DNA from: Streptomyces spinosus
Lineage (GTDB): Bacteria; Actinomycetota; Actinomycetes; Streptomycetales; Streptomycetaceae
Direction of reading: 5' to 3'
Length of the DNA: 64,000 nt
Assembly: GCF_020400655.1 (NCBI RefSeq)
Contig: NZ_JAINRC010000020.1
Span: 62,001-126,000, forward strand
The notes below the pieces were generated by a model, which was not told the origin of the DNA, did not search any database, and worked only from the letters and a program-made list of their open reading frames with translations. Shown in pieces: positions 1 through 64,000 of the stretch. A program made the translations under genes and the position numbers. Within the stretch, counting starts at the first letter, position 1. The number at the start of each line of letters is the position of its first letter.

Positions 1-524
1 TGCGCGTCGAGGTCGCGCGCGAGGGCCTCGTGGTCGACGTCCGGGAGAACCGGGGCGGCCACACCTCCCAGCTCGTGGTCGAGAAACTGGCCCGCCGGAT
101 CATCGGCTGGGACCTGCCGCGCGGCATGCGTCCCACCAGCTATCCGCTGGACGCCCCGCGCGGCCCGGTCGTCGCCGTCGCCAACGAGTTCTCCGGCTCC
201 GACGGCGACATCGTCAACGCGGCGATCAAGGCGCTCGGCATCGGCCCGGTCGTCGGCACCCGCACCTGGGGCGGTGTCATCGGCATCGACAGCCGCTACC
301 ACCTGCTCGACGGCACCCTGGTCACCCAGCCGAAGTACGCCATGTGGCTGGAGGGCGTGGGCTGGGACGTGGAGAACCACGGGGTGGACCCCGACGTGGA
401 GGTCGTCCAGCGCCCGCAGGACTGGGTGGCCGGCCGGGACGCCCAGCTCGACGAGGCGATCAGGCTGGCGCTGGAGGCGCTGGAGAGCAGGCCCGCCAAA
501 ACACCGCCGGACATGCCCGTCTGA
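1..524 (+). CDS. Tricorn protease homologue, C-terminal part (5' end outside window)
   Basis: C-terminal end of a large S41-family cytosolic serine protease of the tricorn type, which cuts peptides released by the proteasome or other proteases. The frame is open from the first bases, so only about 174 residues of a protein that is normally over 1000 residues are present. The stretch NEFSGSDGD carries the G-S-D nucleophile motif of the tricorn catalytic domain. It is followed by the GTRTWGG segment and the closing GVDPDVEV-type motif typical of tricorn and C-terminal processing peptidases. It ends 42 nt before the HIT gene on the same strand. Identification of the family is firm; the substrate is inferred from the family. 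Confidence 0.9.
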   Translation, partial: RVEVAREGLVVDVRENRGGHTSQLVVEKLARRIIGWDLPRGMRPTSYPLDAPRGPVVAVANEFSGSDGDIVNAAIKALGIGPVVGTRTWGGVIGIDSRYHLLDGTLVTQPKYAMWLEGVGWDVENHGVDPDVEVVQRPQDWVAGRDAQLDEAIRLALEALESRPAKTPPDMPV

Positions 525-566
525 GCGGCTACGATGCCCACGGTATTGATCACAGGAGGCACACCC

Positions 567-920
567 ATGGCCGGAGAGCCGCAGAACGACTGCCTGTTCT
601 GCAAGATCGTCGCGGGCGAGATCCCGGCGACGATCGTCCGCGAGACGGAGACGACCGTCGCCTTCCGGGACATAAACCCCCAGGCCCCCACGCACGTCCT
701 GGTGATCCCCAAGGCCCACTACGAGAACGCGGCCGAGCTCGCCGCGGGCGCCCCGCGGATCGCGGCCGACGTGCTCGCCGAGACCAAGGCCGTCGCCGAC
801 GAGGAGAAGCTCGACAGCTACCGCCTCGTCTTCAACACCGGCAGCGGCGCCGGCCAGACCGTCTGGCACGCCCACGCCCACGTCCTCGGCGGCCGTGGCC
901 TGCAGTGGCCGCCCGGATAG
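567..920 (+). CDS. HIT family (histidine triad) nucleotide hydrolase/transferase
   Basis: A 117-residue HIT-domain protein of the HINT branch, acting on purine nucleoside phosphoramidates or similar AMP conjugates in the cytoplasm. The catalytic triad HAHAH sits near the C-terminus (about residues 101-105). A CLFC pair at residues 9-12 fits the zinc site of this branch. An ATG 33 nt further upstream is in frame, but the AGGAGG at 554-559 is correctly spaced only for ATG 567. The next gene, rnz, begins 6 nt after the stop, so the two are probably co-transcribed. The physiological substrate is unknown. Confidence 0.93.
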   Translation: MAGEPQNDCLFCKIVAGEIPATIVRETETTVAFRDINPQAPTHVLVIPKAHYENAAELAAGAPRIAADVLAETKAVADEEKLDSYRLVFNTGSGAGQTVWHAHAHVLGGRGLQWPPG

Positions 921-926
921 GCAGCC

Positions 927-1832
927 GTGTCCGTCCGTGAACTGGTGGTCCTCGGCACCGCCAGCCAGGTCCCGACCCGGCACCGCAACCACAACGGCTA
1001 CCTGCTGCGGTGGGACGGCGAGGGCCTCCTGTTCGACCCCGGCGAGGGCACGCAGCGGCAGATGCTGCACGCCGGGGTCGCCGCCCACGACCTGAACCGG
1101 ATCTGCGTCACGCACTTCCACGGTGACCACTGCCTCGGCCTCGCCGGGGTCATCCAGCGCATCAACCTCGACCAGGTGCCGCACGAGGTCACCGCGCACT
1201 ACCCGCGCTCAGGCCAACGCTTCTTCGACCGGCTGCGCTACGCGACCGCCTACCGCGAGACCGTCGGCCTGACCGAGGCCCCGGTCGCCGCCGACGGCAT
1301 CCTCGCGGTGACCCGGTCGTACACCCTGGAGGCCCGCCGGCTCTCGCACCCGGTCGAGTCCTACGGCTACCGGCTGATCGAACCCGACGGCCGCCGCATG
1401 CTGCCCGACCGGCTCGCCGCGCACGGCGTCAGGGGACCGGACGTGGGCCGCCTCCAGCGCGAGGGCCGGCTCGGGGACGTGACCCTGGAGGACGTCAGCG
1501 AGGCACGGCGCGGGCAGCGGTTCGCGTTCGTCATGGACACCCGGCTCTGCGACGGCGTGCACGCGCTCGCGGAGGGCTGCGACCTGCTCGTCATCGAGTC
1601 CACCTTCCTCGACGAGGACGTCGAACTCGCCATCGAGCACGGACACCTGACGGCCGGACAGGCCGCCGCCGTGGCCCGGGACGCCGGGGTGCGCCACCTC
1701 GTGCTCACCCACTTCAGCCAGCGCTACACCGACCCCGGGGAGTTCGAGCGGCAGGCGCGGGCGGCCGGGTTCACGGGGGAGCTGACCGTGGCCTACGACC
1801 TGCTGCGGGTGCCGGTTCCGAAACGCCGGTAA
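927..1832 (+). CDS. rnz: Ribonuclease Z (tRNA 3' endonuclease)
   Basis: A metallo-beta-lactamase-fold endonuclease of 301 residues that removes 3' trailers from tRNA precursors. The zinc motif THFHGDH lies at residues 62-68. The later metal ligands appear in MDTRLCDG, in ESTFLDED, and in the histidine of [15 protein letters not shown] followed by LTHFSQRY, which is the normal RNase Z order. Length is standard for the bacterial short form. Translation starts at GTG 927, 6 nt after the HIT gene, with only a weak purine-rich site, suggesting coupling to the HIT gene. The adenine deaminase gene follows after 20 nt. Confidence 0.95.
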
Positions 1833-1852
1833 AACACCCGTACGATGCTTTG

Positions 1853-2857
1853 ATGCCCCTCCCGAAAGCAGAACTGCACCTCCACATCGAAGGCACCCTG
1901 GAGCCGGAGCTCGCCTTCGAGCTCGCCGCCCGCAACGGCGTGAGCCTCCCCTACCCGGACACCGACGCCCTCCGCGAGGCCTACCGGTTCGAGGACCTCC
2001 AGTCCTTCCTGGACCTCTACTACGAGCTGATGGCCGTCCTGCGCACCGAGCAGGACTTCGCCGACCTGGCGAACGCCTACCTCGCGCGTGCCGCGGCGCA
2101 GGGCGTGCGGCACGCGGAGATCTTCTTCGACCCGCAGGCCCACCTGGCCCGGGGTGTGAGCATGGGTACGGTCGTGGAGGGGCTGTGGCGGGCGCTGGGC
2201 GACAGCGAGTCCGCCCACGGCGTCTCCACCAGGCTGATCATGTGCTTCCTGCGGGACGAGTCCGCCGAGTCGGCGCTGGCCACCCTGGACGCCGCGAAGC
2301 CGTACCTGGACCGGATCACCGGTGTCGGCCTGGACTCCGCCGAGGTCGGGCACCCGCCGGCGAAGTTCCGGGAGGTCTACGAGGCCGCCGCCGCGCTCGG
2401 GCTGCGCCGGGTCGCGCACGCCGGTGAGGAGGGGCCGCCGGAGTACGTCACCGAGGCGCTGGACGTGCTCGGCGTGGAGCGCGTCGACCACGGCCTGCGC
2501 TGCGTGGAGGACCCGGCGCTGGTCGAGCGGCTGGTGCGGGAGCGGATCCCGCTCACCCTGTGCCCGCTGTCCAACGTCCGGCTGCGGACCGTCGACACCC
2601 TCGCCGACCACCCTCTGCCGGCCATGCTCGACGCCGGTCTGCTGTGTACGGTCAACTCCGACGACCCCGCGTACTTCGGCGGGTACGCGGGCGACAACTT
2701 CGCGGCCGTGCACGAGGCCCTGGGGCTGTCGCGGGACCGGCTGCGCGACCTGGCCCGCAACTCCTTCCTCGCCTCCTTCCTGGAGGACGACGAGGAGCGC
2801 AGGACCCGTTATCTCGCCGAGGTCGACGCCTACGAGTTCGGGGACGCCGTCTCGTAG
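1853..2857 (+). CDS. Adenine deaminase (adenosine deaminase superfamily, type 2 adenine deaminase-like)
   Basis: A zinc amidohydrolase of 334 residues in the adenosine/adenine deaminase family. Zinc ligands are visible in the N-terminal HLHIEGT, in VAHAGEEGPPE and in the C-terminal NSDDPAYFGG; the catalytic glutamate is in HAGEE. HIEGTLEPE, FFDPQ and GLDSSEVGHPP-like blocks resemble the proteobacterial adenine deaminase subfamily more than classical adenosine deaminase (which has HVHLDG), so adenine to hypoxanthine is the more likely reaction. Genomes often label such proteins adenosine deaminase. ATG 1853 is preferred over the TTG immediately before it. Its 3' end overlaps the convergent MFS gene by 28 nt. 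Confidence 0.85.
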   Translation: MPLPKAELHLHIEGTLEPELAFELAARNGVSLPYPDTDALREAYRFEDLQSFLDLYYELMAVLRTEQDFADLANAYLARAAAQGVRHAEIFFDPQAHLARGVSMGTVVEGLWRALGDSESAHGVSTRLIMCFLRDESAESALATLDAAKPYLDRITGVGLDSAEVGHPPAKFREVYEAAAALGLRRVAHAGEEGPPEYVTEALDVLGVERVDHGLRCVEDPALVERLVRERIPLTLCPLSNVRLRTVDTLADHPLPAMLDAGLLCTVNSDDPAYFGGYAGDNFAAVHEALGLSRDRLRDLARNSFLASFLEDDEERRTRYLAEVDAYEFGDAVS

Positions 2858-4125
2858 GCACGCCGGGCGGGTACGGCGGGCGTCTCCAGCGGGACCTCGA
2901 CGACCGGGATGCCGGCGAAGGGGGCTTCGGGGGCGGGGACTTCGGTGACCGGTGCTTCCCCGACCGGTACTTCCGCGACCGGTGCTTGTGCGACCGGCAG
3001 GGGGCGCCCGCCCGTCCGCAGTGCCACCGCCGTCATCGGTACGGCGATCAGCAGCAGCCCGGCGCCGAGCACCCGTCCCATCGCCGGGAAGCCCGCCCCG
3101 GCCGCCAGCGCGCTGCCCGCCAGCGGTCCCGCCGCCGTCCCCAGCGAGGACGCCGAGCCGACCAGGACCGTCCAGCGGCCGCGCGGGTCCAGGGACGCGG
3201 CCAGGGCGATGACGTAGGACAGCACGACCGGGTAGAGCAGGTTCCAGGCGATCTCGCCCGCCGCGAAGGCCGGCAGGTCCGTGGCCGCCGCGCCGAGCGC
3301 GACGCACCCCGCGATGGCGGCGGTCCCGGCGCCGATGGGCAGGGCCCGGCCGAGCCGTGGGCCGAGCGCGCCCGCGCCCACCACGCCGAGGAGTCCGGCG
3401 CCGAGCGCGACCGCGAAGACCGCGCCGACGGTGACCTCGGTGAGGTGCGCCTGTTCCAGGCCGATCCGGCCGCTGACGCCCCACAGGGCGTTCTGGGCGA
3501 GGGACCAGCAGGGCATCGAAGCGGCCAGCAGCAGACCGGAGCGCGGATGGGGGAGCCGGTCGTAGCCGACGGCCGGGCGCGCGGGGGCACCGCGACCGGA
3601 CAGGCGGCCGGTGAGCGGCCAGACGGCGAGCGCGGTCAGCGCGAGGGCGGCGAGCGGAAGGCCGTGTCCGGGCCCCAGGTGAGGGATGGTCAGGTACAGG
3701 GCGCCCGCGAGGGCGGAGACGCCGAGCAGGCCGAGCGTGGTGACCCGGTGCGGGTCACGCTGACCGGCGATGCCGCTCGCGGCCACCGCCGTCACCGTGC
3801 CGGACCCCAGCCCGCCGACGACGGCGCCCGCCACGACGGCCGGGACGGCGCCGGTCAGGGCGGCGCCGCCGTAGCCGAGGGCGGCGAGCGCGAGGCCGGC
3901 GCGGGCGAGGAGACGGGGGCCGGTCCGGTCGACCCGGGAGGCCAGCAGGAAGCCGGCGCTCGCCGAACTCAGCAGCAGGGCGCTGCCGACGGCCCCCGCC
4001 TGGGTCGCGCTGAGCGGGAGGCCGCTGTCGAGTCTGCCGACGGTCGTGGGCAGCAGGTAGGGGGCGAGGTACCCGGTCGCGAACAGGGCGACGAGGGACC
4101 AGGGCGGGGTGCGGGGGGCGGACAC
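2830..4125 (-). CDS. MFS transporter with proline/valine-rich C-terminal tail
   Basis: A predicted 431-residue inner-membrane transporter of the major facilitator superfamily with about 12 hydrophobic segments. Substrate is unknown; the fold resembles YfcJ/NNP-like and sugar-efflux members. The start at GTG 4125 is preferred because GGGA lies about 8 nt upstream and the first helix (SLVALFATGYLAPYLLP) follows closely; a GTG at 4224 would add 33 residues of low-complexity Arg/Pro sequence. The last 50 or so residues form a cytoplasmic tail of degenerate repeats of the type APVxEVP. The 3' end overlaps the convergent deaminase gene. Confidence 0.8.
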   Translation of the reverse strand: MSAPRTPPWSLVALFATGYLAPYLLPTTVGRLDSGLPLSATQAGAVGSALLLSSASAGFLLASRVDRTGPRLLARAGLALAALGYGGAALTGAVPAVVAGAVVGGLGSGTVTAVAASGIAGQRDPHRVTTLGLLGVSALAGALYLTIPHLGPGHGLPLAALALTALAVWPLTGRLSGRGAPARPAVGYDRLPHPRSGLLLAASMPCWSLAQNALWGVSGRIGLEQAHLTEVTVGAVFAVALGAGLLGVVGAGALGPRLGRALPIGAGTAAIAGCVALGAAATDLPAFAAGEIAWNLLYPVVLSYVIALAASLDPRGRWTVLVGSASSLGTAAGPLAGSALAAGAGFPAMGRVLGAGLLLIAVPMTAVALRTGGRPLPVAQAPVAEVPVGEAPVTEVPAPEAPFAGIPVVEVPLETPAVPARRAYETASPNS

Positions 4126-4250
4126 GGGCGTTCCCAGGGCAGGCGCGAGGTGCGGCTCGGAAAGAGGGGGAGGGGGCTGCGGCCGTCGACGGACAGGAAC
4201 GCGCGAGCAAGTTGTATCAAGCACGTGGTTCCCGAAGAAGACCGGTGGGT

Positions 4251-4264
4251 GTGATCCGGATCAC
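4251..4264. promoter_or_regulatory. Perfect 14-bp palindrome, Crp- or GntR-like site
   Basis: GTGATCCGGATCAC is a perfect palindrome; with its flanks it reads TGTGA-N6-TCACG, close to a Crp-type half-site pair. It lies 187 nt before the dehydratase start and about 130 nt before the MFS start, so it could act on either. The binding protein is inferred only. Confidence 0.4.
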
Positions 4265-4294
4265 GGTGGCGTTTGGGGGTGGCGCGTGCGGGTA

Positions 4295-4310
4295 GGAGGC
4301 TTTAGCCTCC
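4295..4310. promoter_or_regulatory. GGAGGCT/AGCCTCC inverted repeat
   Basis: A perfect 7-bp inverted repeat with a TT centre. It may be an operator or a small hairpin in the leader of the dehydratase transcript. No T-tract follows, so a terminator role is weak. Confidence 0.35.
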
Positions 4311-4437
4311 GTTCTCATATGTGGATGTCATTCATAAGGGGAGATGGTTGGAGGGAAGCTCGCCGACCCCTCGCCCGTCGGCCTCGCCGGCCCGAAGGCC
4401 CTCCTCGCCGCCGGACCCGACCTCGTAGGAGCTCCCC

Positions 4438-5727
4438 GTGACCCGTGACCTGACCATCGCCGAGGTGCGGCTGACCCCGATCCTGGTCGCCGACCCGCCG
4501 TTGCTCAACACCCAGGGCGTGCACCAGCCGTACACCCCCCGGCTGATCGTGGAGATCGTCACCGCCGACGGGACCACCGGGCTCGGCGAGACCTACGGCG
4601 ACACCAAGTACCTGGAGCTGGCCCGGCCGCTGGCCGACCGGCTCACCGGACGGTCGGTCATGGACGTGAACGGCCTCTTCGGCATCGACCTCGACGTGGA
4701 CGCCACCCGGGTGGAGGGGCAGGCGGACGCGGGCGGGCTGCGCGGGGTGCAGACCGCCGACAAGCTCCGGCTGTCCGTGCTGTCCGCCTTCGAGGTCGCC
4801 TGCCTCGACGCCCAGGGCAGGGCGCTCGGCCTGCCGGTGCACGCGCTGCTCGGCGGGAAGGTGCGGGACGCGGTCGAGTACAGCGCCTACCTCTTCTACA
4901 AGTGGGACCGGCACCCGGCGGGCGTCCGCGCCGAACCGGACGAGTGGGGCGCCGCGCTCGACCCGGCCGGCGTGGTGGAACAGGCGCGCCGGCTCCAGGA
5001 GCGGTACGGCTTCGGCTCGTTCAAGCTCAAGGGCGGCGTGTTCCCGCCCGACGAGGAGATCGCCGCCGTCCGCGCCCTCGCCGCCGCCTTCCCCGGACAC
5101 CCGCTGCGGCTCGACCCCAACGGCGCCTGGTCGGTGGAGACCTCGCTGAAGGTCGCGGCCGAACTCGGCGACGTCCTGGAGTACCTGGAAGACCCGGCGC
5201 TCGGCACACCCGCCATGGCACAGGTGGCGGCCCGCACGGAGGTCCCGCTGGCCACCAACATGTGCGTCACCACCTTCGGCGAGATCAAGGAGGCGTTCAC
5301 GAAGGACGCCGTCCAGGTCGTCCTGTCCGACCACCACTACTGGGGCGGGCTGCGCAACACCCAGCACCTCGCGGCGATCTGCGCCGCCTTCGGGGTCGGG
5401 GTGTCGATGCACTCCAACACCCATCTCGGCATCAGCCTCGCCGCGATGACCCAGGTGGCGGCCACGGTCCCCAACCTCCACCACGCCTGCGACTCCCACT
5501 ACCCCTGGCAGTCCGAGGACGTCCTCACCGAACGGATCGCCTTCGACGGCGGCCGGGTCGCGGTGTCCGACGCTCCGGGCCTCGGCGTCGAACTGGACCG
5601 GGACGAACTGGCCCGGCTGCACCGGCGGTGGGCCGAGGACGACGGCTCGCTGCGCGACCGCGACGACGCGGCGGCCATGCGCACCGCCGAACCGGACTGG
5701 CGGACGCCGGCGATGCCGCGCTGGTGA
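4438..5727 (+). CDS. Glucarate dehydratase-like enolase superfamily protein
   Basis: A 429-residue enolase-superfamily enzyme of the glucarate dehydratase branch; those enzymes dehydrate D-glucarate or related acid sugars to 5-keto-4-deoxyglucarate. The KxK proton-abstraction motif is seen in SFKLKGG (about residue 196), metal ligands in RLDPNGAW and the following E and N/D positions, and the catalytic histidine in MHSNTHLGIS. Length is normal. GTG 4438 follows TAGGAG with good spacing. A PfkB kinase lies 75 nt downstream on the same strand, suggesting one sugar-acid or sugar catabolic unit. The exact substrate is not readable from the sequence. Confidence 0.87.
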   Translation: MTRDLTIAEVRLTPILVADPPLLNTQGVHQPYTPRLIVEIVTADGTTGLGETYGDTKYLELARPLADRLTGRSVMDVNGLFGIDLDVDATRVEGQADAGGLRGVQTADKLRLSVLSAFEVACLDAQGRALGLPVHALLGGKVRDAVEYSAYLFYKWDRHPAGVRAEPDEWGAALDPAGVVEQARRLQERYGFGSFKLKGGVFPPDEEIAAVRALAAAFPGHPLRLDPNGAWSVETSLKVAAELGDVLEYLEDPALGTPAMAQVAARTEVPLATNMCVTTFGEIKEAFTKDAVQVVLSDHHYWGGLRNTQHLAAICAAFGVGVSMHSNTHLGISLAAMTQVAATVPNLHHACDSHYPWQSEDVLTERIAFDGGRVAVSDAPGLGVELDRDELARLHRRWAEDDGSLRDRDDAAAMRTAEPDWRTPAMPRW

Positions 5728-5802
5728 CCCGGCGCCACACGGCATCCCGGTGCGTGGCCTGGTGCACACTGGCCAGAACCGCACCACGCCAGGGAGCGCA
5801 CC

Positions 5803-6960
5803 GTGACGTCGTCGTACACCCTCACCGGAGAGGAACCGGAACACCTCACCCAGGCAGCGCGCTGCCAGATCCAGGTCGACCCGCTCGCCGCGCTGCGCGC
5901 CCCCGGTGACCCGCCCTGGGACGTCTACCTCACCGGCACCGTCTTCCTCGACATCATCTTCACCGGCCTGGACTCGGCGCCGGTGCGCGGCACCGAGTCC
6001 TGGGCCCGGGGCATGGGCTCCAGCCCCGGCGGGGTCGCCAACATGGCCGCCGCCCTGGCCCGGCTCGGCCTGCGGACCGCGCTCGCGGCGGCCTTCGGCG
6101 ACGACCACTACGGCGAGTACTGCTGGGACGCGCTGGAACAGGGCGAGGGCATCGACCTGTCCGCCTCGCGGACGGTGCCCGGCTGGCACTCGCCGGTGAC
6201 CGTCTCCATGGCCTACGAGGGCGAGCGGACCATGGTCTCCCACGGGCACGAGCCGCCGGCGGAGGCCGTGCTCCTCCAGGAGGACGCCACCGTACGGCCG
6301 CCCCGCGCGCGGGCCGCCGTCGCCTCGCTCACGCCCGGCCGCGGCGCGCCCTGGATCGCGCAGGCCGCCCGCACGGGGACCCGCATCTTCGCCGACGTCG
6401 GCTGGGACGAGACGGGCGCGTGGGACCTGGCCGGGCTGGCCGACCTGGAGCACTGCGAGGCCTTCCTGCCCAACGCGGAGGAGGCCAAGCGGTACACCGG
6501 CACCGACTGTCCGCGGCTCGCCGCGCACGCCCTGACCGAGTACGTGCCGGTCGCCGTGGTCACGCTGGGCTCGGACGGCGCCTACGCGGTGGACCGGCGG
6601 ACCGGGGAGACGGCGGAGGTGCCGGCCATCGAGGTGGAGGCGCTGGATCCGACCGGGGCGGGGGACGTGTTCGTCGCCGGGTTCGTGACGGGGTCCCTGG
6701 CGGGGTGGCCGCTGGCCGACCGGCTGGCCTTCGCCGGGCTCACGGCGGCGCTGTCGGTGCAGGAGTTCGGGGGGTCCCTGTCGGCGCCGGGATGGTCGGA
6801 GATCGGGGCGTGGTGGCGGCGCGTGCAGTCCCTGCCGGGGCAGTCGCCGGCGGCGCTTCGGCGGTACGAGTTCCTGGAAGGGCTGGTGCCGGAGGAACTG
6901 GACCGGCCCTGGCCGTTGCGGCGAGCCGTCCCGACGATCGGCTTCCGCCGCTCCGGCTGA
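5803..6960 (+). CDS. PfkB family carbohydrate kinase
   Basis: A 385-residue ribokinase-like sugar or nucleoside kinase. The N-terminal glycine-rich segment SSPGGVANMAAALARLG and the C-terminal anion-hole motif LDPTGAGD (about residues 283-290), with the catalytic Asp, are both present. About 45 extra N-terminal residues precede the usual PfkB start, and the C-terminus is extended by about 55 residues with a RR/W-rich tail. GTG 5803 is preceded by AGGGAG. Its neighbour, the glucarate dehydratase-like enzyme, suggests a sugar or sugar-acid substrate, but specificity is not determinable. Confidence 0.85.
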   Translation: MTSSYTLTGEEPEHLTQAARCQIQVDPLAALRAPGDPPWDVYLTGTVFLDIIFTGLDSAPVRGTESWARGMGSSPGGVANMAAALARLGLRTALAAAFGDDHYGEYCWDALEQGEGIDLSASRTVPGWHSPVTVSMAYEGERTMVSHGHEPPAEAVLLQEDATVRPPRARAAVASLTPGRGAPWIAQAARTGTRIFADVGWDETGAWDLAGLADLEHCEAFLPNAEEAKRYTGTDCPRLAAHALTEYVPVAVVTLGSDGAYAVDRRTGETAEVPAIEVEALDPTGAGDVFVAGFVTGSLAGWPLADRLAFAGLTAALSVQEFGGSLSAPGWSEIGAWWRRVQSLPGQSPAALRRYEFLEGLVPEELDRPWPLRRAVPTIGFRRSG

Positions 6961-7447
6961 CCGGGGGCTCCGCGGGGTTCGCCGTTCTTGCCCACGCCCA
7001 CGCCCGACTCGGCCCGGGAACCGCGCGGGTCGGGTGGCGGGGGACAGGCGTGGGTGGCTCGGTCGGCGGAGAGGTAGCCGGTGGGGTGGGCTCGCGTGGC
7101 TGGGGCGTGCGGGTGTGGCGCGGGCGGCTGGGGACGGGCGTGGCTGGTGGCCCGGTCGGCCGGGAGACAGGGGGTGGGCTGTGGTCTGGGCAGTCGGCAA
7201 GCGTGCGGAGTGCCGCTCGGGCGCTGGGGCGAGGGGCACGGGGTGGGGCTCGGGCGGCCGGGGCACTGGTGGTGCTCGGGCGGCCGGGCGCGGCCCGGGG
7301 CTGGGGCTGCTGGGAACCCTGCGGCGGGTGACTCGTATGAAAAGCCCTACGGTGTTGTCAGCCCCCCGTCGTACTCTGGACAGTGCGAGGCCGCCCTCAG
7401 CTACGCGGCCGTGACGAGGAGGAAGCGCAGGCCTTAAGAGCCGGCCC
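6961..7447. other. Strongly G-rich intergenic tract before phoH
   Basis: No gene is supported in these 487 bases. From about 6985 to 7320 the plus strand is extremely G-rich and C-poor, with many GGG and GGGG runs. Open frames here are Gly/Arg/Trp low-complexity translations. From 7325 on, the composition returns to normal and probably contains the phoH promoter, but I cannot place -35 and -10 boxes with confidence. Confidence 0.6.
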
Positions 7448-8530
7448 ATGACACAGACACCCACAGCTCGCACCCCCGCGCAGGAGCAGGCGAGAGCGCA
7501 GTTCACCGTCCCCGCCCAGCACCCCATGGTGACCGTGCTGGGTTCCGGCGACTCCCTCCTGCGCGTGATCGAGACGGCCTTCCCGGCGGCCGACATCCAC
7601 GTCCGGGGCAATGAGATCAGCGCGGTCGGCGACCCGGTCGACGTCGCCCTCATCTCGCGCGTGTTCGAAGAGATGATGCTGGTGCTCCGCACCGGGCAGC
7701 CGATGACGGAGGACGCAGTGGAACGCTCGATCGCCATGCTGAAGGCGAGCGAGGCAGGGACGAGCGACGGCCTGGAGACCCCGGCCGAGGTGCTGACGCA
7801 GAACATCCTGTCCTCGCGCGGCCGTACGATCCGCCCGAAGACCCTCAACCAGAAGCGGTACGTCGACGCGATCGACAAGCACACGATCGTCTTCGGCATC
7901 GGCCCCGCCGGTACCGGCAAGACCTACCTGGCCATGGCCAAGGCCGTACAGGCCCTGCAGTCCAAGCAGGTCAACCGGATCATCCTGACCCGTCCGGCGG
8001 TGGAGGCGGGCGAGCGGCTCGGCTTCCTGCCCGGCACGCTCTACGAGAAGATCGACCCGTACCTGCGCCCGCTGTACGACGCGCTGCACGACATGATCGA
8101 CCCGGACTCGATCCCGCGGCTGATGGCCGCCGGGACGATCGAGGTCGCGCCGCTCGCCTACATGCGCGGCCGCACGCTGAACGACGCCTTCATCATCCTG
8201 GACGAGGCCCAGAACACGAGCCCCGAACAGATGAAGATGTTCCTCACCCGCCTCGGCTTCGACTCGAAGATCGTGATCACGGGTGACGTCACCCAGGTCG
8301 ACCTGCCGAACGGGCAGAAGTCGGGCCTCAGGCAGGTGCAGGAGATCCTGGAGGGCGTCGAGGACGTCCACTTCTCCCGGCTGTCGTCCCACGATGTCGT
8401 ACGGCACAAGCTGGTGGGCCGTATCGTCGACGCGTACGAGAAGTACGACAGCAAGAACGGCACCGAGAACGGCGCCCCCAGGGGCGTCCGTGGCAAGTCG
8501 GGCGCCGCCAAGGGCACCAAGGGGAAGTAG
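7448..8530 (+). CDS. PhoH family ATPase
   Basis: A 360-residue PhoH-like cytoplasmic ATPase. Walker A is GPAGTGKT (about residues 154-161) and Walker B is FIILDEAQN, followed by the sensor-like ITGDVTQVDLP. Members are usually found beside ybeY and are thought to act in RNA metabolism or ribosome maturation. Here ybeY starts 12 nt downstream, followed by the CBS-domain gene. The C-terminus ends in a basic Gly/Lys/Ala tail that could contact RNA. ATG 7448 is the natural family start although its ribosome binding site is weak. Confidence 0.93.
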   Translation: MTQTPTARTPAQEQARAQFTVPAQHPMVTVLGSGDSLLRVIETAFPAADIHVRGNEISAVGDPVDVALISRVFEEMMLVLRTGQPMTEDAVERSIAMLKASEAGTSDGLETPAEVLTQNILSSRGRTIRPKTLNQKRYVDAIDKHTIVFGIGPAGTGKTYLAMAKAVQALQSKQVNRIILTRPAVEAGERLGFLPGTLYEKIDPYLRPLYDALHDMIDPDSIPRLMAAGTIEVAPLAYMRGRTLNDAFIILDEAQNTSPEQMKMFLTRLGFDSKIVITGDVTQVDLPNGQKSGLRQVQEILEGVEDVHFSRLSSHDVVRHKLVGRIVDAYEKYDSKNGTENGAPRGVRGKSGAAKGTKGK

Positions 8531-8542
8531 ACCAGCACGACC

Positions 8543-9040
8543 ATGTCGATCGACGTCAACAACGAGTCCGGCACCGAGGTAGACGAGCAGGCGATCCTCG
8601 ACATCGCCCGCTACGCGCTCGCGCGGATGCGCATCCACCCGCTCTCCGAGCTCTCGGTGATCGTCGTGGACGCCGACGCCATGGAGCAACTGCACATCCA
8701 GTGGATGGACCTGCCGGGCCCCACCGATGTCATGTCGTTCCCGATGGACGAGCTGCGGCCGCCGTCCAAGGACGACGACGAGCCGCCGCAGGGCCTGCTC
8801 GGTGACATCGTGCTGTGCCCGGAGGTCGCCGCGAAGCAGGGGGCGGAGGCCCCGACGCGGCACTCCATGGACGAGGAGCTCCAGCTGCTCACCGTCCACG
8901 GGGTGCTGCACCTGCTCGGGTACGACCACGAGGAGCCCGACGAGAAGGCCGAGATGTTCGGGCTCCAGGCCGCCATCGTGGACGGATGGCGGGCCGAGCA
9001 CGGTCTGACCGGGCCGTCCCCGGCGCCGACCGTCTCGTAG
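8543..9040 (+). CDS. ybeY: Endoribonuclease YbeY, rRNA maturation factor
   Basis: A 165-residue zinc endoribonuclease involved in 16S rRNA 3' end processing and ribosome quality control. The signature [16 protein letters not shown] (about residues 118-133) contains the three histidine zinc ligands. The acidic, [11 protein letters not shown] insertion before GDIVLCPEV is typical of actinobacterial members. It lies between phoH (12 nt upstream) and the CBS-domain gene (7 nt downstream), a conserved operon order. Confidence 0.95.
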
Positions 9041-9047
9041 GGGCCGC

Positions 9048-10349
9048 ATGTCTCCGCAGATCGTGATCGGCGCGATCGCGCTGGTCGTCGTGGCCTGGCT
9101 CGCCGCCTGCGCGGAGGCGGGCCTCGCCCGCGTCTCCAGCTTCCGCGCCGAGGAGGCCGTGAAGTCCGGCCGGCGCGGCAGCGCCCGGCTCGCCCAGGTG
9201 GCCGCCGATCCCACCCGCTACCTGAACGTGGCCCTGCTGGTCCGCGTGGCCTGCGAGATGGCCGCCGCGGCCCTGGTGACGTACGCCTGCCTCCAGGAGT
9301 TCGCCGCCACCTGGCAGGCCCTGCTGGTCGCCATCGGGGTGATGGTCCTCGTGTCGTACGTCGCCGTGGGGGTGTCCCCGCGCACGATCGGCCGCCAGCA
9401 CCCGGTCAACACCGCGACGGCGGCGGCCTACGTGCTGCTGCCGCTGGCCCGGATCATGGGCCCCGTCCCCTCCCTGCTGATCCTCATCGGCAACGCGCTC
9501 ACGCCCGGCAAGGGCTTCAGGCGCGGGCCCTTCGCCTCCGAGGCGGAGCTGCGCGCGCTGGTCGACCTCGCCGAGAAGGAGTCGCTGATCGAGGACGACG
9601 AGCGCCGGATGGTGCACTCGGTCTTCGAGCTGGGCGACACGCTGGTGCGCGAGGTCATGGTCCCGCGGACCGACCTGGTCACCATCGAGCGCTTCAAGAC
9701 CATCCGGCAGGCCCTCACCCTCGCCCTGCGCTCCGGGTTCTCCCGCATCCCGGTCACCGGCGAGAGCGAGGACGACATCGTCGGGATCGTGTACCTGAAG
9801 GACCTGGTCCGCAAGACGCACATCAGCCGGGAGGCGGAGGGCGACCTGGTGTCCACGGCGATGCGCCCGGCGGTGTTCGTGCCCGACACCAAGAACGCCG
9901 GCGACCTGCTGCGCGAGATGCAGAAGGAACGCAACCACGTCGCCGTCGTCATCGACGAGTACGGCGGCACGGCCGGGATCGTCACCATCGAGGACATCCT
10001 GGAGGAGATCGTCGGCGAGATCACCGACGAGTACGACCGGGAGCTCCCGCCCGTGGAGGAGCTCGGCGACGACCGCTTCCGGGTCACCGCCCGCCTGGAC
10101 ATCACCGACCTGGGCGAGCTGTACGGCCTGGAGGAGTACGACGACGAGGACGTGGAGACGGTCGGCGGGCTGCTCGCCAAGGCACTCGGCCGCGTCCCCA
10201 TCGCCGGCGCGTCCGCCGAGGTCGAGCTGCCCGACGAGCGCCGGCTGAGGCTGACGGCGGAGGCCGCGGCCGGCCGCCGCAACAAGATCGTCACGGTGCT
10301 GGTGGAGCCCGTGCCCGTGCCCGTCGCCGAGGAGGAGACGGCCGAGTGA
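9048..10349 (+). CDS. CNNM/CorC-type hemolysin family protein (DUF21-CBS-CorC)
   Basis: A 433-residue membrane protein. The first about 150 residues hold three to four hydrophobic segments of the DUF21 transmembrane domain. Two CBS domains follow (around MVPRTDLVTIERFKT and RKTHISREAEGDL to EEIVGEITDEY), then a C-terminal CorC/HlyC domain. The family is linked to divalent cation (Mg/Co) transport or sensing; the name hemolysin is historical. Its stop overlaps the GTG of the next gene (GTGA), showing translational coupling. Confidence 0.9.
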   Translation: MSPQIVIGAIALVVVAWLAACAEAGLARVSSFRAEEAVKSGRRGSARLAQVAADPTRYLNVALLVRVACEMAAAALVTYACLQEFAATWQALLVAIGVMVLVSYVAVGVSPRTIGRQHPVNTATAAAYVLLPLARIMGPVPSLLILIGNALTPGKGFRRGPFASEAELRALVDLAEKESLIEDDERRMVHSVFELGDTLVREVMVPRTDLVTIERFKTIRQALTLALRSGFSRIPVTGESEDDIVGIVYLKDLVRKTHISREAEGDLVSTAMRPAVFVPDTKNAGDLLREMQKERNHVAVVIDEYGGTAGIVTIEDILEEIVGEITDEYDRELPPVEELGDDRFRVTARLDITDLGELYGLEEYDDEDVETVGGLLAKALGRVPIAGASAEVELPDERRLRLTAEAAAGRRNKIVTVLVEPVPVPVAEEETAE

Positions 10350-10705
10350 AGCCCCGGGAGCTGCGCGCCCTGTGCCTGTCCTTCAACGCGGCCGTGGAGG
10401 ACTTCCCGTTCAGCCCCGAGATCTCGGTCTTCAAGGTGCTGGGCAGGATGTTCGCCCTGACCCACCTGGACGCGCGGCCCCTGACGGTCAACCTCAAGTG
10501 CGACCCGGAGGACGCCGTCCGGCTGCGCGGCGAGCACGAGGGTCTGATCGTCCCCGGCTGGCACATGAACAAGCGGCACTGGAACACCGTGACGGTCGAC
10601 GGGGGGCTGCCGGACCGGCTGGTCCGGGAGCTGGTCGAGGACTCGTACGACCTGGTGGTGGCGGGTCTGCCGCGGGCCGAGCGGCTGCGGCTCGACCGTC
10701 CGTGA
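10346..10705 (+). CDS. MmcQ/YjbR family protein
   Basis: A 119-residue protein of the MmcQ/YjbR (CyaY-like fold) family, often described as DNA-binding though its role is not established. Recognised from the opening LRALCLSFNAAVEDFPF, the central FALTHLD and VNLKCDPEDA, and the C-terminal PGWHMNKRHWNTV. GTG 10346 overlaps the preceding stop by 4 nt. It is followed after 47 nt by the cytidine deaminase homologue. Confidence 0.87.
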   Translation: MKPRELRALCLSFNAAVEDFPFSPEISVFKVLGRMFALTHLDARPLTVNLKCDPEDAVRLRGEHEGLIVPGWHMNKRHWNTVTVDGGLPDRLVRELVEDSYDLVVAGLPRAERLRLDRP

Positions 10706-10752
10706 GCACACCCGTGCCGGGCGGCTCCGCCGGGGCTTCGTATGCTCGGGGC

Positions 10753-11106
10753 ATGACCGAGAGCACCGCGCTTGATCCCGAGGACCGCAAGATCGTCACC
10801 CTGGCCCGTTCCGCGCGGGCCCGCAACGGCGTGCCGGAGGGTGCGGCCGTGCGGGACGAGACCGGGCGCACCTACGTCGCCGGGTCGGTGGAGCTGGCCT
10901 CGCTGAAGCTGAGCGCGCTGCGTACCGCGGTCGCCATGGCCGTGGCCTCGGGGGCCCGGTCGCTGGAGGCGGCGGCCGTGGTGAGCGAGGCGGAGTCCCT
11001 GCCGGCGGAGGACCTGGCCGCCGTCGCCGACCTCGGTGGTCCGAAGACGCCGGTGCTGCTGGCCTCACCCGACGGCACGGTGCGGGTCACCGTCCCCGCC
11101 GGCTGA
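10753..11106 (+). CDS. Cytidine deaminase homologue lacking the zinc site
   Basis: A 117-residue protein with the size and segment order of bacterial cytidine deaminase: an N-terminal helix, TYVAGSVELASLKLSALRTAVAMAV in place of the helix bearing the active site, and TPVLLASPDG near the end. The two catalytic motifs are absent. The position of C/H-A-E reads LSALRTA, and the PCxxC segment is replaced by PAEDLAAVADLGGP, so no zinc ligand or catalytic Glu is visible. It is probably a non-catalytic paralogue that keeps the fold. The gene sits between mmcQ and the convergent glnK. ATG 10753 is 11 nt after a GGGG-rich site. Confidence 0.82.
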   Translation: MTESTALDPEDRKIVTLARSARARNGVPEGAAVRDETGRTYVAGSVELASLKLSALRTAVAMAVASGARSLEAAAVVSEAESLPAEDLAAVADLGGPKTPVLLASPDGTVRVTVPAG

Positions 11107-11176
11107 GCGGTCCGCCGGGCTTCCGCGCTGCCCCGGCCGCCGGTGGCGCCGGTGCGCGCCGCCGGGGCGCTGCCGG

Positions 11177-13953
<2,777 letters not shown>

Positions 13954-13982
13954 CCCTTCGCGCCGCCTGGAGGACCGGTTTC

Positions 13983-14144
13983 AGGGTCTTTCGTTTGGAT
14001 CATGCCGGGCTCGCGGGCCCTGGCACCGCGCCTCGCCGCGTTGTCGTCGGTTGCCATGGCTCCGCCATGGCGCCCTCCTCCGCCTTGCGATGCACGGCAC
14101 CAGACCCCGCTCCCTGATCCGGCCTGATCCAAACGAAAGACCCT
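13983..14144. repeat. Palindromic dispersed element, copy 1 (162 bp)
   Basis: Perfect 20-bp terminal inverted repeats, AGGGTCTTTCGTTTGGATCA at 13983-14002 and its complement at 14125-14144, enclose about 122 bp. The inside contains GGGCTCGCGGGCCCTGGCACC and a second small palindrome (GCCATGGC-TCC-GCCATGGC). A shorter related copy is at 48663-48753. It resembles a MITE or REP-type element; no transposase gene is present. The right end overlaps the stop codon of the XRE gene. Confidence 0.75.
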
Positions 14145-14997
14145 AGCCGACGGCTTCCGTCGGGGTCATGTCCTGCGTCCCCACCACCCGCAGCAGCTCC
14201 AGCCTCTCGTGCGACTCCGTGCCCGGGCGGGCCGTGTGGATGATCAGGTGGTGGCGGCTGTGGTGGCTCAGCAGGACCTCGCAGTCCAGTTCCAGCAGGC
14301 CCACCACCGGGTGCAGGAAGCGCTTGGTGCCCGGGCGGCGCAGGGACACCTCGTGTTCCTCCCAGAGCCGGGCGAACTCCTCGCTCTCCGCCCGCAGTTC
14401 GGCCACCAGGGCCGCCGGTTCCGGGTCGTCGGGGCGGGCCGCGGCCACCGCGCGGAGGTTGGCCACGTGGTCCCGGGCGTGGGCCGGGTAGTCCTCCGGC
14501 GGGAAGAGCGCGCGAGCCGTGGGATCCAGAAAGAACCGGCGGGTGAGGTTCCGCTCGCGCGGCGGGCGGGTGAGCACGTCCCCGACCAGCGCCTTGGCCA
14601 GCGCGTTCTGCGCCAGCACCGCCCCCAGGTCCGTGACCACCTGCGCCGGTGAGTCGTACAGCCGGTCCAGGACCAGCAGCAGCCCCGGCCGGACGTGCGC
14701 CGAGGCCGCGTCCCGGCGCGGCGGCTCCTCGCCCACCAGGTGGAACAGGTGGTCCCGTTCGTCTTCGGTCAGCCGCAGCGCCCGCGCCAGCGCCGTGAGC
14801 ATCTGACGGGACGGACGCGGGCCCCGGGACTGTTCCAGGCGCGTGTAGTAGTCGACCGACATCCCGGCCAGCGCCGCCACCTCCTCCCGGCGCAGTCCGG
14901 GCGTGCGGCGGCGGGCGCCGGGCGCCAGGCCCACGTCGGACGGTTCCAGACGGGCGCGGCCACGGCGCAGGAAGTCGGCGAGTTCGGCTCGGTTCAC
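14143..14997 (-). CDS. XRE-type helix-turn-helix regulator with MmyB-like ligand-binding domain
   Basis: A 284-residue regulator. The N-terminal HTH (about residues 10-75) contains the actinobacterial signature RRRTPGLRREEVAALAGMS and DYYTRLEQSRG. The rest is an MmyB-like PAS-fold domain (VLAQNALAKALVGD, NLTRRFFLDP, LLELDCEVL) thought to bind small hydrophobic ligands. It is divergent from the SDR gene at 15133 with a 135-nt gap, so that SDR is its likely target. The TAG stop lies inside the end of the palindromic element. Confidence 0.9.
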   Translation of the reverse strand: MNRAELADFLRRGRARLEPSDVGLAPGARRRTPGLRREEVAALAGMSVDYYTRLEQSRGPRPSRQMLTALARALRLTEDERDHLFHLVGEEPPRRDAASAHVRPGLLLVLDRLYDSPAQVVTDLGAVLAQNALAKALVGDVLTRPPRERNLTRRFFLDPTARALFPPEDYPAHARDHVANLRAVAAARPDDPEPAALVAELRAESEEFARLWEEHEVSLRRPGTKRFLHPVVGLLELDCEVLLSHHSRHHLIIHTARPGTESHERLELLRVVGTQDMTPTEAVG

Positions 14998-15132
14998 CCC
15001 TCCAGGCTGCGGCAGACCGGCCGGCTTATCCAGGGACTGCCGGTCCCCCGATCAGGAGGTCTCTCCCGGCGGCGCCGCCCACCGCCGAGGCTGGGCGCAC
15101 CGAACGAGACCCGATCGAGAAGGAGCACCACC

Positions 15133-15978
15133 ATGCTGACCCTGGTCACCGGCGCCACCGGACAGGTGGGCCGCGGGTTCGTCCCCCGCCTGCTCTCCCA
15201 GGCCCGCCCCGGCGAGCGGGTGCGGGTGATCGTCCGCGACGAGACCCGCGCCGCCGCCCTCGCCGAGCGCGGCGCCGAGGTCGTCGTCGGCGACCTGCGC
15301 GACACCGACGTCCTCGGCAAGGCGCTCACCGGGGCGGACGCCGTCGTGAACATCGCCGCTTCCTTCCGGGGCGTGCCGGACGAGGAGATACGGGCCGTCA
15401 ACCGGGACGCCGCGGTGGAGCTGGGCCGGGCGGCCGTCGCCTCCGGAGTACGGCGGTTCGTGCAGGCCAGCACCATCCTGGTGTACGGCGAGGGACGAGG
15501 CCGGCCGCACGTCGAGGACGACCCGTCCGTGCCGGGCGGGCCGATGTGGATGACGTACCCGGAGTCCAAGCTGGAGGCCGAGCACGGGCTGCTCGCGCTG
15601 GAAGGGCTGGACGTCCGGATCGGCCGCCTCGCCTTCGTGTACGGCGAGGGCGACCCGCACCTGCCGGGCATCACCCGCTGGACCGCGACCCAGCCGGCCA
15701 CCAAGCGGCACCACCTGGTGCACGTCGCCGACGCCGCCCAGGGCCTGCTACGCCTGCTGTACGCCCCCGGCGCCGACGGCCGTGTCTACAACATCGCCGA
15801 CGACGCCCCCGTCACCGTGCTGGAGATCCACCAGCTGCTCGGCGCCGAACCGCCGGCGGACGGACCGGACCCGGACCCCTGGTACGGCATCGCGTCCACC
15901 GACCGCGTCCGCCGCGAACTGGGGTACCGGCCGCACTTCCCGACCCTGTGGGCGGCGCGGGACGCCGGCGCCCTATGA
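15133..15978 (+). CDS. NAD(P)-dependent epimerase/dehydratase (extended SDR)
   Basis: A 281-residue extended short-chain dehydrogenase. The Rossmann motif is TGATGQVG at the N-terminus. The Tyr-Lys pair is in MTYPESKLEAE, and VHVADAAQGLLRLL is the usual substrate-domain helix. AAGGAG at 15120-15125 supports ATG 15133. It is transcribed divergently from the XRE/MmyB regulator, which probably controls it. Its last 6 nt overlap the convergent beta-glucosidase gene. The substrate is unknown. Confidence 0.87.
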   Translation: MLTLVTGATGQVGRGFVPRLLSQARPGERVRVIVRDETRAAALAERGAEVVVGDLRDTDVLGKALTGADAVVNIAASFRGVPDEEIRAVNRDAAVELGRAAVASGVRRFVQASTILVYGEGRGRPHVEDDPSVPGGPMWMTYPESKLEAEHGLLALEGLDVRIGRLAFVYGEGDPHLPGITRWTATQPATKRHHLVHVADAAQGLLRLLYAPGADGRVYNIADDAPVTVLEIHQLLGAEPPADGPDPDPWYGIASTDRVRRELGYRPHFPTLWAARDAGAL

Positions 15979-17295
15979 GGGCGGGCGCTGGGCTCGCAGC
16001 AGCTCCCGGAACCAGTGGTAGGAGGCCTTGGGCGTGCGTTCCAGCGACTCGAAGTCCACGTGCACCAGGCCGAACCGGCGGGCGTAGCCCTCGGCCCACT
16101 CGAAGTTGTCCATGAGGGACCACACGAAGTAGCCGCGCACGTCGACCCCGGCCTCGATCGCCCGGTGCAGGGCCCGGACGTGGGCGTCCAGGTAGGCGAT
16201 GCGGTCCTGGTCGTCGACGCCCTCGTAGGAGCAGCCGTTCTCGGTGATGACGACGGGCGGGAGCCGGTCGCCGTAGCGCTCACGGAACCCGGTGAGCACG
16301 TCCGTCAGCCCTTCCGGTACGACCGGCCAGCCGAAGTCGGTCACCGGCCGGCCCTCGATCTCCCGCACGGAGAAGGGCAGTCCGGCCGGCACCGTCAGTC
16401 CGCCGAACTCGGTGTCGGTGCCCTGCGGGGCGCCCACCCGCGTCGGGGCGTAGTAGTTGACGCCGTACCAGTCGACCGGCTCGGCGATCACCTCCAGGTC
16501 GGCCTCGACGTCCCCCGGCATCAGCTCGCCCATGCCCTCCGGGTACGCCCCCAGGATGACCGGCTCGGCGAACAGGCGGTTGAGCAGCAGGTCGTAGAAG
16601 CCGGCCGCGTCCTCGTCCGCCTGCTCCGGTGAGGCGGGCCAGACCGGGCCGTGGGAGTTGGCGATGCCGATGTCCGTGGCGCCGGCCGCGCGCAGGGCCC
16701 GGACCGCGAGGCCGTGGGCGAGGAGCTGGTGGTGGGCGACGGGGAGGGCGTCGAAGAGCAGGTGCCGGCCGGGGGCGTGGGCGCCGATCGCGTGCCCCAG
16801 GAGGGTGTGTTCGGCGGGCTCGTTGAGGGTGATCCAGGTGTGCACCCGGTCGCCGAGCCGGTCCGCCACCACCGCCACGTGGTCGGCGAACCGGGCCGCC
16901 GTGTCCCGGTCCAGCCAGTCCAGGTGCGCCGGCAGGTCCCAGTGGAAGAGGGTCGGCACCGGCCGGACGCCGGCTTCGCACAGCGCGTCCACCAGGCGGT
17001 CATAGAAGTCCGCGCCGCCGGGGGAGTTCACCCGGGGCCAGGAGACCGAGAAGCGGTAGGCGTCCACGCCGAGACCGGCGAGGAGGGACACGTCCTCCCG
17101 GTAGCGGTGGTAGTGGTCGCAGGCCACCGCGGCCGTCGAGCCGTCCTTCACCCGCCCGGGCCCGGCCGTGAACACGTCCCAGACGGACGGCTCCCGCTCC
17201 TCGGCCGCGCCCTCGATCTGGTGGGCGGAGGTCGACACGCCCCACAGGAAGCCGGGCGGGAACCGGGGGATCGCCGTGCCTGTGTCAGTCGCCAT
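15973..17295 (-). CDS. Beta-glucosidase, glycoside hydrolase family 1
   Basis: A 440-residue cytosolic GH1 retaining beta-glucosidase. Landmarks are FPPGFLWGVSTSAHQIEG at the N-terminus, the acid/base motif TLNEP (about residue 166), and the nucleophile motif ITENG (about residue 350). No signal peptide is visible, so it should act on imported cellobiose-like sugars. ATG 17295 is preferred; an in-frame TTG 12 codons earlier adds sequence not typical of the family. No transporter or LacI regulator is adjacent. Confidence 0.93.
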   Translation of the reverse strand: MATDTGTAIPRFPPGFLWGVSTSAHQIEGAAEEREPSVWDVFTAGPGRVKDGSTAAVACDHYHRYREDVSLLAGLGVDAYRFSVSWPRVNSPGGADFYDRLVDALCEAGVRPVPTLFHWDLPAHLDWLDRDTAARFADHVAVVADRLGDRVHTWITLNEPAEHTLLGHAIGAHAPGRHLLFDALPVAHHQLLAHGLAVRALRAAGATDIGIANSHGPVWPASPEQADEDAAGFYDLLLNRLFAEPVILGAYPEGMGELMPGDVEADLEVIAEPVDWYGVNYYAPTRVGAPQGTDTEFGGLTVPAGLPFSVREIEGRPVTDFGWPVVPEGLTDVLTGFRERYGDRLPPVVITENGCSYEGVDDQDRIAYLDAHVRALHRAIEAGVDVRGYFVWSLMDNFEWAEGYARRFGLVHVDFESLERTPKASYHWFRELLRAQRPPS

Positions 17296-17352
17296 GGCCG
17301 GATCATCCGTACCGGCGGTAACGGAAGTCAACGCCCGTGCGTGGGACGGCCG

Positions 17353-17619
17353 TTACGCGCCCTCCTTCAGCACCCGCGAGACCAGTTCCCGCTGGGCCTC
17401 GGTCAGCAGGGGATCCGCCGCGTACACCGTGCGGCCGTCCACCGTGATCTCGTACCTGAATCCGTCCGGGACGCCCGCCGGAGGGGTGTCCCGGCCGGAC
17501 GCGAGGGCGCGTTCGGCCAGGGACCGCCACTCCTCGACGTCGGGCCGGCCCGAGGTGTCCATCTCGGCCCGGCGCTCGATGCCCGCGAAACCGCCCGTGC
17601 GCCGCACTCGAATACGCAT
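17353..17619 (-). CDS. Emfourin-type protealysin inhibitor
   Basis: An 88-residue protein that matches the emfourin family: RIRVRRTGGFAGI at the start, a central PDGFRYEITVDG, and a closing LLTEAQRELVSRVL helix. Emfourin is an established proteinaceous inhibitor of protealysin-like M4 proteases and is encoded beside them. Here it is 21 nt downstream of such a protease on the same strand, so both come from one transcript. No signal peptide is visible, consistent with an intracellular brake on the protease. Confidence 0.85.
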   Translation of the reverse strand: MRIRVRRTGGFAGIERRAEMDTSGRPDVEEWRSLAERALASGRDTPPAGVPDGFRYEITVDGRTVYAADPLLTEAQRELVSRVLKEGA

Positions 17620-17640
17620 GGGTCCCTGTGTAGTACGGAA

Positions 17641-18711
17641 CTACAGCGTCCGCACCCCGACCTGTTCCCACGCCTTCTGCACGGCCTGGAGTTCGTCTCC
17701 CGTGCCGTACCGCTCCCTGGCCGCCTTCACCGTCAGCGTGGCGAAGTCGGCGAAGAGGGCGTCCTCCTTCAGATCGCCGCCGGTCAGCACGTCGTACCAG
17801 ATCCGCCCGGCCTTCTCCCAGGCGTAGCCGCCGAGGGCGGTGGCGGCCAGGTAGAAGGCGTGGTTGGGGATGCCGGAGTTGATGTGCACGCCGCCGTTGT
17901 CGCGGCCGGTGCGGACGTAGTCCTCCATCTTCGCCGGCTGCGGGTCCTTGCCGAGGACGTCGTCGTCGTACGCCGTGCCCGGGGCCTTCATCGAGCGCAG
18001 GGCGGTGCCGGTGACGCGCGGTGCGAGGAGCCCGGCGCCGATCAGCCAGTCGGCCTCGGCGGCGGTCTGGCCGAGGGTGTACTGCTTGATCAGCGAGCCG
18101 AAGACGTCCGACACCGACTCGTTCAGGGCGCCCGACTGGCCGTAGTACTCCAGGTTCGCGGTGTGCTGGGTGACGCCGTGGGTCAGTTCGTGCCCGATGA
18201 CGTCGACCGGGATGGTGAAGTCCAGGAAGATCTCGTCGTCGCCGTCGCCGAACACCATCTGCTCGCCGTTCCAGAAGGCGTTGTCGTAGTTCTCGCCGAA
18301 GTGCACGGTGGCGTCGAGCGGCATCCCGCTGTCGTCGATGGAGTGCCGGCCGTAGACCTTGAGGTACAGCTCGAAGGTGGCGCCGAGGCCCGCGTAGGCG
18401 CGGTTCACCGTGGCGTCGGAGCCGGGCTCGGAGCCCTCCTCGCGGACCTTGGTGCCGGGCAGGTCCTGGGTGTGCCCGGCGTCGTAGACGGTGCGGTGCG
18501 GCTTGTCGGCGGCGGCGCCCGCGGGCGGGGCGGCGGAGGCGGCACCGATCACTGTGGTCAGGCGGCGCTTGGTGCGCTGGTAGGCGTCGTGTTCCAGGGA
18601 CCGGCGGGCCGGACCGGACAGCGCGGGGTCCTCGTTGCGGGCGAGCCTGTCGAGGACGTGCGGCGGCACGATCGTGCAGAAGACGGGCTGGGAGCCCCCG
18701 TTGGTCGTCAT
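17641..18711 (-). CDS. Protealysin-like M4 (thermolysin family) metalloprotease
   Basis: A predicted 356-residue zinc protease. The zinc motif HELTH is followed by the third ligand in GALNESVSD, with FGDGDD-type calcium-site sequence before it. Instead of a secretion signal and a long propeptide it has a short precursor with PPHVLDRLA near the N-terminus, the PPL-type motif of protealysin precursors. It is therefore expected to be made in the cytoplasm and released by an unusual route or to act inside. ATG 18711 was chosen; ATG 18723 is also possible, and neither has a strong ribosome site. The emfourin gene follows. Confidence 0.9.
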   Translation of the reverse strand: MTTNGGSQPVFCTIVPPHVLDRLARNEDPALSGPARRSLEHDAYQRTKRRLTTVIGAASAAPPAGAAADKPHRTVYDAGHTQDLPGTKVREEGSEPGSDATVNRAYAGLGATFELYLKVYGRHSIDDSGMPLDATVHFGENYDNAFWNGEQMVFGDGDDEIFLDFTIPVDVIGHELTHGVTQHTANLEYYGQSGALNESVSDVFGSLIKQYTLGQTAAEADWLIGAGLLAPRVTGTALRSMKAPGTAYDDDVLGKDPQPAKMEDYVRTGRDNGGVHINSGIPNHAFYLAATALGGYAWEKAGRIWYDVLTGGDLKEDALFADFATLTVKAARERYGTGDELQAVQKAWEQVGVRTL

Positions 18712-18915
18712 GTTCCGCACCATTGCACTGCGTGATGTGGCTGTCACTACCTGCCACCATGATTGGTGAAATACCAGGACACCCACCGCGACGGATCGTG
18801 ACTGTGTGATAGGGCGATGTGGTACGTCGCACTTTTTGTCCGCATTTGCCGCGCGGTCCCGCATACTGGGACAGGCCCGCGCACCCGGAACGGCTCGGCT
18901 AGGCTGCGGAGCATC

Positions 18916-18963
18916 ATGCGTTCATGGCTGCTTCTTCTTAGCTGCCGCGGCGAGGGCCTGTAG
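18916..18963 (+). CDS. leuL: leuA leader peptide (four consecutive leucines)
   Basis: A short ORF too small for ordinary gene calling: MRSWLLLLSCRGEGL, 15 residues, stop TAG. Four successive Leu codons (CTG CTT CTT CTT) sit early in the peptide. A CGGAG site lies 4 nt before the ATG. It ends 90 nt before leuA and is followed by pairing sequences. This is the layout of ribosome-mediated leucine attenuation: stalling at Leu codons when charged tRNA-Leu is scarce would alter folding of the downstream RNA. CTT is a rare codon in such GC-rich genomes, which may sharpen the response. Confidence 0.88.
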   Translation: MRSWLLLLSCRGEGL

Positions 18964-18967
18964 TCGA

Positions 18968-19010
18968 GGCCGACTCCCTCCCCGCGGAGCTTGGCGTTGC
19001 GTCGTCGGCC
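18968..19010 (+). promoter_or_regulatory. Candidate leuA attenuator hairpin
   Basis: GGCCGAC (18968-18974) pairs perfectly with GTCGGCC (19004-19010); the enclosed loop contains a further CTCC/GGAG pairing. A competing small hairpin GTCG-AGGC-CGAC overlaps the left arm right at the leuL stop. No T-run follows, so whether it terminates or masks translation is unclear. Confidence 0.5.
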
Positions 19011-19038
19011 GTCCACTCGGATATCCAAGACATCCTGA

Positions 19039-20775
<1,737 letters not shown>

Positions 20776-20852
20776 CGCTTCGCCCGCAGCGGACCAGGGG
20801 CGTCGGTCGGCGGGCGGGCGCGGCGCCGTCGTGGCTGGTCGCGCCGTTCCCC

Positions 20853-20869
20853 GCGCCCCTTCGGGGCGC
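20853..20869. repeat. GCGCCCC-TTC-GGGGCGC hairpin of a common Streptomyces intergenic motif
   Basis: A perfect 7-bp stem with a TTC loop, embedded in the phrase GTTCCCCGCGCCCC that I recognise as recurrent between Streptomyces genes. It lies 78 nt after leuA and may help termination. Its dispersal in this genome cannot be tested within the window. Confidence 0.55.
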
Positions 20870-20889
20870 TGCCCCGCCCGGCGTCCACA

Positions 20890-20924
20890 GGTCCCCGCCC
20901 ACCGTGCACCGGTGGGCGGGGACC
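20890..20924 (+). terminator. leuA terminator-like hairpin
   Basis: A perfect 15-bp stem, GGTCCCCGCCCACCG against its complement, with the loop TGCAC. It stands 115 nt after the leuA stop and before the next promoter region. No long T-tract follows, as is common for actinomycete terminators. Confidence 0.75.
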
Positions 20925-20992
20925 GCCTGTTTCCGGCCAACGCGCCCCCCAGGTCACAGAAAGGTCTCTTACGGGGTACTGACTCCGCCTCG

Positions 20993-21011
20993 GTGATGTG
21001 GCTAACATCAC
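20993..21011. promoter_or_regulatory. GTGATGT-N5-ACATCAC operator candidate
   Basis: A perfect 7-bp inverted repeat with a 5-bp spacer, 41 nt upstream of the TerB-like gene start. It also contains TAACAT, which could be a -10 box. The binding regulator is unknown; GntR-type sites look similar. Confidence 0.5.
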
Positions 21012-21052
21012 GCCAGCGCGGCGATGTTGCCGTGCGGTTACGGAGGTGCGAC

Positions 21053-21748
21053 GTGCTGCCAGTACGGGGACGAGACGGCCGTGCCGCCAGGGCTGCGCGC
21101 ATCCTGGGCACCCGCACCGCGTGGACGTCCGTGGGAGACGGCGAGTTCTTCTGCCCCGGTTGCGGCGGCGACCGCAACTACCAGCGGCTCACCGGACGAC
21201 GCCGGCTCACCCTGCTCGGCATGCCCGTGCTGCCGCGCGGGACGGCCGGACCGGTCGTGGAGTGCGCGGCCTGCGAGCACCACTTCGGCACCGAGGTGCT
21301 GGACCACCCCACCACCCGCCGCTTCTCCGCGATGCTCCGGGACGCCGTGCACACCGTCGCCCTCGCGGTGCTCGCCGCCGGCGGCACCAGTTCCCGCGCG
21401 GCCCTGGAGACGGCCGCCGCCACGGTCCGTGCGGCCGGCTTCGCCGAGTGCACCGAGGACCAGCTGGCCGCCCTGGTCGACGCCCTCGCCGCCGACACCG
21501 GCCGGTACTTCGAGCAGCCGTGCGGGGCCGGGCTGACCATAGAGCTGCACGAGTCCCTGGACCCGCTCGCCCCGCACCTGGCGCCGGCCGGACGCGAGTC
21601 CCTGTTGCTCCAGGCCGCCCGCATCGCCCTCGCCGACGGCCCCTACACCCCCGCCGAACGCGACGCCCTCGCCACCGTCGGCGCCGCCCTCACCATCTGC
21701 TCCGACGACGTGACCCGCCTCCTGGCCGCGGCCCGCACCCCGTCCTGA
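21053..21748 (+). CDS. TerB-like protein with zinc ribbon
   Basis: A 231-residue cytosolic protein. An N-terminal zinc ribbon (CPGCGGD about residues 27-33, then CAACEHHF about 65-72) is followed by a helical TerB-like tellurite-resistance domain with the acidic ADGPYTPAERDAL segment typical of TerB. GTG 21053 has GGAGG six nt upstream. It stands alone between leuA and the sialidase. Function is not known; TerB domains are associated with metal stress responses but no ter cluster is present here. Confidence 0.75.
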   Translation: MLPVRGRDGRAARAARILGTRTAWTSVGDGEFFCPGCGGDRNYQRLTGRRRLTLLGMPVLPRGTAGPVVECAACEHHFGTEVLDHPTTRRFSAMLRDAVHTVALAVLAAGGTSSRAALETAAATVRAAGFAECTEDQLAALVDALAADTGRYFEQPCGAGLTIELHESLDPLAPHLAPAGRESLLLQAARIALADGPYTPAERDALATVGAALTICSDDVTRLLAAARTPS

Positions 21749-21845
21749 CCACCCGTCGGGACCGCCCGACCGCCCGCCCTGATCCTCCCCCCTGATCACC
21801 CGGACGGAGTAAGACCGCCCCGGTGATCGTGGGGAGCATCAGGGC

Positions 21846-23081
21846 GTGACCCCGCGCAGCCGCTCCCTCCTCACCAGCCTGGCGCTCCTCGCCCCGCTCA
21901 CCACCGGGCCGCCCGCCCACGCGGCGACCGCCGGCTGCGCCTCCTCGGTGCCGTACGTGTCCGGGCGGGGCGGGTACACCGTCTACCGCATCCCGGCCGC
22001 GGTGAAGACCCGGCGCGGCACCGTCCTGGCCTTCGCCGAGGGCCGGCGCGACGGCGCGGGAGACACCGGTGACATCGACGTCGTCCTGCGCCGCTCCACC
22101 GACGGCGGCTGCACCTGGGGCCCGCTGACCGTGGTGGCCGCCGGGCAGGGCCGCACCAGGGGCAACCCGGCGCCCGTGGTCGACCCGCACACCGGCGCGG
22201 TCGTCCTGCTCACCTGCGCCAACGGCGGCACCGTGACGGAGGCGCGGATCATGCGCGGCGAGGTCACCGCGGAACAGGGCCGCCGGGTCTTCGTGCAGCG
22301 CAGCACGGACGACGGCCGCCGTTTCACCGCACCCCGGGACATCACGGCCCAGGTGACCCGGCCCGGCTGGCGCTGGTACGCCACCGGTCCCGGCCACGCC
22401 GTCGCCCTCACCCGCGGCCCGCACTCGCCCGGAGGGGGCGCCCCCAGCCGTCTGCTGGTCTCCGCCGACCACTCCGCGGCCCCGCCCGCCGGCTCCCGGG
22501 ACACCGGCCAGGAGGCCAGGTACTACGGCGCGCACGTCCTCTACAGCGACGACTCCGGCCGCACCTGGCACCTGGGGGCCGTGGACGACGGATACGACGG
22601 CGTGACCAACGCCAACGAGACCAGCGCGGCGCAACTCCCGGACGGACGCGTCTACCTCAGCTCCCGCGACCAGAACGGCACCGCCCCCGGCAACCGCCTC
22701 GACACCTACTCCGGTGACGGCGGCCTGACCCTGGACCGCCCCTACACCGTCCAGCCCGCCCTGGACGCCGTCCCGGTGGTCCAGGGCAGCGTCCTCCAGC
22801 CGCGGGAACCGGGCGCGCCCCTGCTGTTCTCCGCGCCCTCCGTACCGACCGCACGGCGTGCCGCGGCCCTCTGGGCGAGCACGGACGCCGGCCGCACCTT
22901 CCGCAGGCTGCTCACCCTCTCCGACCGGCCGGCCGCCTACTCCGACCTGGTCCAGCTCGCCCCCGGCACGATCGGCGTCCTGTACGAGACCGGCGTCCGG
23001 GGCCCGTACGAGTCCCTCCGGTTCCGCAGACTCCGCCTGGGCGCTCCAGGGCCCGGCGGGGGGTGGCGCGGGACGGCCTAG
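21846..23081 (+). CDS. Secreted exo-alpha-sialidase
   Basis: A 411-residue sialidase (GH33-like six-bladed beta-propeller). A signal peptide covers about the first 27 residues (LLTSLALLAPLTT, cleavage near AHA-AT). The YRIP motif is present in YTVYRIPAAV, and at least three Asp boxes are visible: STDGGCTW, SDDSGRTW and STDAGRTF. It releases terminal sialic acids outside the cell. It faces the ABC-aldolase operon tail to tail: the stop codons of this gene and of the aldolase share the palindrome CTAG at 23078-23081. This position suggests that released sugar is imported and split by the neighbours. Confidence 0.92.
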   Translation: MTPRSRSLLTSLALLAPLTTGPPAHAATAGCASSVPYVSGRGGYTVYRIPAAVKTRRGTVLAFAEGRRDGAGDTGDIDVVLRRSTDGGCTWGPLTVVAAGQGRTRGNPAPVVDPHTGAVVLLTCANGGTVTEARIMRGEVTAEQGRRVFVQRSTDDGRRFTAPRDITAQVTRPGWRWYATGPGHAVALTRGPHSPGGGAPSRLLVSADHSAAPPAGSRDTGQEARYYGAHVLYSDDSGRTWHLGAVDDGYDGVTNANETSAAQLPDGRVYLSSRDQNGTAPGNRLDTYSGDGGLTLDRPYTVQPALDAVPVVQGSVLQPREPGAPLLFSAPSVPTARRAAALWASTDAGRTFRRLLTLSDRPAAYSDLVQLAPGTIGVLYETGVRGPYESLRFRRLRLGAPGPGGGWRGTA

Positions 23082-24016
23082 CCGTCGAGGCCGAGCAGGC
23101 CGGCCGCCGCCAGCAGCTTGCCGATCTGCTCGACCTCCGCGCCGCTCAGCGGGACCTGCGGTTCGGCGGTCACCGGGCAGTCGATGATCCCGCGCAGATG
23201 CAGCGCCGCCTTGAACGCGCCCAGCGCCGCCGAACTGCCGCCCATCCGCGCGGGGTCACCGACACCGGTGATCCCGTACAGCGCGCACAACCGCTCCTGT
23301 TCGGCCCGCGCCCCCTCCGCGTCGCCCGCCCGGCACTGGCGGTACAGGCGCACGTAGCCGTGCGGGTCGACATTGGCCAGGCCCGGCACGGCCCCGTCGG
23401 CGCCCAGCGCCAGCGCCGCGTCGGTGATCAGCTCCGAGCCGGTCAGCACGCTGAACCCGGGGTGGGCGCGGGCGCCGGTGACCACCTCCCGGAAGGCCGC
23501 CAGGTCCCCGCTGGAGTCCTTGACCCCGGCCAGCACGCCGTCCCCGGCGAGCCCCAGCAGCAGGTCCGCGGGGAGTTTGGTGTGCACGGCGACGGGGATG
23601 TCGTAGGCGATCACCGGGACCGGACTGGCGGCGGCGATCCGGCGGTAGTGGTGGACGATCTCCGCCGGGTGGGTGCGGGCGTAGAACGGCGCGGTCACGA
23701 CGACGGCCCGCGCCCCCGCCGAGGCGACCGCCGCGACGTGCTCCAGGACGCGCGGGGTGGTCATGTCGATGGCCCCGGCGAGCACGGGCAGCTGACCGCC
23801 CACGTGCGCGGTCACGGCCGCCACCACCCGCTCGCGCTGCGCGTCCGTCAGGAAGGCCGCCTCCGACGTCGAGCCCAGCAGGAACAGCCCGTGCACCCCG
23901 GCCTCCACCAGGAAGTCCACCAGGCGCAGCAGCGAGGGCACGTCCACCTCGCGTTCCGGTGTCAGGGGCGTGCAGACGGGCGGGACGACACCGGTGAGCG
24001 GGGTCGGAAGGGACAT
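23078..24016 (-). CDS. DapA/NanA family aldolase (N-acetylneuraminate lyase candidate)
   Basis: A 312-residue class I aldolase of the dihydrodipicolinate synthase/N-acetylneuraminate lyase family. LFLLGSTSEAAFLT is the pyruvate-binding loop (GGTTGE in DapA), and the Schiff-base lysine is in AGVKDSSGD. This is a catabolic-type member rather than biosynthetic DapA. Being last in an importer operon and facing a sialidase, sialic acid cleavage to pyruvate and an amino sugar is the leading guess. The family is broad, however, and other 2-keto-3-deoxy acids are possible. ATG 24016 directly follows the stop of the ABC ATPase. Confidence 0.83.
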   Translation of the reverse strand: MSLPTPLTGVVPPVCTPLTPEREVDVPSLLRLVDFLVEAGVHGLFLLGSTSEAAFLTDAQRERVVAAVTAHVGGQLPVLAGAIDMTTPRVLEHVAAVASAGARAVVVTAPFYARTHPAEIVHHYRRIAAASPVPVIAYDIPVAVHTKLPADLLLGLAGDGVLAGVKDSSGDLAAFREVVTGARAHPGFSVLTGSELITDAALALGADGAVPGLANVDPHGYVRLYRQCRAGDAEGARAEQERLCALYGITGVGDPARMGGSSAALGAFKAALHLRGIIDCPVTAEPQVPLSGAEVEQIGKLLAAAGLLGLDG

Positions 24017-25021
24017 TCACGGCTCCTGGGGCGCTGGGTCTCGGTTCGGCTGGTCCTCCTGGACAGGATGGTGGCACCGGTAGCGGTGTCCGGGCCGTGA
24101 CGCGGCCGAGAAGTCCGGCATCGACGCGGCGCAGACCTCGTCGGCCCTCCAGCAGCGGGTGCGGAACGGGCAGCCGCTCGGCGGGCGGGTCGCCGAGGGG
24201 ACCGGCCCGGTCAGCGGGATCGGGTCGACGGGGTCCAGCAGGCCCGGCGTGGCCGAGAACAGGGCACGGGTGTACGGGTGCCGGGCCGCGGCGGTGACCC
24301 GGTCCGCCGGGGTCTCCTCCACGATCCGGCCGAGGTACATGGTGATCACCCGGTCGCTCATCCGCCGTACGGTCTGGATGTCGTGCGAGACGAACACCAG
24401 GGCGAGACCGAGGCGCTCCTTCAGGTCGAGCAGCAGGTTGAGGATCTGCGCGCGGACCGAGACGTCCAGGGCGCTGGTCGGCTCGTCGGCGACGACCAGC
24501 TCCGGGTCGAGGGCGAGCGCGCGGGCGATGGCGACCCGCTGCCGCTGTCCGCCGGAGAGCTGCCCGGGCAGGGCGTCGGCGAGCGCCCGGGGCAGGCCGA
24601 CGAGGGCCATCAACTCCCGTACCCGTTCCTCGCGTTCGGCCCGCGTACCGCGCCGGTGGACGTCCAGCGGATCGCGCAGGATCCGGCGGACCGTCAGCCG
24701 GCGGTTCAGCGCGGTCGACGGGTCCTGGAAGATCATGCCGGTGCCCGCGCCGACCGTGGCCCTGCGCTCGGCGGCCGGCATCGCCCACAGGTCCCGCCCC
24801 CGGAACGCCACCGTCCCGGACACCGGCCGCTCGATGCCCACCAGCACCTTCGCCAGCGTCGACTTCCCGCACCCCGACTCGCCGACCACCCCGACCGTCT
24901 CACCGGGCGCGACGCGCAGAGCGGCGCCGGTCAGGGCGTACACCCGGTCCCGGCGGAACAGGCCGCCGCTGCGCGCCCGGTGGACGACGTGCGCCTCCCG
25001 CACCTCCGCGACAGCGCTCAC
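24017..25021 (-). CDS. Oligopeptide-type ABC transporter ATP-binding protein (DppF/OppF-like)
   Basis: A 334-residue ABC ATPase. Walker A is GESGCGKS, the signature is LSGGQRQRVAIARAL, Walker B is LVVADEPTSALD, and the C-terminal CPFRTRCW motif is that of peptide/nickel-type transporters. GTG 25021 overlaps the upstream stop (GTGA), so the longer frame reaching 25126 is not needed. It is the second nucleotide-binding subunit of the five-gene operon running from 29595 to 23078. Confidence 0.93.
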   Translation of the reverse strand: MSAVAEVREAHVVHRARSGGLFRRDRVYALTGAALRVAPGETVGVVGESGCGKSTLAKVLVGIERPVSGTVAFRGRDLWAMPAAERRATVGAGTGMIFQDPSTALNRRLTVRRILRDPLDVHRRGTRAEREERVRELMALVGLPRALADALPGQLSGGQRQRVAIARALALDPELVVADEPTSALDVSVRAQILNLLLDLKERLGLALVFVSHDIQTVRRMSDRVITMYLGRIVEETPADRVTAAARHPYTRALFSATPGLLDPVDPIPLTGPVPSATRPPSGCPFRTRCWRADEVCAASMPDFSAASRPGHRYRCHHPVQEDQPNRDPAPQEP

Positions 25022-27000
25022 CGCAGGGCCTCCTCGCTCTGCGCCGACGTCAGGTCGACCGCCGGGTGGTGGCAGGCGGCCGTGTGGGCGGGGGTGCCCG
25101 TGAGGACCGGGGCGGTGGTGTGGCACACCTCGGTGGCCAGCGGGCAGCGGTCGGCGAAGCGGCAGCCCGCCGGGAAGTCGGCCGGGGCCGGTACGACCCC
25201 CTTGATCTGGGTCATCCGCTCCTCGGCCGACTCCAGCGAGAGCACGCTGCCGAGCAGCCCGCGCGTGTAGTGGTGGGCCGGTGCCGCGACCAGGCCGGCG
25301 GTCACCCCGGTCTCCACGATCTGCCCGCCGTACATCACCATCACCCGGTCGGTGACGTCGGCGACCAGTGCCAGATCGTGCGAGACCAGGACCAGTGCGA
25401 AGCCCAGCTCGGCCCGCAGCCGCAGCAGCAGCTCCATGACCTGGGCCTGCACGGTGACGTCCAGGGCGGTGGTCGGCTCGTCGGCGACGATCAGCTTCGG
25501 GTCGCGGGAGAGGGCCATCGCGATGAGCACGCGCTGGCGCTGCCCGCCGGACAGCTCGTGCGGATAGCTGCGCAGGGTGCGGTCGGGGTCCAGGCCGACC
25601 AGCTCCACGAGTTCGCGCGGACCGCGCCTGCCGCCGCGCCGGACGAGCTGCTTCAGCTGGGCCCGGACGGTCATGGCCGGGTTCAGGGAGGACAGGGCGT
25701 CCTGGTACACCATGGCCATCTCGTGGCCGAGGAGCCGCCGCCGCGCCCGCGCCGGCTCGGCGAGCAGGTCCCGCTGCCGGAACCGGATGCGGCCGGCGAC
25801 CCGGGCGCCCTTCGGCTGGAGCCCCATGACGGTCAGCGCGGTCAGCGACTTACCGCAGCCCGACTCGCCCACCAGCCCCAGCACCTCACCGGGGTACACC
25901 TCGAAGCCGACCCCGGCCACGACGTCCACGCCCCGGTGCCGGTCCGGGAAGCCGATGGCGAGGTCCTCCACGGCGAGCACCGGCTGTCCGCCGCGGTCCG
26001 GCAGCGGCCGGGCCCGGGAGCGCAGCCGCCGGGCGGCCTCGGTGAGACCGGGCAGCGGCAGCACCTCGCCGGTGCCGGGCTCCGGGGTCTCCAGCCGGTC
26101 CGCCGGGGGCGCGTCCACCTCGCGGGGCGCCGGCGCCGCCCACGCGTCCGAGACGCCCTCGGAGAGGATGTTCAGCGCCAGCACGGTGAGCAGGATCAGC
26201 AGCCCGGGGAAGACGGTCGCCCACCAGCCGCCGGTCAGCACCATTTTCTTGCCGTCGGCGATGACACTGCCCCAGGACGGGTCCGGGGGCCGCACGCCCG
26301 CGCCGATGAAGGACAGCGACGCCTCGAACACGATGGCCTCGGCGACCTGGACCGTGCAGAACACCAGCACCGGCGCGGCACAGTTGACGGCCACGTGCCG
26401 CAGCACGATGTGCGGGGTGCGGGCGCCGATGACCCGCTCGGCGGTGACGTAGTCCTCGCCGTACTGGTCCAGCACGTTGGCGCGCACGACCCGCGCCACG
26501 GGCGGGGTGAAGAGGAACGCGATGGCACAGATCAGCACGCCGATGCCGCCGCCGAACACGGCCACCAGCACGGCCGCGAGCGCGATGCCCGGGAACGCCA
26601 TCACCACGTCCAGGCAGCGCATCAGCGTCTCGTCCACCGCCTTGCGGGAGGTGGCGGCCAGCGCGCCGACGACGGCGCCGACGGCCAGCGCGAGCGCGGT
26701 CGCGCCCAGCCCGATGGCGAGGGACCAGCGGGCGCCGTACATCAGCCGGCTCAGGACGTCCCGGCCGAGGCTGTCCTGCCCCAGCCAGTGCGCCGCCGAC
26801 GGCGCCCCGGTCCCGCCGGCCGGGTCCTGCTGGTCGAGCGGGTCGTGCGGGGCGAGGACGGGGGCGAGGACGGCGACGACGATGACGACGGCCAGGAAGC
26901 AGACGGCGGCCCTGGACAGCGGCGGCAGCCGGCGCAGGCCGCGCGGCCGGACTCCGCCGGGCCGGGAGAGCCGCTTGCCGAGATGCGCGCGCGTCACCAT
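25018..27000 (-). CDS. Fused ABC permease-ATPase (DppC-DppD fusion)
   Basis: A 660-residue fusion. Residues 1 to about 300 form a DppC/OppC-type permease with the GQDSLGRDVLSRLMYGAR periplasmic-loop motif, about six membrane segments and the EAA-like ERVIGARTPHIVLRHVAVN loop. After a Pro-rich linker (about 300-340) comes a complete DppD-type ATPase with GESGCGKS, LSGGQRQRVLIAMAL, LIVADEPTTALD and a C-terminal CRFADRCPLA. The reading frame is intact through the junction. It starts one base into the stop of the permease before it (TGATG) and overlaps the next ATPase. Confidence 0.93.
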   Translation of the reverse strand: MVTRAHLGKRLSRPGGVRPRGLRRLPPLSRAAVCFLAVVIVVAVLAPVLAPHDPLDQQDPAGGTGAPSAAHWLGQDSLGRDVLSRLMYGARWSLAIGLGATALALAVGAVVGALAATSRKAVDETLMRCLDVVMAFPGIALAAVLVAVFGGGIGVLICAIAFLFTPPVARVVRANVLDQYGEDYVTAERVIGARTPHIVLRHVAVNCAAPVLVFCTVQVAEAIVFEASLSFIGAGVRPPDPSWGSVIADGKKMVLTGGWWATVFPGLLILLTVLALNILSEGVSDAWAAPAPREVDAPPADRLETPEPGTGEVLPLPGLTEAARRLRSRARPLPDRGGQPVLAVEDLAIGFPDRHRGVDVVAGVGFEVYPGEVLGLVGESGCGKSLTALTVMGLQPKGARVAGRIRFRQRDLLAEPARARRRLLGHEMAMVYQDALSSLNPAMTVRAQLKQLVRRGGRRGPRELVELVGLDPDRTLRSYPHELSGGQRQRVLIAMALSRDPKLIVADEPTTALDVTVQAQVMELLLRLRAELGFALVLVSHDLALVADVTDRVMVMYGGQIVETGVTAGLVAAPAHHYTRGLLGSVLSLESAEERMTQIKGVVPAPADFPAGCRFADRCPLATEVCHTTAPVLTGTPAHTAACHHPAVDLTSAQSEEALR

Positions 27001-27956
27001 CAGGCCGCCCTCAAACGTGGGTTGACCAGCAGATACAGGATGTCGATGACGAGGTTGACGACGACGAATCCGGTCGCGGTGGTCAGTACGACCCCCTGCA
27101 CGACGGCCGGGTCGCCGTTCTGTACGGCGTCGATCATCAGCTTCCCCATGCCGGGCAGCGAGAAGATCGTCTCGATGACGACGGCACCGCCGAGGAGGTA
27201 GCCGACCCGCAGCCCGAGCACGGTGAGGGGATTGACGAGCGCGTTGCGCAGCACGTTCCGGCCGACGACGACCCGGGGCGGCAGCCCGTTCCCGATCGCC
27301 GTCCGGACGTAGTCCTTGTCCAGCTCCTCCACCACGGAGGTCCTCACGATCCGGGTGAGCTGGGCGGCGACCGGCAGGGACAGCGCGAACGCGGGCAGGG
27401 CCATGGTCCTCAGCCAGCCGGTGAGGGAGTCGGCGGGGTTGACGTAGCCGCCGGTCGGGAACCAGCCCCGGTCCACGGCCAGGTACTGGATCATCAGCAG
27501 CGCCAGCCAGAAGCCGGGCGCGGCCACCCCGACCAGTGAGACGACCCGGATGGCCTGGTCCGGCAGCCGGTCCCGGTACACCGCCGCCGTCACCCCGCCC
27601 GCCAGCGCCAGCACGACCGCGAGCGCGAGACCGAGGAAGGTCAGCTGGAGGGTGAGCGGCAGCGCGGTGGTGACCTGGTCGGCCACGGGCGCGCGGGTCA
27701 GGGCGCTGGTGCCGAGGTCGCCGTGGAGCAGGCCGCCGACGAAGTGGACGTACCGCAGGGGCAGCGGGTCCAGCAGCCCGTTGCGTTCCCGGAACTCGTG
27801 GAGCTGCCCGGGGGTCGGGTTGGCGCCCTGGAAGAACGCCGACGCCGGGTCGGTGTCCGAGAACCGCATCACCAGGAACACGAAGAGCACGATGCCGAGG
27901 AGCAGGGGCACGAGCAGGGCGATGCGGCGCAGCAGGATGCGTACGACGGCCGTCAT
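27000..27956 (-). CDS. ABC transporter permease (DppB/OppB-like)
   Basis: A 318-residue membrane protein with six predicted helices. The N-terminal helix RIALLVPLLLGIVLFVFLVM and the GDLGTS motif are characteristic of DppB/OppB. TAIGNGLPPRVVVGRNVLRNAL is the coupling loop that meets the ATPases. It pairs with the permease half of the fusion protein encoded next. It starts 4 nt after the substrate-binding protein gene. Confidence 0.93.
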   Translation of the reverse strand: MTAVVRILLRRIALLVPLLLGIVLFVFLVMRFSDTDPASAFFQGANPTPGQLHEFRERNGLLDPLPLRYVHFVGGLLHGDLGTSALTRAPVADQVTTALPLTLQLTFLGLALAVVLALAGGVTAAVYRDRLPDQAIRVVSLVGVAAPGFWLALLMIQYLAVDRGWFPTGGYVNPADSLTGWLRTMALPAFALSLPVAAQLTRIVRTSVVEELDKDYVRTAIGNGLPPRVVVGRNVLRNALVNPLTVLGLRVGYLLGGAVVIETIFSLPGMGKLMIDAVQNGDPAVVQGVVLTTATGFVVVNLVIDILYLLVNPRLRAA

Positions 27957-27960
27957 GCCG

Positions 27961-29595
27961 TCAGGCCCACGTGGCCTGGAGCAGGTTGAGGCCCGGGTAC
28001 GGCTGGGCCCTTATCCCGCTGAGTTGACGCGGGTCCCAGGCGGTCATCAGCTCGTTGTGGACGACCGGGTAGAGCACCGCCTGCTCGGCGACGACGTCGA
28101 CGTAGTCCTGGATCATCGCCTTCTTCCTCGCGGGATCCGGCTCCCGGGTCGCCCGGTCCATGTCCCTGAAGAGCCGCCGGGCGACGGGGTGGCCTTCCCA
28201 CCGCGTGTACCGCATCCACAGGTTCCCGGGCCCGTAGTTGTAGTGCATGATCAGGTCGGCGTCGCGCCCGAACTGGTTGGGGTTGGAGGCCGCCGCGACC
28301 ACCTGGTAGTCCTGCTTCTGGTCCATCTTGGTGAAGACGGCCGTGGTCTCCTGCGGCGCCAGGGTGGTCCGCACTCCGATCGCGTCCCAGGAGGACTTGA
28401 CGGTCGGCAGACAGTCCACGATCCAGCTGACGTTGACGGCGAGGATCTCGACGCTGAGGTCGGTGACCCCGGCGGCCTTCAGCAGGGCCCTGGCCCTGTC
28501 CGGGTCGTGGTCGTAGACGGTCTTCGCCCGGCGGTAGCCGGGATTTCCCTCGTTGAGGAACGAGGACGCGGGCCTGCCGTGGCCCTTCAGCGCGACCCGC
28601 ACCATCTTCTCGGTGTCGATGGCGTAGTGCAGCGCCTGGCGGACGCGGACGTCGTCGAAGGGCTTGTGCCGGGTGTTGAACATCAGGAAGAGGTTGTTCA
28701 TCCCGGCGCCGCCGGCCACCTTCAGCCCGCCCTGCTCCAGCCGGGGGATGTTGGCGTAGGGGATGTTGTCGGCGATCTGCGCGCCGGCGCCGGTCCCGGA
28801 GATCTTCGCGACGCGGGGTGCCGCGTCCACGATGGTCAGCCAGTTCATCCTGTGGAAGGCGGGCCTGCGGGGTCCGTTGTAGGCGGCGAACGCCTCGAAG
28901 GTGGTGTTCGACTTGGGGTGGTGCGCGGTCTGCCGGTACGGCCCCGAGCCCACCGCCAGCCCCTTGACCGCGTCGTCCCAGGCGCCGGGCCGGGAGAAGA
29001 CGTGCCGGGGCATGACCTTGGCGAGGGTGAGGCGGGCCAGACCGTCCGGGAAGGGGAACTTGAGGACGAGCTCGATCGTCCGGGCGTCGGTCTTCCGCAC
29101 GGAGTCCAGCCAGGGGGCGAAGAAACCCTTGGCGAGCGTCTGGGTGTGCGGATCGAGGATCCGGTCGAAGACGAACACGACGTCGTCGGCGGTGACGGGC
29201 GTGCCGTCGTGGAAGGTGGCGCCGGGGCGCAGCGAGAAACGCCAGGTGGTGGCGGACGGGTCGCGGGGGATCGCGGTGGCCAGCGCCGGATACGGCTCCC
29301 GGGTGATCGGGTCCGTGTCCAGCAGCCCCTCGTAGATGTGGTTGTTGGCGGCCATCGCGAACGCCGACGCGGTCTGCGTGGGGTCCCAGCTGCCGTCGTT
29401 GCCGTACCCGATCACGGCGGTCAGCGTGCGGTCCTTGCCGCCACCGCCCCCGGTGTCGTTCGTCGACTCCGGACCGGCGGAACAGGCGGCCAGCGCGGGG
29501 GTCAGGGCGGCGGCGGCGCCGAGCGCGCCGGAGTACTTCAGGAACTGCCGGCGAAGCGGTGCCGGTGCGCCGGGGTTCACGTCGTCGTCGCGCAC
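27961..29595 (-). CDS. ABC transporter substrate-binding lipoprotein (SBP family 5)
   Basis: A 544-residue extracellular solute-binding protein of the peptide/nickel family, the first gene of the operon. The N-terminus has RRQFLKYSGALGAAAALTP and the lipobox LAAC, so it is a lipoprotein, possibly Tat-exported because of the twin arginine. YEGLL, DDVVF and the C-terminal YVDVVAEQAVLYPVV blocks are typical of family 5. GTG 29595 has GGAGG upstream. Ligand is unknown; the neighbouring aldolase and sialidase point to a sialylated oligosaccharide or sugar acid as well as peptides. Confidence 0.92.
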   Translation of the reverse strand: MRDDDVNPGAPAPLRRQFLKYSGALGAAAALTPALAACSAGPESTNDTGGGGGKDRTLTAVIGYGNDGSWDPTQTASAFAMAANNHIYEGLLDTDPITREPYPALATAIPRDPSATTWRFSLRPGATFHDGTPVTADDVVFVFDRILDPHTQTLAKGFFAPWLDSVRKTDARTIELVLKFPFPDGLARLTLAKVMPRHVFSRPGAWDDAVKGLAVGSGPYRQTAHHPKSNTTFEAFAAYNGPRRPAFHRMNWLTIVDAAPRVAKISGTGAGAQIADNIPYANIPRLEQGGLKVAGGAGMNNLFLMFNTRHKPFDDVRVRQALHYAIDTEKMVRVALKGHGRPASSFLNEGNPGYRRAKTVYDHDPDRARALLKAAGVTDLSVEILAVNVSWIVDCLPTVKSSWDAIGVRTTLAPQETTAVFTKMDQKQDYQVVAAASNPNQFGRDADLIMHYNYGPGNLWMRYTRWEGHPVARRLFRDMDRATREPDPARKKAMIQDYVDVVAEQAVLYPVVHNELMTAWDPRQLSGIRAQPYPGLNLLQATWA

Positions 29596-29642
29596 GGGTC
29601 CTCCAGCGGGTGGGTGGGGGAGGGGTGAGAGCGGGGGTGATA

Positions 29643-29664
29643 CGACGTCCTACGTCCTACGTCC
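29643..29664 (-). repeat. Three tandem GGACGTA repeats in the ABC operon leader
   Basis: On the minus strand the start of the transcript reads GGACGTA-GGACGTA-GGACGTC, three 7-bp direct repeats just downstream of the promoter. This could be a regulator binding site. Confidence 0.5.
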
Positions 29665-29677
29665 GGCCGGTAGCGCG

Positions 29678-29706
29678 ACCATAGGAGCGCCCCCGGGACC
29701 GGTCAA
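29678..29706 (-). promoter_or_regulatory. Promoter of the ABC-aldolase operon
   Basis: On the minus strand TTGACC (29706-29701) is separated by exactly 17 bp from TATGGT (29683-29678), a good housekeeping sigma-type promoter. It lies about 83 nt before the SBP start. Confidence 0.65.
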
Positions 29707-30023
29707 GACGGCGCACACGAATGGGGCATCCGCCAGAGGCCGCCCCCATGGGCGGGCGGCGAGACGGGATGGACACCGGACCCCGCCCGGACGAGGGCCG
29801 CGCGGCTGCTGAGCGCCGGCGGGCGTCTCGCAGGTGCCCGGGCCCTAGCCGGCGTCGCGTCCCGGACGGCCGGGGGGCGAGGGCCCCGGTCGGTCGCATG
29901 CGGCGGGGCGCCGGTGGCCTTCCCGCCGGATCGTCGTCCGTGTTCGCGCCCGTCCTGGTTACCCGGCGGGGAGCCGGCGATCCCGCGCGTCCTGCCGGCC
30001 CGCGCCGCCGGCCGAGCGACCGC

Positions 30024-30068
30024 GCACCGACGCACGCGGCTCGCCTCCGGCCGCCAGGGGGCAGCAGG
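30024..30068. repeat. Mosaic repeat unit B, copy 1
   Basis: Begins GCACCGACGCACGCGGCTCG. Further copies start at 30209 and 30301 with a few substitutions, so unit spacings are 185 and 92 nt. Confidence 0.8.
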
Positions 30069-30090
30069 CCGGCGCCGCCGGCGGCCCCCC

Positions 30091-30208
30091 GTGCCGGGCG
30101 CCGGGTCCGGCCGAGCTGTCCGGCGGAGTCCGGGCGGCCCCGTTCACCCCGGCCGTGCCGGTCCCGCGCACCGCCGGCTCGGCCGCACCCGCGCCGGTTC
30201 CGGCCTCC
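30091..30208. repeat. Mosaic repeat unit A, copy 1 (118 bp)
   Basis: Begins GTGCCGGGCGCCGGGTCCGG. It is repeated at 30360-30477 with a single difference (GGCTCG versus GGCCCG). The near identity points to recent duplication or gene conversion. Confidence 0.85.
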
Positions 30209-30253
30209 GCACCGACGCACGCGGCTCGTGTCCGGCGGCCAGCGGGCAGCAGG
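30209..30253. repeat. Mosaic repeat unit B, copy 2
   Basis: Same start as the copy at 30024, with CGTGTCCGGCGG in place of CGCCTCCGGCCG. Together with the preceding 34 nt it forms a 92-nt tandem unit with copy 3. Confidence 0.8.
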
Positions 30254-30300
30254 CCGGCGCCGCCGCCGGCTCGGCCGCATCCGCGCCGGTTCCGGCCTCC

Positions 30301-30345
30301 GCACCGACGCACGCGGCTCGCCTCCGGCCGCCAGCGGGCAGCACG
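30301..30345. repeat. Mosaic repeat unit B, copy 3
   Basis: Third copy. It is preceded by CCGGCTCGGCCGCATCCGCG, which also occurs, with one change, before copy 2 and again inside unit A copy 2. Confidence 0.8.
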
Positions 30346-30359
30346 CCGGCGGCCCGCCC

Positions 30360-30477
30360 GTGCCGGGCGCCGGGTCCGGCCGAGCTGTCCGGCGGAGTCC
30401 GGGCGGCCCCGTTCACCCCGGCCGTGCCGGTCCCGCGCACCGCCGGCCCGGCCGCACCCGCGCCGGTTCCGGCCTCC
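30360..30477. repeat. Mosaic repeat unit A, copy 2 (118 bp)
   Basis: Second copy of the 118-bp unit, 269 bp from the first. It ends 49 nt before the recO start codon, so the repeat tract probably includes or abuts the recO promoter. Confidence 0.85.
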
Positions 30478-30526
30478 CCGCCCCGCGCGCGACAGTGCCG
30501 CCCCCGGCATGGGCGAGAATGGGTCC

Positions 30527-31273
30527 ATGAGCCTGTTCCGCGACGACGGCATCGTGCTGCGCACCCAGAAGCTGGGTGAGGCGGACCGGATCATCACGCT
30601 GCTCACCCGCGGTCACGGCCGGGTGCGGGCCGTCGCCCGGGGCGTGCGGCGTACGAAGTCCAAGTTCGGCGCCCGGCTCGAACCCTTCTCCCACGTCGAC
30701 GTGCAGTTCTTCGCGCGGGGGAGCGAACTGGTCGGACGCGGACTGCCGCTGTGCACGCAGAGCGAGACCATCGCGCCCTACGGCGGCGGCATCGTCACCG
30801 ACTACGCGCGCTACACCGCCGGGACCGCCATGCTGGAGACGGCCGAGCGGTTCACGGACCACGAGGGCGAGCCGGCCGTCCAGCAGTACCTGCTGCTGGT
30901 CGGGGCCCTGCGGACGCTCGCCCGGGGCGAGCACGCGCCGCACCTCGTCCTCGACGCCTTCCTGCTGCGCTCCCTCGCCGTCAACGGCTACGCGCCCAGC
31001 TTCGGCGACTGCGCGAAGTGCGGGATGCCCGGCCCCAACCGGTTCTTCTCCGTCGCCTCCGGCGGCTCCGTCTGCGCCGACTGCCGGGTGCCCGGCAGTG
31101 TCGTACCGTCCCCGCAGACCCTCGTGCTGCTGGGGGCGCTGCTTACGGGAGACTGGGAGACGGCGGACGCGTGCGAGGCACGGTACGTCCGCGAGGGCAG
31201 CGGGCTGGTGTCCGCCTACCTGCACTGGCACCTGGAGCGCGGACTGCGCTCCCTGCGGTACGTAGAGAAGTAA
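30527..31273 (+). CDS. recO: DNA repair protein RecO
   Basis: A 248-residue recombination mediator of the RecFOR pathway that anneals DNA and helps load RecA. An N-terminal OB-fold (DDGIVLRTQKLGEADRIITLLTR) precedes a helical domain. A zinc finger follows, with CAKCGMPG (about residues 164-171) and CADC (about 185-188). Start ATG 30527 is the family start. It is followed 30 nt later by uppS, a common actinobacterial neighbour. Confidence 0.94.
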   Translation: MSLFRDDGIVLRTQKLGEADRIITLLTRGHGRVRAVARGVRRTKSKFGARLEPFSHVDVQFFARGSELVGRGLPLCTQSETIAPYGGGIVTDYARYTAGTAMLETAERFTDHEGEPAVQQYLLLVGALRTLARGEHAPHLVLDAFLLRSLAVNGYAPSFGDCAKCGMPGPNRFFSVASGGSVCADCRVPGSVVPSPQTLVLLGALLTGDWETADACEARYVREGSGLVSAYLHWHLERGLRSLRYVEK

Positions 31274-31303
31274 GCACGGCACGTTCGAGGAGACGAGAAG
31301 CAC

Positions 31304-32152
31304 ATGGTCGTACGCGGGATCCTGGGGCGCCAGCGGCGCGAGTACAAGGCGCCGGAGCCGCATCCCTCCGGTGCCCGCGCGCCCAAGCTCCCGGGTGAGC
31401 TGGTCCCGAACCACGTGGCGATCGTCATGGACGGCAACGGGCGGTGGGCCAAGGAACGGGGGCTGCCGCGCACCGAGGGGCACAAGGTCGGCGCCGAGCG
31501 GGTGCTGGACGTGCTCCAGGGCTCCATCGAGGTCGGCGTCCGCAACATCTCCCTGTACGCCTTCTCCACCGAGAACTGGAAGCGGTCGCCCGAGGAGGTC
31601 CGCTTCCTGATGAACTTCAACCGCGACTTCATCCGCAAGACCCGCGACCAGCTCGACGAACTGGGCGTGCGGGTGCGCTGGGTGGGCCGGATGCCGAAGC
31701 TGTGGAAGTCGGTGGCGAAGGAGCTCCAGGTAGCGCAGGAACAGACCAAGGGCAACGACCTGCTCACCCTGTACTTCTGCATGAACTACGGCGGCCGTGC
31801 GGAGATCGCCGACGCGGCGCAGCGGCTCGCCGAGGACGTGAAGGCGGGCCGGCTCGACCCGTCCAAGGTCAACGAGAAGACCCTCCAGAAGTACCTGTAC
31901 TACCCGGACATGCCGGACGTCGACCTGTTCCTGCGGCCGAGCGGTGAGCAGCGCACGTCCAACTACCTGCTCTGGCAGAGCGCGTACGCCGAGATGGTCT
32001 TCCAGGACGTGCTGTGGCCCGACTTCGACCGCCGTGACCTGTGGCGGGCCTGCGTCGAGTTCGCCTCCCGCGACCGCCGCTTCGGCGGCGCCGTCCCGAA
32101 CGAGGAACTGCTCGCCATGGAAGCCGCCATGAAGGGTGATTCCACCTCGTAG
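31304..32152 (+). CDS. uppS: Isoprenyl transferase (undecaprenyl diphosphate synthase type)
   Basis: A 282-residue cis-prenyltransferase that makes the long-chain polyprenyl diphosphate carrier for cell wall synthesis. The catalytic Asp is in IVMDGNGRWAKERG (about residues 41-54), and the isopentenyl diphosphate site is in LFLRPSGEQRTSNYLLWQ. An N-terminal extension of about 35 residues is normal in actinobacteria. GAGGAGACGAG precedes ATG 31304. Likely co-transcribed with recO. Confidence 0.95.
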   Translation: MVVRGILGRQRREYKAPEPHPSGARAPKLPGELVPNHVAIVMDGNGRWAKERGLPRTEGHKVGAERVLDVLQGSIEVGVRNISLYAFSTENWKRSPEEVRFLMNFNRDFIRKTRDQLDELGVRVRWVGRMPKLWKSVAKELQVAQEQTKGNDLLTLYFCMNYGGRAEIADAAQRLAEDVKAGRLDPSKVNEKTLQKYLYYPDMPDVDLFLRPSGEQRTSNYLLWQSAYAEMVFQDVLWPDFDRRDLWRACVEFASRDRRFGGAVPNEELLAMEAAMKGDSTS

Positions 32153-32192
32153 CCATCGTCGGTTCACGCGGGCCGCCGAGGATACGGGACTC

Positions 32193-33518
32193 ATGAGACG
32201 TCTGACCCCTGTCCTCGCCCTCGGCGCCCTGCTGCTCGCAGCCCTGCCCGCGCACGCGGCGGAAGGTCCCGCGCACCGCGAGAGTTACGGCACCAAGGCG
32301 CCCTACGCGCCGCAGCAGGACCCGCACGGTTACCAGCGGCCCCCGGTCGGCTTCGAGCCCGTCTTCACCGAGAGCGTCTCCCGGCACGGCTCCCGCGCGG
32401 CCACGGACGGCGAGGACGGGGAACTGGTCCTCGCGCTGTGGGACCAGGCCGAGGCGGAGGGACAACTCACCCGCAGGGGAGAGGAGTTCGGCCCGACGGT
32501 CCGCGCCCTGGAGGCCGCCATGGCCAGGGTCGGCTACGGCAGCCTCAGCGGGCGCGGCAAGCGGGAACTGACGGACACGGCCGTCCGCATGCAGCGGCGG
32601 CTGCCCGCCCTGTTCAAGGAGATCGCGGACGCCGGGGAGCGGATCGACGTCGTCAGCTCGGGGCAGGGACGGGCCGTGGACAGCGGCACCGCGTTCACGG
32701 ACGCCCTCGCCGAGGCCGACCCGGCGCTGGAGCCGCTCATCGGGCCGGCCCGCACCGACAAGGACCTGCTGTACTTCCACAAGGCGGCGGGCGGTGCCGC
32801 CTACCGCGACTACATCGCGAACGACCAGCGCCTCAAGGACACCCTGAGCCGGATCACCGGTCAGCCCCGAACGAAGCGGGCCGCCCGCAGCGTGCTGCGG
32901 AAGATCTTCAAGGACGCCTTCGTGGAGCGGATCGCCGACCAGACGGGCGCCGCGGAGGCCGTCTACAACCTGTACGCCATCGCCCCCGCGATGACCGAGG
33001 AGAGTCCCGGCGGCGCGGGCTGGGGCATGGAGCGGTTCGTCTCCGCCGCGGACGCGGCCTGGTTCGGGTATCTCGGGGACGCGGAGGACTTCTACGAGAA
33101 GGGTCCCGGCTTCGCCGACAGCGACATCACCTACAGGATGGCGGACGTCCTGCTGGACGACCTGTTCCGGCAGGTCGAGGCCAAGCGCGCCGGCACCGGC
33201 CGGATCGGCGCCGAGCTGCGCTTCACCCACGCCGAGGAGATCATCCCGCTGGCCGCGCTGATGGGTCTGCCGGGCAGCACGAAGCCGGCGACGCCGGGGG
33301 AGCCGTACACCTACGCGGACAACGCGTGGCGGGGCGCCGCCGTCTCCCCGCTGGGCGCCAACATCCAGTGGGACGTCTACCGCGGGGGCAGCCGCTGGCT
33401 GGTACGGATGCTCTACAACGAGAAGGAGACGCCCTTCAAGGCGGGTTGCCGTCCGGTCGCGAAGGGCAGCGCCTTCTACGACCTGGACGAGCTGGAGCGC
33501 TGTTTCGGGCGGTGGTGA
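32193..33518 (+). CDS. Secreted histidine-type acid phosphatase
   Basis: A 441-residue branch-2 histidine phosphatase. A signal peptide covers about 22 residues (RRLTPVLALGALLLAALPAH, cut near AHA-AE). The catalytic RHG is in ESVSRHGSR (about residue 65), and the C-terminal acid pair is HAE in RFTHAEEIIPL. These are features of the phytase/multiple inositol polyphosphate phosphatase group, so extracellular release of phosphate from inositol phosphates or other organic phosphates is likely. An in-frame start further upstream would bury the signal peptide. It follows uppS by 40 nt. Confidence 0.86.
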   Translation: MRRLTPVLALGALLLAALPAHAAEGPAHRESYGTKAPYAPQQDPHGYQRPPVGFEPVFTESVSRHGSRAATDGEDGELVLALWDQAEAEGQLTRRGEEFGPTVRALEAAMARVGYGSLSGRGKRELTDTAVRMQRRLPALFKEIADAGERIDVVSSGQGRAVDSGTAFTDALAEADPALEPLIGPARTDKDLLYFHKAAGGAAYRDYIANDQRLKDTLSRITGQPRTKRAARSVLRKIFKDAFVERIADQTGAAEAVYNLYAIAPAMTEESPGGAGWGMERFVSAADAAWFGYLGDAEDFYEKGPGFADSDITYRMADVLLDDLFRQVEAKRAGTGRIGAELRFTHAEEIIPLAALMGLPGSTKPATPGEPYTYADNAWRGAAVSPLGANIQWDVYRGGSRWLVRMLYNEKETPFKAGCRPVAKGSAFYDLDELERCFGRW

Positions 33519-33539
33519 GCCGGAGCGGGAGCCCGGCGG

Positions 33540-33959
33540 TCAGCCCTGGGCGCAGTCGGCGCAGTCGGCGCACGTGCCGAAGATCTCCACCGTGTGGGCC
33601 ACGTTGACGTAACCGTGCTCGGCGGCGATCGCCTCGGCCCACTTCTCCACCGCCGGGCCCTCCACCTCCACCGCCTTGCCGCAGGCGCGGCAGACCAGGT
33701 GGTGGTGGTGTTCGCCGCTGGAGCAGCGGCGGTAGACGGACTCGCCGTCGGACGTGCGCAGGACGTCGACCTCGCCGGCCTCGGCGAGGGACTGGAGGGT
33801 GCGGTAGACCGTGGTCAGGCCGACGGAGTCGCCCTTGTGCTTGAGCATGTCGTGCAGTTCCTGCGCGCTGCGGAACTCGTCGACCTCGTCCAGGGCCGCC
33901 GCCACGGCTGCACGCTGGCGGGTCGCGCGGCCCTTCACGGGCGGTCCAGCGGTCGTCAC
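33540..33959 (-). CDS. zur: Zinc uptake regulator Zur (Fur family)
   Basis: A 139-residue Fur-family repressor. A winged-helix N-terminal domain (SAQELHDMLKHKGDSVGLTTVYRTL) precedes a metal-binding and dimerisation domain with HHHHLVCRACGK and a C-terminal CADCADC structural zinc site. GTG 33959 has GAGGAGG-like sequence upstream. It is the last gene downstream of znuACB on the same strand, and a Zur box lies at the head of that operon. Zinc is therefore the metal sensed, rather than iron. Confidence 0.94.
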   Translation of the reverse strand: MTTAGPPVKGRATRQRAAVAAALDEVDEFRSAQELHDMLKHKGDSVGLTTVYRTLQSLAEAGEVDVLRTSDGESVYRRCSSGEHHHHLVCRACGKAVEVEGPAVEKWAEAIAAEHGYVNVAHTVEIFGTCADCADCAQG

Positions 33960-34018
33960 CGTTGCCTCCTCACGTCTGCTGCTGCCCGGGCCATTGTGCC
34001 AGTCCGGGCCGTCGGCGG

Positions 34019-34921
34019 TCAGACGCCGACCTCGTCTCCGGCGCCCCGCGCGGGCGGAATCACGCACTCCGCCGGGTCCCCGGCGGGCTGGGCCGCGGCG
34101 GCCGCGCGGGCGCGTCGCCGGGCCAGCGGACCGGCCAGCGCGGTCAGCGCGAGGAACGCGGCGATGGTCAGCAGGACGATCGTGGCGCCGGGCGGGACGT
34201 CCTGGTAGTAGGACGTGACCGTGCCGCTGACGGCCACCACCACCCCGATCGCCACCGCGATCACGAAGGTGACGGTGAAGCTGCGGCTGAGCTGCTGCGC
34301 CGCCGCCACGGGGACGACCATCAGCGCGGACACCAGCAGCAGACCGACGACCCGCATGGCGACCGTCACGGTGACGGCCGCGGTGACCGCCGTCAGCAGG
34401 TTCAGCGCGCGCACCGGCAGGCCCGTGACCCGCGCGAACTCCTCGTCCTGGCTGACCGCGAACAACTGGCGGCGCACGCCCAGGGTGACCAGCAGGACGA
34501 GCGCGGCGAGCACGCAGATGGCGGTCACGTCGGACTCGGACACCGTCGACAGGGAGCCGAACAGGTACGACGTCAGGTTGGCGGTGGAGCCGCCCGGCGC
34601 CAGGTTGATCAGCATGACGCCGCCGGCCATACCGCCGTAGAACAGCATGGCGAGGGCGATGTCGCCGCGGGTCCTGCCGTACCAGCGGATCAGTTCCATC
34701 AGGACCGCGCCCAGGACGGAGACGGCCGTCGCCATCCACACGGGGGACGTGGACAGCAGGAAGCCGAGGCCGACACCCGTCATGGCCACGTGCCCGATGC
34801 CGTCGCCCATCAGGGCCTGGCGGCGCTGGACCAGGTAGATGCCGATCGCGGGCGCGGTGATGCCGACCAGCACGGCGGCCAGCAGCGCCCGCTGCATGAA
34901 GGCGTAGTTCAGGAAGTCCAT
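34019..34921 (-). CDS. znuB: Zinc ABC transporter permease ZnuB
   Basis: A 300-residue ABC-3 family permease with about eight hydrophobic segments; GDGIGHVAMTGVGLGFL and MVVPVAAAQQLSRS are family landmarks. It brings zinc across the membrane together with ZnuC. Its ATG overlaps the znuC stop by one base (TGATG). Confidence 0.93.
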   Translation of the reverse strand: MDFLNYAFMQRALLAAVLVGITAPAIGIYLVQRRQALMGDGIGHVAMTGVGLGFLLSTSPVWMATAVSVLGAVLMELIRWYGRTRGDIALAMLFYGGMAGGVMLINLAPGGSTANLTSYLFGSLSTVSESDVTAICVLAALVLLVTLGVRRQLFAVSQDEEFARVTGLPVRALNLLTAVTAAVTVTVAMRVVGLLLVSALMVVPVAAAQQLSRSFTVTFVIAVAIGVVVAVSGTVTSYYQDVPPGATIVLLTIAAFLALTALAGPLARRRARAAAAAQPAGDPAECVIPPARGAGDEVGV

Positions 34922-35691
34922 CAGCTCAGCAGTCCCGTGCGGATCGGTTCGGTGCCCGCCGGCGCGTGCGGGTGTACGTGGTCGTGGCCGGGCAGCGCGT
35001 GCTGGCCGACCGCGCGCGGGGGCGGGCCGTCGTGCAGCACGCAGCCGTCGCGCAGGACGACCGCCCGGTCGATCAGGGGCTCCAGCGGGCCCAGTTCGTG
35101 CAGCACGAGCAGGACCGTCGTACCGGCCTCGACCTGCTGCTCCAGGGTGCGCGCGAGGATCTCCTGGCTGGCCAGGTCGACGCCCGCCATCGGCTCGTCC
35201 ATGATCAGCAGCTCGGGCTCGGCGACCAGCGCGCGGGCGATCAGCACCCGCTGGTGCTGGCCGCCGGAGAGGGCGCCCGCGGAGTCCTTGGCGCGGTCCG
35301 CCATGCCGACCAGCTCCAGGGCCCGGCGCACGGCCTCCCGGTCGCTCCTGCGGAAGAGGCCGAAGCGGGTGCGGGACAGGCGGCCCGAGGAGACGATCTC
35401 GGTGACCGTCGACGGGACCCCGCCCGCGGCCGTCGTCCGCTGCGGTACGTAGCCCACGCGCGCCCAGTCCCGGAAGGACCGGCGCGGGGTGCCGAACAGC
35501 TCGATCGTGCCGCCGCTCACCGGCACCTGGCCGATGATCGTGCGGATCGCCGTGGACTTGCCGGAACCGTTCGCGCCGAGCAGCGCGACGACCTCGCCGC
35601 GGCCGACGGTGAGGTCGACGCCGCGCAGCACGGGACGCGCGCCGAGTTCGGCGGTCACGCCGCGCAGGGCTATGACAGGCTCGCTGGTCAT
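34921..35691 (-). CDS. znuC: Zinc ABC transporter ATP-binding protein ZnuC
   Basis: A 256-residue ATPase with Walker A GANGSGKS, signature LSGGQHQRVLIARAL and Walker B LLIMDEPMAGVD. The C-terminus is histidine-rich (HALPGHDHVHPHAP), as often seen in zinc transporters. It starts 11 nt after znuA and overlaps znuB. Confidence 0.94.
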   Translation of the reverse strand: MTSEPVIALRGVTAELGARPVLRGVDLTVGRGEVVALLGANGSGKSTAIRTIIGQVPVSGGTIELFGTPRRSFRDWARVGYVPQRTTAAGGVPSTVTEIVSSGRLSRTRFGLFRRSDREAVRRALELVGMADRAKDSAGALSGGQHQRVLIARALVAEPELLIMDEPMAGVDLASQEILARTLEQQVEAGTTVLLVLHELGPLEPLIDRAVVLRDGCVLHDGPPPRAVGQHALPGHDHVHPHAPAGTEPIRTGLLS

Positions 35692-35702
35692 CTCGTCTCC
35701 TG

Positions 35703-36683
35703 TCACTTGGCGCCCAGCGCCTGCTGGAGCGCCTTGAGGTTGGCCCGCTGGACCGCGAAGTAGTCCTTGCCGCGGGACTTGCCGGTGATGCCCTCGATGG
35801 GGTCCAGGACGTCGGTCCTCAGACCCGTGTCCTTTGCGAGGGTCCTGGCGGTCTTGTCGCTGACGAGCGTCTCGTAGAAGACCGTGGAGACGCCGTCGGC
35901 CCTGGCCATCCTCTCCAGGTCCCGGACGCGGGCGGCGCTCGGCTCGGACTCGGGGTCGAGGCCGCTGACGGCCTCCTCGGTGAGGCCGTAGCGCTCGGCG
36001 AGGTAGCCGAAGGCGGCGTGCGTGGTGATGAAGACCTTGCTCCTGGGGTGGGCGAGGCCGTTCTCGAACGCGGTGTTCAGGTCGTTCAGCTGCTTCACCA
36101 GGGCCGCGGTGTTCTTCCTGTAGTCGGCCGCGTGCTTCGGGTCGCCCTTCTCGAAGGCCTTGCCGACGCCCTCGGCGACCTGGGCGTAGCGCACCGGGTC
36201 GAGCCAGATGTGCGGGTCCTTGCCGGTGGATTCCCCGTCCTCGTGGCTCTCGTGCCCGGCCGCGTGGCCGCCGACCTCGCTGCCGTGGTTCTCCAGCGTG
36301 GTCAGGGAGGCCGCGTCGATCTTCGTGCCGACCGAGGACTGGGCCACCGCGTCGTCGACGGACGGCTGGAGGTTCTTCAGGTAGAGCACCGCGTCGGACT
36401 CCTCCAGCGAGGCGATCTGCTGGGGGCTGATCTCCAGGTCGTGGGGCTCCTGGCCGGGCGAGGTGAGGGTGGTGACGTGGACGTGGTCCCCGCCGATCCG
36501 CTCGGCGAGGAAGGCCATCGGGTAGAAGGACGCGACGACGTCGAACTTGCTCGTGTTGGCCGCGACCGCCTTGTCGCCGGAGCAGGCGGACAGCGTGCCG
36601 ATCCCGAGGGCGGTGACCGCGGCGACCGCGGCGGCGGGTATGAGGCGCTGCGCGCGGGACCGGGTGCGTCGTCGTACGTTCAT
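35703..36683 (-). CDS. znuA: Zinc ABC transporter substrate-binding lipoprotein ZnuA
   Basis: A predicted 326-residue cluster A-I metal-binding protein. A signal sequence ends in the lipobox LSAC. The His-rich loop ([20 protein letters not shown] region) and the HIWLDP and [13 protein letters not shown] motifs are those of zinc-specific members. I chose ATG 36683, which directly abuts the Zur box; the in-frame codons upstream would place the box inside the gene. It is the first gene of znuACB-zur. Confidence 0.93.
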
Positions 36684-36697
36684 GACAGTCATTTTCA
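36683..36697 (-). promoter_or_regulatory. Zur box at the znuA start
   Basis: On the minus strand TGAAAATGACTGTCA closely matches the Streptomyces Zur palindrome TGAAAATGATTTTCA. Its last base is the A of the znuA ATG. Confidence 0.85.
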
Positions 36698-36720
36698 ACA
36701 AAGATGGAAACCGTTGTCAA
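36691..36720 (-). promoter_or_regulatory. znuA promoter, possibly leaderless
   Basis: TTGACA (36720-36715) is followed after 18 bp by GAAAAT (36696-36691) on the minus strand. Transcription would start about at the ATG itself, giving a leaderless mRNA, with the Zur box covering the -10 region and start point. Confidence 0.55.
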
Positions 36721-36843
36721 CAACGCTCGTCAGGCGGTCTGGGCAGGGGCCGATTTGGCCGTGGGGGAGCATGCGCCGGTAACCTGAATCATTCGCTGGA
36801 AGCATCTCGCTTCAACGCCCGTCGTCGTAATGAAGAGAGCACC

Positions 36844-38226
36844 GTGGCCGCCGACAAGATCGACACCATCGTCAGCCTGAGCAAGCGCCGTGGCTTCGTT
36901 TTCCCCTGCAGTGAGATCTACGGCGGACAGCGTGCCGCCTGGGACTACGGACCGCTCGGTGTCGAGCTGAAGGAGAACATCAAGCGTCAGTGGTGGCGCT
37001 ACATGGTGACGTCGCGCGAGGACGTCGTCGGTATCGACTCGTCCGTCATCCTGGCCCCCGAGGTCTGGGTGGCCTCCGGCCACGTCGCCACCTTCACGGA
37101 CCCGCTGACCGAGTGCACCGCGTGTCACAAGCGGTTCCGCGCCGACCACCTGGAAGAGGCGTACGAGGAGAAGAAGGGCCACGCCCCGGCGAACGGCCTC
37201 GCGGACATCAACTGCCCGAACTGCGGCAACAAGGGCCAGTTCACCGAGCCCAAGCAGTTCTCGGGTCTGCTCTCCACGCACCTCGGCCCGACCCAGGACT
37301 CCGGCTCGGTCGCGTACCTGCGCCCCGAGACCGCCCAGGGCATCTTCACCAACTTCGCCCAGGTGCAGACCACCTCGCGCCGCAAGCCGCCGTTCGGCAT
37401 CGCCCAGATGGGCAAGTCCTTCCGCAACGAGATCACGCCGGGCAACTTCATCTTCCGCACCCGCGAGTTCGAGCAGATGGAGATGGAGTTCTTCGTCAAG
37501 CCGGGCGAGGACGAGCAGTGGCAGGAGTACTGGATGGAGCAGCGCTGGAACTGGTACACCGGCCTGGGGCTGCGCGAGGAGAACATGCGCTGGTACGAGC
37601 ACCCGAAGGAGAAGCTCTCCCACTACTCCAAGCGCACCGCCGACATCGAGTACCGCTTCCAGTTCGGCGGCTCGGAGTGGGGTGAGCTGGAGGGTGTCGC
37701 CAACCGCACCGACTACGACCTCTCGGCGCACTCCAAGGCCTCCGGCCAGGACCTCTCCTACTTCGACCAGGAGGCCGGCGAGCGCTGGACGCCGTACGTC
37801 ATCGAGCCGGCGGCGGGTGTCGGCCGCACCATGCTGGCCTTCCTGCTCGACGCCTACGTCGAGGACGAGGCTCCCAACGCCAAGGGCAAGATGGAGAAGC
37901 GCACGGTGCTGCGCCTCGACCACCGCCTGGCCCCGGTGAAGGTCGCCGTGCTGCCCCTGTCGCGCAACCCCGAGCTGTCCCCGAAGGCCAAGGGCCTCGC
38001 CCAGGCGCTGCGGCAGAACTGGAACATCGAGTTCGACGACGCCGGTGCCATCGGCCGCCGCTACCGCCGCCAGGACGAGATCGGCACGCCGTACTGCGTG
38101 ACCGTCGACTTCGACACCCTCGAGGACAACGCGGTCACCGTCCGCGAGCGTGACTCCATGAAGCAGGAGCGCGTGTCGCTCGACCAGATCGAGGGCTACC
38201 TGGCCCAGCGTCTCGTCGGCGCCTAG
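36844..38226 (+). CDS. glyS: Glycyl-tRNA synthetase (dimeric type)
   Basis: A 460-residue class II glycyl-tRNA synthetase of the alpha2 (eukaryote/actinobacteria) type. The N-terminal [19 protein letters not shown], motif 2 [10 protein letters not shown] and the C-terminal anticodon-binding domain ending in QRLVGA are clear. A small zinc-ribbon-like insertion has CTACHKRF and [11 protein letters not shown] 36844 follows GAAGAGAG. It is divergent from znuA with a 160-nt gap. A strong hairpin follows. Confidence 0.96.
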
Positions 38227-38235
38227 TCACACCAC

Positions 38236-38279
38236 CGGATGCCGGGCGGGCCCGCCGATGCGGGGCCGCCCGGCATCCG
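38236..38279. terminator. Bidirectional terminator between glyS and chitinase
   Basis: A perfect 14-bp stem CGGATGCCGGGCGG with its complement and a 16-nt loop, placed 10 nt after glyS and 17 nt after the convergent chitinase gene. No T-tract. Confidence 0.8.
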
Positions 38280-38295
38280 TGTGTCCGCCCCTGGT

Positions 38296-39339
38296 TCAGC
38301 GGCCCTGGAGCGCCTTGACGTTGTCGCCGAAGGTCCAGTTCTTCGCGCCGTCCCAGTTGACCGACCACGTCATCAGGCCTTTGAGCGACGTGCCGTAGTG
38401 CTTCCACGCCTGGGAGACCAGCGACGGGGACATGTAGCCGCCGCCCGCGCCGGACTGGGCGGGCAGGCCGGGCACCTGCTTGTCGTACGGCACCCGGATC
38501 GTGGTGCCCTGCACCACCAGGCCCTTGTTCAGGCAGTCGGTCTGGGCGGTGAAGCCCTGCACCGTGCCGGCTGCGTAGGAGTCGCCGGAGCAGCCGTACA
38601 TGCTGCCGTTGTAGTACTGCATGTTCAGCCACCACAGACGGCCGTTGTCGGCGTACTTCTTGACGATCGGCAGGTACGCGCCCCAGATGGAGCCGTAGGT
38701 GACGCTGCCGCCGGTGACGTACGCCGTCTCCGGGGCCATCGTCAGGCCGAAGCCGGACGGCATCTGCGCGAGGATGCCGTCGATGATGCGGATCAGGTTG
38801 GCCTGGGACGTGGACAGCTGGCCGATGCTGCCGCTGCCGACCAGGCCCGTCTCGATGTCGATGTCGATGCCGTCGAAGTTGTACTTCTTCAGGATGGGCA
38901 CGATCGTCGCCACGAAGCGGTCGGCGACGGCGGAGGAGCTGAGGTCGATCCCGGCCGCCGCGCCGCCGATGGACAGCAGGATCGTCTGGCCGGACGCCTT
39001 GGCCGCGCACATCTCGGCAGGCGTGGCCACCTTCACGCCGGCGTCCATGCCGTCCTCCCACAGGGCCGTGCCGTCGGAGCGGATCACCGGGAAGGCCGCG
39101 TTGATCACGTTGTAGCCGTGCGCGGCGATGCGGGAGTCGGTGATCGGCGTCCAGCCGAAGGGCGGGTGGACCCCGTTGGCAGCGCCGTCCCAGTTCTCCC
39201 AGTACCCCTGGAGCACCTTCCCCGCCGGCTTCGGCTTCACCGCGCAGGTTTCGGCGGCGGAGGCGGTGGGCGCGGTGGCGATGCCGAGGGGGACGAGGAA
39301 CGCCGCGGTGAGCGCGGTGGCGAGCAGTCGTCTGATCAT
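38296..39339 (-). CDS. Secreted chitinase, glycoside hydrolase family 18
   Basis: A predicted 347-residue chitinase consisting of a signal peptide (RRLLATALTAAFLVPLG, cleavage near ASA-AE) and one GH18 barrel. The catalytic motif is DGIDIDIE (DxxDxDxE). No chitin-binding or fibronectin domain is visible, so it belongs to the small single-domain group. ATG 39339 has GGAGG upstream; an earlier in-frame start would add a hydrophilic stretch before the signal. Two DasR-like boxes in the promoter indicate control by N-acetylglucosamine/chitin signalling. Confidence 0.94.
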   Translation of the reverse strand: MIRRLLATALTAAFLVPLGIATAPTASAAETCAVKPKPAGKVLQGYWENWDGAANGVHPPFGWTPITDSRIAAHGYNVINAAFPVIRSDGTALWEDGMDAGVKVATPAEMCAAKASGQTILLSIGGAAAGIDLSSSAVADRFVATIVPILKKYNFDGIDIDIETGLVGSGSIGQLSTSQANLIRIIDGILAQMPSGFGLTMAPETAYVTGGSVTYGSIWGAYLPIVKKYADNGRLWWLNMQYYNGSMYGCSGDSYAAGTVQGFTAQTDCLNKGLVVQGTTIRVPYDKQVPGLPAQSGAGGGYMSPSLVSQAWKHYGTSLKGLMTWSVNWDGAKNWTFGDNVKALQGR

Positions 39340-39392
39340 GCGGAGCCTCCCGGTGGGGGTGCGGTGAGGTGTCGTAGTCATGACAGTGCGGG

Positions 39393-39425
39393 TGGTCCAG
39401 ACCTCTCGTCAATAGGTCTGGACCA
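39393..39425 (-). promoter_or_regulatory. Chitinase promoter with two DasR-like (dre) sites
   Basis: TGGTCCAGACC (39393-39403) and GGTCTGGACCA (39415-39425) are perfect complements of each other, and each resembles half-symmetric dre sites (consensus ACTGGTCTAGACCACT). On the minus strand TTGACG (39412-39407) lies between them as a -35 box. This matches the known layout of Streptomyces chi promoters. Confidence 0.75.
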
Positions 39426-39477
39426 ATCGATCGAGAGGGGCGCCGGTGGGCGCGGGGAGCCGCTGACAAGATTGGAG

Positions 39478-39499
39478 TGACAGATATTGAAATCTGTCA
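39478..39499. promoter_or_regulatory. TGACAGAT-N6-ATCTGTCA operator
   Basis: A 22-bp AT-rich palindrome with perfect 8-bp arms, ending 22 nt before the aldo/keto reductase start. It is the sort of site bound by TetR-family repressors; a TetR gene follows the reductase. Confidence 0.6.
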
Positions 39500-39521
39500 G
39501 CTGTCATGCGAGAGTGGTGTC

Positions 39522-40532
39522 ATGACGATGCGAACCCGAACCCTCGGCACCACCGGCCCCCAGGTCTCCGCCCTCGGCCTCGGCTGCATGGGCATGTCCG
39601 GCATGTACGGCGAGGCGGACCGCGCCGAGTCGATCGCCACCCTCCACGCCGCGCTGGACGCCGGAGTGACCCTGCTCGACACCGGCGACTTCTACGGCAT
39701 GGGACACAACGAGCTGCTGATCGCCGAGGCGCTCCGCTCCGCCCCGGCAGGGCTGCGCGACAACGCGCTGCTGAGCGTGAAGTTCGGCGCCCTGCGCGAT
39801 CCGGACGGCGGCTGGTCCGGCTACGACGGGCGCCCGGCCGCCGTGAAGAACTTCGCCGCGTACTCCCTCCAGCGCCTCGGCGTCGACCACATCGACGTCT
39901 ACCGCCCGGCCCGGCTCGACCCGGACGTGCCGATCGAGGAGACCGTCGGCGCGATCGCCGAACTGGTCGAGAAGGGCTGGGTCCGGCACATCGGCCTCAG
40001 CGAGGTCGGCGCGGACACCATCCGCCGGGCCGCCGCCACCGCCCCGATCTGCGACCTCCAGATCGAGTACGCGCTCATCTCCCGCGGCCCCGAGCGGGAG
40101 ATCCTGCCCACCCTGCGGGAACTGGGCATCGCCGTCACCGCGTACGGCGTGCTCTCGCGGGGACTGATCTCCGGCCACGTCACGGCCGGCCGGCAGTTCG
40201 CCGCGAACGACTTCCGCGCCCACTCGCCCCGCTTCCAGGGCGACAACCTCCAGCACAACCTCACCCTCGTCGAGTCCCTGCGCAAGGTCGCGGAGCAGAA
40301 GGGCGTCACGGTCGCGCAGATCGCCATCGCCTGGGTGCTCTCGCGCGGCGAGGACGTCGTGCCGCTGGTCGGCGCCCGCACCCGCGAGCGGCTCGGCGAA
40401 GCGCTGGGCGCGCTGGACGTGACGCTGGACGCGGACGACCTCGCCGCCATCGAACGCGCCGTACCGGCGGACGCGGCGGCCGGCGAGCGGTACGCCTCGG
40501 AACAGATGGCCCAGCTCGACAGCGAGCGGTGA
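39522..40532 (+). CDS. Aldo/keto reductase
   Basis: A 336-residue NADPH-dependent TIM-barrel oxidoreductase. The active-site Asp and Tyr are in LLDTGDFYGMG and the Lys in LLSVKFGA. In the usual VDLYxxHRxDP segment the sequence reads IDVYRPARLDP, so the canonical catalytic His is replaced. ATG 39522 was chosen; ATG 39528 is two codons later. A strong palindrome lies just upstream and a TetR-family gene starts 25 nt downstream, so the pair may be auto-controlled. The substrate is unknown. Confidence 0.88.
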   Translation: MTMRTRTLGTTGPQVSALGLGCMGMSGMYGEADRAESIATLHAALDAGVTLLDTGDFYGMGHNELLIAEALRSAPAGLRDNALLSVKFGALRDPDGGWSGYDGRPAAVKNFAAYSLQRLGVDHIDVYRPARLDPDVPIEETVGAIAELVEKGWVRHIGLSEVGADTIRRAAATAPICDLQIEYALISRGPEREILPTLRELGIAVTAYGVLSRGLISGHVTAGRQFAANDFRAHSPRFQGDNLQHNLTLVESLRKVAEQKGVTVAQIAIAWVLSRGEDVVPLVGARTRERLGEALGALDVTLDADDLAAIERAVPADAAAGERYASEQMAQLDSER

Positions 40533-40557
40533 CCGGCACGCCGGGTACCGTCTAGTC

Positions 40558-41163
40558 ATGCCACCGACCAGCGAGACCCTGACCGCCGAGCGCATCCTCG
40601 AAGCCACCGAGGAGGTGCTGCGCCGCCACGGGCCCGCCAAGGCCACCGTGGTCGACGTGGCCCGCGCGCTCGGCGTCAGCCACGGCAGCGTCTACCGGCA
40701 CTTCCGCACCAAGGCGGCGCTGCGCGAAGCGGTCACCAAGCGCTGGCTGGACCGGACCGCGCAGCGGCTCGCCGGGATCGCCGGCGCCGACGACCGGTCA
40801 CCGGAGCAGCGGCTGCGGGACTGGCTCGCCGCCCTGTTCGCCGCCAAGCGGCACAAGGCGGGCGACGATCCCGAGCTGTTCGCCACCTACAGCGTGCTGG
40901 TGGAGGAACTCGGCGGCGTGGTCCGGGACCACATAGCCGACCTCACCGGCCAGTTGACCCGCATCATCGCCGCGGGCGTCGAAGCGGGCGCCTTCCCGCT
41001 GTCCGACCCGGCCATCGCGGCCCGTGCCGTCTTCCACGCCACCAGCCGCTTCCACGACCCCGGTCACGCCCGGGAGTGGACCGCGCCGGGCATCGACGAG
41101 GAGTTCGAGGCGGTCGTGGACCTGCTGGTACGGGGCTTGCGCACGGCCGACGGCCAGGGCTGA
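40558..41163 (+). CDS. TetR family transcriptional regulator
   Basis: A 201-residue TetR-type repressor. The N-terminal HTH includes TAERILEATEEVLRRHGPAKATVVDVARALGVSHGSVYRHF (described here in part as ATVVDVARALGVSHGSVYRH), followed by a C-terminal ligand-binding helical domain. It is 25 nt downstream of the aldo/keto reductase and convergent with an MFS exporter. Either or both may be its targets; the palindrome at 39478 is the best candidate operator. Confidence 0.9.
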   Translation: MPPTSETLTAERILEATEEVLRRHGPAKATVVDVARALGVSHGSVYRHFRTKAALREAVTKRWLDRTAQRLAGIAGADDRSPEQRLRDWLAALFAAKRHKAGDDPELFATYSVLVEELGGVVRDHIADLTGQLTRIIAAGVEAGAFPLSDPAIAARAVFHATSRFHDPGHAREWTAPGIDEEFEAVVDLLVRGLRTADGQG

Positions 41164-41180
41164 GCCGGAGGCGAACCGCC

Positions 41181-42608
41181 TCAGCCCACGGTCCGCGGCA
41201 GCCGCAGGCTCAGCAGCCCCGTCAGCACGATCCCGGCCAGCTGCACCAGCAACGTGCCGACCAGCGCGTCCCGCATGCCCACGTGCGGTACCAGGGTCAG
41301 GAACAGCGTGCCCAGCGTCGCCACGCCCAGCGCCAGCGCCGACTGCTGCGTGGTCACCATCACCCCGCTGCCGACCCCGGCCCGCGCGGGCGGCACCTCC
41401 GACATCACCAGCCGCATGATGTTGGGCAGTTGCAGCGCCTGCCCCGCGCCGGCCACCGCCGCGCCCGGCAGCAGGGAGACGATGTCCAGCCGCGGCCAGT
41501 CCCGCCACGCGGCCAGCACGATCAGCAGCACGCCCACCCCCTGGAGCACCGACCCGGCCGTGACCACGCGGGTGCCGAAGCGGGCGATCAGCCGGGGCCC
41601 GGCGAGCGAGACGAGCAGGAACGCCACGGCCATCGGCGCCAGCGCCAGCCCGGCCGGCACCGGACCGAGCCCGGCACCCTGCTGCAACGCGAGCGCGATC
41701 ATGAACATGAACCCGCTGAAGCCGATGGAGAACGGCACCATCAGCTCCAGACCGCGCCGCATCGACGGCACCCGGAACAGGCTCGGCGGCACCAGCGGCG
41801 TCCGCCCCGACCGGTCCGCCCGCCGCTCCACCATCCAGAACGCGCCCGCAGCGAAGGGGAACGCGGCCAGCGACAGCCAGGTCCACAGCGGCCAGCCGGC
41901 CGCCCGCCCCTCGGTGAGCGGCGCGAGCAGCGTCAGCAGGGAGACCGCGAGCAGCACGGTGCCCGGCCCGTCCACGGGCTCGGGGTGGTGCGACCGGGTC
42001 TCCGGCACGAACCGGGCGGCGAGCACGAGTCCCAGCACGACCACCGGCACGTTGACGAGGAAGATGGCCCGCCACCCGGTCCCGGCGATGTCGGCGGCGA
42101 CCAGCACCCCGCCGAGGATCTGCCCGGCGACCATGGACAGCCCCGCCGTGGCGCCGTACAGGCTCATGGCCTTGGCCCGGCGCGTGCCGCTCGTGGCGGA
42201 CTGGATGGTGGCGAGCACCTGCGGCAGCATCGCGGCGGCCGAGGCGCCCTGCGCGACCCGGGCCGCGACCAGGCTCCAGGCGCCGGGCGCGAGCCCGCAG
42301 GCCAGTGAGGTGAGCCCGAAGGCGGCCATCCCGGCGAGGAACAGCCGGCGCCGGCCGAACAGGTCCCCGAGCCGCCCGCCGAGCACGAGCAGCACGGCGT
42401 ACGCGACCCCGTACCCGGCGACGACCAGCTCCAGCACGGCCTCGCCCGCGGCGAGATCGGCGCCGATGGTCGGCAGCGCGACGTTGACGATGAAGAAGTC
42501 GACCAGCGGCAGCGCCGCGGCCAGCAGGACGGTGAACAGCCCGGGCCCGGTCAGCGCGGGCGGCGCCGCCGTCGGCCGGACGGCGGGGGCGGTGACGGTT
42601 TCACTCAT
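41181..42608 (-). CDS. MFS drug exporter (EmrB/QacA type, about 14 helices)
   Basis: A 475-residue proton-dependent multidrug exporter. Motif A-like GGRLGDLFGRRR and the FFIVNVALPTIGADL opening are typical of the 14-helix DHA2 group. ATG 42608 begins MSETVTAP; a longer frame to 42683 has no support. It is divergent from the XRE/MmyB regulator at 42799. The 190-nt gap has repeated CTGGTA motifs, so that regulator probably controls it. Substrate unknown. Confidence 0.9.
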   Translation of the reverse strand: MSETVTAPAVRPTAAPPALTGPGLFTVLLAAALPLVDFFIVNVALPTIGADLAAGEAVLELVVAGYGVAYAVLLVLGGRLGDLFGRRRLFLAGMAAFGLTSLACGLAPGAWSLVAARVAQGASAAAMLPQVLATIQSATSGTRRAKAMSLYGATAGLSMVAGQILGGVLVAADIAGTGWRAIFLVNVPVVVLGLVLAARFVPETRSHHPEPVDGPGTVLLAVSLLTLLAPLTEGRAAGWPLWTWLSLAAFPFAAGAFWMVERRADRSGRTPLVPPSLFRVPSMRRGLELMVPFSIGFSGFMFMIALALQQGAGLGPVPAGLALAPMAVAFLLVSLAGPRLIARFGTRVVTAGSVLQGVGVLLIVLAAWRDWPRLDIVSLLPGAAVAGAGQALQLPNIMRLVMSEVPPARAGVGSGVMVTTQQSALALGVATLGTLFLTLVPHVGMRDALVGTLLVQLAGIVLTGLLSLRLPRTVG

Positions 42609-42635
42609 GCTCCCGAGCCTGGAAGACCGCCCAGG

Positions 42636-42756
42636 CTGGTACCAGAGTCTCCTCATCCTGGTAGCCGGACTACCCGGCACCACCCGGGGGCCGGGGCGGA
42701 TTCCGGGCCGGGCTCCGGGTCATGCTGGTGGTCGGCGGTCCTTGTCCTGGTACTGG
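42636..42756. promoter_or_regulatory. Repeated CTGGTA motifs between exporter and XRE regulator
   Basis: CTGGTACCAG (42636-42645, perfect palindrome), CCTGGTA (42657-42663) and CCTGGTACTGG (42746-42756) share one core. They flank both divergent start codons, as expected for an autoregulated exporter/regulator pair. Confidence 0.5.
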
Positions 42757-42798
42757 AAGCACCTGGAAACAGCTTGGCCCGACCGGCACCCTGGACCC

Positions 42799-43668
42799 AT
42801 GACGACCTCGGTCCAGGAAACCCGGGCGCCCGCCCGGGGAGCGGAGATCCGTCGGCACGAGCTGGCCGCGTTCCTGCGCAGCAGACGCGAGCGCATCACA
42901 CCGGAGCAGGTGGGCCTGCCGCGCGGGGCCCGCCGGCGCACCCCCGGGCTGCGCCGCGAGGAGGTCGCCCACCTCTCCGCGGTCGGCGTCACCTGGTACA
43001 CCTGGCTCGAACAGGCACGTGACATCCAGGTCTCCGTCCAGGTCCTCGACGCCCTCGCGCGCGCCCTGCGCCTGGACGCCAGCGAACGCGCCCACCTCTT
43101 CCAGCTGGCCGGCGCGACGGACCCGACCCCGGCGGCGAACTGCCCGAGCGTCACCCCCGCGCTGCGCGCGATGCTGACCGGGCTGGAGCCGATCCCGGCC
43201 TGCATCCAGAACAGCCGGTACGACATCCTCGCCTACAACCGCACCTACGCCCGCCTCCTGGGCGACCTGGACGCGGTGCCGCCCGAGGACCGCAACTGCA
43301 TGCTGCTCGTCCACACCAACAGGGAGTGGCAGGCGGCGGTGGTCCACCTGGAGAAGACCCAGCGCCTGATGGCGGCCCGGCTGCGCGCCGCCCTGGCCGG
43401 CCATCTCGGCGAGCCCGCCTGGAAGGTGCTCCTGAAACGGCTGGACGAGTCACCCGCCTTCCGCGAGAACTGGCGGCGCTACGAGGTGGTCGACACCCGC
43501 TCCAAGTCCAAGGAGTTCCTCAACCCCCACGTCGGCCTCCTCAGCCTGGAGCACACGGACCTGTGGCTCGCCCCCGAGGTGGGCGCCCGGATGGTCACGT
43601 ACACACCGAGGAACGAGGAGACCCGGGAGCGGCTGGAGAGGCTGTACGAGATCGCCCGCGCCCGCTGA
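42799..43668 (+). CDS. XRE-type regulator with MmyB-like ligand-binding domain
   Basis: A 289-residue regulator, paralogous in design to the one at 14143. The HTH region contains ARRRTPGLRREEVAHLSAVG and WYTWLEQARDIQVSV. The MmyB-like domain has ILAYNRTYARLLGD and HVGLLSLEHTDLWLAPE. It is transcribed divergently from the MFS exporter at 41181-42608. Likely a ligand-responsive controller of that exporter. Confidence 0.9.
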   Translation: MTTSVQETRAPARGAEIRRHELAAFLRSRRERITPEQVGLPRGARRRTPGLRREEVAHLSAVGVTWYTWLEQARDIQVSVQVLDALARALRLDASERAHLFQLAGATDPTPAANCPSVTPALRAMLTGLEPIPACIQNSRYDILAYNRTYARLLGDLDAVPPEDRNCMLLVHTNREWQAAVVHLEKTQRLMAARLRAALAGHLGEPAWKVLLKRLDESPAFRENWRRYEVVDTRSKSKEFLNPHVGLLSLEHTDLWLAPEVGARMVTYTPRNEETRERLERLYEIARAR

Positions 43669-43751
43669 CCCCTCGGTCTGCCACCCCGGTGGCGGTGGGG
43701 GCGCGGGCCGCGCCGGCCGGCTTCCCGGACGGCGGCCGCCGGGCCTCGCCG

Positions 43752-45212
43752 CTACGCCTGCTTCGCGGTTTCCACGACCTGGCGGACCTCCGGGGAGCTC
43801 AGGCTCTCTGCCGTGCGTTCCGCGGTGCGGCGGGCCCAGTGGCCGCTGGTCAGGAAGCCGAGGATCAGGACGGCCAGGCCGCAGGCGGTGAGGATCCACC
43901 AGCCGGGGCGGGCCGCCGAGACGAACACCTGCCGGTACGGGGACGAGCCGATGCCGGAGGCCAGGACGGCGCCGACGACCGCGACGCCGAGTGTCTGGCC
44001 CAGCTGCCGGCTGGTGGAGGCGACGGCGGCGGCGACACCGGCCTGGGTGCGCGGCATGCCGGAGACGGCCGTGTTGGTGATCGGCGCGTTCACGAAGCCG
44101 AAGCCGATGCCGAAGAGAACGTAGCCGAGCAGCAGGGTGATGTCGGAGGTCTCCGCCTCGAACGCGGCGAACAGCACACCGCTCGCGGTCATCGCCGTGC
44201 CCGCCACCAGCAGCGGCAGGCGTGGGCCGCGGCTGCCCACCAGGCGGCCGGACAGCGGGGCGCACAGGAACGTCGGCAGGGCCATCGGGAGCATCCACAG
44301 GCCCGCGTGCAGGGCGTCCAGGCCGCGGACGTTCTGCAGGTACAGGGTGGACAGGAACAGGAAGCCGCCGAGGGCCGCGAACGCGCTGATCGCGATCACG
44401 GTGGCGCCGCTGAACGGGGCCGAGCGGAAGAAGCGCAGGTCGATGAGGGGTTCGTCGCGGCGGGGTTCGTACCACAGGAGGGCCAGCAGCGCGGCCACGG
44501 CGACCACGGCGAACGGCGCCACCGGGCCGGCGCCCGACTCCGGCGCCTCGATGATCGCGTACGTCAGCGAGCCGAACAGGGCGATCACCAGTACCTGTCC
44601 GACCGGGTCGGGACGGCGGGCCTTGGGCGCGCGCGACTCCGGGACGAAGCGGAGGGTGAGCAGCAGGGCCGCGAGGCCGACCGGGAGGTTGACCCAGAAG
44701 ATGGAGCGCCAGCTCACCGACTGCACCAGCAGCCCGCCGACCAGCGGGCCCGCCGCCATGGAGATGCCGACCACCGCGCCCCACACCCCGATCGCGCGGG
44801 CGCGTTCGCGGGCGTCGGTGAAGGTGTTGGTGATGATCGACATGGCGACCGGGTTGAGCATCGAGCCGCCCACCGCCTGGACCATGCGGAACACGATCAG
44901 CAGTTCCAGGTTCGGGGCGACGGAGCACAGCGCGGAGCCGGCCGTGAACACCACCAGGCCCGCCATGAAGACGCGTTTGCGGCCGATGCGGTCGGCCGTG
45001 GAGCCCGCCAGCATCAGCAGCGAGGCCAGGACCAGCGTGTAGGCGTCGATCGTCCACTGCAGGCCGGAGGTGGTGGCGTGCAGGTCGCGCTGCATGGAGG
45101 GGAGGGCCACGTTCAGCGCGGTGTTGTCGAGACTCACGATCAGCAGGCTCATACAGCAGATCAGGAGCACGAGCAGGCGTCGGCGAGGGCTCAGCTCTGG
45201 CATGGGTCCCAT
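43752..45212 (-). CDS. MFS drug exporter (EmrB/QacA type)
   Basis: A 486-residue exporter with about 14 membrane segments. LIVSLDNTALNVALPSMQRDL, GSTADRIGRKRVF and the helix-5 motif GPLVGGLLVQ (motif C) mark it as an antiporter-type drug exporter. The start is ATG 45212 or ATG 45203 (three codons later, with GGGA closer). A strong AT-rich palindrome lies 10 nt upstream and probably binds a repressor, but no regulator gene is adjacent. Divergent from dusB. Confidence 0.9.
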   Translation of the reverse strand: MGPMPELSPRRRLLVLLICCMSLLIVSLDNTALNVALPSMQRDLHATTSGLQWTIDAYTLVLASLLMLAGSTADRIGRKRVFMAGLVVFTAGSALCSVAPNLELLIVFRMVQAVGGSMLNPVAMSIITNTFTDARERARAIGVWGAVVGISMAAGPLVGGLLVQSVSWRSIFWVNLPVGLAALLLTLRFVPESRAPKARRPDPVGQVLVIALFGSLTYAIIEAPESGAGPVAPFAVVAVAALLALLWYEPRRDEPLIDLRFFRSAPFSGATVIAISAFAALGGFLFLSTLYLQNVRGLDALHAGLWMLPMALPTFLCAPLSGRLVGSRGPRLPLLVAGTAMTASGVLFAAFEAETSDITLLLGYVLFGIGFGFVNAPITNTAVSGMPRTQAGVAAAVASTSRQLGQTLGVAVVGAVLASGIGSSPYRQVFVSAARPGWWILTACGLAVLILGFLTSGHWARRTAERTAESLSSPEVRQVVETAKQA

Positions 45213-45222
45213 CGTACGCCGA

Positions 45223-45249
45223 ACTCAATAGTGCGTCTAACTAATGAGT
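45223..45249. promoter_or_regulatory. AT-rich palindromic operator upstream of MFS exporter
   Basis: ACTCAATAGT at 45223-45232 mirrors ACTAATGAGT at 45240-45249 with one mismatch in each arm; the centre is GCGTCTA. It overlaps the probable transcription start of the exporter. MarR- or TetR-type repressors use such sites. Confidence 0.55.
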
Positions 45250-45373
45250 CATACATGGTCTCCGGGTGCCGGCCGGTGGCGCCGGCGGAGCCGCCCGGCG
45301 GGTGAGGGACAATGGGTGCTTGCCCAGAGTTCCCCTGTCCGTCCCGTGCCGTAGATCCTCCGGAGTCCTGACG

Positions 45374-46504
45374 ATGACCCACCCGCTCTCCATCGGCCCG
45401 CACGCCGTGACACCGCCCGTCGTGCTCGCACCCATGGCGGGGATCACCAATGCGCCCTTCCGTACCCTGTGCAGGGAGTTCAGCGGCGGCAAGGGGCTGT
45501 TCGTCAGCGAGATGATCACCACTCGGGCGCTGGTCGAGCGCAACGAGAAGACCATGCAGCTGATCAGGTTCGACCCGAGCGAGCAGCCGCGCTCGATCCA
45601 GCTGTACGGCGTCGACCCCTCGACCGTCGGCAAGGCCGTCCGCATGATCGCGGAGGAGGGCCTGGCCGACCACATCGACCTGAACTTCGGCTGCCCGGTG
45701 CCGAAGGTGACGCGCAAGGGCGGCGGGTCCGCGCTGCCGTTCAAGCGGAACCTGCTGCGGGCGATCCTGCGGGAGGCGGTGTCCGGGGCCGGTGACCTGC
45801 CGGTGACGATGAAGATGCGCAAGGGCATCGACGACGACCACATCACCTACCTCGACGCCGGCCGCATCGCCGTGGAGGAGGGCGTGACGGCCATCGCCCT
45901 GCACGGCCGCACCGCCGCCCAGCACTACGGCGGCACCGCCGACTGGGACGCCATCGCGCGGCTGAAGGAGCACGTGCCGGAGATCCCCGTGCTCGGCAAC
46001 GGTGACATCTGGTCGGCCGAGGACGCGCTGCGGATGGTGCGGGAGACCGGGTGCGACGGCGTGGTCGTGGGGCGCGGGTGCCTGGGGCGGCCCTGGCTCT
46101 TCGCGGACCTGGTCGCCGCGTTCGAGGGACGGGACGACTTCCTGCGGCCCACGCTGCGGGAGGTCGCCGACGTCATGGTGCGGCACGCGACCCTGCTCGG
46201 GGAGTGGCTCGGGGACGAGTCCAAGGGTGTGGTCGACTTCCGCAAGCACGTCGCCTGGTACCTGAAGGGGTTCGCGGTCGGGTCCGAGATGCGCAAGCGG
46301 CTCGCGATCACGTCGTCGCTCCAGGAACTGCGGGCGGGGCTGGACGAGCTGGATCTGGACCAGGCGTGGCCGGCCGGTGCGGAGGGGCCTCGGGGGCGTA
46401 CGTCCGGCAACAACCGGGTGGTGCTGCCGGACGGGTGGCTGAAGGATCCGTACGACTGCTCCGGGATCACCGAGGAAGCGGAGCTCGACACGTCGGGTGG
46501 GTGA
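45374..46504 (+). CDS. dusB: tRNA-dihydrouridine synthase (DusB type)
   Basis: A 376-residue flavoenzyme reducing uridines in the tRNA D-loop. VVLAPMAGITNAPFRTLCREF is the FMN-binding start. The catalytic Cys is in DLNFGCPVPKV, and HGRTAAQHYGGTADWDAI and NGDIWSAEDA are family blocks. GGAG precedes ATG 45374. The C-terminus carries a short PDGWLKDPYD extension common in Streptomyces. A hairpin separates it from the convergent sulfatase gene. Confidence 0.94.
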   Translation: MTHPLSIGPHAVTPPVVLAPMAGITNAPFRTLCREFSGGKGLFVSEMITTRALVERNEKTMQLIRFDPSEQPRSIQLYGVDPSTVGKAVRMIAEEGLADHIDLNFGCPVPKVTRKGGGSALPFKRNLLRAILREAVSGAGDLPVTMKMRKGIDDDHITYLDAGRIAVEEGVTAIALHGRTAAQHYGGTADWDAIARLKEHVPEIPVLGNGDIWSAEDALRMVRETGCDGVVVGRGCLGRPWLFADLVAAFEGRDDFLRPTLREVADVMVRHATLLGEWLGDESKGVVDFRKHVAWYLKGFAVGSEMRKRLAITSSLQELRAGLDELDLDQAWPAGAEGPRGRTSGNNRVVLPDGWLKDPYDCSGITEEAELDTSGG

Positions 46505-46510
46505 GCGCCC

Positions 46511-46527
46511 CCGGGGCTGCGCCCCGG
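46511..46527. terminator. Terminator-like hairpin between dusB and sulfatase gene
   Basis: CCGGGGC-TGC-GCCCCGG, a perfect 7-bp stem 7 nt after dusB, followed by a further CCGGGG repeat. Confidence 0.6.
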
Positions 46528-46563
46528 CCCCCGCCGGGGCTCCGCTCCCGGACCCCGGCCGCC

Positions 46564-48354
46564 TCAGCCGTTCTTCGGGTGCGGAGTGGAGCCGTAGGCC
46601 GTCAGGAAGCGGTCGCGGAAGGAGCTCATCTTCCACACCGGGGCGTCGTGGGCGGGACGGAGCCCGTCCGTCCAGTTCCAGTCGGCGATCTTGTCCAGCA
46701 TCCTGGGGTCCTTGGCGACGATCGACACCGGCACGTCACGGCTGGCGTGGTTGCCGCTGACCCGGGCGATGGGCTGGTGGTCGCCGAGGAAGACCAGCAC
46801 GGTGTCCTCGGTGCCGTACCGCTCCAGCCACTCGGTCAGCGCGGTCACCGAGTACTGGACCGACTTGCCGTACTCCTCGCGGGACCTGGTGGTGTCGGCG
46901 ATGACGTCGGCCGGCTTGTTCCCCGCCGCCTGGATGTCCTTGAAGACCGAGCCGTCGCCGAGCCGGTCCCAGTCGACCCTCTTGGGGATGGGCGCCCAGG
47001 GCTGATGGCTGGACGTCAGGATGAGCAGGGACATCCGTGCCTTGCCGGCGGCCGGCGGCTTGCTGTGCACCCGCTCCTGGTACTGCTGGAGGGCGTACTG
47101 GTCGGGCATGGTGGACCAGCTGAACTTCGGCCCCCGGTAGCCGAGTTGGAAGGCGTTGTAGACCTTGTCCAGGCCGTACCACTTCTGCTCGGGCCACCCC
47201 TTCTGCACCCCCGGCATGACCCCGACCGTGTCGAACGCGCCGGTCTTCCGGAACGCCTCCGTCAGGCTGAGGTGGTCACTGGCCATCACGGTGCGGTAGC
47301 GCTGCTGGTTGCTGATCCACAGGCCCGACATGGTGGTGGAGTGGCCGAGCCAGCTGCTGCCCCCGTACGTCGCCGAGGTCAGCCAGCCGCTCTTGGCGTG
47401 GTAGCCCGCCCTAGCCAGCGCCTTGGTGCGGACGTCGAGGGCCCGGTCCACGCCGGGCGCCATGATCGGGTCCTCGATCGCACTGCGGCCGTAGCTCTCG
47501 ATGAAGGTGAAGATCACGTCCTTGCCGCGCAGGTCGGGGACCAGCTGGCTGCCCGGCGTGTTCCCGAACGCGTCGACCCGGGCCACCTTCCGGAACTCCG
47601 CCTCGTCCTTCAGCGTGTCGGACACCCGGCGGGCCTGGACCTTCAGCGCGTTCGCGGTGCGGGACGAGGCGATCGGCACGCCCGCCACCTGGAGCCCGAG
47701 CGAGGAACAGGTGATCCAGACGACCCCGGCGACCAGGGTGCCGCGGGTCGCGGTGCCGGGGTACCGGGCGAGGAGGTTGCCCAGCCGGACCATCGCGAGG
47801 GCCAGCAGCACGAAGAGCAGCAGGACGGCCACGATCAGTCCGGCCACGGCGGCGAGGGTGGCCGTCCGGCCGAGGGAGTCCTCCAGATACGACTCCGCGT
47901 CCCCGAACAGACCCCAGTCCAGTACGACGTTGAAGTCTCGGCCGAGGTACTGGCCGAACCCCATGTCCAGCGCGTTGAGCACGGTCATGGCCCCGAGCAG
48001 CACCCCGGACACCGCCGCCAGCACCACCCGGGGCCGCCGCGGCAGCGCGAGCAGCACGGCCGCCCCGATGACGGCCTCGGCGGGTATGCGGAGGAACTTC
48101 GCGGGCCCCAGCCGGACGACCGTGTTCGGCATCACCAGCGCGGCGACGACCAGCGCGGCGGCGAGCACGGTGACGGTGACGGACAGGGCCCGCGCGGCTT
48201 CCGGGTGCCCCTCCCGCCAGCGCCCGCGCCAGGCCGACCACGCGGCCCAGGGACGGCGGAACGTGCGTACGGCGGGTTCGGTGACCTCTTCGGGCACACC
48301 CTCGGCGGAGGAATCGGCAGAGGCGGCGGCAGAGGCAGGCTGGAGCGCGCTCAT
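46564..48354 (-). CDS. LTA synthase-like membrane sulfatase/phosphoglycerol transferase family protein
   Basis: A 596-residue membrane protein. About four to five N-terminal helices (VTVTVLAAALVVAALVM, AVIGAAVLLALP, TLAAVAGLIVAVLLLFVLLALAMV and one at WITCSSLGLQVAG) precede an extracytoplasmic sulfatase-fold domain. DVIFTFIESYGRSA is the metal/nucleophile region (Ser/Thr after ESYG), SSWLGHSTTMSG follows, and VLVFLGDHQP is the GDHQ metal site of LTA synthase-like enzymes. Such enzymes move phosphoglycerol or phosphoethanolamine onto surface polymers; the exact role here is unknown. Confidence 0.82.
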   Translation of the reverse strand: MSALQPASAAASADSSAEGVPEEVTEPAVRTFRRPWAAWSAWRGRWREGHPEAARALSVTVTVLAAALVVAALVMPNTVVRLGPAKFLRIPAEAVIGAAVLLALPRRPRVVLAAVSGVLLGAMTVLNALDMGFGQYLGRDFNVVLDWGLFGDAESYLEDSLGRTATLAAVAGLIVAVLLLFVLLALAMVRLGNLLARYPGTATRGTLVAGVVWITCSSLGLQVAGVPIASSRTANALKVQARRVSDTLKDEAEFRKVARVDAFGNTPGSQLVPDLRGKDVIFTFIESYGRSAIEDPIMAPGVDRALDVRTKALARAGYHAKSGWLTSATYGGSSWLGHSTTMSGLWISNQQRYRTVMASDHLSLTEAFRKTGAFDTVGVMPGVQKGWPEQKWYGLDKVYNAFQLGYRGPKFSWSTMPDQYALQQYQERVHSKPPAAGKARMSLLILTSSHQPWAPIPKRVDWDRLGDGSVFKDIQAAGNKPADVIADTTRSREEYGKSVQYSVTALTEWLERYGTEDTVLVFLGDHQPIARVSGNHASRDVPVSIVAKDPRMLDKIADWNWTDGLRPAHDAPVWKMSSFRDRFLTAYGSTPHPKNG

Positions 48355-48465
48355 GCCCTCCCGTACGGCCCACGGCCGGGCACCGTTCAGGACCGCCGGG
48401 CAAACACCTGGTCAACACAGCGGGCGGTACGACCCGTCGCAGCCTGGACTCGGATGGCCCTCGCC

Positions 48466-48662
48466 TCATCTGTGCCGGAACAGGTGGCGCGCCACGCCGC
48501 TCGGGCTGGGGAGGGCCTCCAGGCGGAACCGGTCGAGCAGCTCATCGGGTGACTCCCGGTGACGTAGTCCGGACCCCGGCTCCACCGGCGAGACCGCCAC
48601 CTGCACGGTGTCGACGAGGCCGGCGTCGAGGAACTGCCGGATGGTGGTGACGCCGGAGCACC
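48466..48662 (-). pseudogene. Truncated dihydrofolate reductase-like (RibD C-terminal family) gene remnant
   Basis: Only the last 64 or so residues remain. GVTTIRQFLDAGLVDTVQVAVSPVEPGSGLR and ELLDRFRLEALPSPSGVARHL (quoted in parts) match the C-terminus of the small DHFR-like proteins common in Streptomyces. The N-terminal about 120 residues, including the NADPH site, are missing. The break is exactly at the palindromic element at 48663-48753. Without a start codon or nucleotide-binding region it should be non-functional. Confidence 0.8.
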
Positions 48663-48753
48663 GGGGCCTCTCGTTCGGATCGTTCCGGGCCCGCGGGCCC
48701 TGGCACCGCTCCCTGATCCGGCCTGATCCGGCCTGATCCGGACGAAAGACCCT
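48663..48753. repeat. Palindromic dispersed element, copy 2 (91 bp)
   Basis: Aligns with the element at 13983-14144: shared GCGGGCCCTGGCACC, GCTCCCTGATCCGGCCTGAT and ACGAAAGACCCT. About 80 bp of the middle are absent and the left arm is diverged (GGGGCCTCTCGTTCGGATCG). GGCCTGATCC is repeated in tandem. Its right end provides the TAA stop of the hydrolase gene beyond it. Confidence 0.75.
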
Positions 48754-50690
48754 TAGGCGCCCCCCACCGCCGTCAGCAGGGCGAGCGGTGCGGCGGCGGA
48801 CCGGGCACCCCGCCCGCACGCGTGCGGATACGGCACCGGCGAACCGTGCGGAGCACGCCCGTACCCGGCCAGTACCTCCGGCAACCGGTGCCCGCCCACC
48901 GTCGCCGCGTCGATCAGGGCGTGGGCGACCGTGCGGGCCTCGTCGTGCAGCCCGTACCGCGCCAGGCCCAGCGCGATCAGCGCGTTGTCATGGGGCCAGA
49001 CGGACCCCCGGTGGTGGGACAGCGGGTGGTACGCGGCCTGGCCGGAGGCCAGCGTGCGGACGCCCCAGCCCGAGAAGAAGTCCGGCTCCAGCAGCCGCCG
49101 GCCCACCACCTCGCCGTACTCCTTGTCCAGCAGCCCCGACCACAGCAGGTGCCCGGCGTCGGACGCCAGCGCGTCGATCTGCCGGCCCCGCCCGTCCAGG
49201 GCCAGCGCCGGGAAGGACCGCTCCCGCATCCAGAAGTCCCGCTGGAACCGGTCCCGGAGGTCGGCCGCCGCCTGTTCCAGCAGCGCGGCGTACGTCTCGT
49301 CCCCCCACACCGTCCGCGCCACCCCGGCCGTGCGGCGCAGCGCGTCGTAAGCGTAGCCCTGGGCGCCCGCCGCCATCACCGCGCCGGTGGGCCGGGTGCC
49401 GTCGGCACAGCAGATCGCGCCGGGCGAGTCCTTCCAGTTCTGGTTGGCGAGGCCGCCCTCGTCGGCGCGGTAGACGAGGTAGCCGCGCGAGGTCAGGCCG
49501 CCGTGGTCGAGCATCCAGCCGACGGCGGCCCGGGCGTGCGGTTCCAGGCGCCGGGCCGGCTCCGTGTCCCCCGTCCGCTCGACGTACGCGCCGAGCAGGA
49601 TCAGGAAGAGCGGGGTGGCGTCGACCGAGCCGTAGTAGCGGCCGAACGGCACCTGGCCGAAGTGGGCCAGCTCGCCGTGGCGTACCTCGTGCACGATCTT
49701 GCCGGGCTGGGCGACCGGGGACCCGTCGGTGCCGGTGGCCTGGGTGGCGGCCAGGGCGAGGAGCGTGGCGGCGGCGGAGCGGGGGTGGTACGGCAGCACG
49801 AACAGGGAGGTGAGGAGCGCGTCGCGGCCGAGCAGGGTGAGGAACCAGGGGGCGCCGGCCGCCGGTACGCGCAGGTCCTCGCCGTCCGGCCCGGTGGCCG
49901 GGACCTGGAGCGCCGCCAGATCGGCGAGGCCCCGGGCGCAGGCGGCGGCCAGCTCAGGCCAGCCGGTCGGGAAGGCCACGCCCTCCGTGAAGCGGGCTTC
50001 CTCGGCGAGGAGGTGCTCCTGTACGGCGGCGGGGGCGCGGGGCACGCGCAGGGCGCGCTTCTCGCCGTGCGGGCGGGCGATCACCCGCAGCAGCAGCTCG
50101 GTCGTGCCGTGGGGCGCGAGGCCGAGGGTCCACACCAGGCGGCGGGCGCCGGTGCCGGTCTCCTCCACGGCGTCGGGGGCCGGGTCGGCCGTGATGGTCG
50201 TACAGGACCGCCACTCGGCGCGCCGGTAGGTGAACTCGATGCCGTCCGGCAGGACGTCGCGGGAGCGCAGGGCGCCGGGCTTGGCGTAGGTGCGGTGGTC
50301 GGAGCGGAGCTCGAACTGGTCGGTGAAGTCGGCGTCGACGGTGAGCGCGAGCCGCACGGTGGTGGGCACCGGGCGGTTGCTGGTGACCTTCACGGACTCC
50401 ACGAAGGAGCTGTCCCCGACGGCCTGTTCACGGAAGAGGGTGTACGCCGGGGGCTCCTGCCGGCCGCCGCGCGGGACCAGCACACAGCGGGCCTCGTCCC
50501 CGTCCGTGACCGGTGTGAGCACCTCGGGCACCGCGCCGTCGAGGGTGAGCTGCCAGCGGCTGAGGTGCCGGGCGTCCCGGACGAACAACCCGTCCGGGGA
50601 ACTGCCGCCCCGCACCCCGCTGATGTCGCCACGGTCGCCCACGGCGGCGAAGGTGGCGCCGTGCACGAGCAGATGATGCCGGTCCGTCAT
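48753..50690 (-). CDS. Amylo-alpha-1,6-glucosidase/glycogen debranching-type protein
   Basis: A 645-residue protein with an N-terminal debranching-enzyme beta domain (GDE_N_bis type: FVRDARHLSRWQLTLDG, about residues 35-50) and a C-terminal (alpha/alpha)6 barrel with APWFLTLLGRDALLTSLF and HRGSVWPHDNALIALGLARYG. The catalytic acids lie in such segments in the family. It overlaps the upstream MGH1-like hydrolase gene by ATGA, so both are translated together, and a divergent ROK regulator likely controls both. No signal peptide, so it acts in the cytoplasm. The precise sugar is unknown. Confidence 0.83.
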   Translation of the reverse strand: MTDRHHLLVHGATFAAVGDRGDISGVRGGSSPDGLFVRDARHLSRWQLTLDGAVPEVLTPVTDGDEARCVLVPRGGRQEPPAYTLFREQAVGDSSFVESVKVTSNRPVPTTVRLALTVDADFTDQFELRSDHRTYAKPGALRSRDVLPDGIEFTYRRAEWRSCTTITADPAPDAVEETGTGARRLVWTLGLAPHGTTELLLRVIARPHGEKRALRVPRAPAAVQEHLLAEEARFTEGVAFPTGWPELAAACARGLADLAALQVPATGPDGEDLRVPAAGAPWFLTLLGRDALLTSLFVLPYHPRSAAATLLALAATQATGTDGSPVAQPGKIVHEVRHGELAHFGQVPFGRYYGSVDATPLFLILLGAYVERTGDTEPARRLEPHARAAVGWMLDHGGLTSRGYLVYRADEGGLANQNWKDSPGAICCADGTRPTGAVMAAGAQGYAYDALRRTAGVARTVWGDETYAALLEQAAADLRDRFQRDFWMRERSFPALALDGRGRQIDALASDAGHLLWSGLLDKEYGEVVGRRLLEPDFFSGWGVRTLASGQAAYHPLSHHRGSVWPHDNALIALGLARYGLHDEARTVAHALIDAATVGGHRLPEVLAGYGRAPHGSPVPYPHACGRGARSAAAPLALLTAVGGA

Positions 50691-52270
50691 TCCCGGTCCC
50701 CTCCTCTGTCACTCCTGTCGAACGTTCCGGTGTCCGTGGGGGGTACGCCTTTTTGTCCGCTCTTGTCCAGATGTTGACGCTCGTGGTGCGCGGCCGGCCG
50801 GTGGCACAGGTCGAGCGCGAGGGCCGCCGTCCAGCTGAAGCCGCCGGCTCCGCAGGGCGCGCCGGTGTACGGGTCGACGTACTCCGCGAAGTCGGTGGCG
50901 CCGGCGAGGTCCAGCACGGCCCGGCGCAGGGCGTCGGCCGCCGCCGTCTCACCGTGGGTGCGCAGGCCCCGCTCCAGCAGCCAGCCCGTGTTGAACCAGG
51001 CCGGCCCGCGCCAGTAGCGGTGCGGGTCGAAGGCCGCGCCGAGCAGGTCGTAACTGGGCACGAGCCGGGTGCGGTCACCGACCGAGAAGTGCGGCCCGCG
51101 CAGGGTACGGACGAGGGTGGCGGCGATGCCGCGGGGGAGTCCGGGCAGGACCAGCGGCACCAATCCGGAGACGGCGCGCTCGCGGAGGAGGCGGGAACGC
51201 CCCGAGCCGCCGTGCCCGGGGGAGGGGAGGGGCGCGGGGCCGGTGCCGGAAGGATCCTGCCCCGGACCGGAGTGACCCCGCACGGGGGCGGCGTCCTCGT
51301 CCCGCAGGTCCCGGCACAGGAACATCCCCGCCTCCGCGTCCCACAGCCGCTCCACCAGCGTCGCCGTCAGCCGGTGCGCGCGGGCCCGGCGGGCGGAGCC
51401 GGACGCCCCCAGTTCCTCGGCGATCCGGGCCAGCGCGAGCTCGGAGGCGATGAGGAGGGCGTTGAACGCCGGGTCCTCCACGGCGAACTCGCCGCCGCCG
51501 TCCGCGTACCCGGCGTCCCGGTAGTCCGCGGCCAGCCGCACGTACCGCCCGTAGTCCAGGTCCGTCGGCCGGTCCCCGGCCGCGCCGTGCTCGAGGTCGG
51601 CGCGACGGAAGGAGTGGGCCGGGGCCGGGGTGATCCGGGCCAGCGGGGCGTCCCAGCAGGGGCTGTTGTCCATGCCCTGCTCCCAGGGGTGGACCACGCA
51701 GACCAGTCCGGCACCGCCCAGGTCCCGGCGGTGCAGCAGGTACCGGTGCCAGGCGGCCAGCCGCGGGTGGACGCGGGCCAGGAAGCCGCGGGCCCGGGAC
51801 AGCCGGGGGTCGGCGCGGTGCACCAGCCAGGCCGCCAGCGCGTGCACTGGTGGCTGCACGATGCCGGAGGTCTGTAGCGTGCGCGAGGCGCCCGCCGTGC
51901 GCCCGGCGGTGGAGGAGCGCCAGAAGTCGGGGCTCGGGAAGTACGCGTCGAGCGGTACGGAGGGGTTGAACACGATGTGCGGGACGCGGCCGTCGGCCCA
52001 CTGGGCCGCGAGCAGCGTCTCCAGTTCCGTCTGGGCCCGCCGGGGCGAGACGTGCCGCAGCCCGATGGCGATGAACGCCGAATCCCAGGACCACTGGTGC
52101 GGGTACAGGGCGCGGGAGGGCACCGTCGACGCGCCGGTCCAGTTCGCCTCCAGCACCCCGGCGGCCCTCGCGGGCAGGGACGTCGGGACCGGGGTGGCGG
52201 CCGTGGCCGGTGGATCGTATGCCGTCTCGTACGGGGTGGAACGGGCAGTGAGCTGGGCGGTGCGGTCCAC
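50687..52270 (-). CDS. MGH1-like glycoside hydrolase (GH63-type, glucosylglycerate/mannosylglycerate hydrolase-like)
   Basis: A predicted 527-residue cytosolic (alpha/alpha)6-barrel hydrolase. YPHQWSWDSAFIAIGLRHVSP (N-terminal part), WEQGMDNSPCWD (acidic active-site region) and RYWRGPAWFNTGWLLERGL are landmarks of the MGH1/GH63 group, which cleaves glucosylglycerate, mannosylglycerate or alpha-glucosides. GTG 52270 has GGGGAG upstream; the open frame continues further but only into the promoter region. A Gly/Ser/Pro-rich insertion around HSGPGQDPSGTGP is likely a loop. It is the first gene of a two-gene operon with the debranching-type protein. Confidence 0.8.
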   Translation of the reverse strand: MDRTAQLTARSTPYETAYDPPATAATPVPTSLPARAAGVLEANWTGASTVPSRALYPHQWSWDSAFIAIGLRHVSPRRAQTELETLLAAQWADGRVPHIVFNPSVPLDAYFPSPDFWRSSTAGRTAGASRTLQTSGIVQPPVHALAAWLVHRADPRLSRARGFLARVHPRLAAWHRYLLHRRDLGGAGLVCVVHPWEQGMDNSPCWDAPLARITPAPAHSFRRADLEHGAAGDRPTDLDYGRYVRLAADYRDAGYADGGGEFAVEDPAFNALLIASELALARIAEELGASGSARRARAHRLTATLVERLWDAEAGMFLCRDLRDEDAAPVRGHSGPGQDPSGTGPAPLPSPGHGGSGRSRLLRERAVSGLVPLVLPGLPRGIAATLVRTLRGPHFSVGDRTRLVPSYDLLGAAFDPHRYWRGPAWFNTGWLLERGLRTHGETAAADALRRAVLDLAGATDFAEYVDPYTGAPCGAGGFSWTAALALDLCHRPAAHHERQHLDKSGQKGVPPTDTGTFDRSDRGGDRE

Positions 52271-52342
52271 TCGGGGCTCCCCGAAGACGTCCGGCCGACG
52301 CGGTTCAGCCCCGGCCACCGTAGGGTTACGCCTATTTAACAC

Positions 52343-52372
52343 GCAAAACTCAATATGTAAGGCAAACTTGAG
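52343..52372. promoter_or_regulatory. Candidate ROK operator in divergent promoter region
   Basis: GCAAAACT (52343-52350) and GCAAACTT (52362-52369) are spaced 19 bp apart, and CTCAA...TTGAG forms an inverted repeat across 52349-52372. It is the only AT-rich patch in the 120-nt gap between the hydrolase pair and the ROK gene. Confidence 0.4.
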
Positions 52373-52390
52373 AAGCACAAGGGGGTGCGC

Positions 52391-53611
52391 ATGACCGGAC
52401 GTCCGGGAAGGACCGGCAAGAGCGGGAGCCAGGCGGGTGCCGGCGACCTGCTCGAACTGGTGCGCAGCGGGCGGGCCGTGACACGCGGCGCGCTCCAGCA
52501 GGCGACCGGACTGTCCCGGGCCACCGTCGGCCAGCGCCTGGACCGGCTGTTCCGGGCGGGCTGGCTGCGCGAGGGCGCCGGCGGCCCGGTCGACTCGCCG
52601 CTCGGCGGACGCCCCTCCATCACCCTGGAGTTCGACGACTCCCACGCCGTGGTCCTCGCCGCCGACCTGGACACCCGGCACGCCCGCGCGGCCGTCCTCA
52701 CCCTGACCGGCGAGATCCTCGCCGAGCAGGCCGGCACGCTGGTGGTCGAGGACGGCCCCGACGCGGTCCTCGGCGAGCTGGGCCACTGGTTCGCCGAGCT
52801 GCTGGCCAAGGCGGGGCGGAGCGCCGGGGAGGTGTGCGGGATCGGGCTGGCGGTGCCGGGCCCGGTGGACAGCGAGACGGGCCGGGTGGTCCAGCCGCCG
52901 ATCATGCCGGGCTGGGACGGCTACGACATACCGGGCCGGCTCTCCCGTGCCCTCACCGACCGCACCGGAGCCCCCGCGGTCCCGGTACTGGTCGACAACG
53001 ACGCCAACCTCATGGCGTACGGCGAACAGCGCACCGGGCACCCCGACTGCCGGGCCTTCGTCCTGGTCAAGGTGTCGACGGGCATCGGTGCCGGGGTGGT
53101 GGTGGACGGTTCGCTCTACCGGGGCGTCGACGGCGGCGCGGGCGACATCGGGCACATCCGCGTCGGCGCCGACGCGCTGTGCCGGTGCGGCTCCTACGGC
53201 TGTCTCGCGGCGGTGGCGAGCGGCGGCGCCGTGGCCCGCCGGCTGGCCGCCGCGGGGGTGCCGGCCGCCTCCGGCTCGGACGTGCGGGACCTGCTGGCCG
53301 CCGGGCACCCGGAGGCCGCCGCGCTGGCCCGTGAGGCCGGGCGGCAGGTCGGGGACGTGCTGGCGACGGTCGTGACCCTGCTGAACCCGGGCGTGCTGAT
53401 GATCGCGGGTGACCTGGCCGGAACGCCCTTCCTGACCGGCGTGCGCGAGCTGCTCTACCAGCGGGCGCTGCCCCGCTCCACGGGCCACCTGGCCGTCGTC
53501 ACCTCGCGGCTCGGCGACCGGGCCGGGCTGATCGGCGCCGGCGCGCTGGTGGTGGAGCACCTGTACGCGCCGGACCGGGTGGAGCAGCGGCTGTCGGAGA
53601 TGGGTGTGTGA
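52391..53611 (+). CDS. ROK family transcriptional regulator
   Basis: A 406-residue regulator with an N-terminal winged HTH (VTRGALQQATGLSRATVGQRL, given in part; about residues 30-50) and a sugar-kinase-like ROK domain. VLAADLDTRHARAAV is the phosphate-binding start, VPVLVDNDANLMAYGE the sugar site, and GHIRVGADALCRCGSYGCLAAVAS contains the ROK zinc motif CxCGxxGCxE/A. ATG 52391 has GGGGG upstream. Divergent from the hydrolase pair, which it probably represses until a sugar inducer binds. Confidence 0.9.
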   Translation: MTGRPGRTGKSGSQAGAGDLLELVRSGRAVTRGALQQATGLSRATVGQRLDRLFRAGWLREGAGGPVDSPLGGRPSITLEFDDSHAVVLAADLDTRHARAAVLTLTGEILAEQAGTLVVEDGPDAVLGELGHWFAELLAKAGRSAGEVCGIGLAVPGPVDSETGRVVQPPIMPGWDGYDIPGRLSRALTDRTGAPAVPVLVDNDANLMAYGEQRTGHPDCRAFVLVKVSTGIGAGVVVDGSLYRGVDGGAGDIGHIRVGADALCRCGSYGCLAAVASGGAVARRLAAAGVPAASGSDVRDLLAAGHPEAAALAREAGRQVGDVLATVVTLLNPGVLMIAGDLAGTPFLTGVRELLYQRALPRSTGHLAVVTSRLGDRAGLIGAGALVVEHLYAPDRVEQRLSEMGV

Positions 53612-53751
53612 CAGGGCTGTCACCGCTCCTGGCGGGTGTCCGCGGGGCGGTCCGCATGGTGGAACCGAGCGGTCTGTGGCAGCGTGATTCTCGCCACCCT
53701 TGATAAGGGTTGCGCTCAGATGAGCGGATCAAGCACGGCTGCACTTCCTCA

Positions 53752-53776
53752 AGGGGTGGCACTCGGTGCCACCTCT
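53752..53776. terminator. Hairpin after the ROK gene
   Basis: GGTGGCAC-TCG-GTGCCACC, extended by AAGG/TCTT pairing to about 12 bp. It lies 140 nt after the ROK stop and 254 nt before ppdK. It may be a terminator or part of the ppdK 5' region; no T-tract. Confidence 0.55.
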
Positions 53777-53955
53777 TGATCGTTCATCGATCGAAATCAG
53801 TCGTGCCACGACGTGCTCACATGAGCATAAAATTGCACCTGTGGGCACCGCCGTCTTCAAGAAGTGAAAACATAAGCCCCGCTTCGCTTGCCAAGCCTTG
53901 ACTTTCGATCCGCTGGCGGACGGGTGGTTACAGGCGCATGACGCGCAAGTGGCCG

Positions 53956-53980
53956 TACCCAGGCACCTTCGATCTGGGTA
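53956..53980. promoter_or_regulatory. TACCCAG-N11-CTGGGTA inverted repeat before ppdK
   Basis: A perfect 7-bp inverted repeat whose right arm runs into GGTATGTT, a possible -10 region. It sits 50 nt before the ppdK start. Could be an operator for a regulator of carbon flux or a hairpin at the start of the mRNA. Confidence 0.5.
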
Positions 53981-54029
53981 TGTTCCTCGCCATCAGGGCA
54001 GCCACCGTGGCCTCAAGGAGTCGAGACCC

Positions 54030-56750
54030 GTGTCGGAAAACAAAGAACCCCAGGCAGCGAAGTTCGTTTACGACTTCACCGAGGGCAACAAGGACCTCAA
54101 GGACCTGCTCGGCGGCAAGGGTGCCAATCTGGCCGAGATGACCAACCTGGGTCTCCCGGTCCCTCCCGGCTTCACGATCACCACGGAGGCCTGCAAGGTC
54201 TACCTGGACAGCGGCGAGGAGCCCGCGGCACTCCGTGACGAGGTGAGTGCGCACCTCGAAGCCCTCGAAGCGAAGATGGGCAAGAAGCTCGGCCAGGCCG
54301 ACGACCCGCTGCTCGTCTCCGTCCGCTCCGGTGCGAAGTTCTCCATGCCCGGCATGATGGACACGGTCCTGAACATCGGCCTGTCCGACAAGTCGGTGCA
54401 GGGCCTGGCGGCCCAGGCCGGCGACGAGCGGTTCGCCTGGGACTCCTACCGCCGCCTCATCCAGATGTTCGGCAAGACCGTCCTCGGCGTCGACGGCGAC
54501 CTCTTCGAGGAGGCCCTCGACAAGGCGAAGGCCGCCAAGAAGGTGGCCGTCGACACCGACCTGGAGGCCGCGGACCTGAAGAAGCTGGTCACCACCTTCA
54601 AGAAGATCGTCAAGAAGGAGGCCGGCCGGGACTTCCCGCAGGACCCGCGCGAGCAGATGGACCTCGCCATCAAGGCGGTCTTCGACTCCTGGAACGGCGA
54701 CCGCGCCAAGCTGTACCGGCGCCAGGAACGCATCCCGCACGACCTGGGCACGGCCGTCAACGTCTGCTCGATGGTGTTCGGCAACCTCGGCCCCGACTCC
54801 GGCACCGGTGTCGCCTTCACCCGCGACCCCGCCTCCGGCCATCAGGGCGTCTACGGCGACTACCTGCAGAACGCCCAGGGCGAGGACGTGGTCGCCGGCA
54901 TCCGCAACACCGTGCCGCTCGCCGAGCTGGAGCAGATCGACAAGAAGTCGTACGACCAGCTCATGCAGATCATGGAGACCCTGGAGAACCACTACAAGGA
55001 TCTCTGCGACATCGAGTTCACCATCGAGCGCGGCCAGCTCTGGATGCTCCAGACGCGCGTCGGCAAGCGCACGGCGGGCGCGGCCTTCCGCATCGCCACC
55101 CAGCTGGTGGACCAGGGCCTCATCGACGAGACGGAGGCGCTCCAGCGCGTCACCGGCGCCCAGCTCGCCCAGCTGATGTTCCCGCGCTTCGACGAGCAGG
55201 CGAAGGTCGAGCAGGTCGCCCGGGGCATCGCGGCCTCGCCGGGCGCGGCGGTCGGCAAGGCGGTCTTCGACTCGTACACCGCGGTCAAGTGGTCCCGTTC
55301 GGGCGAGAAGGTGATCCTGGTCCGCCGGGAGACCAACCCCGACGACCTGGACGGCATGATCGCGGCCGAGGGCATCCTCACCTCCCGCGGCGGCAAGACC
55401 TCCCACGCGGCCGTCGTCGCCCGCGGCATGGGCAAGACCTGCGTCTGCGGCGCGGAGGAGCTGGAGGTCGACACCAAGCGCCGCCGGATGACGGTGCCCG
55501 GCGGACACGTCGTGGAGGAGGGCGACCTGATCTCCATCGACGGCTCGACCGGCAAGGTCTACCTGGGCGAGGTCCCGGTCGTGCCCTCCCCGGTGGTGGA
55601 GTACTTCGAGGGCCGTATGCACCCGGGCGCCGACGACGCCGACGAGCTGGTCGAGGCGGTCCACCGCATGATGGCCTTCGCCGACCGCAAGCGCCGCCTG
55701 CGGGTGCGCGCCAACGCGGACAACGCCGAGGACGCGCTGCGCGCCCGCCGCTTCGGTGCCCAGGGCATCGGCCTGTGCCGCACGGAGCACATGTTCCTCG
55801 GCGACCGCCGTGAGCTGGTCGAACGCCTGATCCTCGCCGACACCCAGGACGAGCGCGAGGAGTCCCTGAAGGCCCTGCTGCCCCTGCAGAAGAAGGACTT
55901 CGTCGAACTCTTCGAGGCGATGGACGGACTCCCGGTGACGATCCGTCTCCTGGACCCGCCGCTGCACGAGTTCCTGCCGGACATCACGGAACTCTCCGTC
56001 CGCGTGGCCCTCGCCGAGTCCCGCCAGGAGCCGCACGAGAACGAGCTGCGCCTGCTCCAGGCCGTGCACCGGCTGCACGAGCAGAACCCGATGCTGGGCC
56101 TGCGCGGCGTACGCCTGGGCCTGGTCATCCCCGGCCTGTTCACCATGCAGGTCCGGGCCATCGCGGAAGCGGCGGCCGAGCGCAAGGCGGCCAAGGGCGA
56201 CCCGCGCGCGGAGATCATGATCCCGCTCGTCGGTACGGTCCAGGAGCTGGAGATCGTCCGCGAGGAGGCGGACCAGGTGATCGCCGAGGTCGAGGCGGCG
56301 ACCGGTACGCGGCTGAAGCTGGCGATCGGCACGATGATCGAGCTGCCGCGGGCCGCCCTGACCGCCGGCCAGATCGCCGAGGCGGCGGAGTTCTTCTCCT
56401 TCGGCACGAACGACCTGACGCAGACGGTGTGGGGCTTCAGCCGGGACGACGTGGAGGCCTCGTTCTTCACGGCGTACCTGGAGAAGGGCATCTTCGGCGT
56501 CAGCCCGTTCGAGACGATCGACAAGGACGGCGTCGGCTCCCTGGTGAAGGCGGCCGCCGAAGCGGGCCGTCGTACCCGCCCCGACCTCAAGCTCGGCGTC
56601 TGCGGCGAGCACGGCGGTGACCCGGAGTCGGTCCACTTCTTCCACGAGGCCGGCCTGGACTACGTCTCCTGCTCCCCGTTCCGCATCCCGGTCGCCCGCC
56701 TGGAGGCGGGCCGCGCGGCCACCCAGTCGGCGGGCAGCGACCACCGCTGA
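54030..56750 (+). CDS. ppdK: Pyruvate, phosphate dikinase
   Basis: A 906-residue enzyme interconverting pyruvate + ATP + Pi and phosphoenolpyruvate + AMP + PPi. The N-terminal ATP-grasp domain starts KFVYDFTEGNKDLKDLLGGKG. The phosphorylated His is in TSRGGKTSHAAVVARGMGK (about residues 447-465), and the C-terminal PEP/pyruvate barrel has GTNDLTQ and GVCGEHGGDP. GTG 54030 follows AAGGAG. Full length for the family. Two strong hairpins follow. It probably links glycolysis and gluconeogenesis. Confidence 0.97.
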   Translation: MSENKEPQAAKFVYDFTEGNKDLKDLLGGKGANLAEMTNLGLPVPPGFTITTEACKVYLDSGEEPAALRDEVSAHLEALEAKMGKKLGQADDPLLVSVRSGAKFSMPGMMDTVLNIGLSDKSVQGLAAQAGDERFAWDSYRRLIQMFGKTVLGVDGDLFEEALDKAKAAKKVAVDTDLEAADLKKLVTTFKKIVKKEAGRDFPQDPREQMDLAIKAVFDSWNGDRAKLYRRQERIPHDLGTAVNVCSMVFGNLGPDSGTGVAFTRDPASGHQGVYGDYLQNAQGEDVVAGIRNTVPLAELEQIDKKSYDQLMQIMETLENHYKDLCDIEFTIERGQLWMLQTRVGKRTAGAAFRIATQLVDQGLIDETEALQRVTGAQLAQLMFPRFDEQAKVEQVARGIAASPGAAVGKAVFDSYTAVKWSRSGEKVILVRRETNPDDLDGMIAAEGILTSRGGKTSHAAVVARGMGKTCVCGAEELEVDTKRRRMTVPGGHVVEEGDLISIDGSTGKVYLGEVPVVPSPVVEYFEGRMHPGADDADELVEAVHRMMAFADRKRRLRVRANADNAEDALRARRFGAQGIGLCRTEHMFLGDRRELVERLILADTQDEREESLKALLPLQKKDFVELFEAMDGLPVTIRLLDPPLHEFLPDITELSVRVALAESRQEPHENELRLLQAVHRLHEQNPMLGLRGVRLGLVIPGLFTMQVRAIAEAAAERKAAKGDPRAEIMIPLVGTVQELEIVREEADQVIAEVEAATGTRLKLAIGTMIELPRAALTAGQIAEAAEFFSFGTNDLTQTVWGFSRDDVEASFFTAYLEKGIFGVSPFETIDKDGVGSLVKAAAEAGRRTRPDLKLGVCGEHGGDPESVHFFHEAGLDYVSCSPFRIPVARLEAGRAATQSAGSDHR

Positions 56751-56762
56751 CCCACCCGGTCC

Positions 56763-56811
56763 CCGGAGCCGCCGTCGGTCCCCGACCCTCACCGATCGGC
56801 GGCGGCTCCGG
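56763..56811 (+). terminator. First hairpin after ppdK
   Basis: A 12-bp perfect stem CCGGAGCCGCCG with its complement and a 25-nt loop, starting 13 nt after the ppdK stop. Confidence 0.7.
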
Positions 56812-56823
56812 CGCACGAAAGAG

Positions 56824-56860
56824 GAGGGGCGACACCCCGGTGCGGGGGGTGTCGCCCCTC
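56824..56860 (+). terminator. Second, strong hairpin after ppdK
   Basis: A perfect 15-bp stem GAGGGGCGACACCCC with its complement and a 7-nt loop. It probably isolates ppdK from the ABC operon that starts at 57004. Confidence 0.8.
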
Positions 56861-57003
56861 TGTGCGCTGACGTACGGCCGGACCGGCCGGCTGCGGGACC
56901 TCTCCCGGGAGCGGTGACACACGGCCGCAACTCGTCTTTCGTAATCGGGGCGCATGGTTGATCGTTGGGCCGTGCATCGATGACGGACGTCAGGGGGCAC
57001 ACG

Positions 57004-58251
57004 ATGACGATCAGCCGTAGGGATCTGCTGGCCGCAGGGGCGGGCGCCGGGGTGCTCACGGCCTGCGGGTCCAACACCGGCCGGGGCGGCGGTGGTCCGG
57101 GGCCGCAGCTGACGCAGTGGTACCACCAGTACGGCGAGCCCGGAACCGAGCGGGCCGTGCGGCGGTACGCGGCCGGCTTCGGCAGGGCACGCGTCTCGGT
57201 GCAGTGGCGGCCGGGGAACTACGACCAGCAGACCGCAGCCGCACTGCTCACCGACTCCGGGCCCGACGTCTTCGAGGTCAACGGGCCCACCCTCGACCAG
57301 ATCCGGGGCGGGCAGGTGCTCGACCTCACCGACCTGGTGCGGGAGGTGAAGGACGACTTCAATCCGGCCGTGCTCGCGCCGAAGACCCACGAGGGCAGGG
57401 TCTACGGCATTCCGCAGGTCATCGACATGCAGATGCTCTACTACCGCAAGAGCCTGCTGGAGGACGCCGGTGTCGAGCCGCCCGCCACCCTGGACGCCCT
57501 GGTCGACGCCGCGCACCGGCTCACCACCGGCAAGGTGAAGGGGCTCTTCCTCGGGAACGACGGCGGAGCGGGCGTGCTCGGCGGGACCCCCCTGTACGCG
57601 GCCGGATTCCGGTTCGTCGGCGACGACGGCGAGGTCGGCTTCGACGACCCCGCCGCCGCCCGCACCCTCGGCAAGCTGCACCGGCTGTACGCCGACAAGT
57701 CCCTGCTCCTCGGCGCGCCCAGCGACTGGTCGGACCCGTCCGCCTTCGTACAGGGGCTGACCGCGATGCAGTGGACCGGGCTGTGGGCGCTGCCGCGGAT
57801 CCGCGAGGAACTCGGGGACGATTTCGGGGTGCTGCCCTTCCCGCGCGACGGGAGCCACGGGCGGCCCTCCGTGCCCATCGGGGCGTACGGCGCCGCCGTC
57901 AGCGCCCGCAGCCGGCACGAGGAGCCGGCCAAGGAGTACGTGAAGTGGCTCTGGGTCGAACGCACCGACCACCAGGAGGACTTCGCGCTCTCCTACGGGT
58001 TCCACATCCCCGCCCGGATCTCCCTCGCCGAGAAGGCCACCGCGCTGAAGCACGGTCCCGCCGCCGACGCCGTTCGCTTCACCACCGACCACGGCTACGC
58101 CCAGCCGCTGCTGTGGACCCCGGCGAGCCAGACCGCCTACCAGGACGCGCTCAGCCGGATCATCAGGGACGGGGCCGGCCCGGAGCCGGAACTGCGGGCC
58201 GTCGTACGGAAGGTGTCGGCCGAACTCGACCGCGTGAAGAAGACGTCGTGA
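57004..58251 (+). CDS. Carbohydrate ABC transporter substrate-binding lipoprotein
   Basis: A 415-residue family-1 solute-binding protein. The N-terminus has SRRDLLAAGAGAGVLTAC, a twin-arginine followed by the lipobox LTAC, so it is a (possibly Tat-exported) lipoprotein. QVIDMQMLYYRKSLLEDAG and the glycine-rich and WVERTDHQEDF segments fit sugar binders. GGGGG precedes ATG 57004; upstream in-frame codons are not needed. Its stop overlaps the start of the first permease (GTGA). The sugar is unknown. Confidence 0.9.
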   Translation: MTISRRDLLAAGAGAGVLTACGSNTGRGGGGPGPQLTQWYHQYGEPGTERAVRRYAAGFGRARVSVQWRPGNYDQQTAAALLTDSGPDVFEVNGPTLDQIRGGQVLDLTDLVREVKDDFNPAVLAPKTHEGRVYGIPQVIDMQMLYYRKSLLEDAGVEPPATLDALVDAAHRLTTGKVKGLFLGNDGGAGVLGGTPLYAAGFRFVGDDGEVGFDDPAAARTLGKLHRLYADKSLLLGAPSDWSDPSAFVQGLTAMQWTGLWALPRIREELGDDFGVLPFPRDGSHGRPSVPIGAYGAAVSARSRHEEPAKEYVKWLWVERTDHQEDFALSYGFHIPARISLAEKATALKHGPAADAVRFTTDHGYAQPLLWTPASQTAYQDALSRIIRDGAGPEPELRAVVRKVSAELDRVKKTS

Positions 58252-59150
58252 GGCGGCGTGCGGCGCTCTGGTTCTGGGTGTTCGTCGGGCCCTTCGCGTT
58301 CGGGCTCGCGCTGTTCACGTACGTCCCGCTGCTGTGGAGCGTGGCGCTCGGCTTCTTCGACGCGCACAACACGGTCACGCCGACGCACTTCGTCGGGCTG
58401 GACAACTACACGGCCATGCTGCGGGACCGGGCGTTCGTGGACAGCCTGAAGACCTTCGTCGTCTTCACGGCCTTCATCGTGCCCGTCACCTACGTCTTCT
58501 CCCTCTCCCTCGCCCTGATGGTCAACCGCCTCAGGGCCGCCCGGGCCTTCTTCCGGTCCGTGTTCTTCCTGCCGGCCGCGTGCAGTTACGTCGTGGCCGC
58601 GCTCATCTGGAAGATGTCGCTGTTCAACGGGGTGCGGTTCGGGCTCGCCAACACCGTGCTGGGATGGTTCGGCGGCGAACCCGTCGCCTGGCTGGCAACC
58701 ACCGATCCGCCCTGGTACTGGCTGGTCATCGTGACCGTACGGCTGTGGCTCCAGGCCGGCTTCTACATGATCCTGTTCCTCGCCGGGCTCCAGCGGATCG
58801 ACCCGGCGCTGTACGAGGCGGCGGCGGTGGACGGCGCCCGGCCCGGCTGGACGGTGCTGCGGCACATCACCCTGCCCCAGCTGCGGGCCACCTCGGCCGC
58901 GGTGGTGCTGCTGCTCGGCGTGGGCGCCTTCCAGGCCTTCGACGAGTTCTACAACCTGCTGTCCGACGCCCGCGGCTATCCGCCGTACGCCCGGCCGCCG
59001 TTGGTCTACCTCTACTACACCGCCCTCGGGCAGGGGCAGAACCTCGGGCTCGGCAGCGCGGGCGCGGTGATCCTCGCGCTGGTCATCGCAGTCGTCACGG
59101 TGGGGCAGGCGCGCTGGCTGCGGCTGGGGAGGACGGACGGCGATGGATGA
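58248..59150 (+). CDS. Carbohydrate ABC transporter permease (MalF/UgpA-like)
   Basis: A 300-residue inner-membrane permease with six predicted helices. YEAAAVDGARPGWTVLRHITLPQL (in part EAAAVDGARPGW) is the EAA loop that contacts the ATPase. GTG 58248 overlaps the binding-protein stop; its own stop lies 8 nt inside the second permease. Confidence 0.93.
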   Translation: MRRRAALWFWVFVGPFAFGLALFTYVPLLWSVALGFFDAHNTVTPTHFVGLDNYTAMLRDRAFVDSLKTFVVFTAFIVPVTYVFSLSLALMVNRLRAARAFFRSVFFLPAACSYVVAALIWKMSLFNGVRFGLANTVLGWFGGEPVAWLATTDPPWYWLVIVTVRLWLQAGFYMILFLAGLQRIDPALYEAAAVDGARPGWTVLRHITLPQLRATSAAVVLLLGVGAFQAFDEFYNLLSDARGYPPYARPPLVYLYYTALGQGQNLGLGSAGAVILALVIAVVTVGQARWLRLGRTDGDG

Positions 59151-59976
59151 CGCCCTGGTACGGGCCGGGCGGGCGCTGCGGCTGGTGCTGCTGATCGCGC
59201 TCGCCCTGCTCTTCCTGATCCCCTTCTACCTGCTCGTGCGCAACGGGCTGGCCGACGAGAAGGAGATCACCTCCCCCGAGTGGACCTTCCTCCCCCGCCA
59301 CCTGCGGTGGGGCAACGTCGGCGAACTGTTCGGCGACCCGTCCGTGCCGTTCGCCCGGTCCCTGCTCAACTCCGCGCTGATCGCCGTCGCCACCACCCTC
59401 GGCACCCTGCTCCTCGCCTCCCTCGCCGGGTACGGCCTCGCCCGCATCCCCTACCGCCACGCGAACAAGGTCTTCTACGCCGTGCTGGGCACCCTGCTCG
59501 TCCCGGCGGCCGTCACCTTCGTGCCCAGCTTCGTGCTGGTGTCGTCGCTGGGCTGGGTCTCCACGCTGCGCGGACTGATCGTGCCGACCCTGTTCCCGGC
59601 CTTCGCCTGCTTCGTGTTCCGGCAGTACTTCCTCGGCTTCCCCCGGGAGCTGGAGGACGCGGCACAGGTGGACGGGCTCGGGTACTGGCGGACGTACTGG
59701 CTCGTCGTCGTCCCGGGCGCCCGTCCGGTGTTCGCGGCCGTCGGGACGATCGTGTTCCTCGGCGCGTGGAACTCCTTCCTGTGGCCGCTGGTGATCGGGC
59801 AGGACCAGAACGCCTGGACCGTGCAGGTGGCCCTGTCCTCGTTCACCACCGCCCAGGTCGTACGGCTGCACGAACTGTTCGTCGCGGCGGCCGTGTCGAT
59901 CCTGCCGCTGCTCCTGGTGTTCCTGTGTTTCCAGCGGTGGATCGTGGCCGGGGTGGAGCGGTCCGGGATCGACTGA
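59143..59976 (+). CDS. Carbohydrate ABC transporter permease (MalG/UgpE-like)
   Basis: A 277-residue permease with six helices. LEDAAQVDGLGYWRTYWLVVVPG (in part LEDAAQVDGLGYWRTYW) is its EAA loop, and GAWNSFLWPLVI is typical of this subunit. No ATPase gene follows; the next gene is convergent 11 nt away. In Streptomyces such importers are usually energised by the shared ATPase MsiK encoded elsewhere. Confidence 0.93.
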   Translation: MDDALVRAGRALRLVLLIALALLFLIPFYLLVRNGLADEKEITSPEWTFLPRHLRWGNVGELFGDPSVPFARSLLNSALIAVATTLGTLLLASLAGYGLARIPYRHANKVFYAVLGTLLVPAAVTFVPSFVLVSSLGWVSTLRGLIVPTLFPAFACFVFRQYFLGFPRELEDAAQVDGLGYWRTYWLVVVPGARPVFAAVGTIVFLGAWNSFLWPLVIGQDQNAWTVQVALSSFTTAQVVRLHELFVAAAVSILPLLLVFLCFQRWIVAGVERSGID

Positions 59977-59987
59977 CGCGGCCGGAG

Positions 59988-60755
59988 TCAGGCCGTGGCG
60001 CCGCCGTCGATCACCAGGTCGGCGCCGACCACCGAGGCCGCGTCGTCCGAGGCCAGGTACAGCACGGCGGCGGCCACCTCCGCGACGGTGGAGACCCGGC
60101 CGAGCGGCACCTCGTCGCGCATGCGCGCGGCCCGTCCGGCCTCGGTCTCCCCGTCCCGGAACGACATGTCCGTGGCGGTGGGGCCGGGGCTGACGGCGTT
60201 GACGCGCACACCGTCGGCGATGTGGTCCAGGGCGGCGGCGCGGGTGAGGACGGACACGGCCGCCTTGCTGACGGCGTAGCCGGCGGTGCCGGGCCGCCTG
60301 CTGTGCACGCCGATCCGGGAGGCGATGTTCACGATGGCGCCGCCGTCCGGCTGGGTGCGCATCTGCGCGATCTCGGCCTGGAGGGCGAGGAAGACACCGG
60401 TGACGTTGATGTCGAGCATCCGGCGCCAGTCCTCCTCGGCCAGGTCGCCCACGGACCGCCCCCGGCCCTGAAGGACCCCGGCGTTGTTCACGGCCACGTC
60501 GAGGGAGCCGAAGCGGTCCACGGTGGCGTCCACCAGGGCGCGCAGATCGTCGGCGCGGGAGACGTCGGCGGTCACGGCGAGCCCCTTGCCGCCCTCGGCC
60601 TCGATCAGGGCCACGGTCTCGTCCAGCGGTTCCCGGCGCCGGCCGGCGACGACGACCCGGGCGCCCTCCCGGGCCAGGGCGAGGGCCACCCCGCGGCCGA
60701 TGCCGGAGCCGGCGCCGGTGACGAGGGCGGTCCGACCGGAGAAGCGGTGCGTCAT
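59988..60755 (-). CDS. SDR family oxidoreductase
   Basis: A 255-residue classical short-chain dehydrogenase. The cofactor motif TGAGSGIG, the NNAG motif and the active-site GYAVSKAA (Tyr-x-x-x-Lys) are present; GRR after the second strand suggests NADP. AGGGAA precedes ATG 60755. It is downstream of a TetR gene on the same strand, and GGAACGAGAGGTTC in the gap may be an operator. Substrate unknown. Confidence 0.9.
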   Translation of the reverse strand: MTHRFSGRTALVTGAGSGIGRGVALALAREGARVVVAGRRREPLDETVALIEAEGGKGLAVTADVSRADDLRALVDATVDRFGSLDVAVNNAGVLQGRGRSVGDLAEEDWRRMLDINVTGVFLALQAEIAQMRTQPDGGAIVNIASRIGVHSRRPGTAGYAVSKAAVSVLTRAAALDHIADGVRVNAVSPGPTATDMSFRDGETEAGRAARMRDEVPLGRVSTVAEVAAAVLYLASDDAASVVGADLVIDGGATA

Positions 60756-60770
60756 ATGAGGTTCCCTTTT

Positions 60771-60788
60771 CTGGAACGAGAGGTTCAG
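60771..60788. promoter_or_regulatory. Imperfect palindrome upstream of SDR gene
   Basis: CTGGAACGAGAGGTTCAG is largely self-complementary (six of nine pairs plus one G-T) and lies 16 nt before the SDR start. It could be a TetR-type operator. Confidence 0.35.
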
Positions 60789-60884
60789 TATGAGGGTGGG
60801 AAAAAACGCGCCCTCAGGAGCGCGCCTTGCGTAATCAGCGCGTCCGGGAGGCGCGGCCGGCAAGCGCGTTCTCCGGGGCCCTGC

Positions 60885-61472
60885 TCAGGCGTCCAGCAGC
60901 GCCAGGGCCTGCTCCGCCGCGTCCCGGACCCTGGCCGGGTCCGTCGAGGCCTTGCCCACCACCCGCAGGCCCTGGAGCAGGACCAGCAGCATGCGCGCGA
61001 GGGTCAGCGGGTCGCGGTCCCCGGCCAGCTCGCCCCGCTCCTGGGCGCGGACGAGGGCGGAGTGCAGCAGGGTCTCGACGGTGTCCCAGCTGCGCTCCAC
61101 CCGGCGGGCGGCCTCCCGGTCGTGCGGGGCCAGCTCGACCGCCGTGTTCGTGACCAGGCAGCCCTGCTCCCGCGTCGCCTCGGCGGCGGCCTCGGCGGCG
61201 AACCGCCGGACCAGCCCGCGCACGGCCGGCAGTACCGGGCCGGGCCGGGACAGCTCCCGCGTCAGCACCGGGTCCTGCGTCTGCCCGTAGCGGTCCAGTG
61301 CCCGCAGGTACAGCTCGTGCTTGCTGCCGAACGTGGCGTACAGGCTGGCCTTGCCGATGCCCAGGTGCCCGACCAGGTCGGCCATCGACGTCGCCTCGTA
61401 GCCGCGCCGCCAGAACAGCTCCAGGGCCGACTGGAGCGCCGCGTCGGGGTCGAATTCCTTGGGTCGGGCCAT
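60885..61472 (-). CDS. TetR family transcriptional regulator
   Basis: A 195-residue TetR regulator. The HTH contains ATSMADLVGHLGIGKASLYATFGSK, here noted in part as SMADLVGHLGIGKASLYATF, and the C-terminal domain has the TetR_C LVTNTAVELAPHD segment with a conserved Cys before it (QGCL). It starts divergently from the zinc-binding dehydrogenase gene at 61583, and a perfect palindrome lies between them. Confidence 0.9.
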   Translation of the reverse strand: MARPKEFDPDAALQSALELFWRRGYEATSMADLVGHLGIGKASLYATFGSKHELYLRALDRYGQTQDPVLTRELSRPGPVLPAVRGLVRRFAAEAAAEATREQGCLVTNTAVELAPHDREAARRVERSWDTVETLLHSALVRAQERGELAGDRDPLTLARMLLVLLQGLRVVGKASTDPARVRDAAEQALALLDA

Positions 61473-61495
61473 GGAGGCAGGCTAGGCCCATCTGA

Positions 61496-61505
61496 ACCGA
61501 TCGGT
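61496..61505. promoter_or_regulatory. ACCGATCGGT palindrome between TetR and oxidoreductase
   Basis: A perfect 10-bp palindrome in the 110-nt divergent gap, 24 nt before the TetR start. Such ACCGATCGGT cores are common TetR operators. Confidence 0.55.
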
Positions 61506-61582
61506 CAAGAAACTGCCATGGCGACGAAGGGCTCGCGAGGGCGCCGCGCGCGTTGTGGCCCCCGGTGGCAGCATGGAGGGCC

Positions 61583-62566
61583 ATGCGTGCCGCGTACATC
61601 GAGCAGCCGGGTCCCCCGGACGTGATCCGGTACGGCGAGCTGCCCGCGCCCCGCCCCGGCCCGACCGACGTCCTGGTGGACGTGCTCGCCACCGCCGTGG
61701 ACCCGGTGGACGCCCTCGTCCGGTCGGGAGCCTTCCGTACGGCCCTGGACTTCCCGTTCGTCATCGGCCGGGACCTGGTGGGGACGGTCGCGGAGACCGG
61801 GCCCGGTGTGACCGGCTTCCGGGCCGGTGACCGCGTGTGGTGCAACAGCCTCGGGCACGAGGGACGGCAGGGCGCGGCCGCCGAGCAGGCGGTGGTGGCG
61901 GCCGACCGGCTCTACCCCCTGCCCGCCGGCGTCGACCCGGACCTCGCCGTGGCCGCTGTGCACCCGGCCGCCACCGCCTACCTCGCCCTGTTCGTCCACG
62001 GCCGCCTCCGCCTCGGCGAGACCGTGCTGGTCGTGGGCGCCGCGGGCAACGTCGGCAGCGCCCTCGTGACGTTCGCCGCGCGGGCGGGGGCCCGGGTCCT
62101 CGCCACGGCCGGCGCCCGGGACGCCGGGTACTGCGCCCGGTCCGGCGCCGCCGAGGTGTTCGACTACCGCGACCCGGAGCTGACCGGGCGGATCCACCGG
62201 GCGGCGCCGGCCGGTGTCGACGTGTACCTGGACACGGCGGGCGTGAACGACCTGGAGACCTCGGTCGGCCTGCTCGCCCGCCGTGGCCGGGTGGTGCTGC
62301 TCGCCGGTGCGGGGACCCGGCCCGTGCTGCCCGCCGGACCGCTGTACATGAACGGCGGCTCCGTCGTGGGCTTCGTCATCTCGCACGCGACGACCGTCGA
62401 ACTCGCCGCCGCCGCGAGAGCCGTCAACGACCTGCTCGGGCAGGGGCAGCTGCGCCCCCGGACCCTGGAGGTGCTCCCGCTGGGCGCCGCCGCCGAGGCG
62501 CACGCGCGGATGGAGCGGGGAGAGCTGCGGGGCCGCCGGGTCGTGCTGCGCACGGACCCGGCCTGA
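61583..62566 (+). CDS. Quinone oxidoreductase-like (zinc-independent MDR family)
   Basis: A 327-residue medium-chain dehydrogenase/reductase. The N-terminal GroES-like domain begins MRAAYIEQPGPPDVIRYGEL and the Rossmann motif is VVGAAGNVGSALV (about residue 155). The zinc-ligand pattern of alcohol dehydrogenases is not seen, so a quinone oxidoreductase-type NADPH enzyme is likely. GGAGG precedes ATG 61583. Divergent from a TetR gene and probably controlled by it. Confidence 0.88.
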   Translation: MRAAYIEQPGPPDVIRYGELPAPRPGPTDVLVDVLATAVDPVDALVRSGAFRTALDFPFVIGRDLVGTVAETGPGVTGFRAGDRVWCNSLGHEGRQGAAAEQAVVAADRLYPLPAGVDPDLAVAAVHPAATAYLALFVHGRLRLGETVLVVGAAGNVGSALVTFAARAGARVLATAGARDAGYCARSGAAEVFDYRDPELTGRIHRAAPAGVDVYLDTAGVNDLETSVGLLARRGRVVLLAGAGTRPVLPAGPLYMNGGSVVGFVISHATTVELAAAARAVNDLLGQGQLRPRTLEVLPLGAAAEAHARMERGELRGRRVVLRTDPA

Positions 62567-62589
62567 CCCCGCCCGGTCCGCCGGTGGCG

Positions 62590-62940
62590 CTACAGGGCCC
62601 GCACCTCGTACGCCGTCACCCGCACCGACTCGTCGTCCAGGCACTCCCCGGTGAGCAGGTCGAAGCGCTGCTTCAGCAGCGGGGACGCCACGAACGGGCG
62701 GCCCCGGTGGGTGCCGGTCAGACCGCGGGAGAGGACGGCGGCGCCGGTGAAGGGGTCGCGGTTGCCGACGGCGTACAGCCGGTCCGCGCGGTCGCGGAAG
62801 AGGGCCACCTGGCGGCCGTCCGGCAGCAGGGCCGCCACTCCGCGGCCCGGGACCAGCAGGCTCAGGTCGCAGACCGTGAACCAGTCGTCCGCCAGCCGGA
62901 GCTGGACCTTCAGGTCGGTCGTCTCGACTGTCAGGGTCAT
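62590..62940 (-). CDS. nirD: Nitrite reductase small subunit NirD
   Basis: A 116-residue Rieske-like small subunit of assimilatory NAD(P)H nitrite reductase. WFTVCDLSLLVPGRGVAAL and the closing FDLLTGECLDD are family marks; the Rieske Cys/His ligands are absent as usual for NirD. It overlaps the nirB stop by ATGA, so the two subunits are coupled. Confidence 0.94.
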   Translation of the reverse strand: MTLTVETTDLKVQLRLADDWFTVCDLSLLVPGRGVAALLPDGRQVALFRDRADRLYAVGNRDPFTGAAVLSRGLTGTHRGRPFVASPLLKQRFDLLTGECLDDESVRVTAYEVRAL

Positions 62941-64000
62941 CGCTGGGCGCTTCCTTCCAGGACGTCGTCGGCGGGCCGCAGGCCGATGGCCAGCAGCGGC
63001 AGGTCGGGCTTGATCTGGTCGCGCTCGGGGACGAAGGAGACGACCGGGTCCGGGGTGTCCGGGGCGTTCACGAAGGACACGAACCGGGCCAGCTTCTCGG
63101 GGTCGTCGACCGTCTCCGCCCACTCGTCGCGGTAGTTCGCGACGTGCGCCCGCATCAGCCTCTCCAGCTCGTCGCAGATGCCGAGCGAGTCGTGCACCAC
63201 CACGTCCCGTACGTGCTCCAGGCCTCCCGGGAGCCGCTCCAGCCAGGTGCTGGTGCGCTCCAGACGGTCGGCCGTACGGATGTAGAACATCAGGAACCGG
63301 TCGATCAGCCGGACCAGCTCCGCGTCGGACAGGTCCTGGGCCAGCAGGTCGGCGTGGCGCGGGGTGGCGCCGCCGTTGCCGCCGACGTACAGGTTCCAGC
63401 CGCCCGAGGTGGCGATCACCCCGAAGTCCTTGGACTGGGCCTCCGCGCACTCCCGGGCGCACCCGGACACCGCCGACTTCAGCTTGTGCGGGGACCTCAG
63501 GCCCCGGTAGCGCAGCTCCAGGTCGATCGCCATGCGGACCGAGTCCTGCACGCCGTAGCGGCACCAGGTGGAGCCCACGCAGGACTTCACGGTGCGCAGC
63601 GACTTGCCGTAGGCGTGGCCGGACTCGAAGCCGGCGTCCACCAGCCGGGCCCAGATCAGCGGGAGCTGTTCGACACGGGCCCCGAACATGTCGATCCGCT
63701 GTCCGCCGGTGATCTTCGTGTAGAGGCCGAAGTCCCGGGCGATCTCGCCGAGCACGATCAGCTTCTCCGGTGCGATCTCCCCGCCGGGGATGCGCGGCAC
63801 CACCGAGTACGAGCCGTTCTTCTGGAGGTTGGCGAGGAAGTGGTCGTTGGTGTCCTGCAGCGCTGCCTGCTCGCCGTCCAGGACGTAGCCGCTCGCGCCG
63901 ATCACCGGGGCGAGGGAGGCGATGATCGAGCCGACGGCCGGCTTGCACACCTCGCAGCCGTCCCCGCCCCGGGCGCCCTCGCGGCCGTGGCGGTCCAGCA
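62937..64000 (-). CDS. nirB: Nitrite reductase large subunit NirB, C-terminal part (5' end outside window)
   Basis: The C-terminal about 355 residues of the siroheme/[4Fe-4S] nitrite reductase that reduces nitrite to ammonium. The cluster cysteines are in CVGSTWC and GCARECAEAQ. The edge of the window shows CEVCKPAVG, part of the [2Fe-2S] BFD-like domain. The open frame continues through position 64000, so the FAD/NAD domain lies beyond it. It is translationally coupled to nirD. Confidence 0.95.
   Translation of the reverse strand, partial: LDRHGREGARGGDGCEVCKPAVGSIIASLAPVIGASGYVLDGEQAALQDTNDHFLANLQKNGSYSVVPRIPGGEIAPEKLIVLGEIARDFGLYTKITGGQRIDMFGARVEQLPLIWARLVDAGFESGHAYGKSLRTVKSCVGSTWCRYGVQDSVRMAIDLELRYRGLRSPHKLKSAVSGCARECAEAQSKDFGVIATSGGWNLYVGGNGGATPRHADLLAQDLSDAELVRLIDRFLMFYIRTADRLERTSTWLERLPGGLEHVRDVVVHDSLGICDELERLMRAHVANYRDEWAETVDDPEKLARFVSFVNAPDTPDPVVSFVPERDQIKPDLPLLAIGLRPADDVLEGSAQR

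What the first reader, a model, noticed from the sequence alone, without database searches (positions are those of the whole stretch)
13983..14144. Palindromic element with perfect 20-bp inverted ends supplies the stop region of a neighbouring gene
The ends AGGGTCTTTCGTTTGGATCA and complement enclose about 122 bp without coding capacity. The TAG stop of the XRE gene lies in its last bases. A second copy at 48663-48753 also gives the stop codon of its neighbour. This suggests an element that inserts or is preserved at gene 3' ends and may work as a terminator.
Basis: partly seen in the sequence, partly recalled or inferred. Interest (0 to 1): 0.65.

Follow-up and report, generated by a model that had tools for sequence, protein, structure and literature searches.

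The report
Tiny transposon lodged at stop codons
The palindrome is one of about 70 places in this Streptomyces genome holding a short, gene-less jumping element that lands in the rare four-letter site CTAG, and because CTAG so often holds a gene's TAG stop codon, most copies sit exactly on gene ends and leave the stop intact.

Summary
The element is real: 162 bp, 26-bp arms (first 20 perfect). It is one of about 70 places in its 9.17-Mb genome and occurs across Streptomyces. It is a miniature inverted-repeat element (MITE). Its ends (GGGTCTTTCGTTTGGATC) match within one base those of an ~895-bp IS5-family insertion sequence in a relative, and it uses the same target (YTAR, mostly CTAG; TA or CTAG duplicated). 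No IS copy with matching ends was found in this genome.

In 37 of 40 own-genome copies and 63 of 91 copies elsewhere, a gene's stop codon lies at the element's edge, against about 30% of non-coding CTAG sites. But the element does not supply the stop. At three other loci, relatives without the element have the same TAG at the same codon, one with a perfect single CTAG; at the window locus a relative also has that TAG, in a rearranged flank. What is recognised is CTAG: 93 of 105 TAG stops used are C-TAG (33% in background), and the commoner G-TAG is nearly unused.

A terminator role is not supported. Best reading: CTAG-specific insertion, with loss of insertions in genes and promoters. New member of a known kind, with an unusually clear stop-codon niche.

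The parts
13983..14144 (.). Full-length copy of the MITE. If the duplicated target is TA, the element proper is 13984-14143, GGGTC...GACCC
   Evidence: ends compared with about 130 other copies
13983..14008 (+). Left terminal inverted repeat
14119..14144 (-). Right terminal inverted repeat
13981..13984 (.). Left target copy, decayed (TCAG instead of CTAG); this is the side not used as a stop codon
14143..14146 (.). Right target copy CTAG, intact
14143..14145 (-). TAG stop codon of the XRE/MmyB-like gene; TA is target, the last G is the element's terminal base
14143..14997 (-). XRE/MmyB-like transcription regulator gene (HTH_31, MLTR_LBD) that ends at the element
12991..13953 (+). Era-like GTPase gene (MMR_HSR1 + KH_2) converging on the element; its TGA lies 29 bp away
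48663..48753 (.). Second, diverged 91-bp copy of the same family
48753..50690 (-). Neighbour gene (MGH1-like glycoside hydrolase domain) whose TAA stop (48753-48755) overlaps the edge of the second copy

Best explanation
A non-autonomous MITE mobilised in trans by an IS5-family transposase of the kind whose insertion sequences carry the ends GG(NN)TTTCGTTTGGATCA. The transposase cuts the palindromic target YTAR (mainly CTAG); the element goes in as TA|GGG...CCC|TA, so TA (or CTAG; the two cannot be told apart) is repeated on both sides. Because the element begins with G and ends with C, a gene whose stop is TAG in CTAG still reads TAG after insertion, on whichever side it lies. CTAG is about 15-fold depleted in this genome, and what remains sits mostly at stop codons or upstream of genes. 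Insertions into genes and promoters are lost by selection, so the survivors are on stop codons. Shown: the family, shared ends and target, pre-existing stops, the preference for CTAG, decay of the unused target copy. Inferred: mobilisation in trans, and selection as the filter.
For: Copies and spread. Autonomous relatives: IS5-family transposases (NF033580; partial sequences, below the curated cut-off) inside elements with near-identical ends and CTAG on both sides. Multi-copy ISs in four genomes (G058, G089, G134, G064) nearly all lie in CTAG. Empty sites, one with a single CTAG shared by the two flanks. TAG stops used are C-TAG in 93/105 against 39/119 in background; G-TAG, half of all TAG stops, 3/105. 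Used-side TAG intact in 25/31 own copies, unused side 4/31. Stop association: IS copies 14/31 non-coding, youngest MITEs 33/47, most diverged 34/38, CTAG background 72/237.
Against: No transposase with matching ends was found in this genome; its seven IS5-type matches lack these ends. Even at least 300 bp from any start codon copies are at stops more often than CTAG sites are (67/81 vs 40/71, p 6e-4), so simple target availability plus promoter avoidance may not be the whole account. The trend with age is weak (p 0.04). Gene calls come from my own codon-usage caller; copies are not phylogenetically independent; the background stretches were chosen by hand and do not overlap listed copies.
Confidence: 0.85

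Rival explanations
1. Exapted bidirectional transcription terminator or 3' mRNA stabiliser, kept at gene ends because its hairpin is useful.
For: Very stable hairpin; location at gene 3' ends.
Against: No excess between convergent genes (54/98 vs 35/72, p 0.44). Arms of older copies diverge independently: double changes 24 against 24.1 expected in own copies, fewer than expected elsewhere. Full-length IS copies share the target and part of the stop association. Terminator efficiency itself was not tested.
Confidence: 0.08
2. The element creates or supplies stop codons by inserting into coding TA and making TAG, truncating genes.
For: The element's terminal G completes TAG whenever it lands after an in-frame TA.
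Against: The same TAG is present without the element in relatives at four loci: three clean (L112 site: G020, G033, G016; L090 site: G020, G016; L131 site: G020) and the window locus in G020, where the flank is rearranged. Pre-insertion sites are CTAG, which in frame is already a stop.
Confidence: 0.03
3. Insertion is actively directed to stop codons or transcript ends (for example through termination-linked DNA structure) in addition to CTAG.
For: Residual excess at stops away from start codons (67/81 vs 40/71) and in the youngest copies (33/47 vs 72/237).
Against: TGA, the commonest stop, and G-TAG are almost unused. Autonomous IS copies are not significantly enriched over CTAG availability (14/31 vs 72/237, p 0.11). 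Within convergent regions the excess is small (54/60 vs 35/44, from counts).
Confidence: 0.12

Closest known systems
MITEPsy1 of Pseudomonas syringae (PMC3189936)
   Same: 100-bp non-autonomous element with 18-nt inverted repeats, target CTAG or YTAA duplicated on insertion; proposed there to derive from ISPsy2
   Different: Unrelated end sequence and host; no stop-codon association is reported in the passages read
IS5 family, IS427-like insertion sequences (NF033580; IS427 group in PMC3281130; ISMysh01 of Mycobacterium shottsii with CTAG direct repeats, PMC9241763)
   Same: End type and CTAG target shared with the Streptomyces IS copies read here
   Different: The MITE carries no transposase and shares only the ends
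RUP of Streptococcus pneumoniae and Correia/NEMIS of Neisseria (PMC2229807)
   Same: Short, non-coding, dispersed, with inverted repeats; RUP inserts at sites containing TA and is thought to be moved by an IS
   Different: Other end sequences; RUP is linked to IS630-Spn1; RUP is described as intergenic; no stop-codon niche is reported in the passages read
ISLxc2/ISLxx4 (IS481 family) of Leifsonia (PMC2516522)
   Same: A stop codon lies in a duplicated CTAG-containing target (NCTAGN)
   Different: There the target gives the element's own transposase its stop; here the stop belongs to the host gene

Membership tests
MITE | Short, no coding capacity, terminal inverted repeats | tested here: met
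   162 bp or shorter, 26-bp arms, no gene called inside
MITE | Multiple dispersed copies | tested here: met
   About 70 places in G000, some 96-98% identical to the window copy; 30 of 101 genus genomes
MITE | Target-site duplication and empty sites | tested here: met
   CTAG on both sides in young copies; at the L112 site the two flanks of G020 overlap by 4 bp, a single CTAG
MITE | Ends shared with an autonomous element | tested here: met
   L133 IS end GGGGCTTTCGTTTGGATCA, one mismatch; further ISs share TTTCGTTTGGATCA
MITE | Mobilised by that transposase | not testable with these tools
   Needs a transposition assay
IS5 family (IS427-like), non-autonomous derivative | Transposase of the partner is an IS5-family DDE protein | tested here: met
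   NF033580, DUF4096 and DDE_Tnp_1_2 matches on partial proteins, some below the curated cut-off; IS5 family annotation in plasmid records
IS5 family (IS427-like), non-autonomous derivative | Partner with matching ends resident in the same genome | tested here: not met
   Seven IS5-type matches in G000, none with these ends. This is not a defining feature of the family, only of present-day activity
Rfam RNA family / known regulatory RNA | Match at gathering score | tested here: not met
   No match in the window
Intrinsic terminator | Hairpin followed by a run of U | tested here: not met
   The right edge is CCCTAGCCGACGG, no T-run

The most novel reading that the evidence does not exclude
The IS5-type transpososome (or the MITE) favours stop codons themselves beyond CTAG, for instance by coupling insertion to transcription or translation termination, giving a mobile element with an evolved safe harbour at gene ends.
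Probability: 0.12. Interest if true: 0.75.

Novelty: new member of a known kind. Interest (0 to 1): 0.48.

Why it matters
It gives a clear, countable case of how target choice plus purifying selection can place a bacterial mobile element almost exclusively on stop codons without harming the genes. From sampled densities I estimate about 360 unoccupied C-TAG stops in this genome, so copies at stops may occupy roughly a tenth of such sites. It also explains hairpins at many Streptomyces gene ends that could be misread as terminators, and puts a test within reach: whether a stop codon can be a preferred landing site.

Tried and rejected
Rfam (no match) and phage records (no match). A resident parent IS in G000 (none with these ends). 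TA-only target with creation of new stops (rejected by pre-insertion sites and empty sites). Stop codon as the recognised feature (rejected by C-TAG against G-TAG and TGA). Terminator selection (no convergent excess, no arm covariation). G032 at the L112 site gave one long alignment that looked like a shared insertion but holds a different sequence.

Full report
OBSERVATION. The palindrome at 13983-14144 is real. Its arms are 26 nt at 96%, the outer 20 perfect. The core occurs four times in the window and never in shuffles. The fold is 9 sd beyond shuffles. It lies between an Era-like GTPase gene (+, stop TGA 29 bp away) and an XRE/MmyB-like regulator gene (-), whose TAG stop is at 14143-14145. 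The second copy (48663-48753) is a shorter, diverged member; its neighbour's stop overlaps the edge but is TAA.

FAMILY. In the window's genome (9.17 Mb, 94 contigs) the arm pattern gives 81 matches against one for the reversed control, about 70 places. Lengths run from about 44 to 166 bp; several 162-bp copies are 96-98% identical to the window copy, which suggests recent movement. It is present in 30 of 101 genus genomes at one mismatch or less, in 40 Streptomyces plasmid records, in no phage record, and in many named Streptomyces species.

WHAT MOVES IT. Young copies read CT|AGGGTC...GACCCT|AG. In relatives, IS5-family insertion sequences have the same kind of ends and the same target: L133 (G032) is an approximately 895-bp IS with GGGGCTTTCGTTTGGATCA, one mismatch to the MITE end; plasmid ISs annotated as IS5 family transposase read CTAG|GCAGTTTCGTTTGGATCA...TGATCCAAACGAAACTGC|CTAG; and IS copies in G058, G089, G134 and G064 nearly all sit in CTAG, a few in TTAG or other NTAN sites. 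The mixed CTAG/TTAG cases fit a 2-bp TA duplication inside a YTAR palindrome; a 4-bp CTAG duplication cannot be excluded. The seven IS5-type transposase matches in G000 lack these ends, so the present source of transposase is unknown. Mobilisation in trans is inferred.

STOP CODONS. With a codon-usage gene caller written for this (89% of the window coding), 37 of 40 paired copies in G000 and 63 of 91 copies in other Streptomyces have a stop codon at the element edge. Annotated plasmid records agree at two copies: the CDS ends at the element's second base. The control is all CTAG sites. In 864 kb of G000 there are 143, against 2154 expected from base composition. With sites inside copies set aside, stops make up 34 of 120 non-coding sites, and 38 of 117 in the other species' loci. 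Copies are enriched at stops (p 3e-13 and 2e-7).

WHY. Three results point to CTAG as the signal. First, 93 of 105 TAG stops used are C-TAG, while in background only 39 of 119 are, and G-TAG is commonest (61); TGA, 79% of stops, is almost unused. Second, non-stop CTAG sites lie close upstream of start codons (median 82 bp), stop CTAG sites do not (median 518 bp), so insertions elsewhere should often be harmful. Third, the association rises from IS copies (14 of 31 non-coding) through the youngest MITE copies (33/47) to the most diverged (34/38), as selection would do, though the trend is weak (p 0.04). Some excess remains even 300 bp or more from any start (67/81 vs 40/71, p 6e-4); I leave open a modest direct preference or missed genes in the control.

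EMPTY SITES. At the L112 locus the two flanks in G020 overlap by four bases, a single CTAG, and G020, G033 and G016 all have the gene's TAG there without the element. At the L090 locus G020 and G016 read CGCTAGCCCC, again with the TAG in place. At the L131 locus G020 has CCCCTAGGCG, while G016 carries a decayed remnant of the element. At the window locus G020 has TAG at the same XRE codon without the element, though its flank holds a partial duplication of the Era-like gene's 3' end. So the stop was there first. After insertion its TA is target and its G is the element's end base. In G000 copies the TAG on the side used by the gene is intact in 25 of 31 and on the unused side in 4 of 31, which fits codon constraint on one side and free decay on the other.

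TERMINATOR. Copies at stops are between convergent genes no more often than CTAG stops in general (p 0.44), arm changes are not compensatory, and there is no T-run. This does not exclude incidental termination, which was not measured.

KNOWN KINDS. MITEPsy1 (CTAG or YTAA target, PMC3189936) and IS5/IS427-type ISs with CTAG or 2-bp repeats (PMC9241763, PMC3281130) show that the kind is known. ISLxc2/ISLxx4 (PMC2516522) use a CTAG-containing target as the stop codon of their own transposase. I found no paper in the held library on a stop-codon niche of such an element in Streptomyces; absence there is weak evidence of novelty.

LIMITS. Gene calls are mine, not annotation. The sample from other species is limited to exact matches of one arm and dominated by a few genomes. 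Copies within a genome are related. Background stretches were chosen by hand and do not overlap listed copies. For copies a stop of any kind within a few bases of the edge was counted, for CTAG sites only an exact TAG.

Noticed in passing
G000, 864 kb sampled: CTAG is about 15-fold rarer than base composition predicts (143 found, 2154 expected). The cause was not examined.
   Followed up: partly
L177 (G020), near 1227-1600: The 3' end of the Era-like gene is partly duplicated downstream and abuts the XRE gene's stop in this relative.
   Followed up: no
L134, L140-L142, L144, L147, L148, L150, L155: A sister group of elements with ends GGGTCTGTCGTTTGGATC (mostly 160-250 bp) in other Streptomyces, also next to CTAG.
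   Followed up: no
L409-L411, L423-L430: IS5-type matches with unrelated ends (CTAGGAGCTGTCTTCAAATG and similar) also sit in CTAG, so this target is shared beyond one end type.
   Followed up: partly
G028, many contig ends: Many arm matches lie 40-60 bp from contig ends, as if long or many near-identical copies broke the assembly.
   Followed up: no
window 48717-48740: The second copy carries GCCTGATCCG tandem units at its right end.
   Followed up: no

Follow-up and report, generated by a model that had tools for sequence, protein, structure and literature searches.

The repeat tract in front of recO in the analysed DNA (the window, a stretch of 64,000 nucleotides from Streptomyces spinosus) is very probably what remains, after decay and tandem copying, of an MFS transporter gene and the MarR regulator gene beside it, both from an island of about 20 kb that the two nearest relatives examined keep at the same site. 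A puzzling repeat beside a recombination gene would then become a record of island loss, with the two sister genomes representing the state before the loss and the window the state after it.

Structure of the repeat tract

Three units are located head to tail at 30023-30482, before recO, and their parts are ordered A-B-C / A-C / A-B-C, which fits the label "mosaic" used in the first-pass annotation. Copy 1 (30023-30207, plus strand; defined by blastn, tblastn and gapped alignment) contains all three parts and carries the bases following the MarR stop codon and an MFS relic. Copy 2 (30208-30299, plus strand; placed by the repeat register, with its spacing of 185 and 92) is without the middle part B. 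Copy 3 (30300-30482, plus strand; blastn and tblastn) is again A-B-C, and its part B gives the best single MFS match of the whole interval.

The repeats described in that annotation were recovered in full. The two 118-bp copies are at 30088-30205 and 30357-30474 with a single mismatch, at 30179; the 45-bp unit occurs three times, from 30021, 30206 and 30298, with pairwise differences of 6, 3 and 3 bases; and the 92-bp period was found both by Tandem Repeats Finder (30023-30358) and by a repeat search, as spacings of 185 and 92. The tract does come within 50 bp of recO, as it ends at 30482 and recO begins with the ATG at 30527, leaving 44 bp between them. With units of 92-185 bp and no spacers between them, the tract is not CRISPR-like either. 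The longest exact direct repeat within 30000-30480 is 91 bp, compared with 16 bp or less in 40 Markov resamplings of the same dinucleotide make-up, and the GC content is 84-89% in each 100-bp step from 30000 to 30499, compared with 72.5% for the whole window.

A search of the genus with the query 29860-31000 returned matches in 390 out of 392 genomes. Among the matches listed, those with the best scores out of the 390, no other genome matched to the left of window position 30428, and the two nearest relatives (G020 and G135) matched only from 30486 on. There was no second strain of the species of the window among the genomes searched. The suggestion that the duplication is recent is supported, as copies 1 and 3 are identical over parts B and C except for 1 base in 118 and the tract is private among the matches listed. 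Further copies, which the annotation had proposed to look for, were sought in the genome of the window (G000): none above 57 bits was found elsewhere, only weak matches of 67-93% identity over 22-200 bp, and a dispersed repeat (REP, MITE or IS-derived) was rejected on the result of this search. A recO upstream region that is prone to repeats in general was also rejected, since direct repeats with a length of 50 bp or more and an identity of 85% or more were present within 700 bp before recO at 1 of 125 loci, and in 3 of up to 250 random 700-bp pieces.

As G000 is a draft genome of 94 contigs, with the window on contig C12, the copies could in principle have been created or multiplied during assembly. 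This is barely conceivable, because every copy has its own differences, one deletion is private to copy 2 and the tract is about 92 kb into the contig. Assemblers usually collapse such repeats and do not multiply them. Moreover, the identity of the tract as a gene fossil is independent of the copy number.

Two other short tandem arrays were detected by Tandem Repeats Finder elsewhere in the window: a CCGGGGCTCCG-type unit of 23-24 bp, present twice, at 46511-46557, and three exact copies of CCTGATCCGG at 48712-48741.

An island at the same site in the nearest relatives

By recO, the closest among 128 loci were G135 (96.9%) and G020 (96.2%), and the next was at 93.5%. Both of these sister genomes have the same solute-binding-protein (SBP) operon and recO as the window, with an island between them. 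It was located by blastn synteny in G020 at C28:97085-117358 (20274 bp) and in G135 at C4:91896-112297 (20402 bp). In the window, the left neighbour of the lost island is the SBP_bac_5 gene of an ABC transporter (27961-29595, minus strand; Pfam E 2.7e-71), which is divergent from recO and whose orthologue adjoins the island in both sisters. It is followed by a left flank common to the sister genomes (29596-29743), where the blastn homology ends at 29743 with G020 or 29739 with G135. The homology resumes at 30486, and the 742 bp between (29744-30485), GC-rich and in place of the island, are referred to here as the filler. The 41 bases before the recO ATG (30486-30526, plus strand) are kept in both sisters, and recO itself occupies 30527-31273 on the plus strand (Pfam RecO_C E 1.4e-33, RecO_N E 5.2e-26).

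The Pfam matches in the island were a luciferase-like monooxygenase, AfsA, NmrA, an MmyB-type regulator, MFS, a metallo-beta-lactamase fold, HAD, a short-chain dehydrogenase, AvrD, a phosphopantetheinyl transferase, a thioesterase, Gfo/Idh/MocA and a flavin reductase, and it also encodes a MarR regulator (PF01047, E 4.5e-12). Because of this gene content the island looks like a biosynthetic cluster. With its AfsA, AvrD, phosphopantetheinyl transferase, thioesterase and efflux genes (G020:C28 and G135:C4; L149, L150, L239 and L240) it is probably a small-molecule cluster, and from the association of AvrD and AfsA genes we presume that it could be butenolide- or syringolide-like.

The MFS and MarR genes are adjacent and divergent in the island, MarR pointing left and MFS pointing right. 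The intact MFS gene is between the SBP gene and recO in both G020 (C28:106421-107863) and G135 (C4:101391-102833). In the reference copy of the island it is at L149:5422-6867 and is of the DHA2 type, with an LmrA-type model as its best NCBIfam match (E 1.4e-66, under the cut-off of that model); the minus-strand MarR gene spans about L149:4757-5176. Few genomes have this MFS gene, which has matches at E 1e-150 or better in 4 of 295 genus genomes and an identity of at least 86% only in G020, G135 and G083. It is absent from G000, where the best MFS protein is 41% identical to that of the island. For L149:1-16300, the largest part of the island tested, G000 has no comparable copy, only short matches of 66-75%.

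Probable relics of two island genes

When the filler was compared by blastn with 2.23 Mb of Streptomyces DNA, the 3' end of the island MFS gene came top, in both sisters (82% over 83 bp, E 4e-17), and the second-ranked matches were the 3' end of the island MarR gene, again in both (80-82% over 67-74 bp, E 7e-13 to 2e-12). The MFS orthologue in G083 (78%, E 7e-13) was tied with or came after the MarR matches. Unrelated loci, many of which were in the set for having matched the tract earlier, came lower: their best E was 1.7e-10 under one scoring scheme and 6.7e-8 under a stricter one. Reversing the filler to serve as a decoy gave 3.5e-7 at best. In Smith-Waterman comparisons of fixed blocks against nineteen 20-kb null segments, blocks B1C1 and B2C3 scored 55 and 56 (null maximum 30 and 32) and the MarR block 43-46 (null maximum 32). 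As a single gapped query, the whole 742-bp filler scored 62 against the island, a less clear result with a null maximum of 57; therefore, it is the local matches, not the filler as a whole, that are clearly island-derived. The left 219 bp of the filler (29744-29962) gave no match above noise, with island scores of 24-28 and a null maximum of 33, and are perhaps further decayed island DNA.

The relic of the MarR 3' end and the bases that follow it was found at 29963-30036 on the plus strand, inverted relative to the island (minus-strand matches of 82% over 67 bp in G020 and 80% over 74 bp in G135). Its stop codon position, 30013-30015, is TGA in the island and CGA in the window. The MFS relic of copy 1 covers 30040-30205 on the plus strand, corresponding to about codons 394-471, the last ~78 of the gene, with small deletions (82% over 78 bp in G020). 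Its alignment with the intact gene shows gaps of 5, 10, 19, 21 and 9 nt and one gap of 1 nt, and the same 5-, 10-, 19-, 21- and 9-nt gaps are present in copy 3.

With the MFS protein as the query, tblastn matched the coding frame in copy 1 (E 2e-9) and in the stretch from copy 2 to copy 3 (E 3e-10). In the copies containing part B, the translated tract reads ...PAELSGGVRAAPFTPAVPVPRT..., which aligns with PAELSDGLQAATFTSAVLILLT of the transporter. The tblastx comparison of the filler interval with the island gave many chance pieces sharing E-values, and its best pieces were used for the frame only. A protein search of 150 genomes with the tract's own frame gave weak, scattered matches (best E 9e-5), in which the MFS genes of G020 and G135 appeared at E 0.005 and 0.008 and did not lead. 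A DNA match in G026 (E 7e-12) was rejected as a relative, being composition noise from a low-complexity coding stretch of the Ala/Gly/Glu type.

Relative to G020, the relic shows 25 changes from A/T to G/C and 4 from G/C to A/T (16:3 in MFS copy 1 and 9:1 in MarR), a bias that fits unconstrained DNA in a GC-rich genome. The MFS relic differs from G020 at 29 of 166 sites, while in the neighbouring genes the differences at four-fold sites number 19 of 160 for recO and 10 of 154 for uppS, a comparison that is suggestive of lost constraint. There is an intact homologue at the locus, the in-frame homology is above chance, and truncation is accompanied by disabling changes: most of the MFS gene is gone, the MarR stop codon is changed and there are gaps of 5, 1, 10, 19, 21 and 9 nt. 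The region had previously been described as gene-free, which holds in that the tract has no intact gene, but the region is the remains of two genes. Pfam had no match in the three plus-strand frames of the tract and NCBIfam none in two of them; this blindness of both databases to the relic counts against the island origin.

A different MFS-MarR locus could have been the source, by a separate transfer or translocation, in place of the island that G020 and G135 have at this site. MFS efflux genes are abundant (47 matches in G000 at E 1e-20), G083 has an 86% MFS orthologue elsewhere in its genome (on C15, with recO on C22), and the 30-bp segment 30241-30270 of copy 2 is 93% identical to the G083 gene. 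The inverted orientation of the MarR part also counts for another source, and for the island it needs one extra rearrangement. We nevertheless consider this very unlikely, as both island genes match the filler and they are neighbours in the same chromosomal interval of the nearest relatives examined, whereas for the MarR relic G083 yields only a noise-level score of 21, and its MFS gene ranks under those of the sisters.

Proposed history of the tract

If the state of the sisters is taken as ancestral, the common ancestor of G020, G135 and the window would have had the island of about 20 kb between the SBP gene and recO. A single inversion, with its ends about 20 nt past the MarR stop and at about MFS codon 394, could then have placed the MarR tail before the MFS tail in one direction. 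The order of the tails predicted by such an inversion is the order present at 29963-30205. Nearly all of the rest of the island would have been deleted, on the right up to a point immediately before the bases kept next to recO, and the remnant, free of constraint, could have undergone small losses and a drift towards G and C.

A later tandem duplication would have produced the three units, the second of which is without the middle part; such duplications usually arise by slippage or by unequal exchange between repeats. The fusion of the two tails presumably preceded the tandem copying because the MarR flank belongs to unit part A, and so did the small deletions, because copies 1 and 3 have the same gaps. 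The duplication would have been followed by the mutations in which the copies differ, and by the loss of part B in copy 2.

Among eight relatives with an SBP-recO gap of less than 1.1 kb, seven had no island remains above the null maximum, and the eighth (L046) had an island score of 33, with a null maximum of 27. The result for the seven counts against the island origin.

Function of the tract

The functional suggestions made for the tract are not supported and there is no sign of function. One was that the repeats could affect the expression of recO, but the 41 bases before the ATG are common to both sisters and start just after the tract. Within these bases, 7-12 nt upstream of the recO ATG, is GGGCGAGAATGG (GAGAAT), which we take to be a putative -10-like element, and the same motif occurs before recO in other loci. 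The other suggestion was a structural role of the RNA or DNA, but Rfam gave no match up to E 1 in 29600-30600 and the folding z-scores of three strands of the repeated part were ordinary (-1.32, -0.50 and -0.23). An array of promoters or terminators was rejected, since the lone promoter-like site, at 29678-29706 on the minus strand, is outside the tract and no terminator was found. No coding, RNA-family or CRISPR role was found for the tract, and nothing on the tract was found in the open-licence PMC literature searched.

A functional array that tunes recO, such as a VNTR-type switch, a structural RNA or an array of regulator-binding sites, would be in keeping with the position of the repeats next to recO, their recent origin and the near-identity of copies 1 and 3. 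This is highly improbable, as the array is private to G000 among the matches listed, has no Rfam family, no promoter- or terminator-like site inside it and folding z-scores of -0.2 to -1.3, and the bases adjoining recO are conserved in sisters without the tract. In addition, the content of the unit is accounted for by the gene relics. The tract can serve as a caution that recent repeats in GC-rich intergenic DNA need not mean function, and as a small worked case of the GC-ward decay of dead genes in Streptomyces.

The SBP-recO interval and leader ORFs of recO in other Streptomyces

The SBP gene was in the flank covered at 29 of the 128 recO loci, in which genomes present under two locus numbers were counted twice. 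It was always divergent, and 316 to 18,326 bp from recO. At the other 99 loci, including G020 and G135 with part of the island, it was beyond the flank covered, often 3-4 kb; in G020 and G135 the distance is about 20 kb. Gene gain and loss in this interval seem to be common and repeated.

The DNA just upstream of recO was also compared between 125 recO loci with distinct sequences from other Streptomyces. In 88 of these an A(G/C)AATG motif is within 25 nt before the recO start, as in the window, and in these loci the same motif was never found upstream beyond 5 nt. In all of the other 37, the frame of an upstream ATG runs to a TGA that overlaps with the start codon of recO (ATGA or GTGA): L048, L058, L061, L065, L067, L069, L070, L075, L077, L079, L081, L084, L085, L091, L093, L105, L106, L113, L114, L115, L154, L260, L262, L264, L267, L270, L271, L273, L274, L276, L277, L278, L281, L282, L283, L285 and L287. 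The leaders are 14 to 152 nt long before recO, all 37 are in the coupling frame, and the upstream ATG is directly motif-bearing in 35 of them. The motif-bearing ATGs lie at 19 different distances, between 14 and 172 nt; 18 of these distances, and 35 of 36 sites, leave 2 modulo 3, which is the frame ending in the overlap. The sole exception, L278, is a chain, with a 44-nt leader whose stop is on the start of a second leader, of 128 nt, which in turn stops on recO.

In the long leaders the first ~68 bases of recO are copied at the front, and an inverted repeat rich in GC and GGNGCGCG-like bases stand at the end. In L264 (G175:C1:2849700-2869400, one contig) there are five near-identical 128-bp leaders in series, joined by ATGA overlaps, with the motif-bearing start at -640, ahead of all five. 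Weaker relatives of the last 68 bases of this unit occur at other places in the genome (80-88% over 43-55 bp). L131, which is outside the 125, has a 26-nt leader followed by two 125-bp leaders. On a recO tree of the 125 that excludes the first 90 bases, 23 changes are needed to explain the two states, compared with 32.1 for shuffles, and the well-supported branches force at least 4 changes of leader state.

The simplest reading, a prediction from sequence, is that recO translation in the leader loci is coupled to a short leader, and the pattern looks like selected translational coupling. From its position beside a uppS-type gene, SCO2510 is taken here to be recO. SCO2512-SCO2509 are given as a SigB-dependent operon in a table row of PMC8346170. 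No description of recO leader ORFs was found in the open-licence PMC literature searched.

It could be proposed that the tract is one outcome of a site-specific process in which DNA upstream of recO is repeatedly inserted, duplicated and trimmed, and which elsewhere led to one to five coupled leaders copied from the 5' end of recO. The window would then hold the raw material, tandem DNA at the edge of the recO promoter, before the formation of a leader, and elsewhere recO would be translated solely by coupling. The leader-ORF pattern itself is well supported, but its link to the window tract is not well supported, and we regard such a shared process as very improbable. The variable SBP-recO interval and the leader ORFs may nevertheless be of more general interest than the tract.

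Comparison with known systems

As the probable decayed remains of an MFS-MarR pair, the tract resembles the pseudogene remnants of acquired or biosynthetic islands in having decayed gene ends and small deletions, with an intact sister copy in place and no homologue left in the genome. It differs from pseudogene remnants generally in that two gene tails appear to have been fused by inversion and then tandemly triplicated. With bacterial minisatellite or VNTR-like arrays it shares a long unit, repeated head to tail with a partial copy, but there are only 2.5 units, there is no conservation in other species and the unit comes from a dead gene. The source genes of the relic are a DHA2-type MFS drug-efflux transporter and its adjacent MarR regulator; unlike such an intact pair, the window keeps only the last ~78 codons of the MFS gene and the last codons of the MarR gene.
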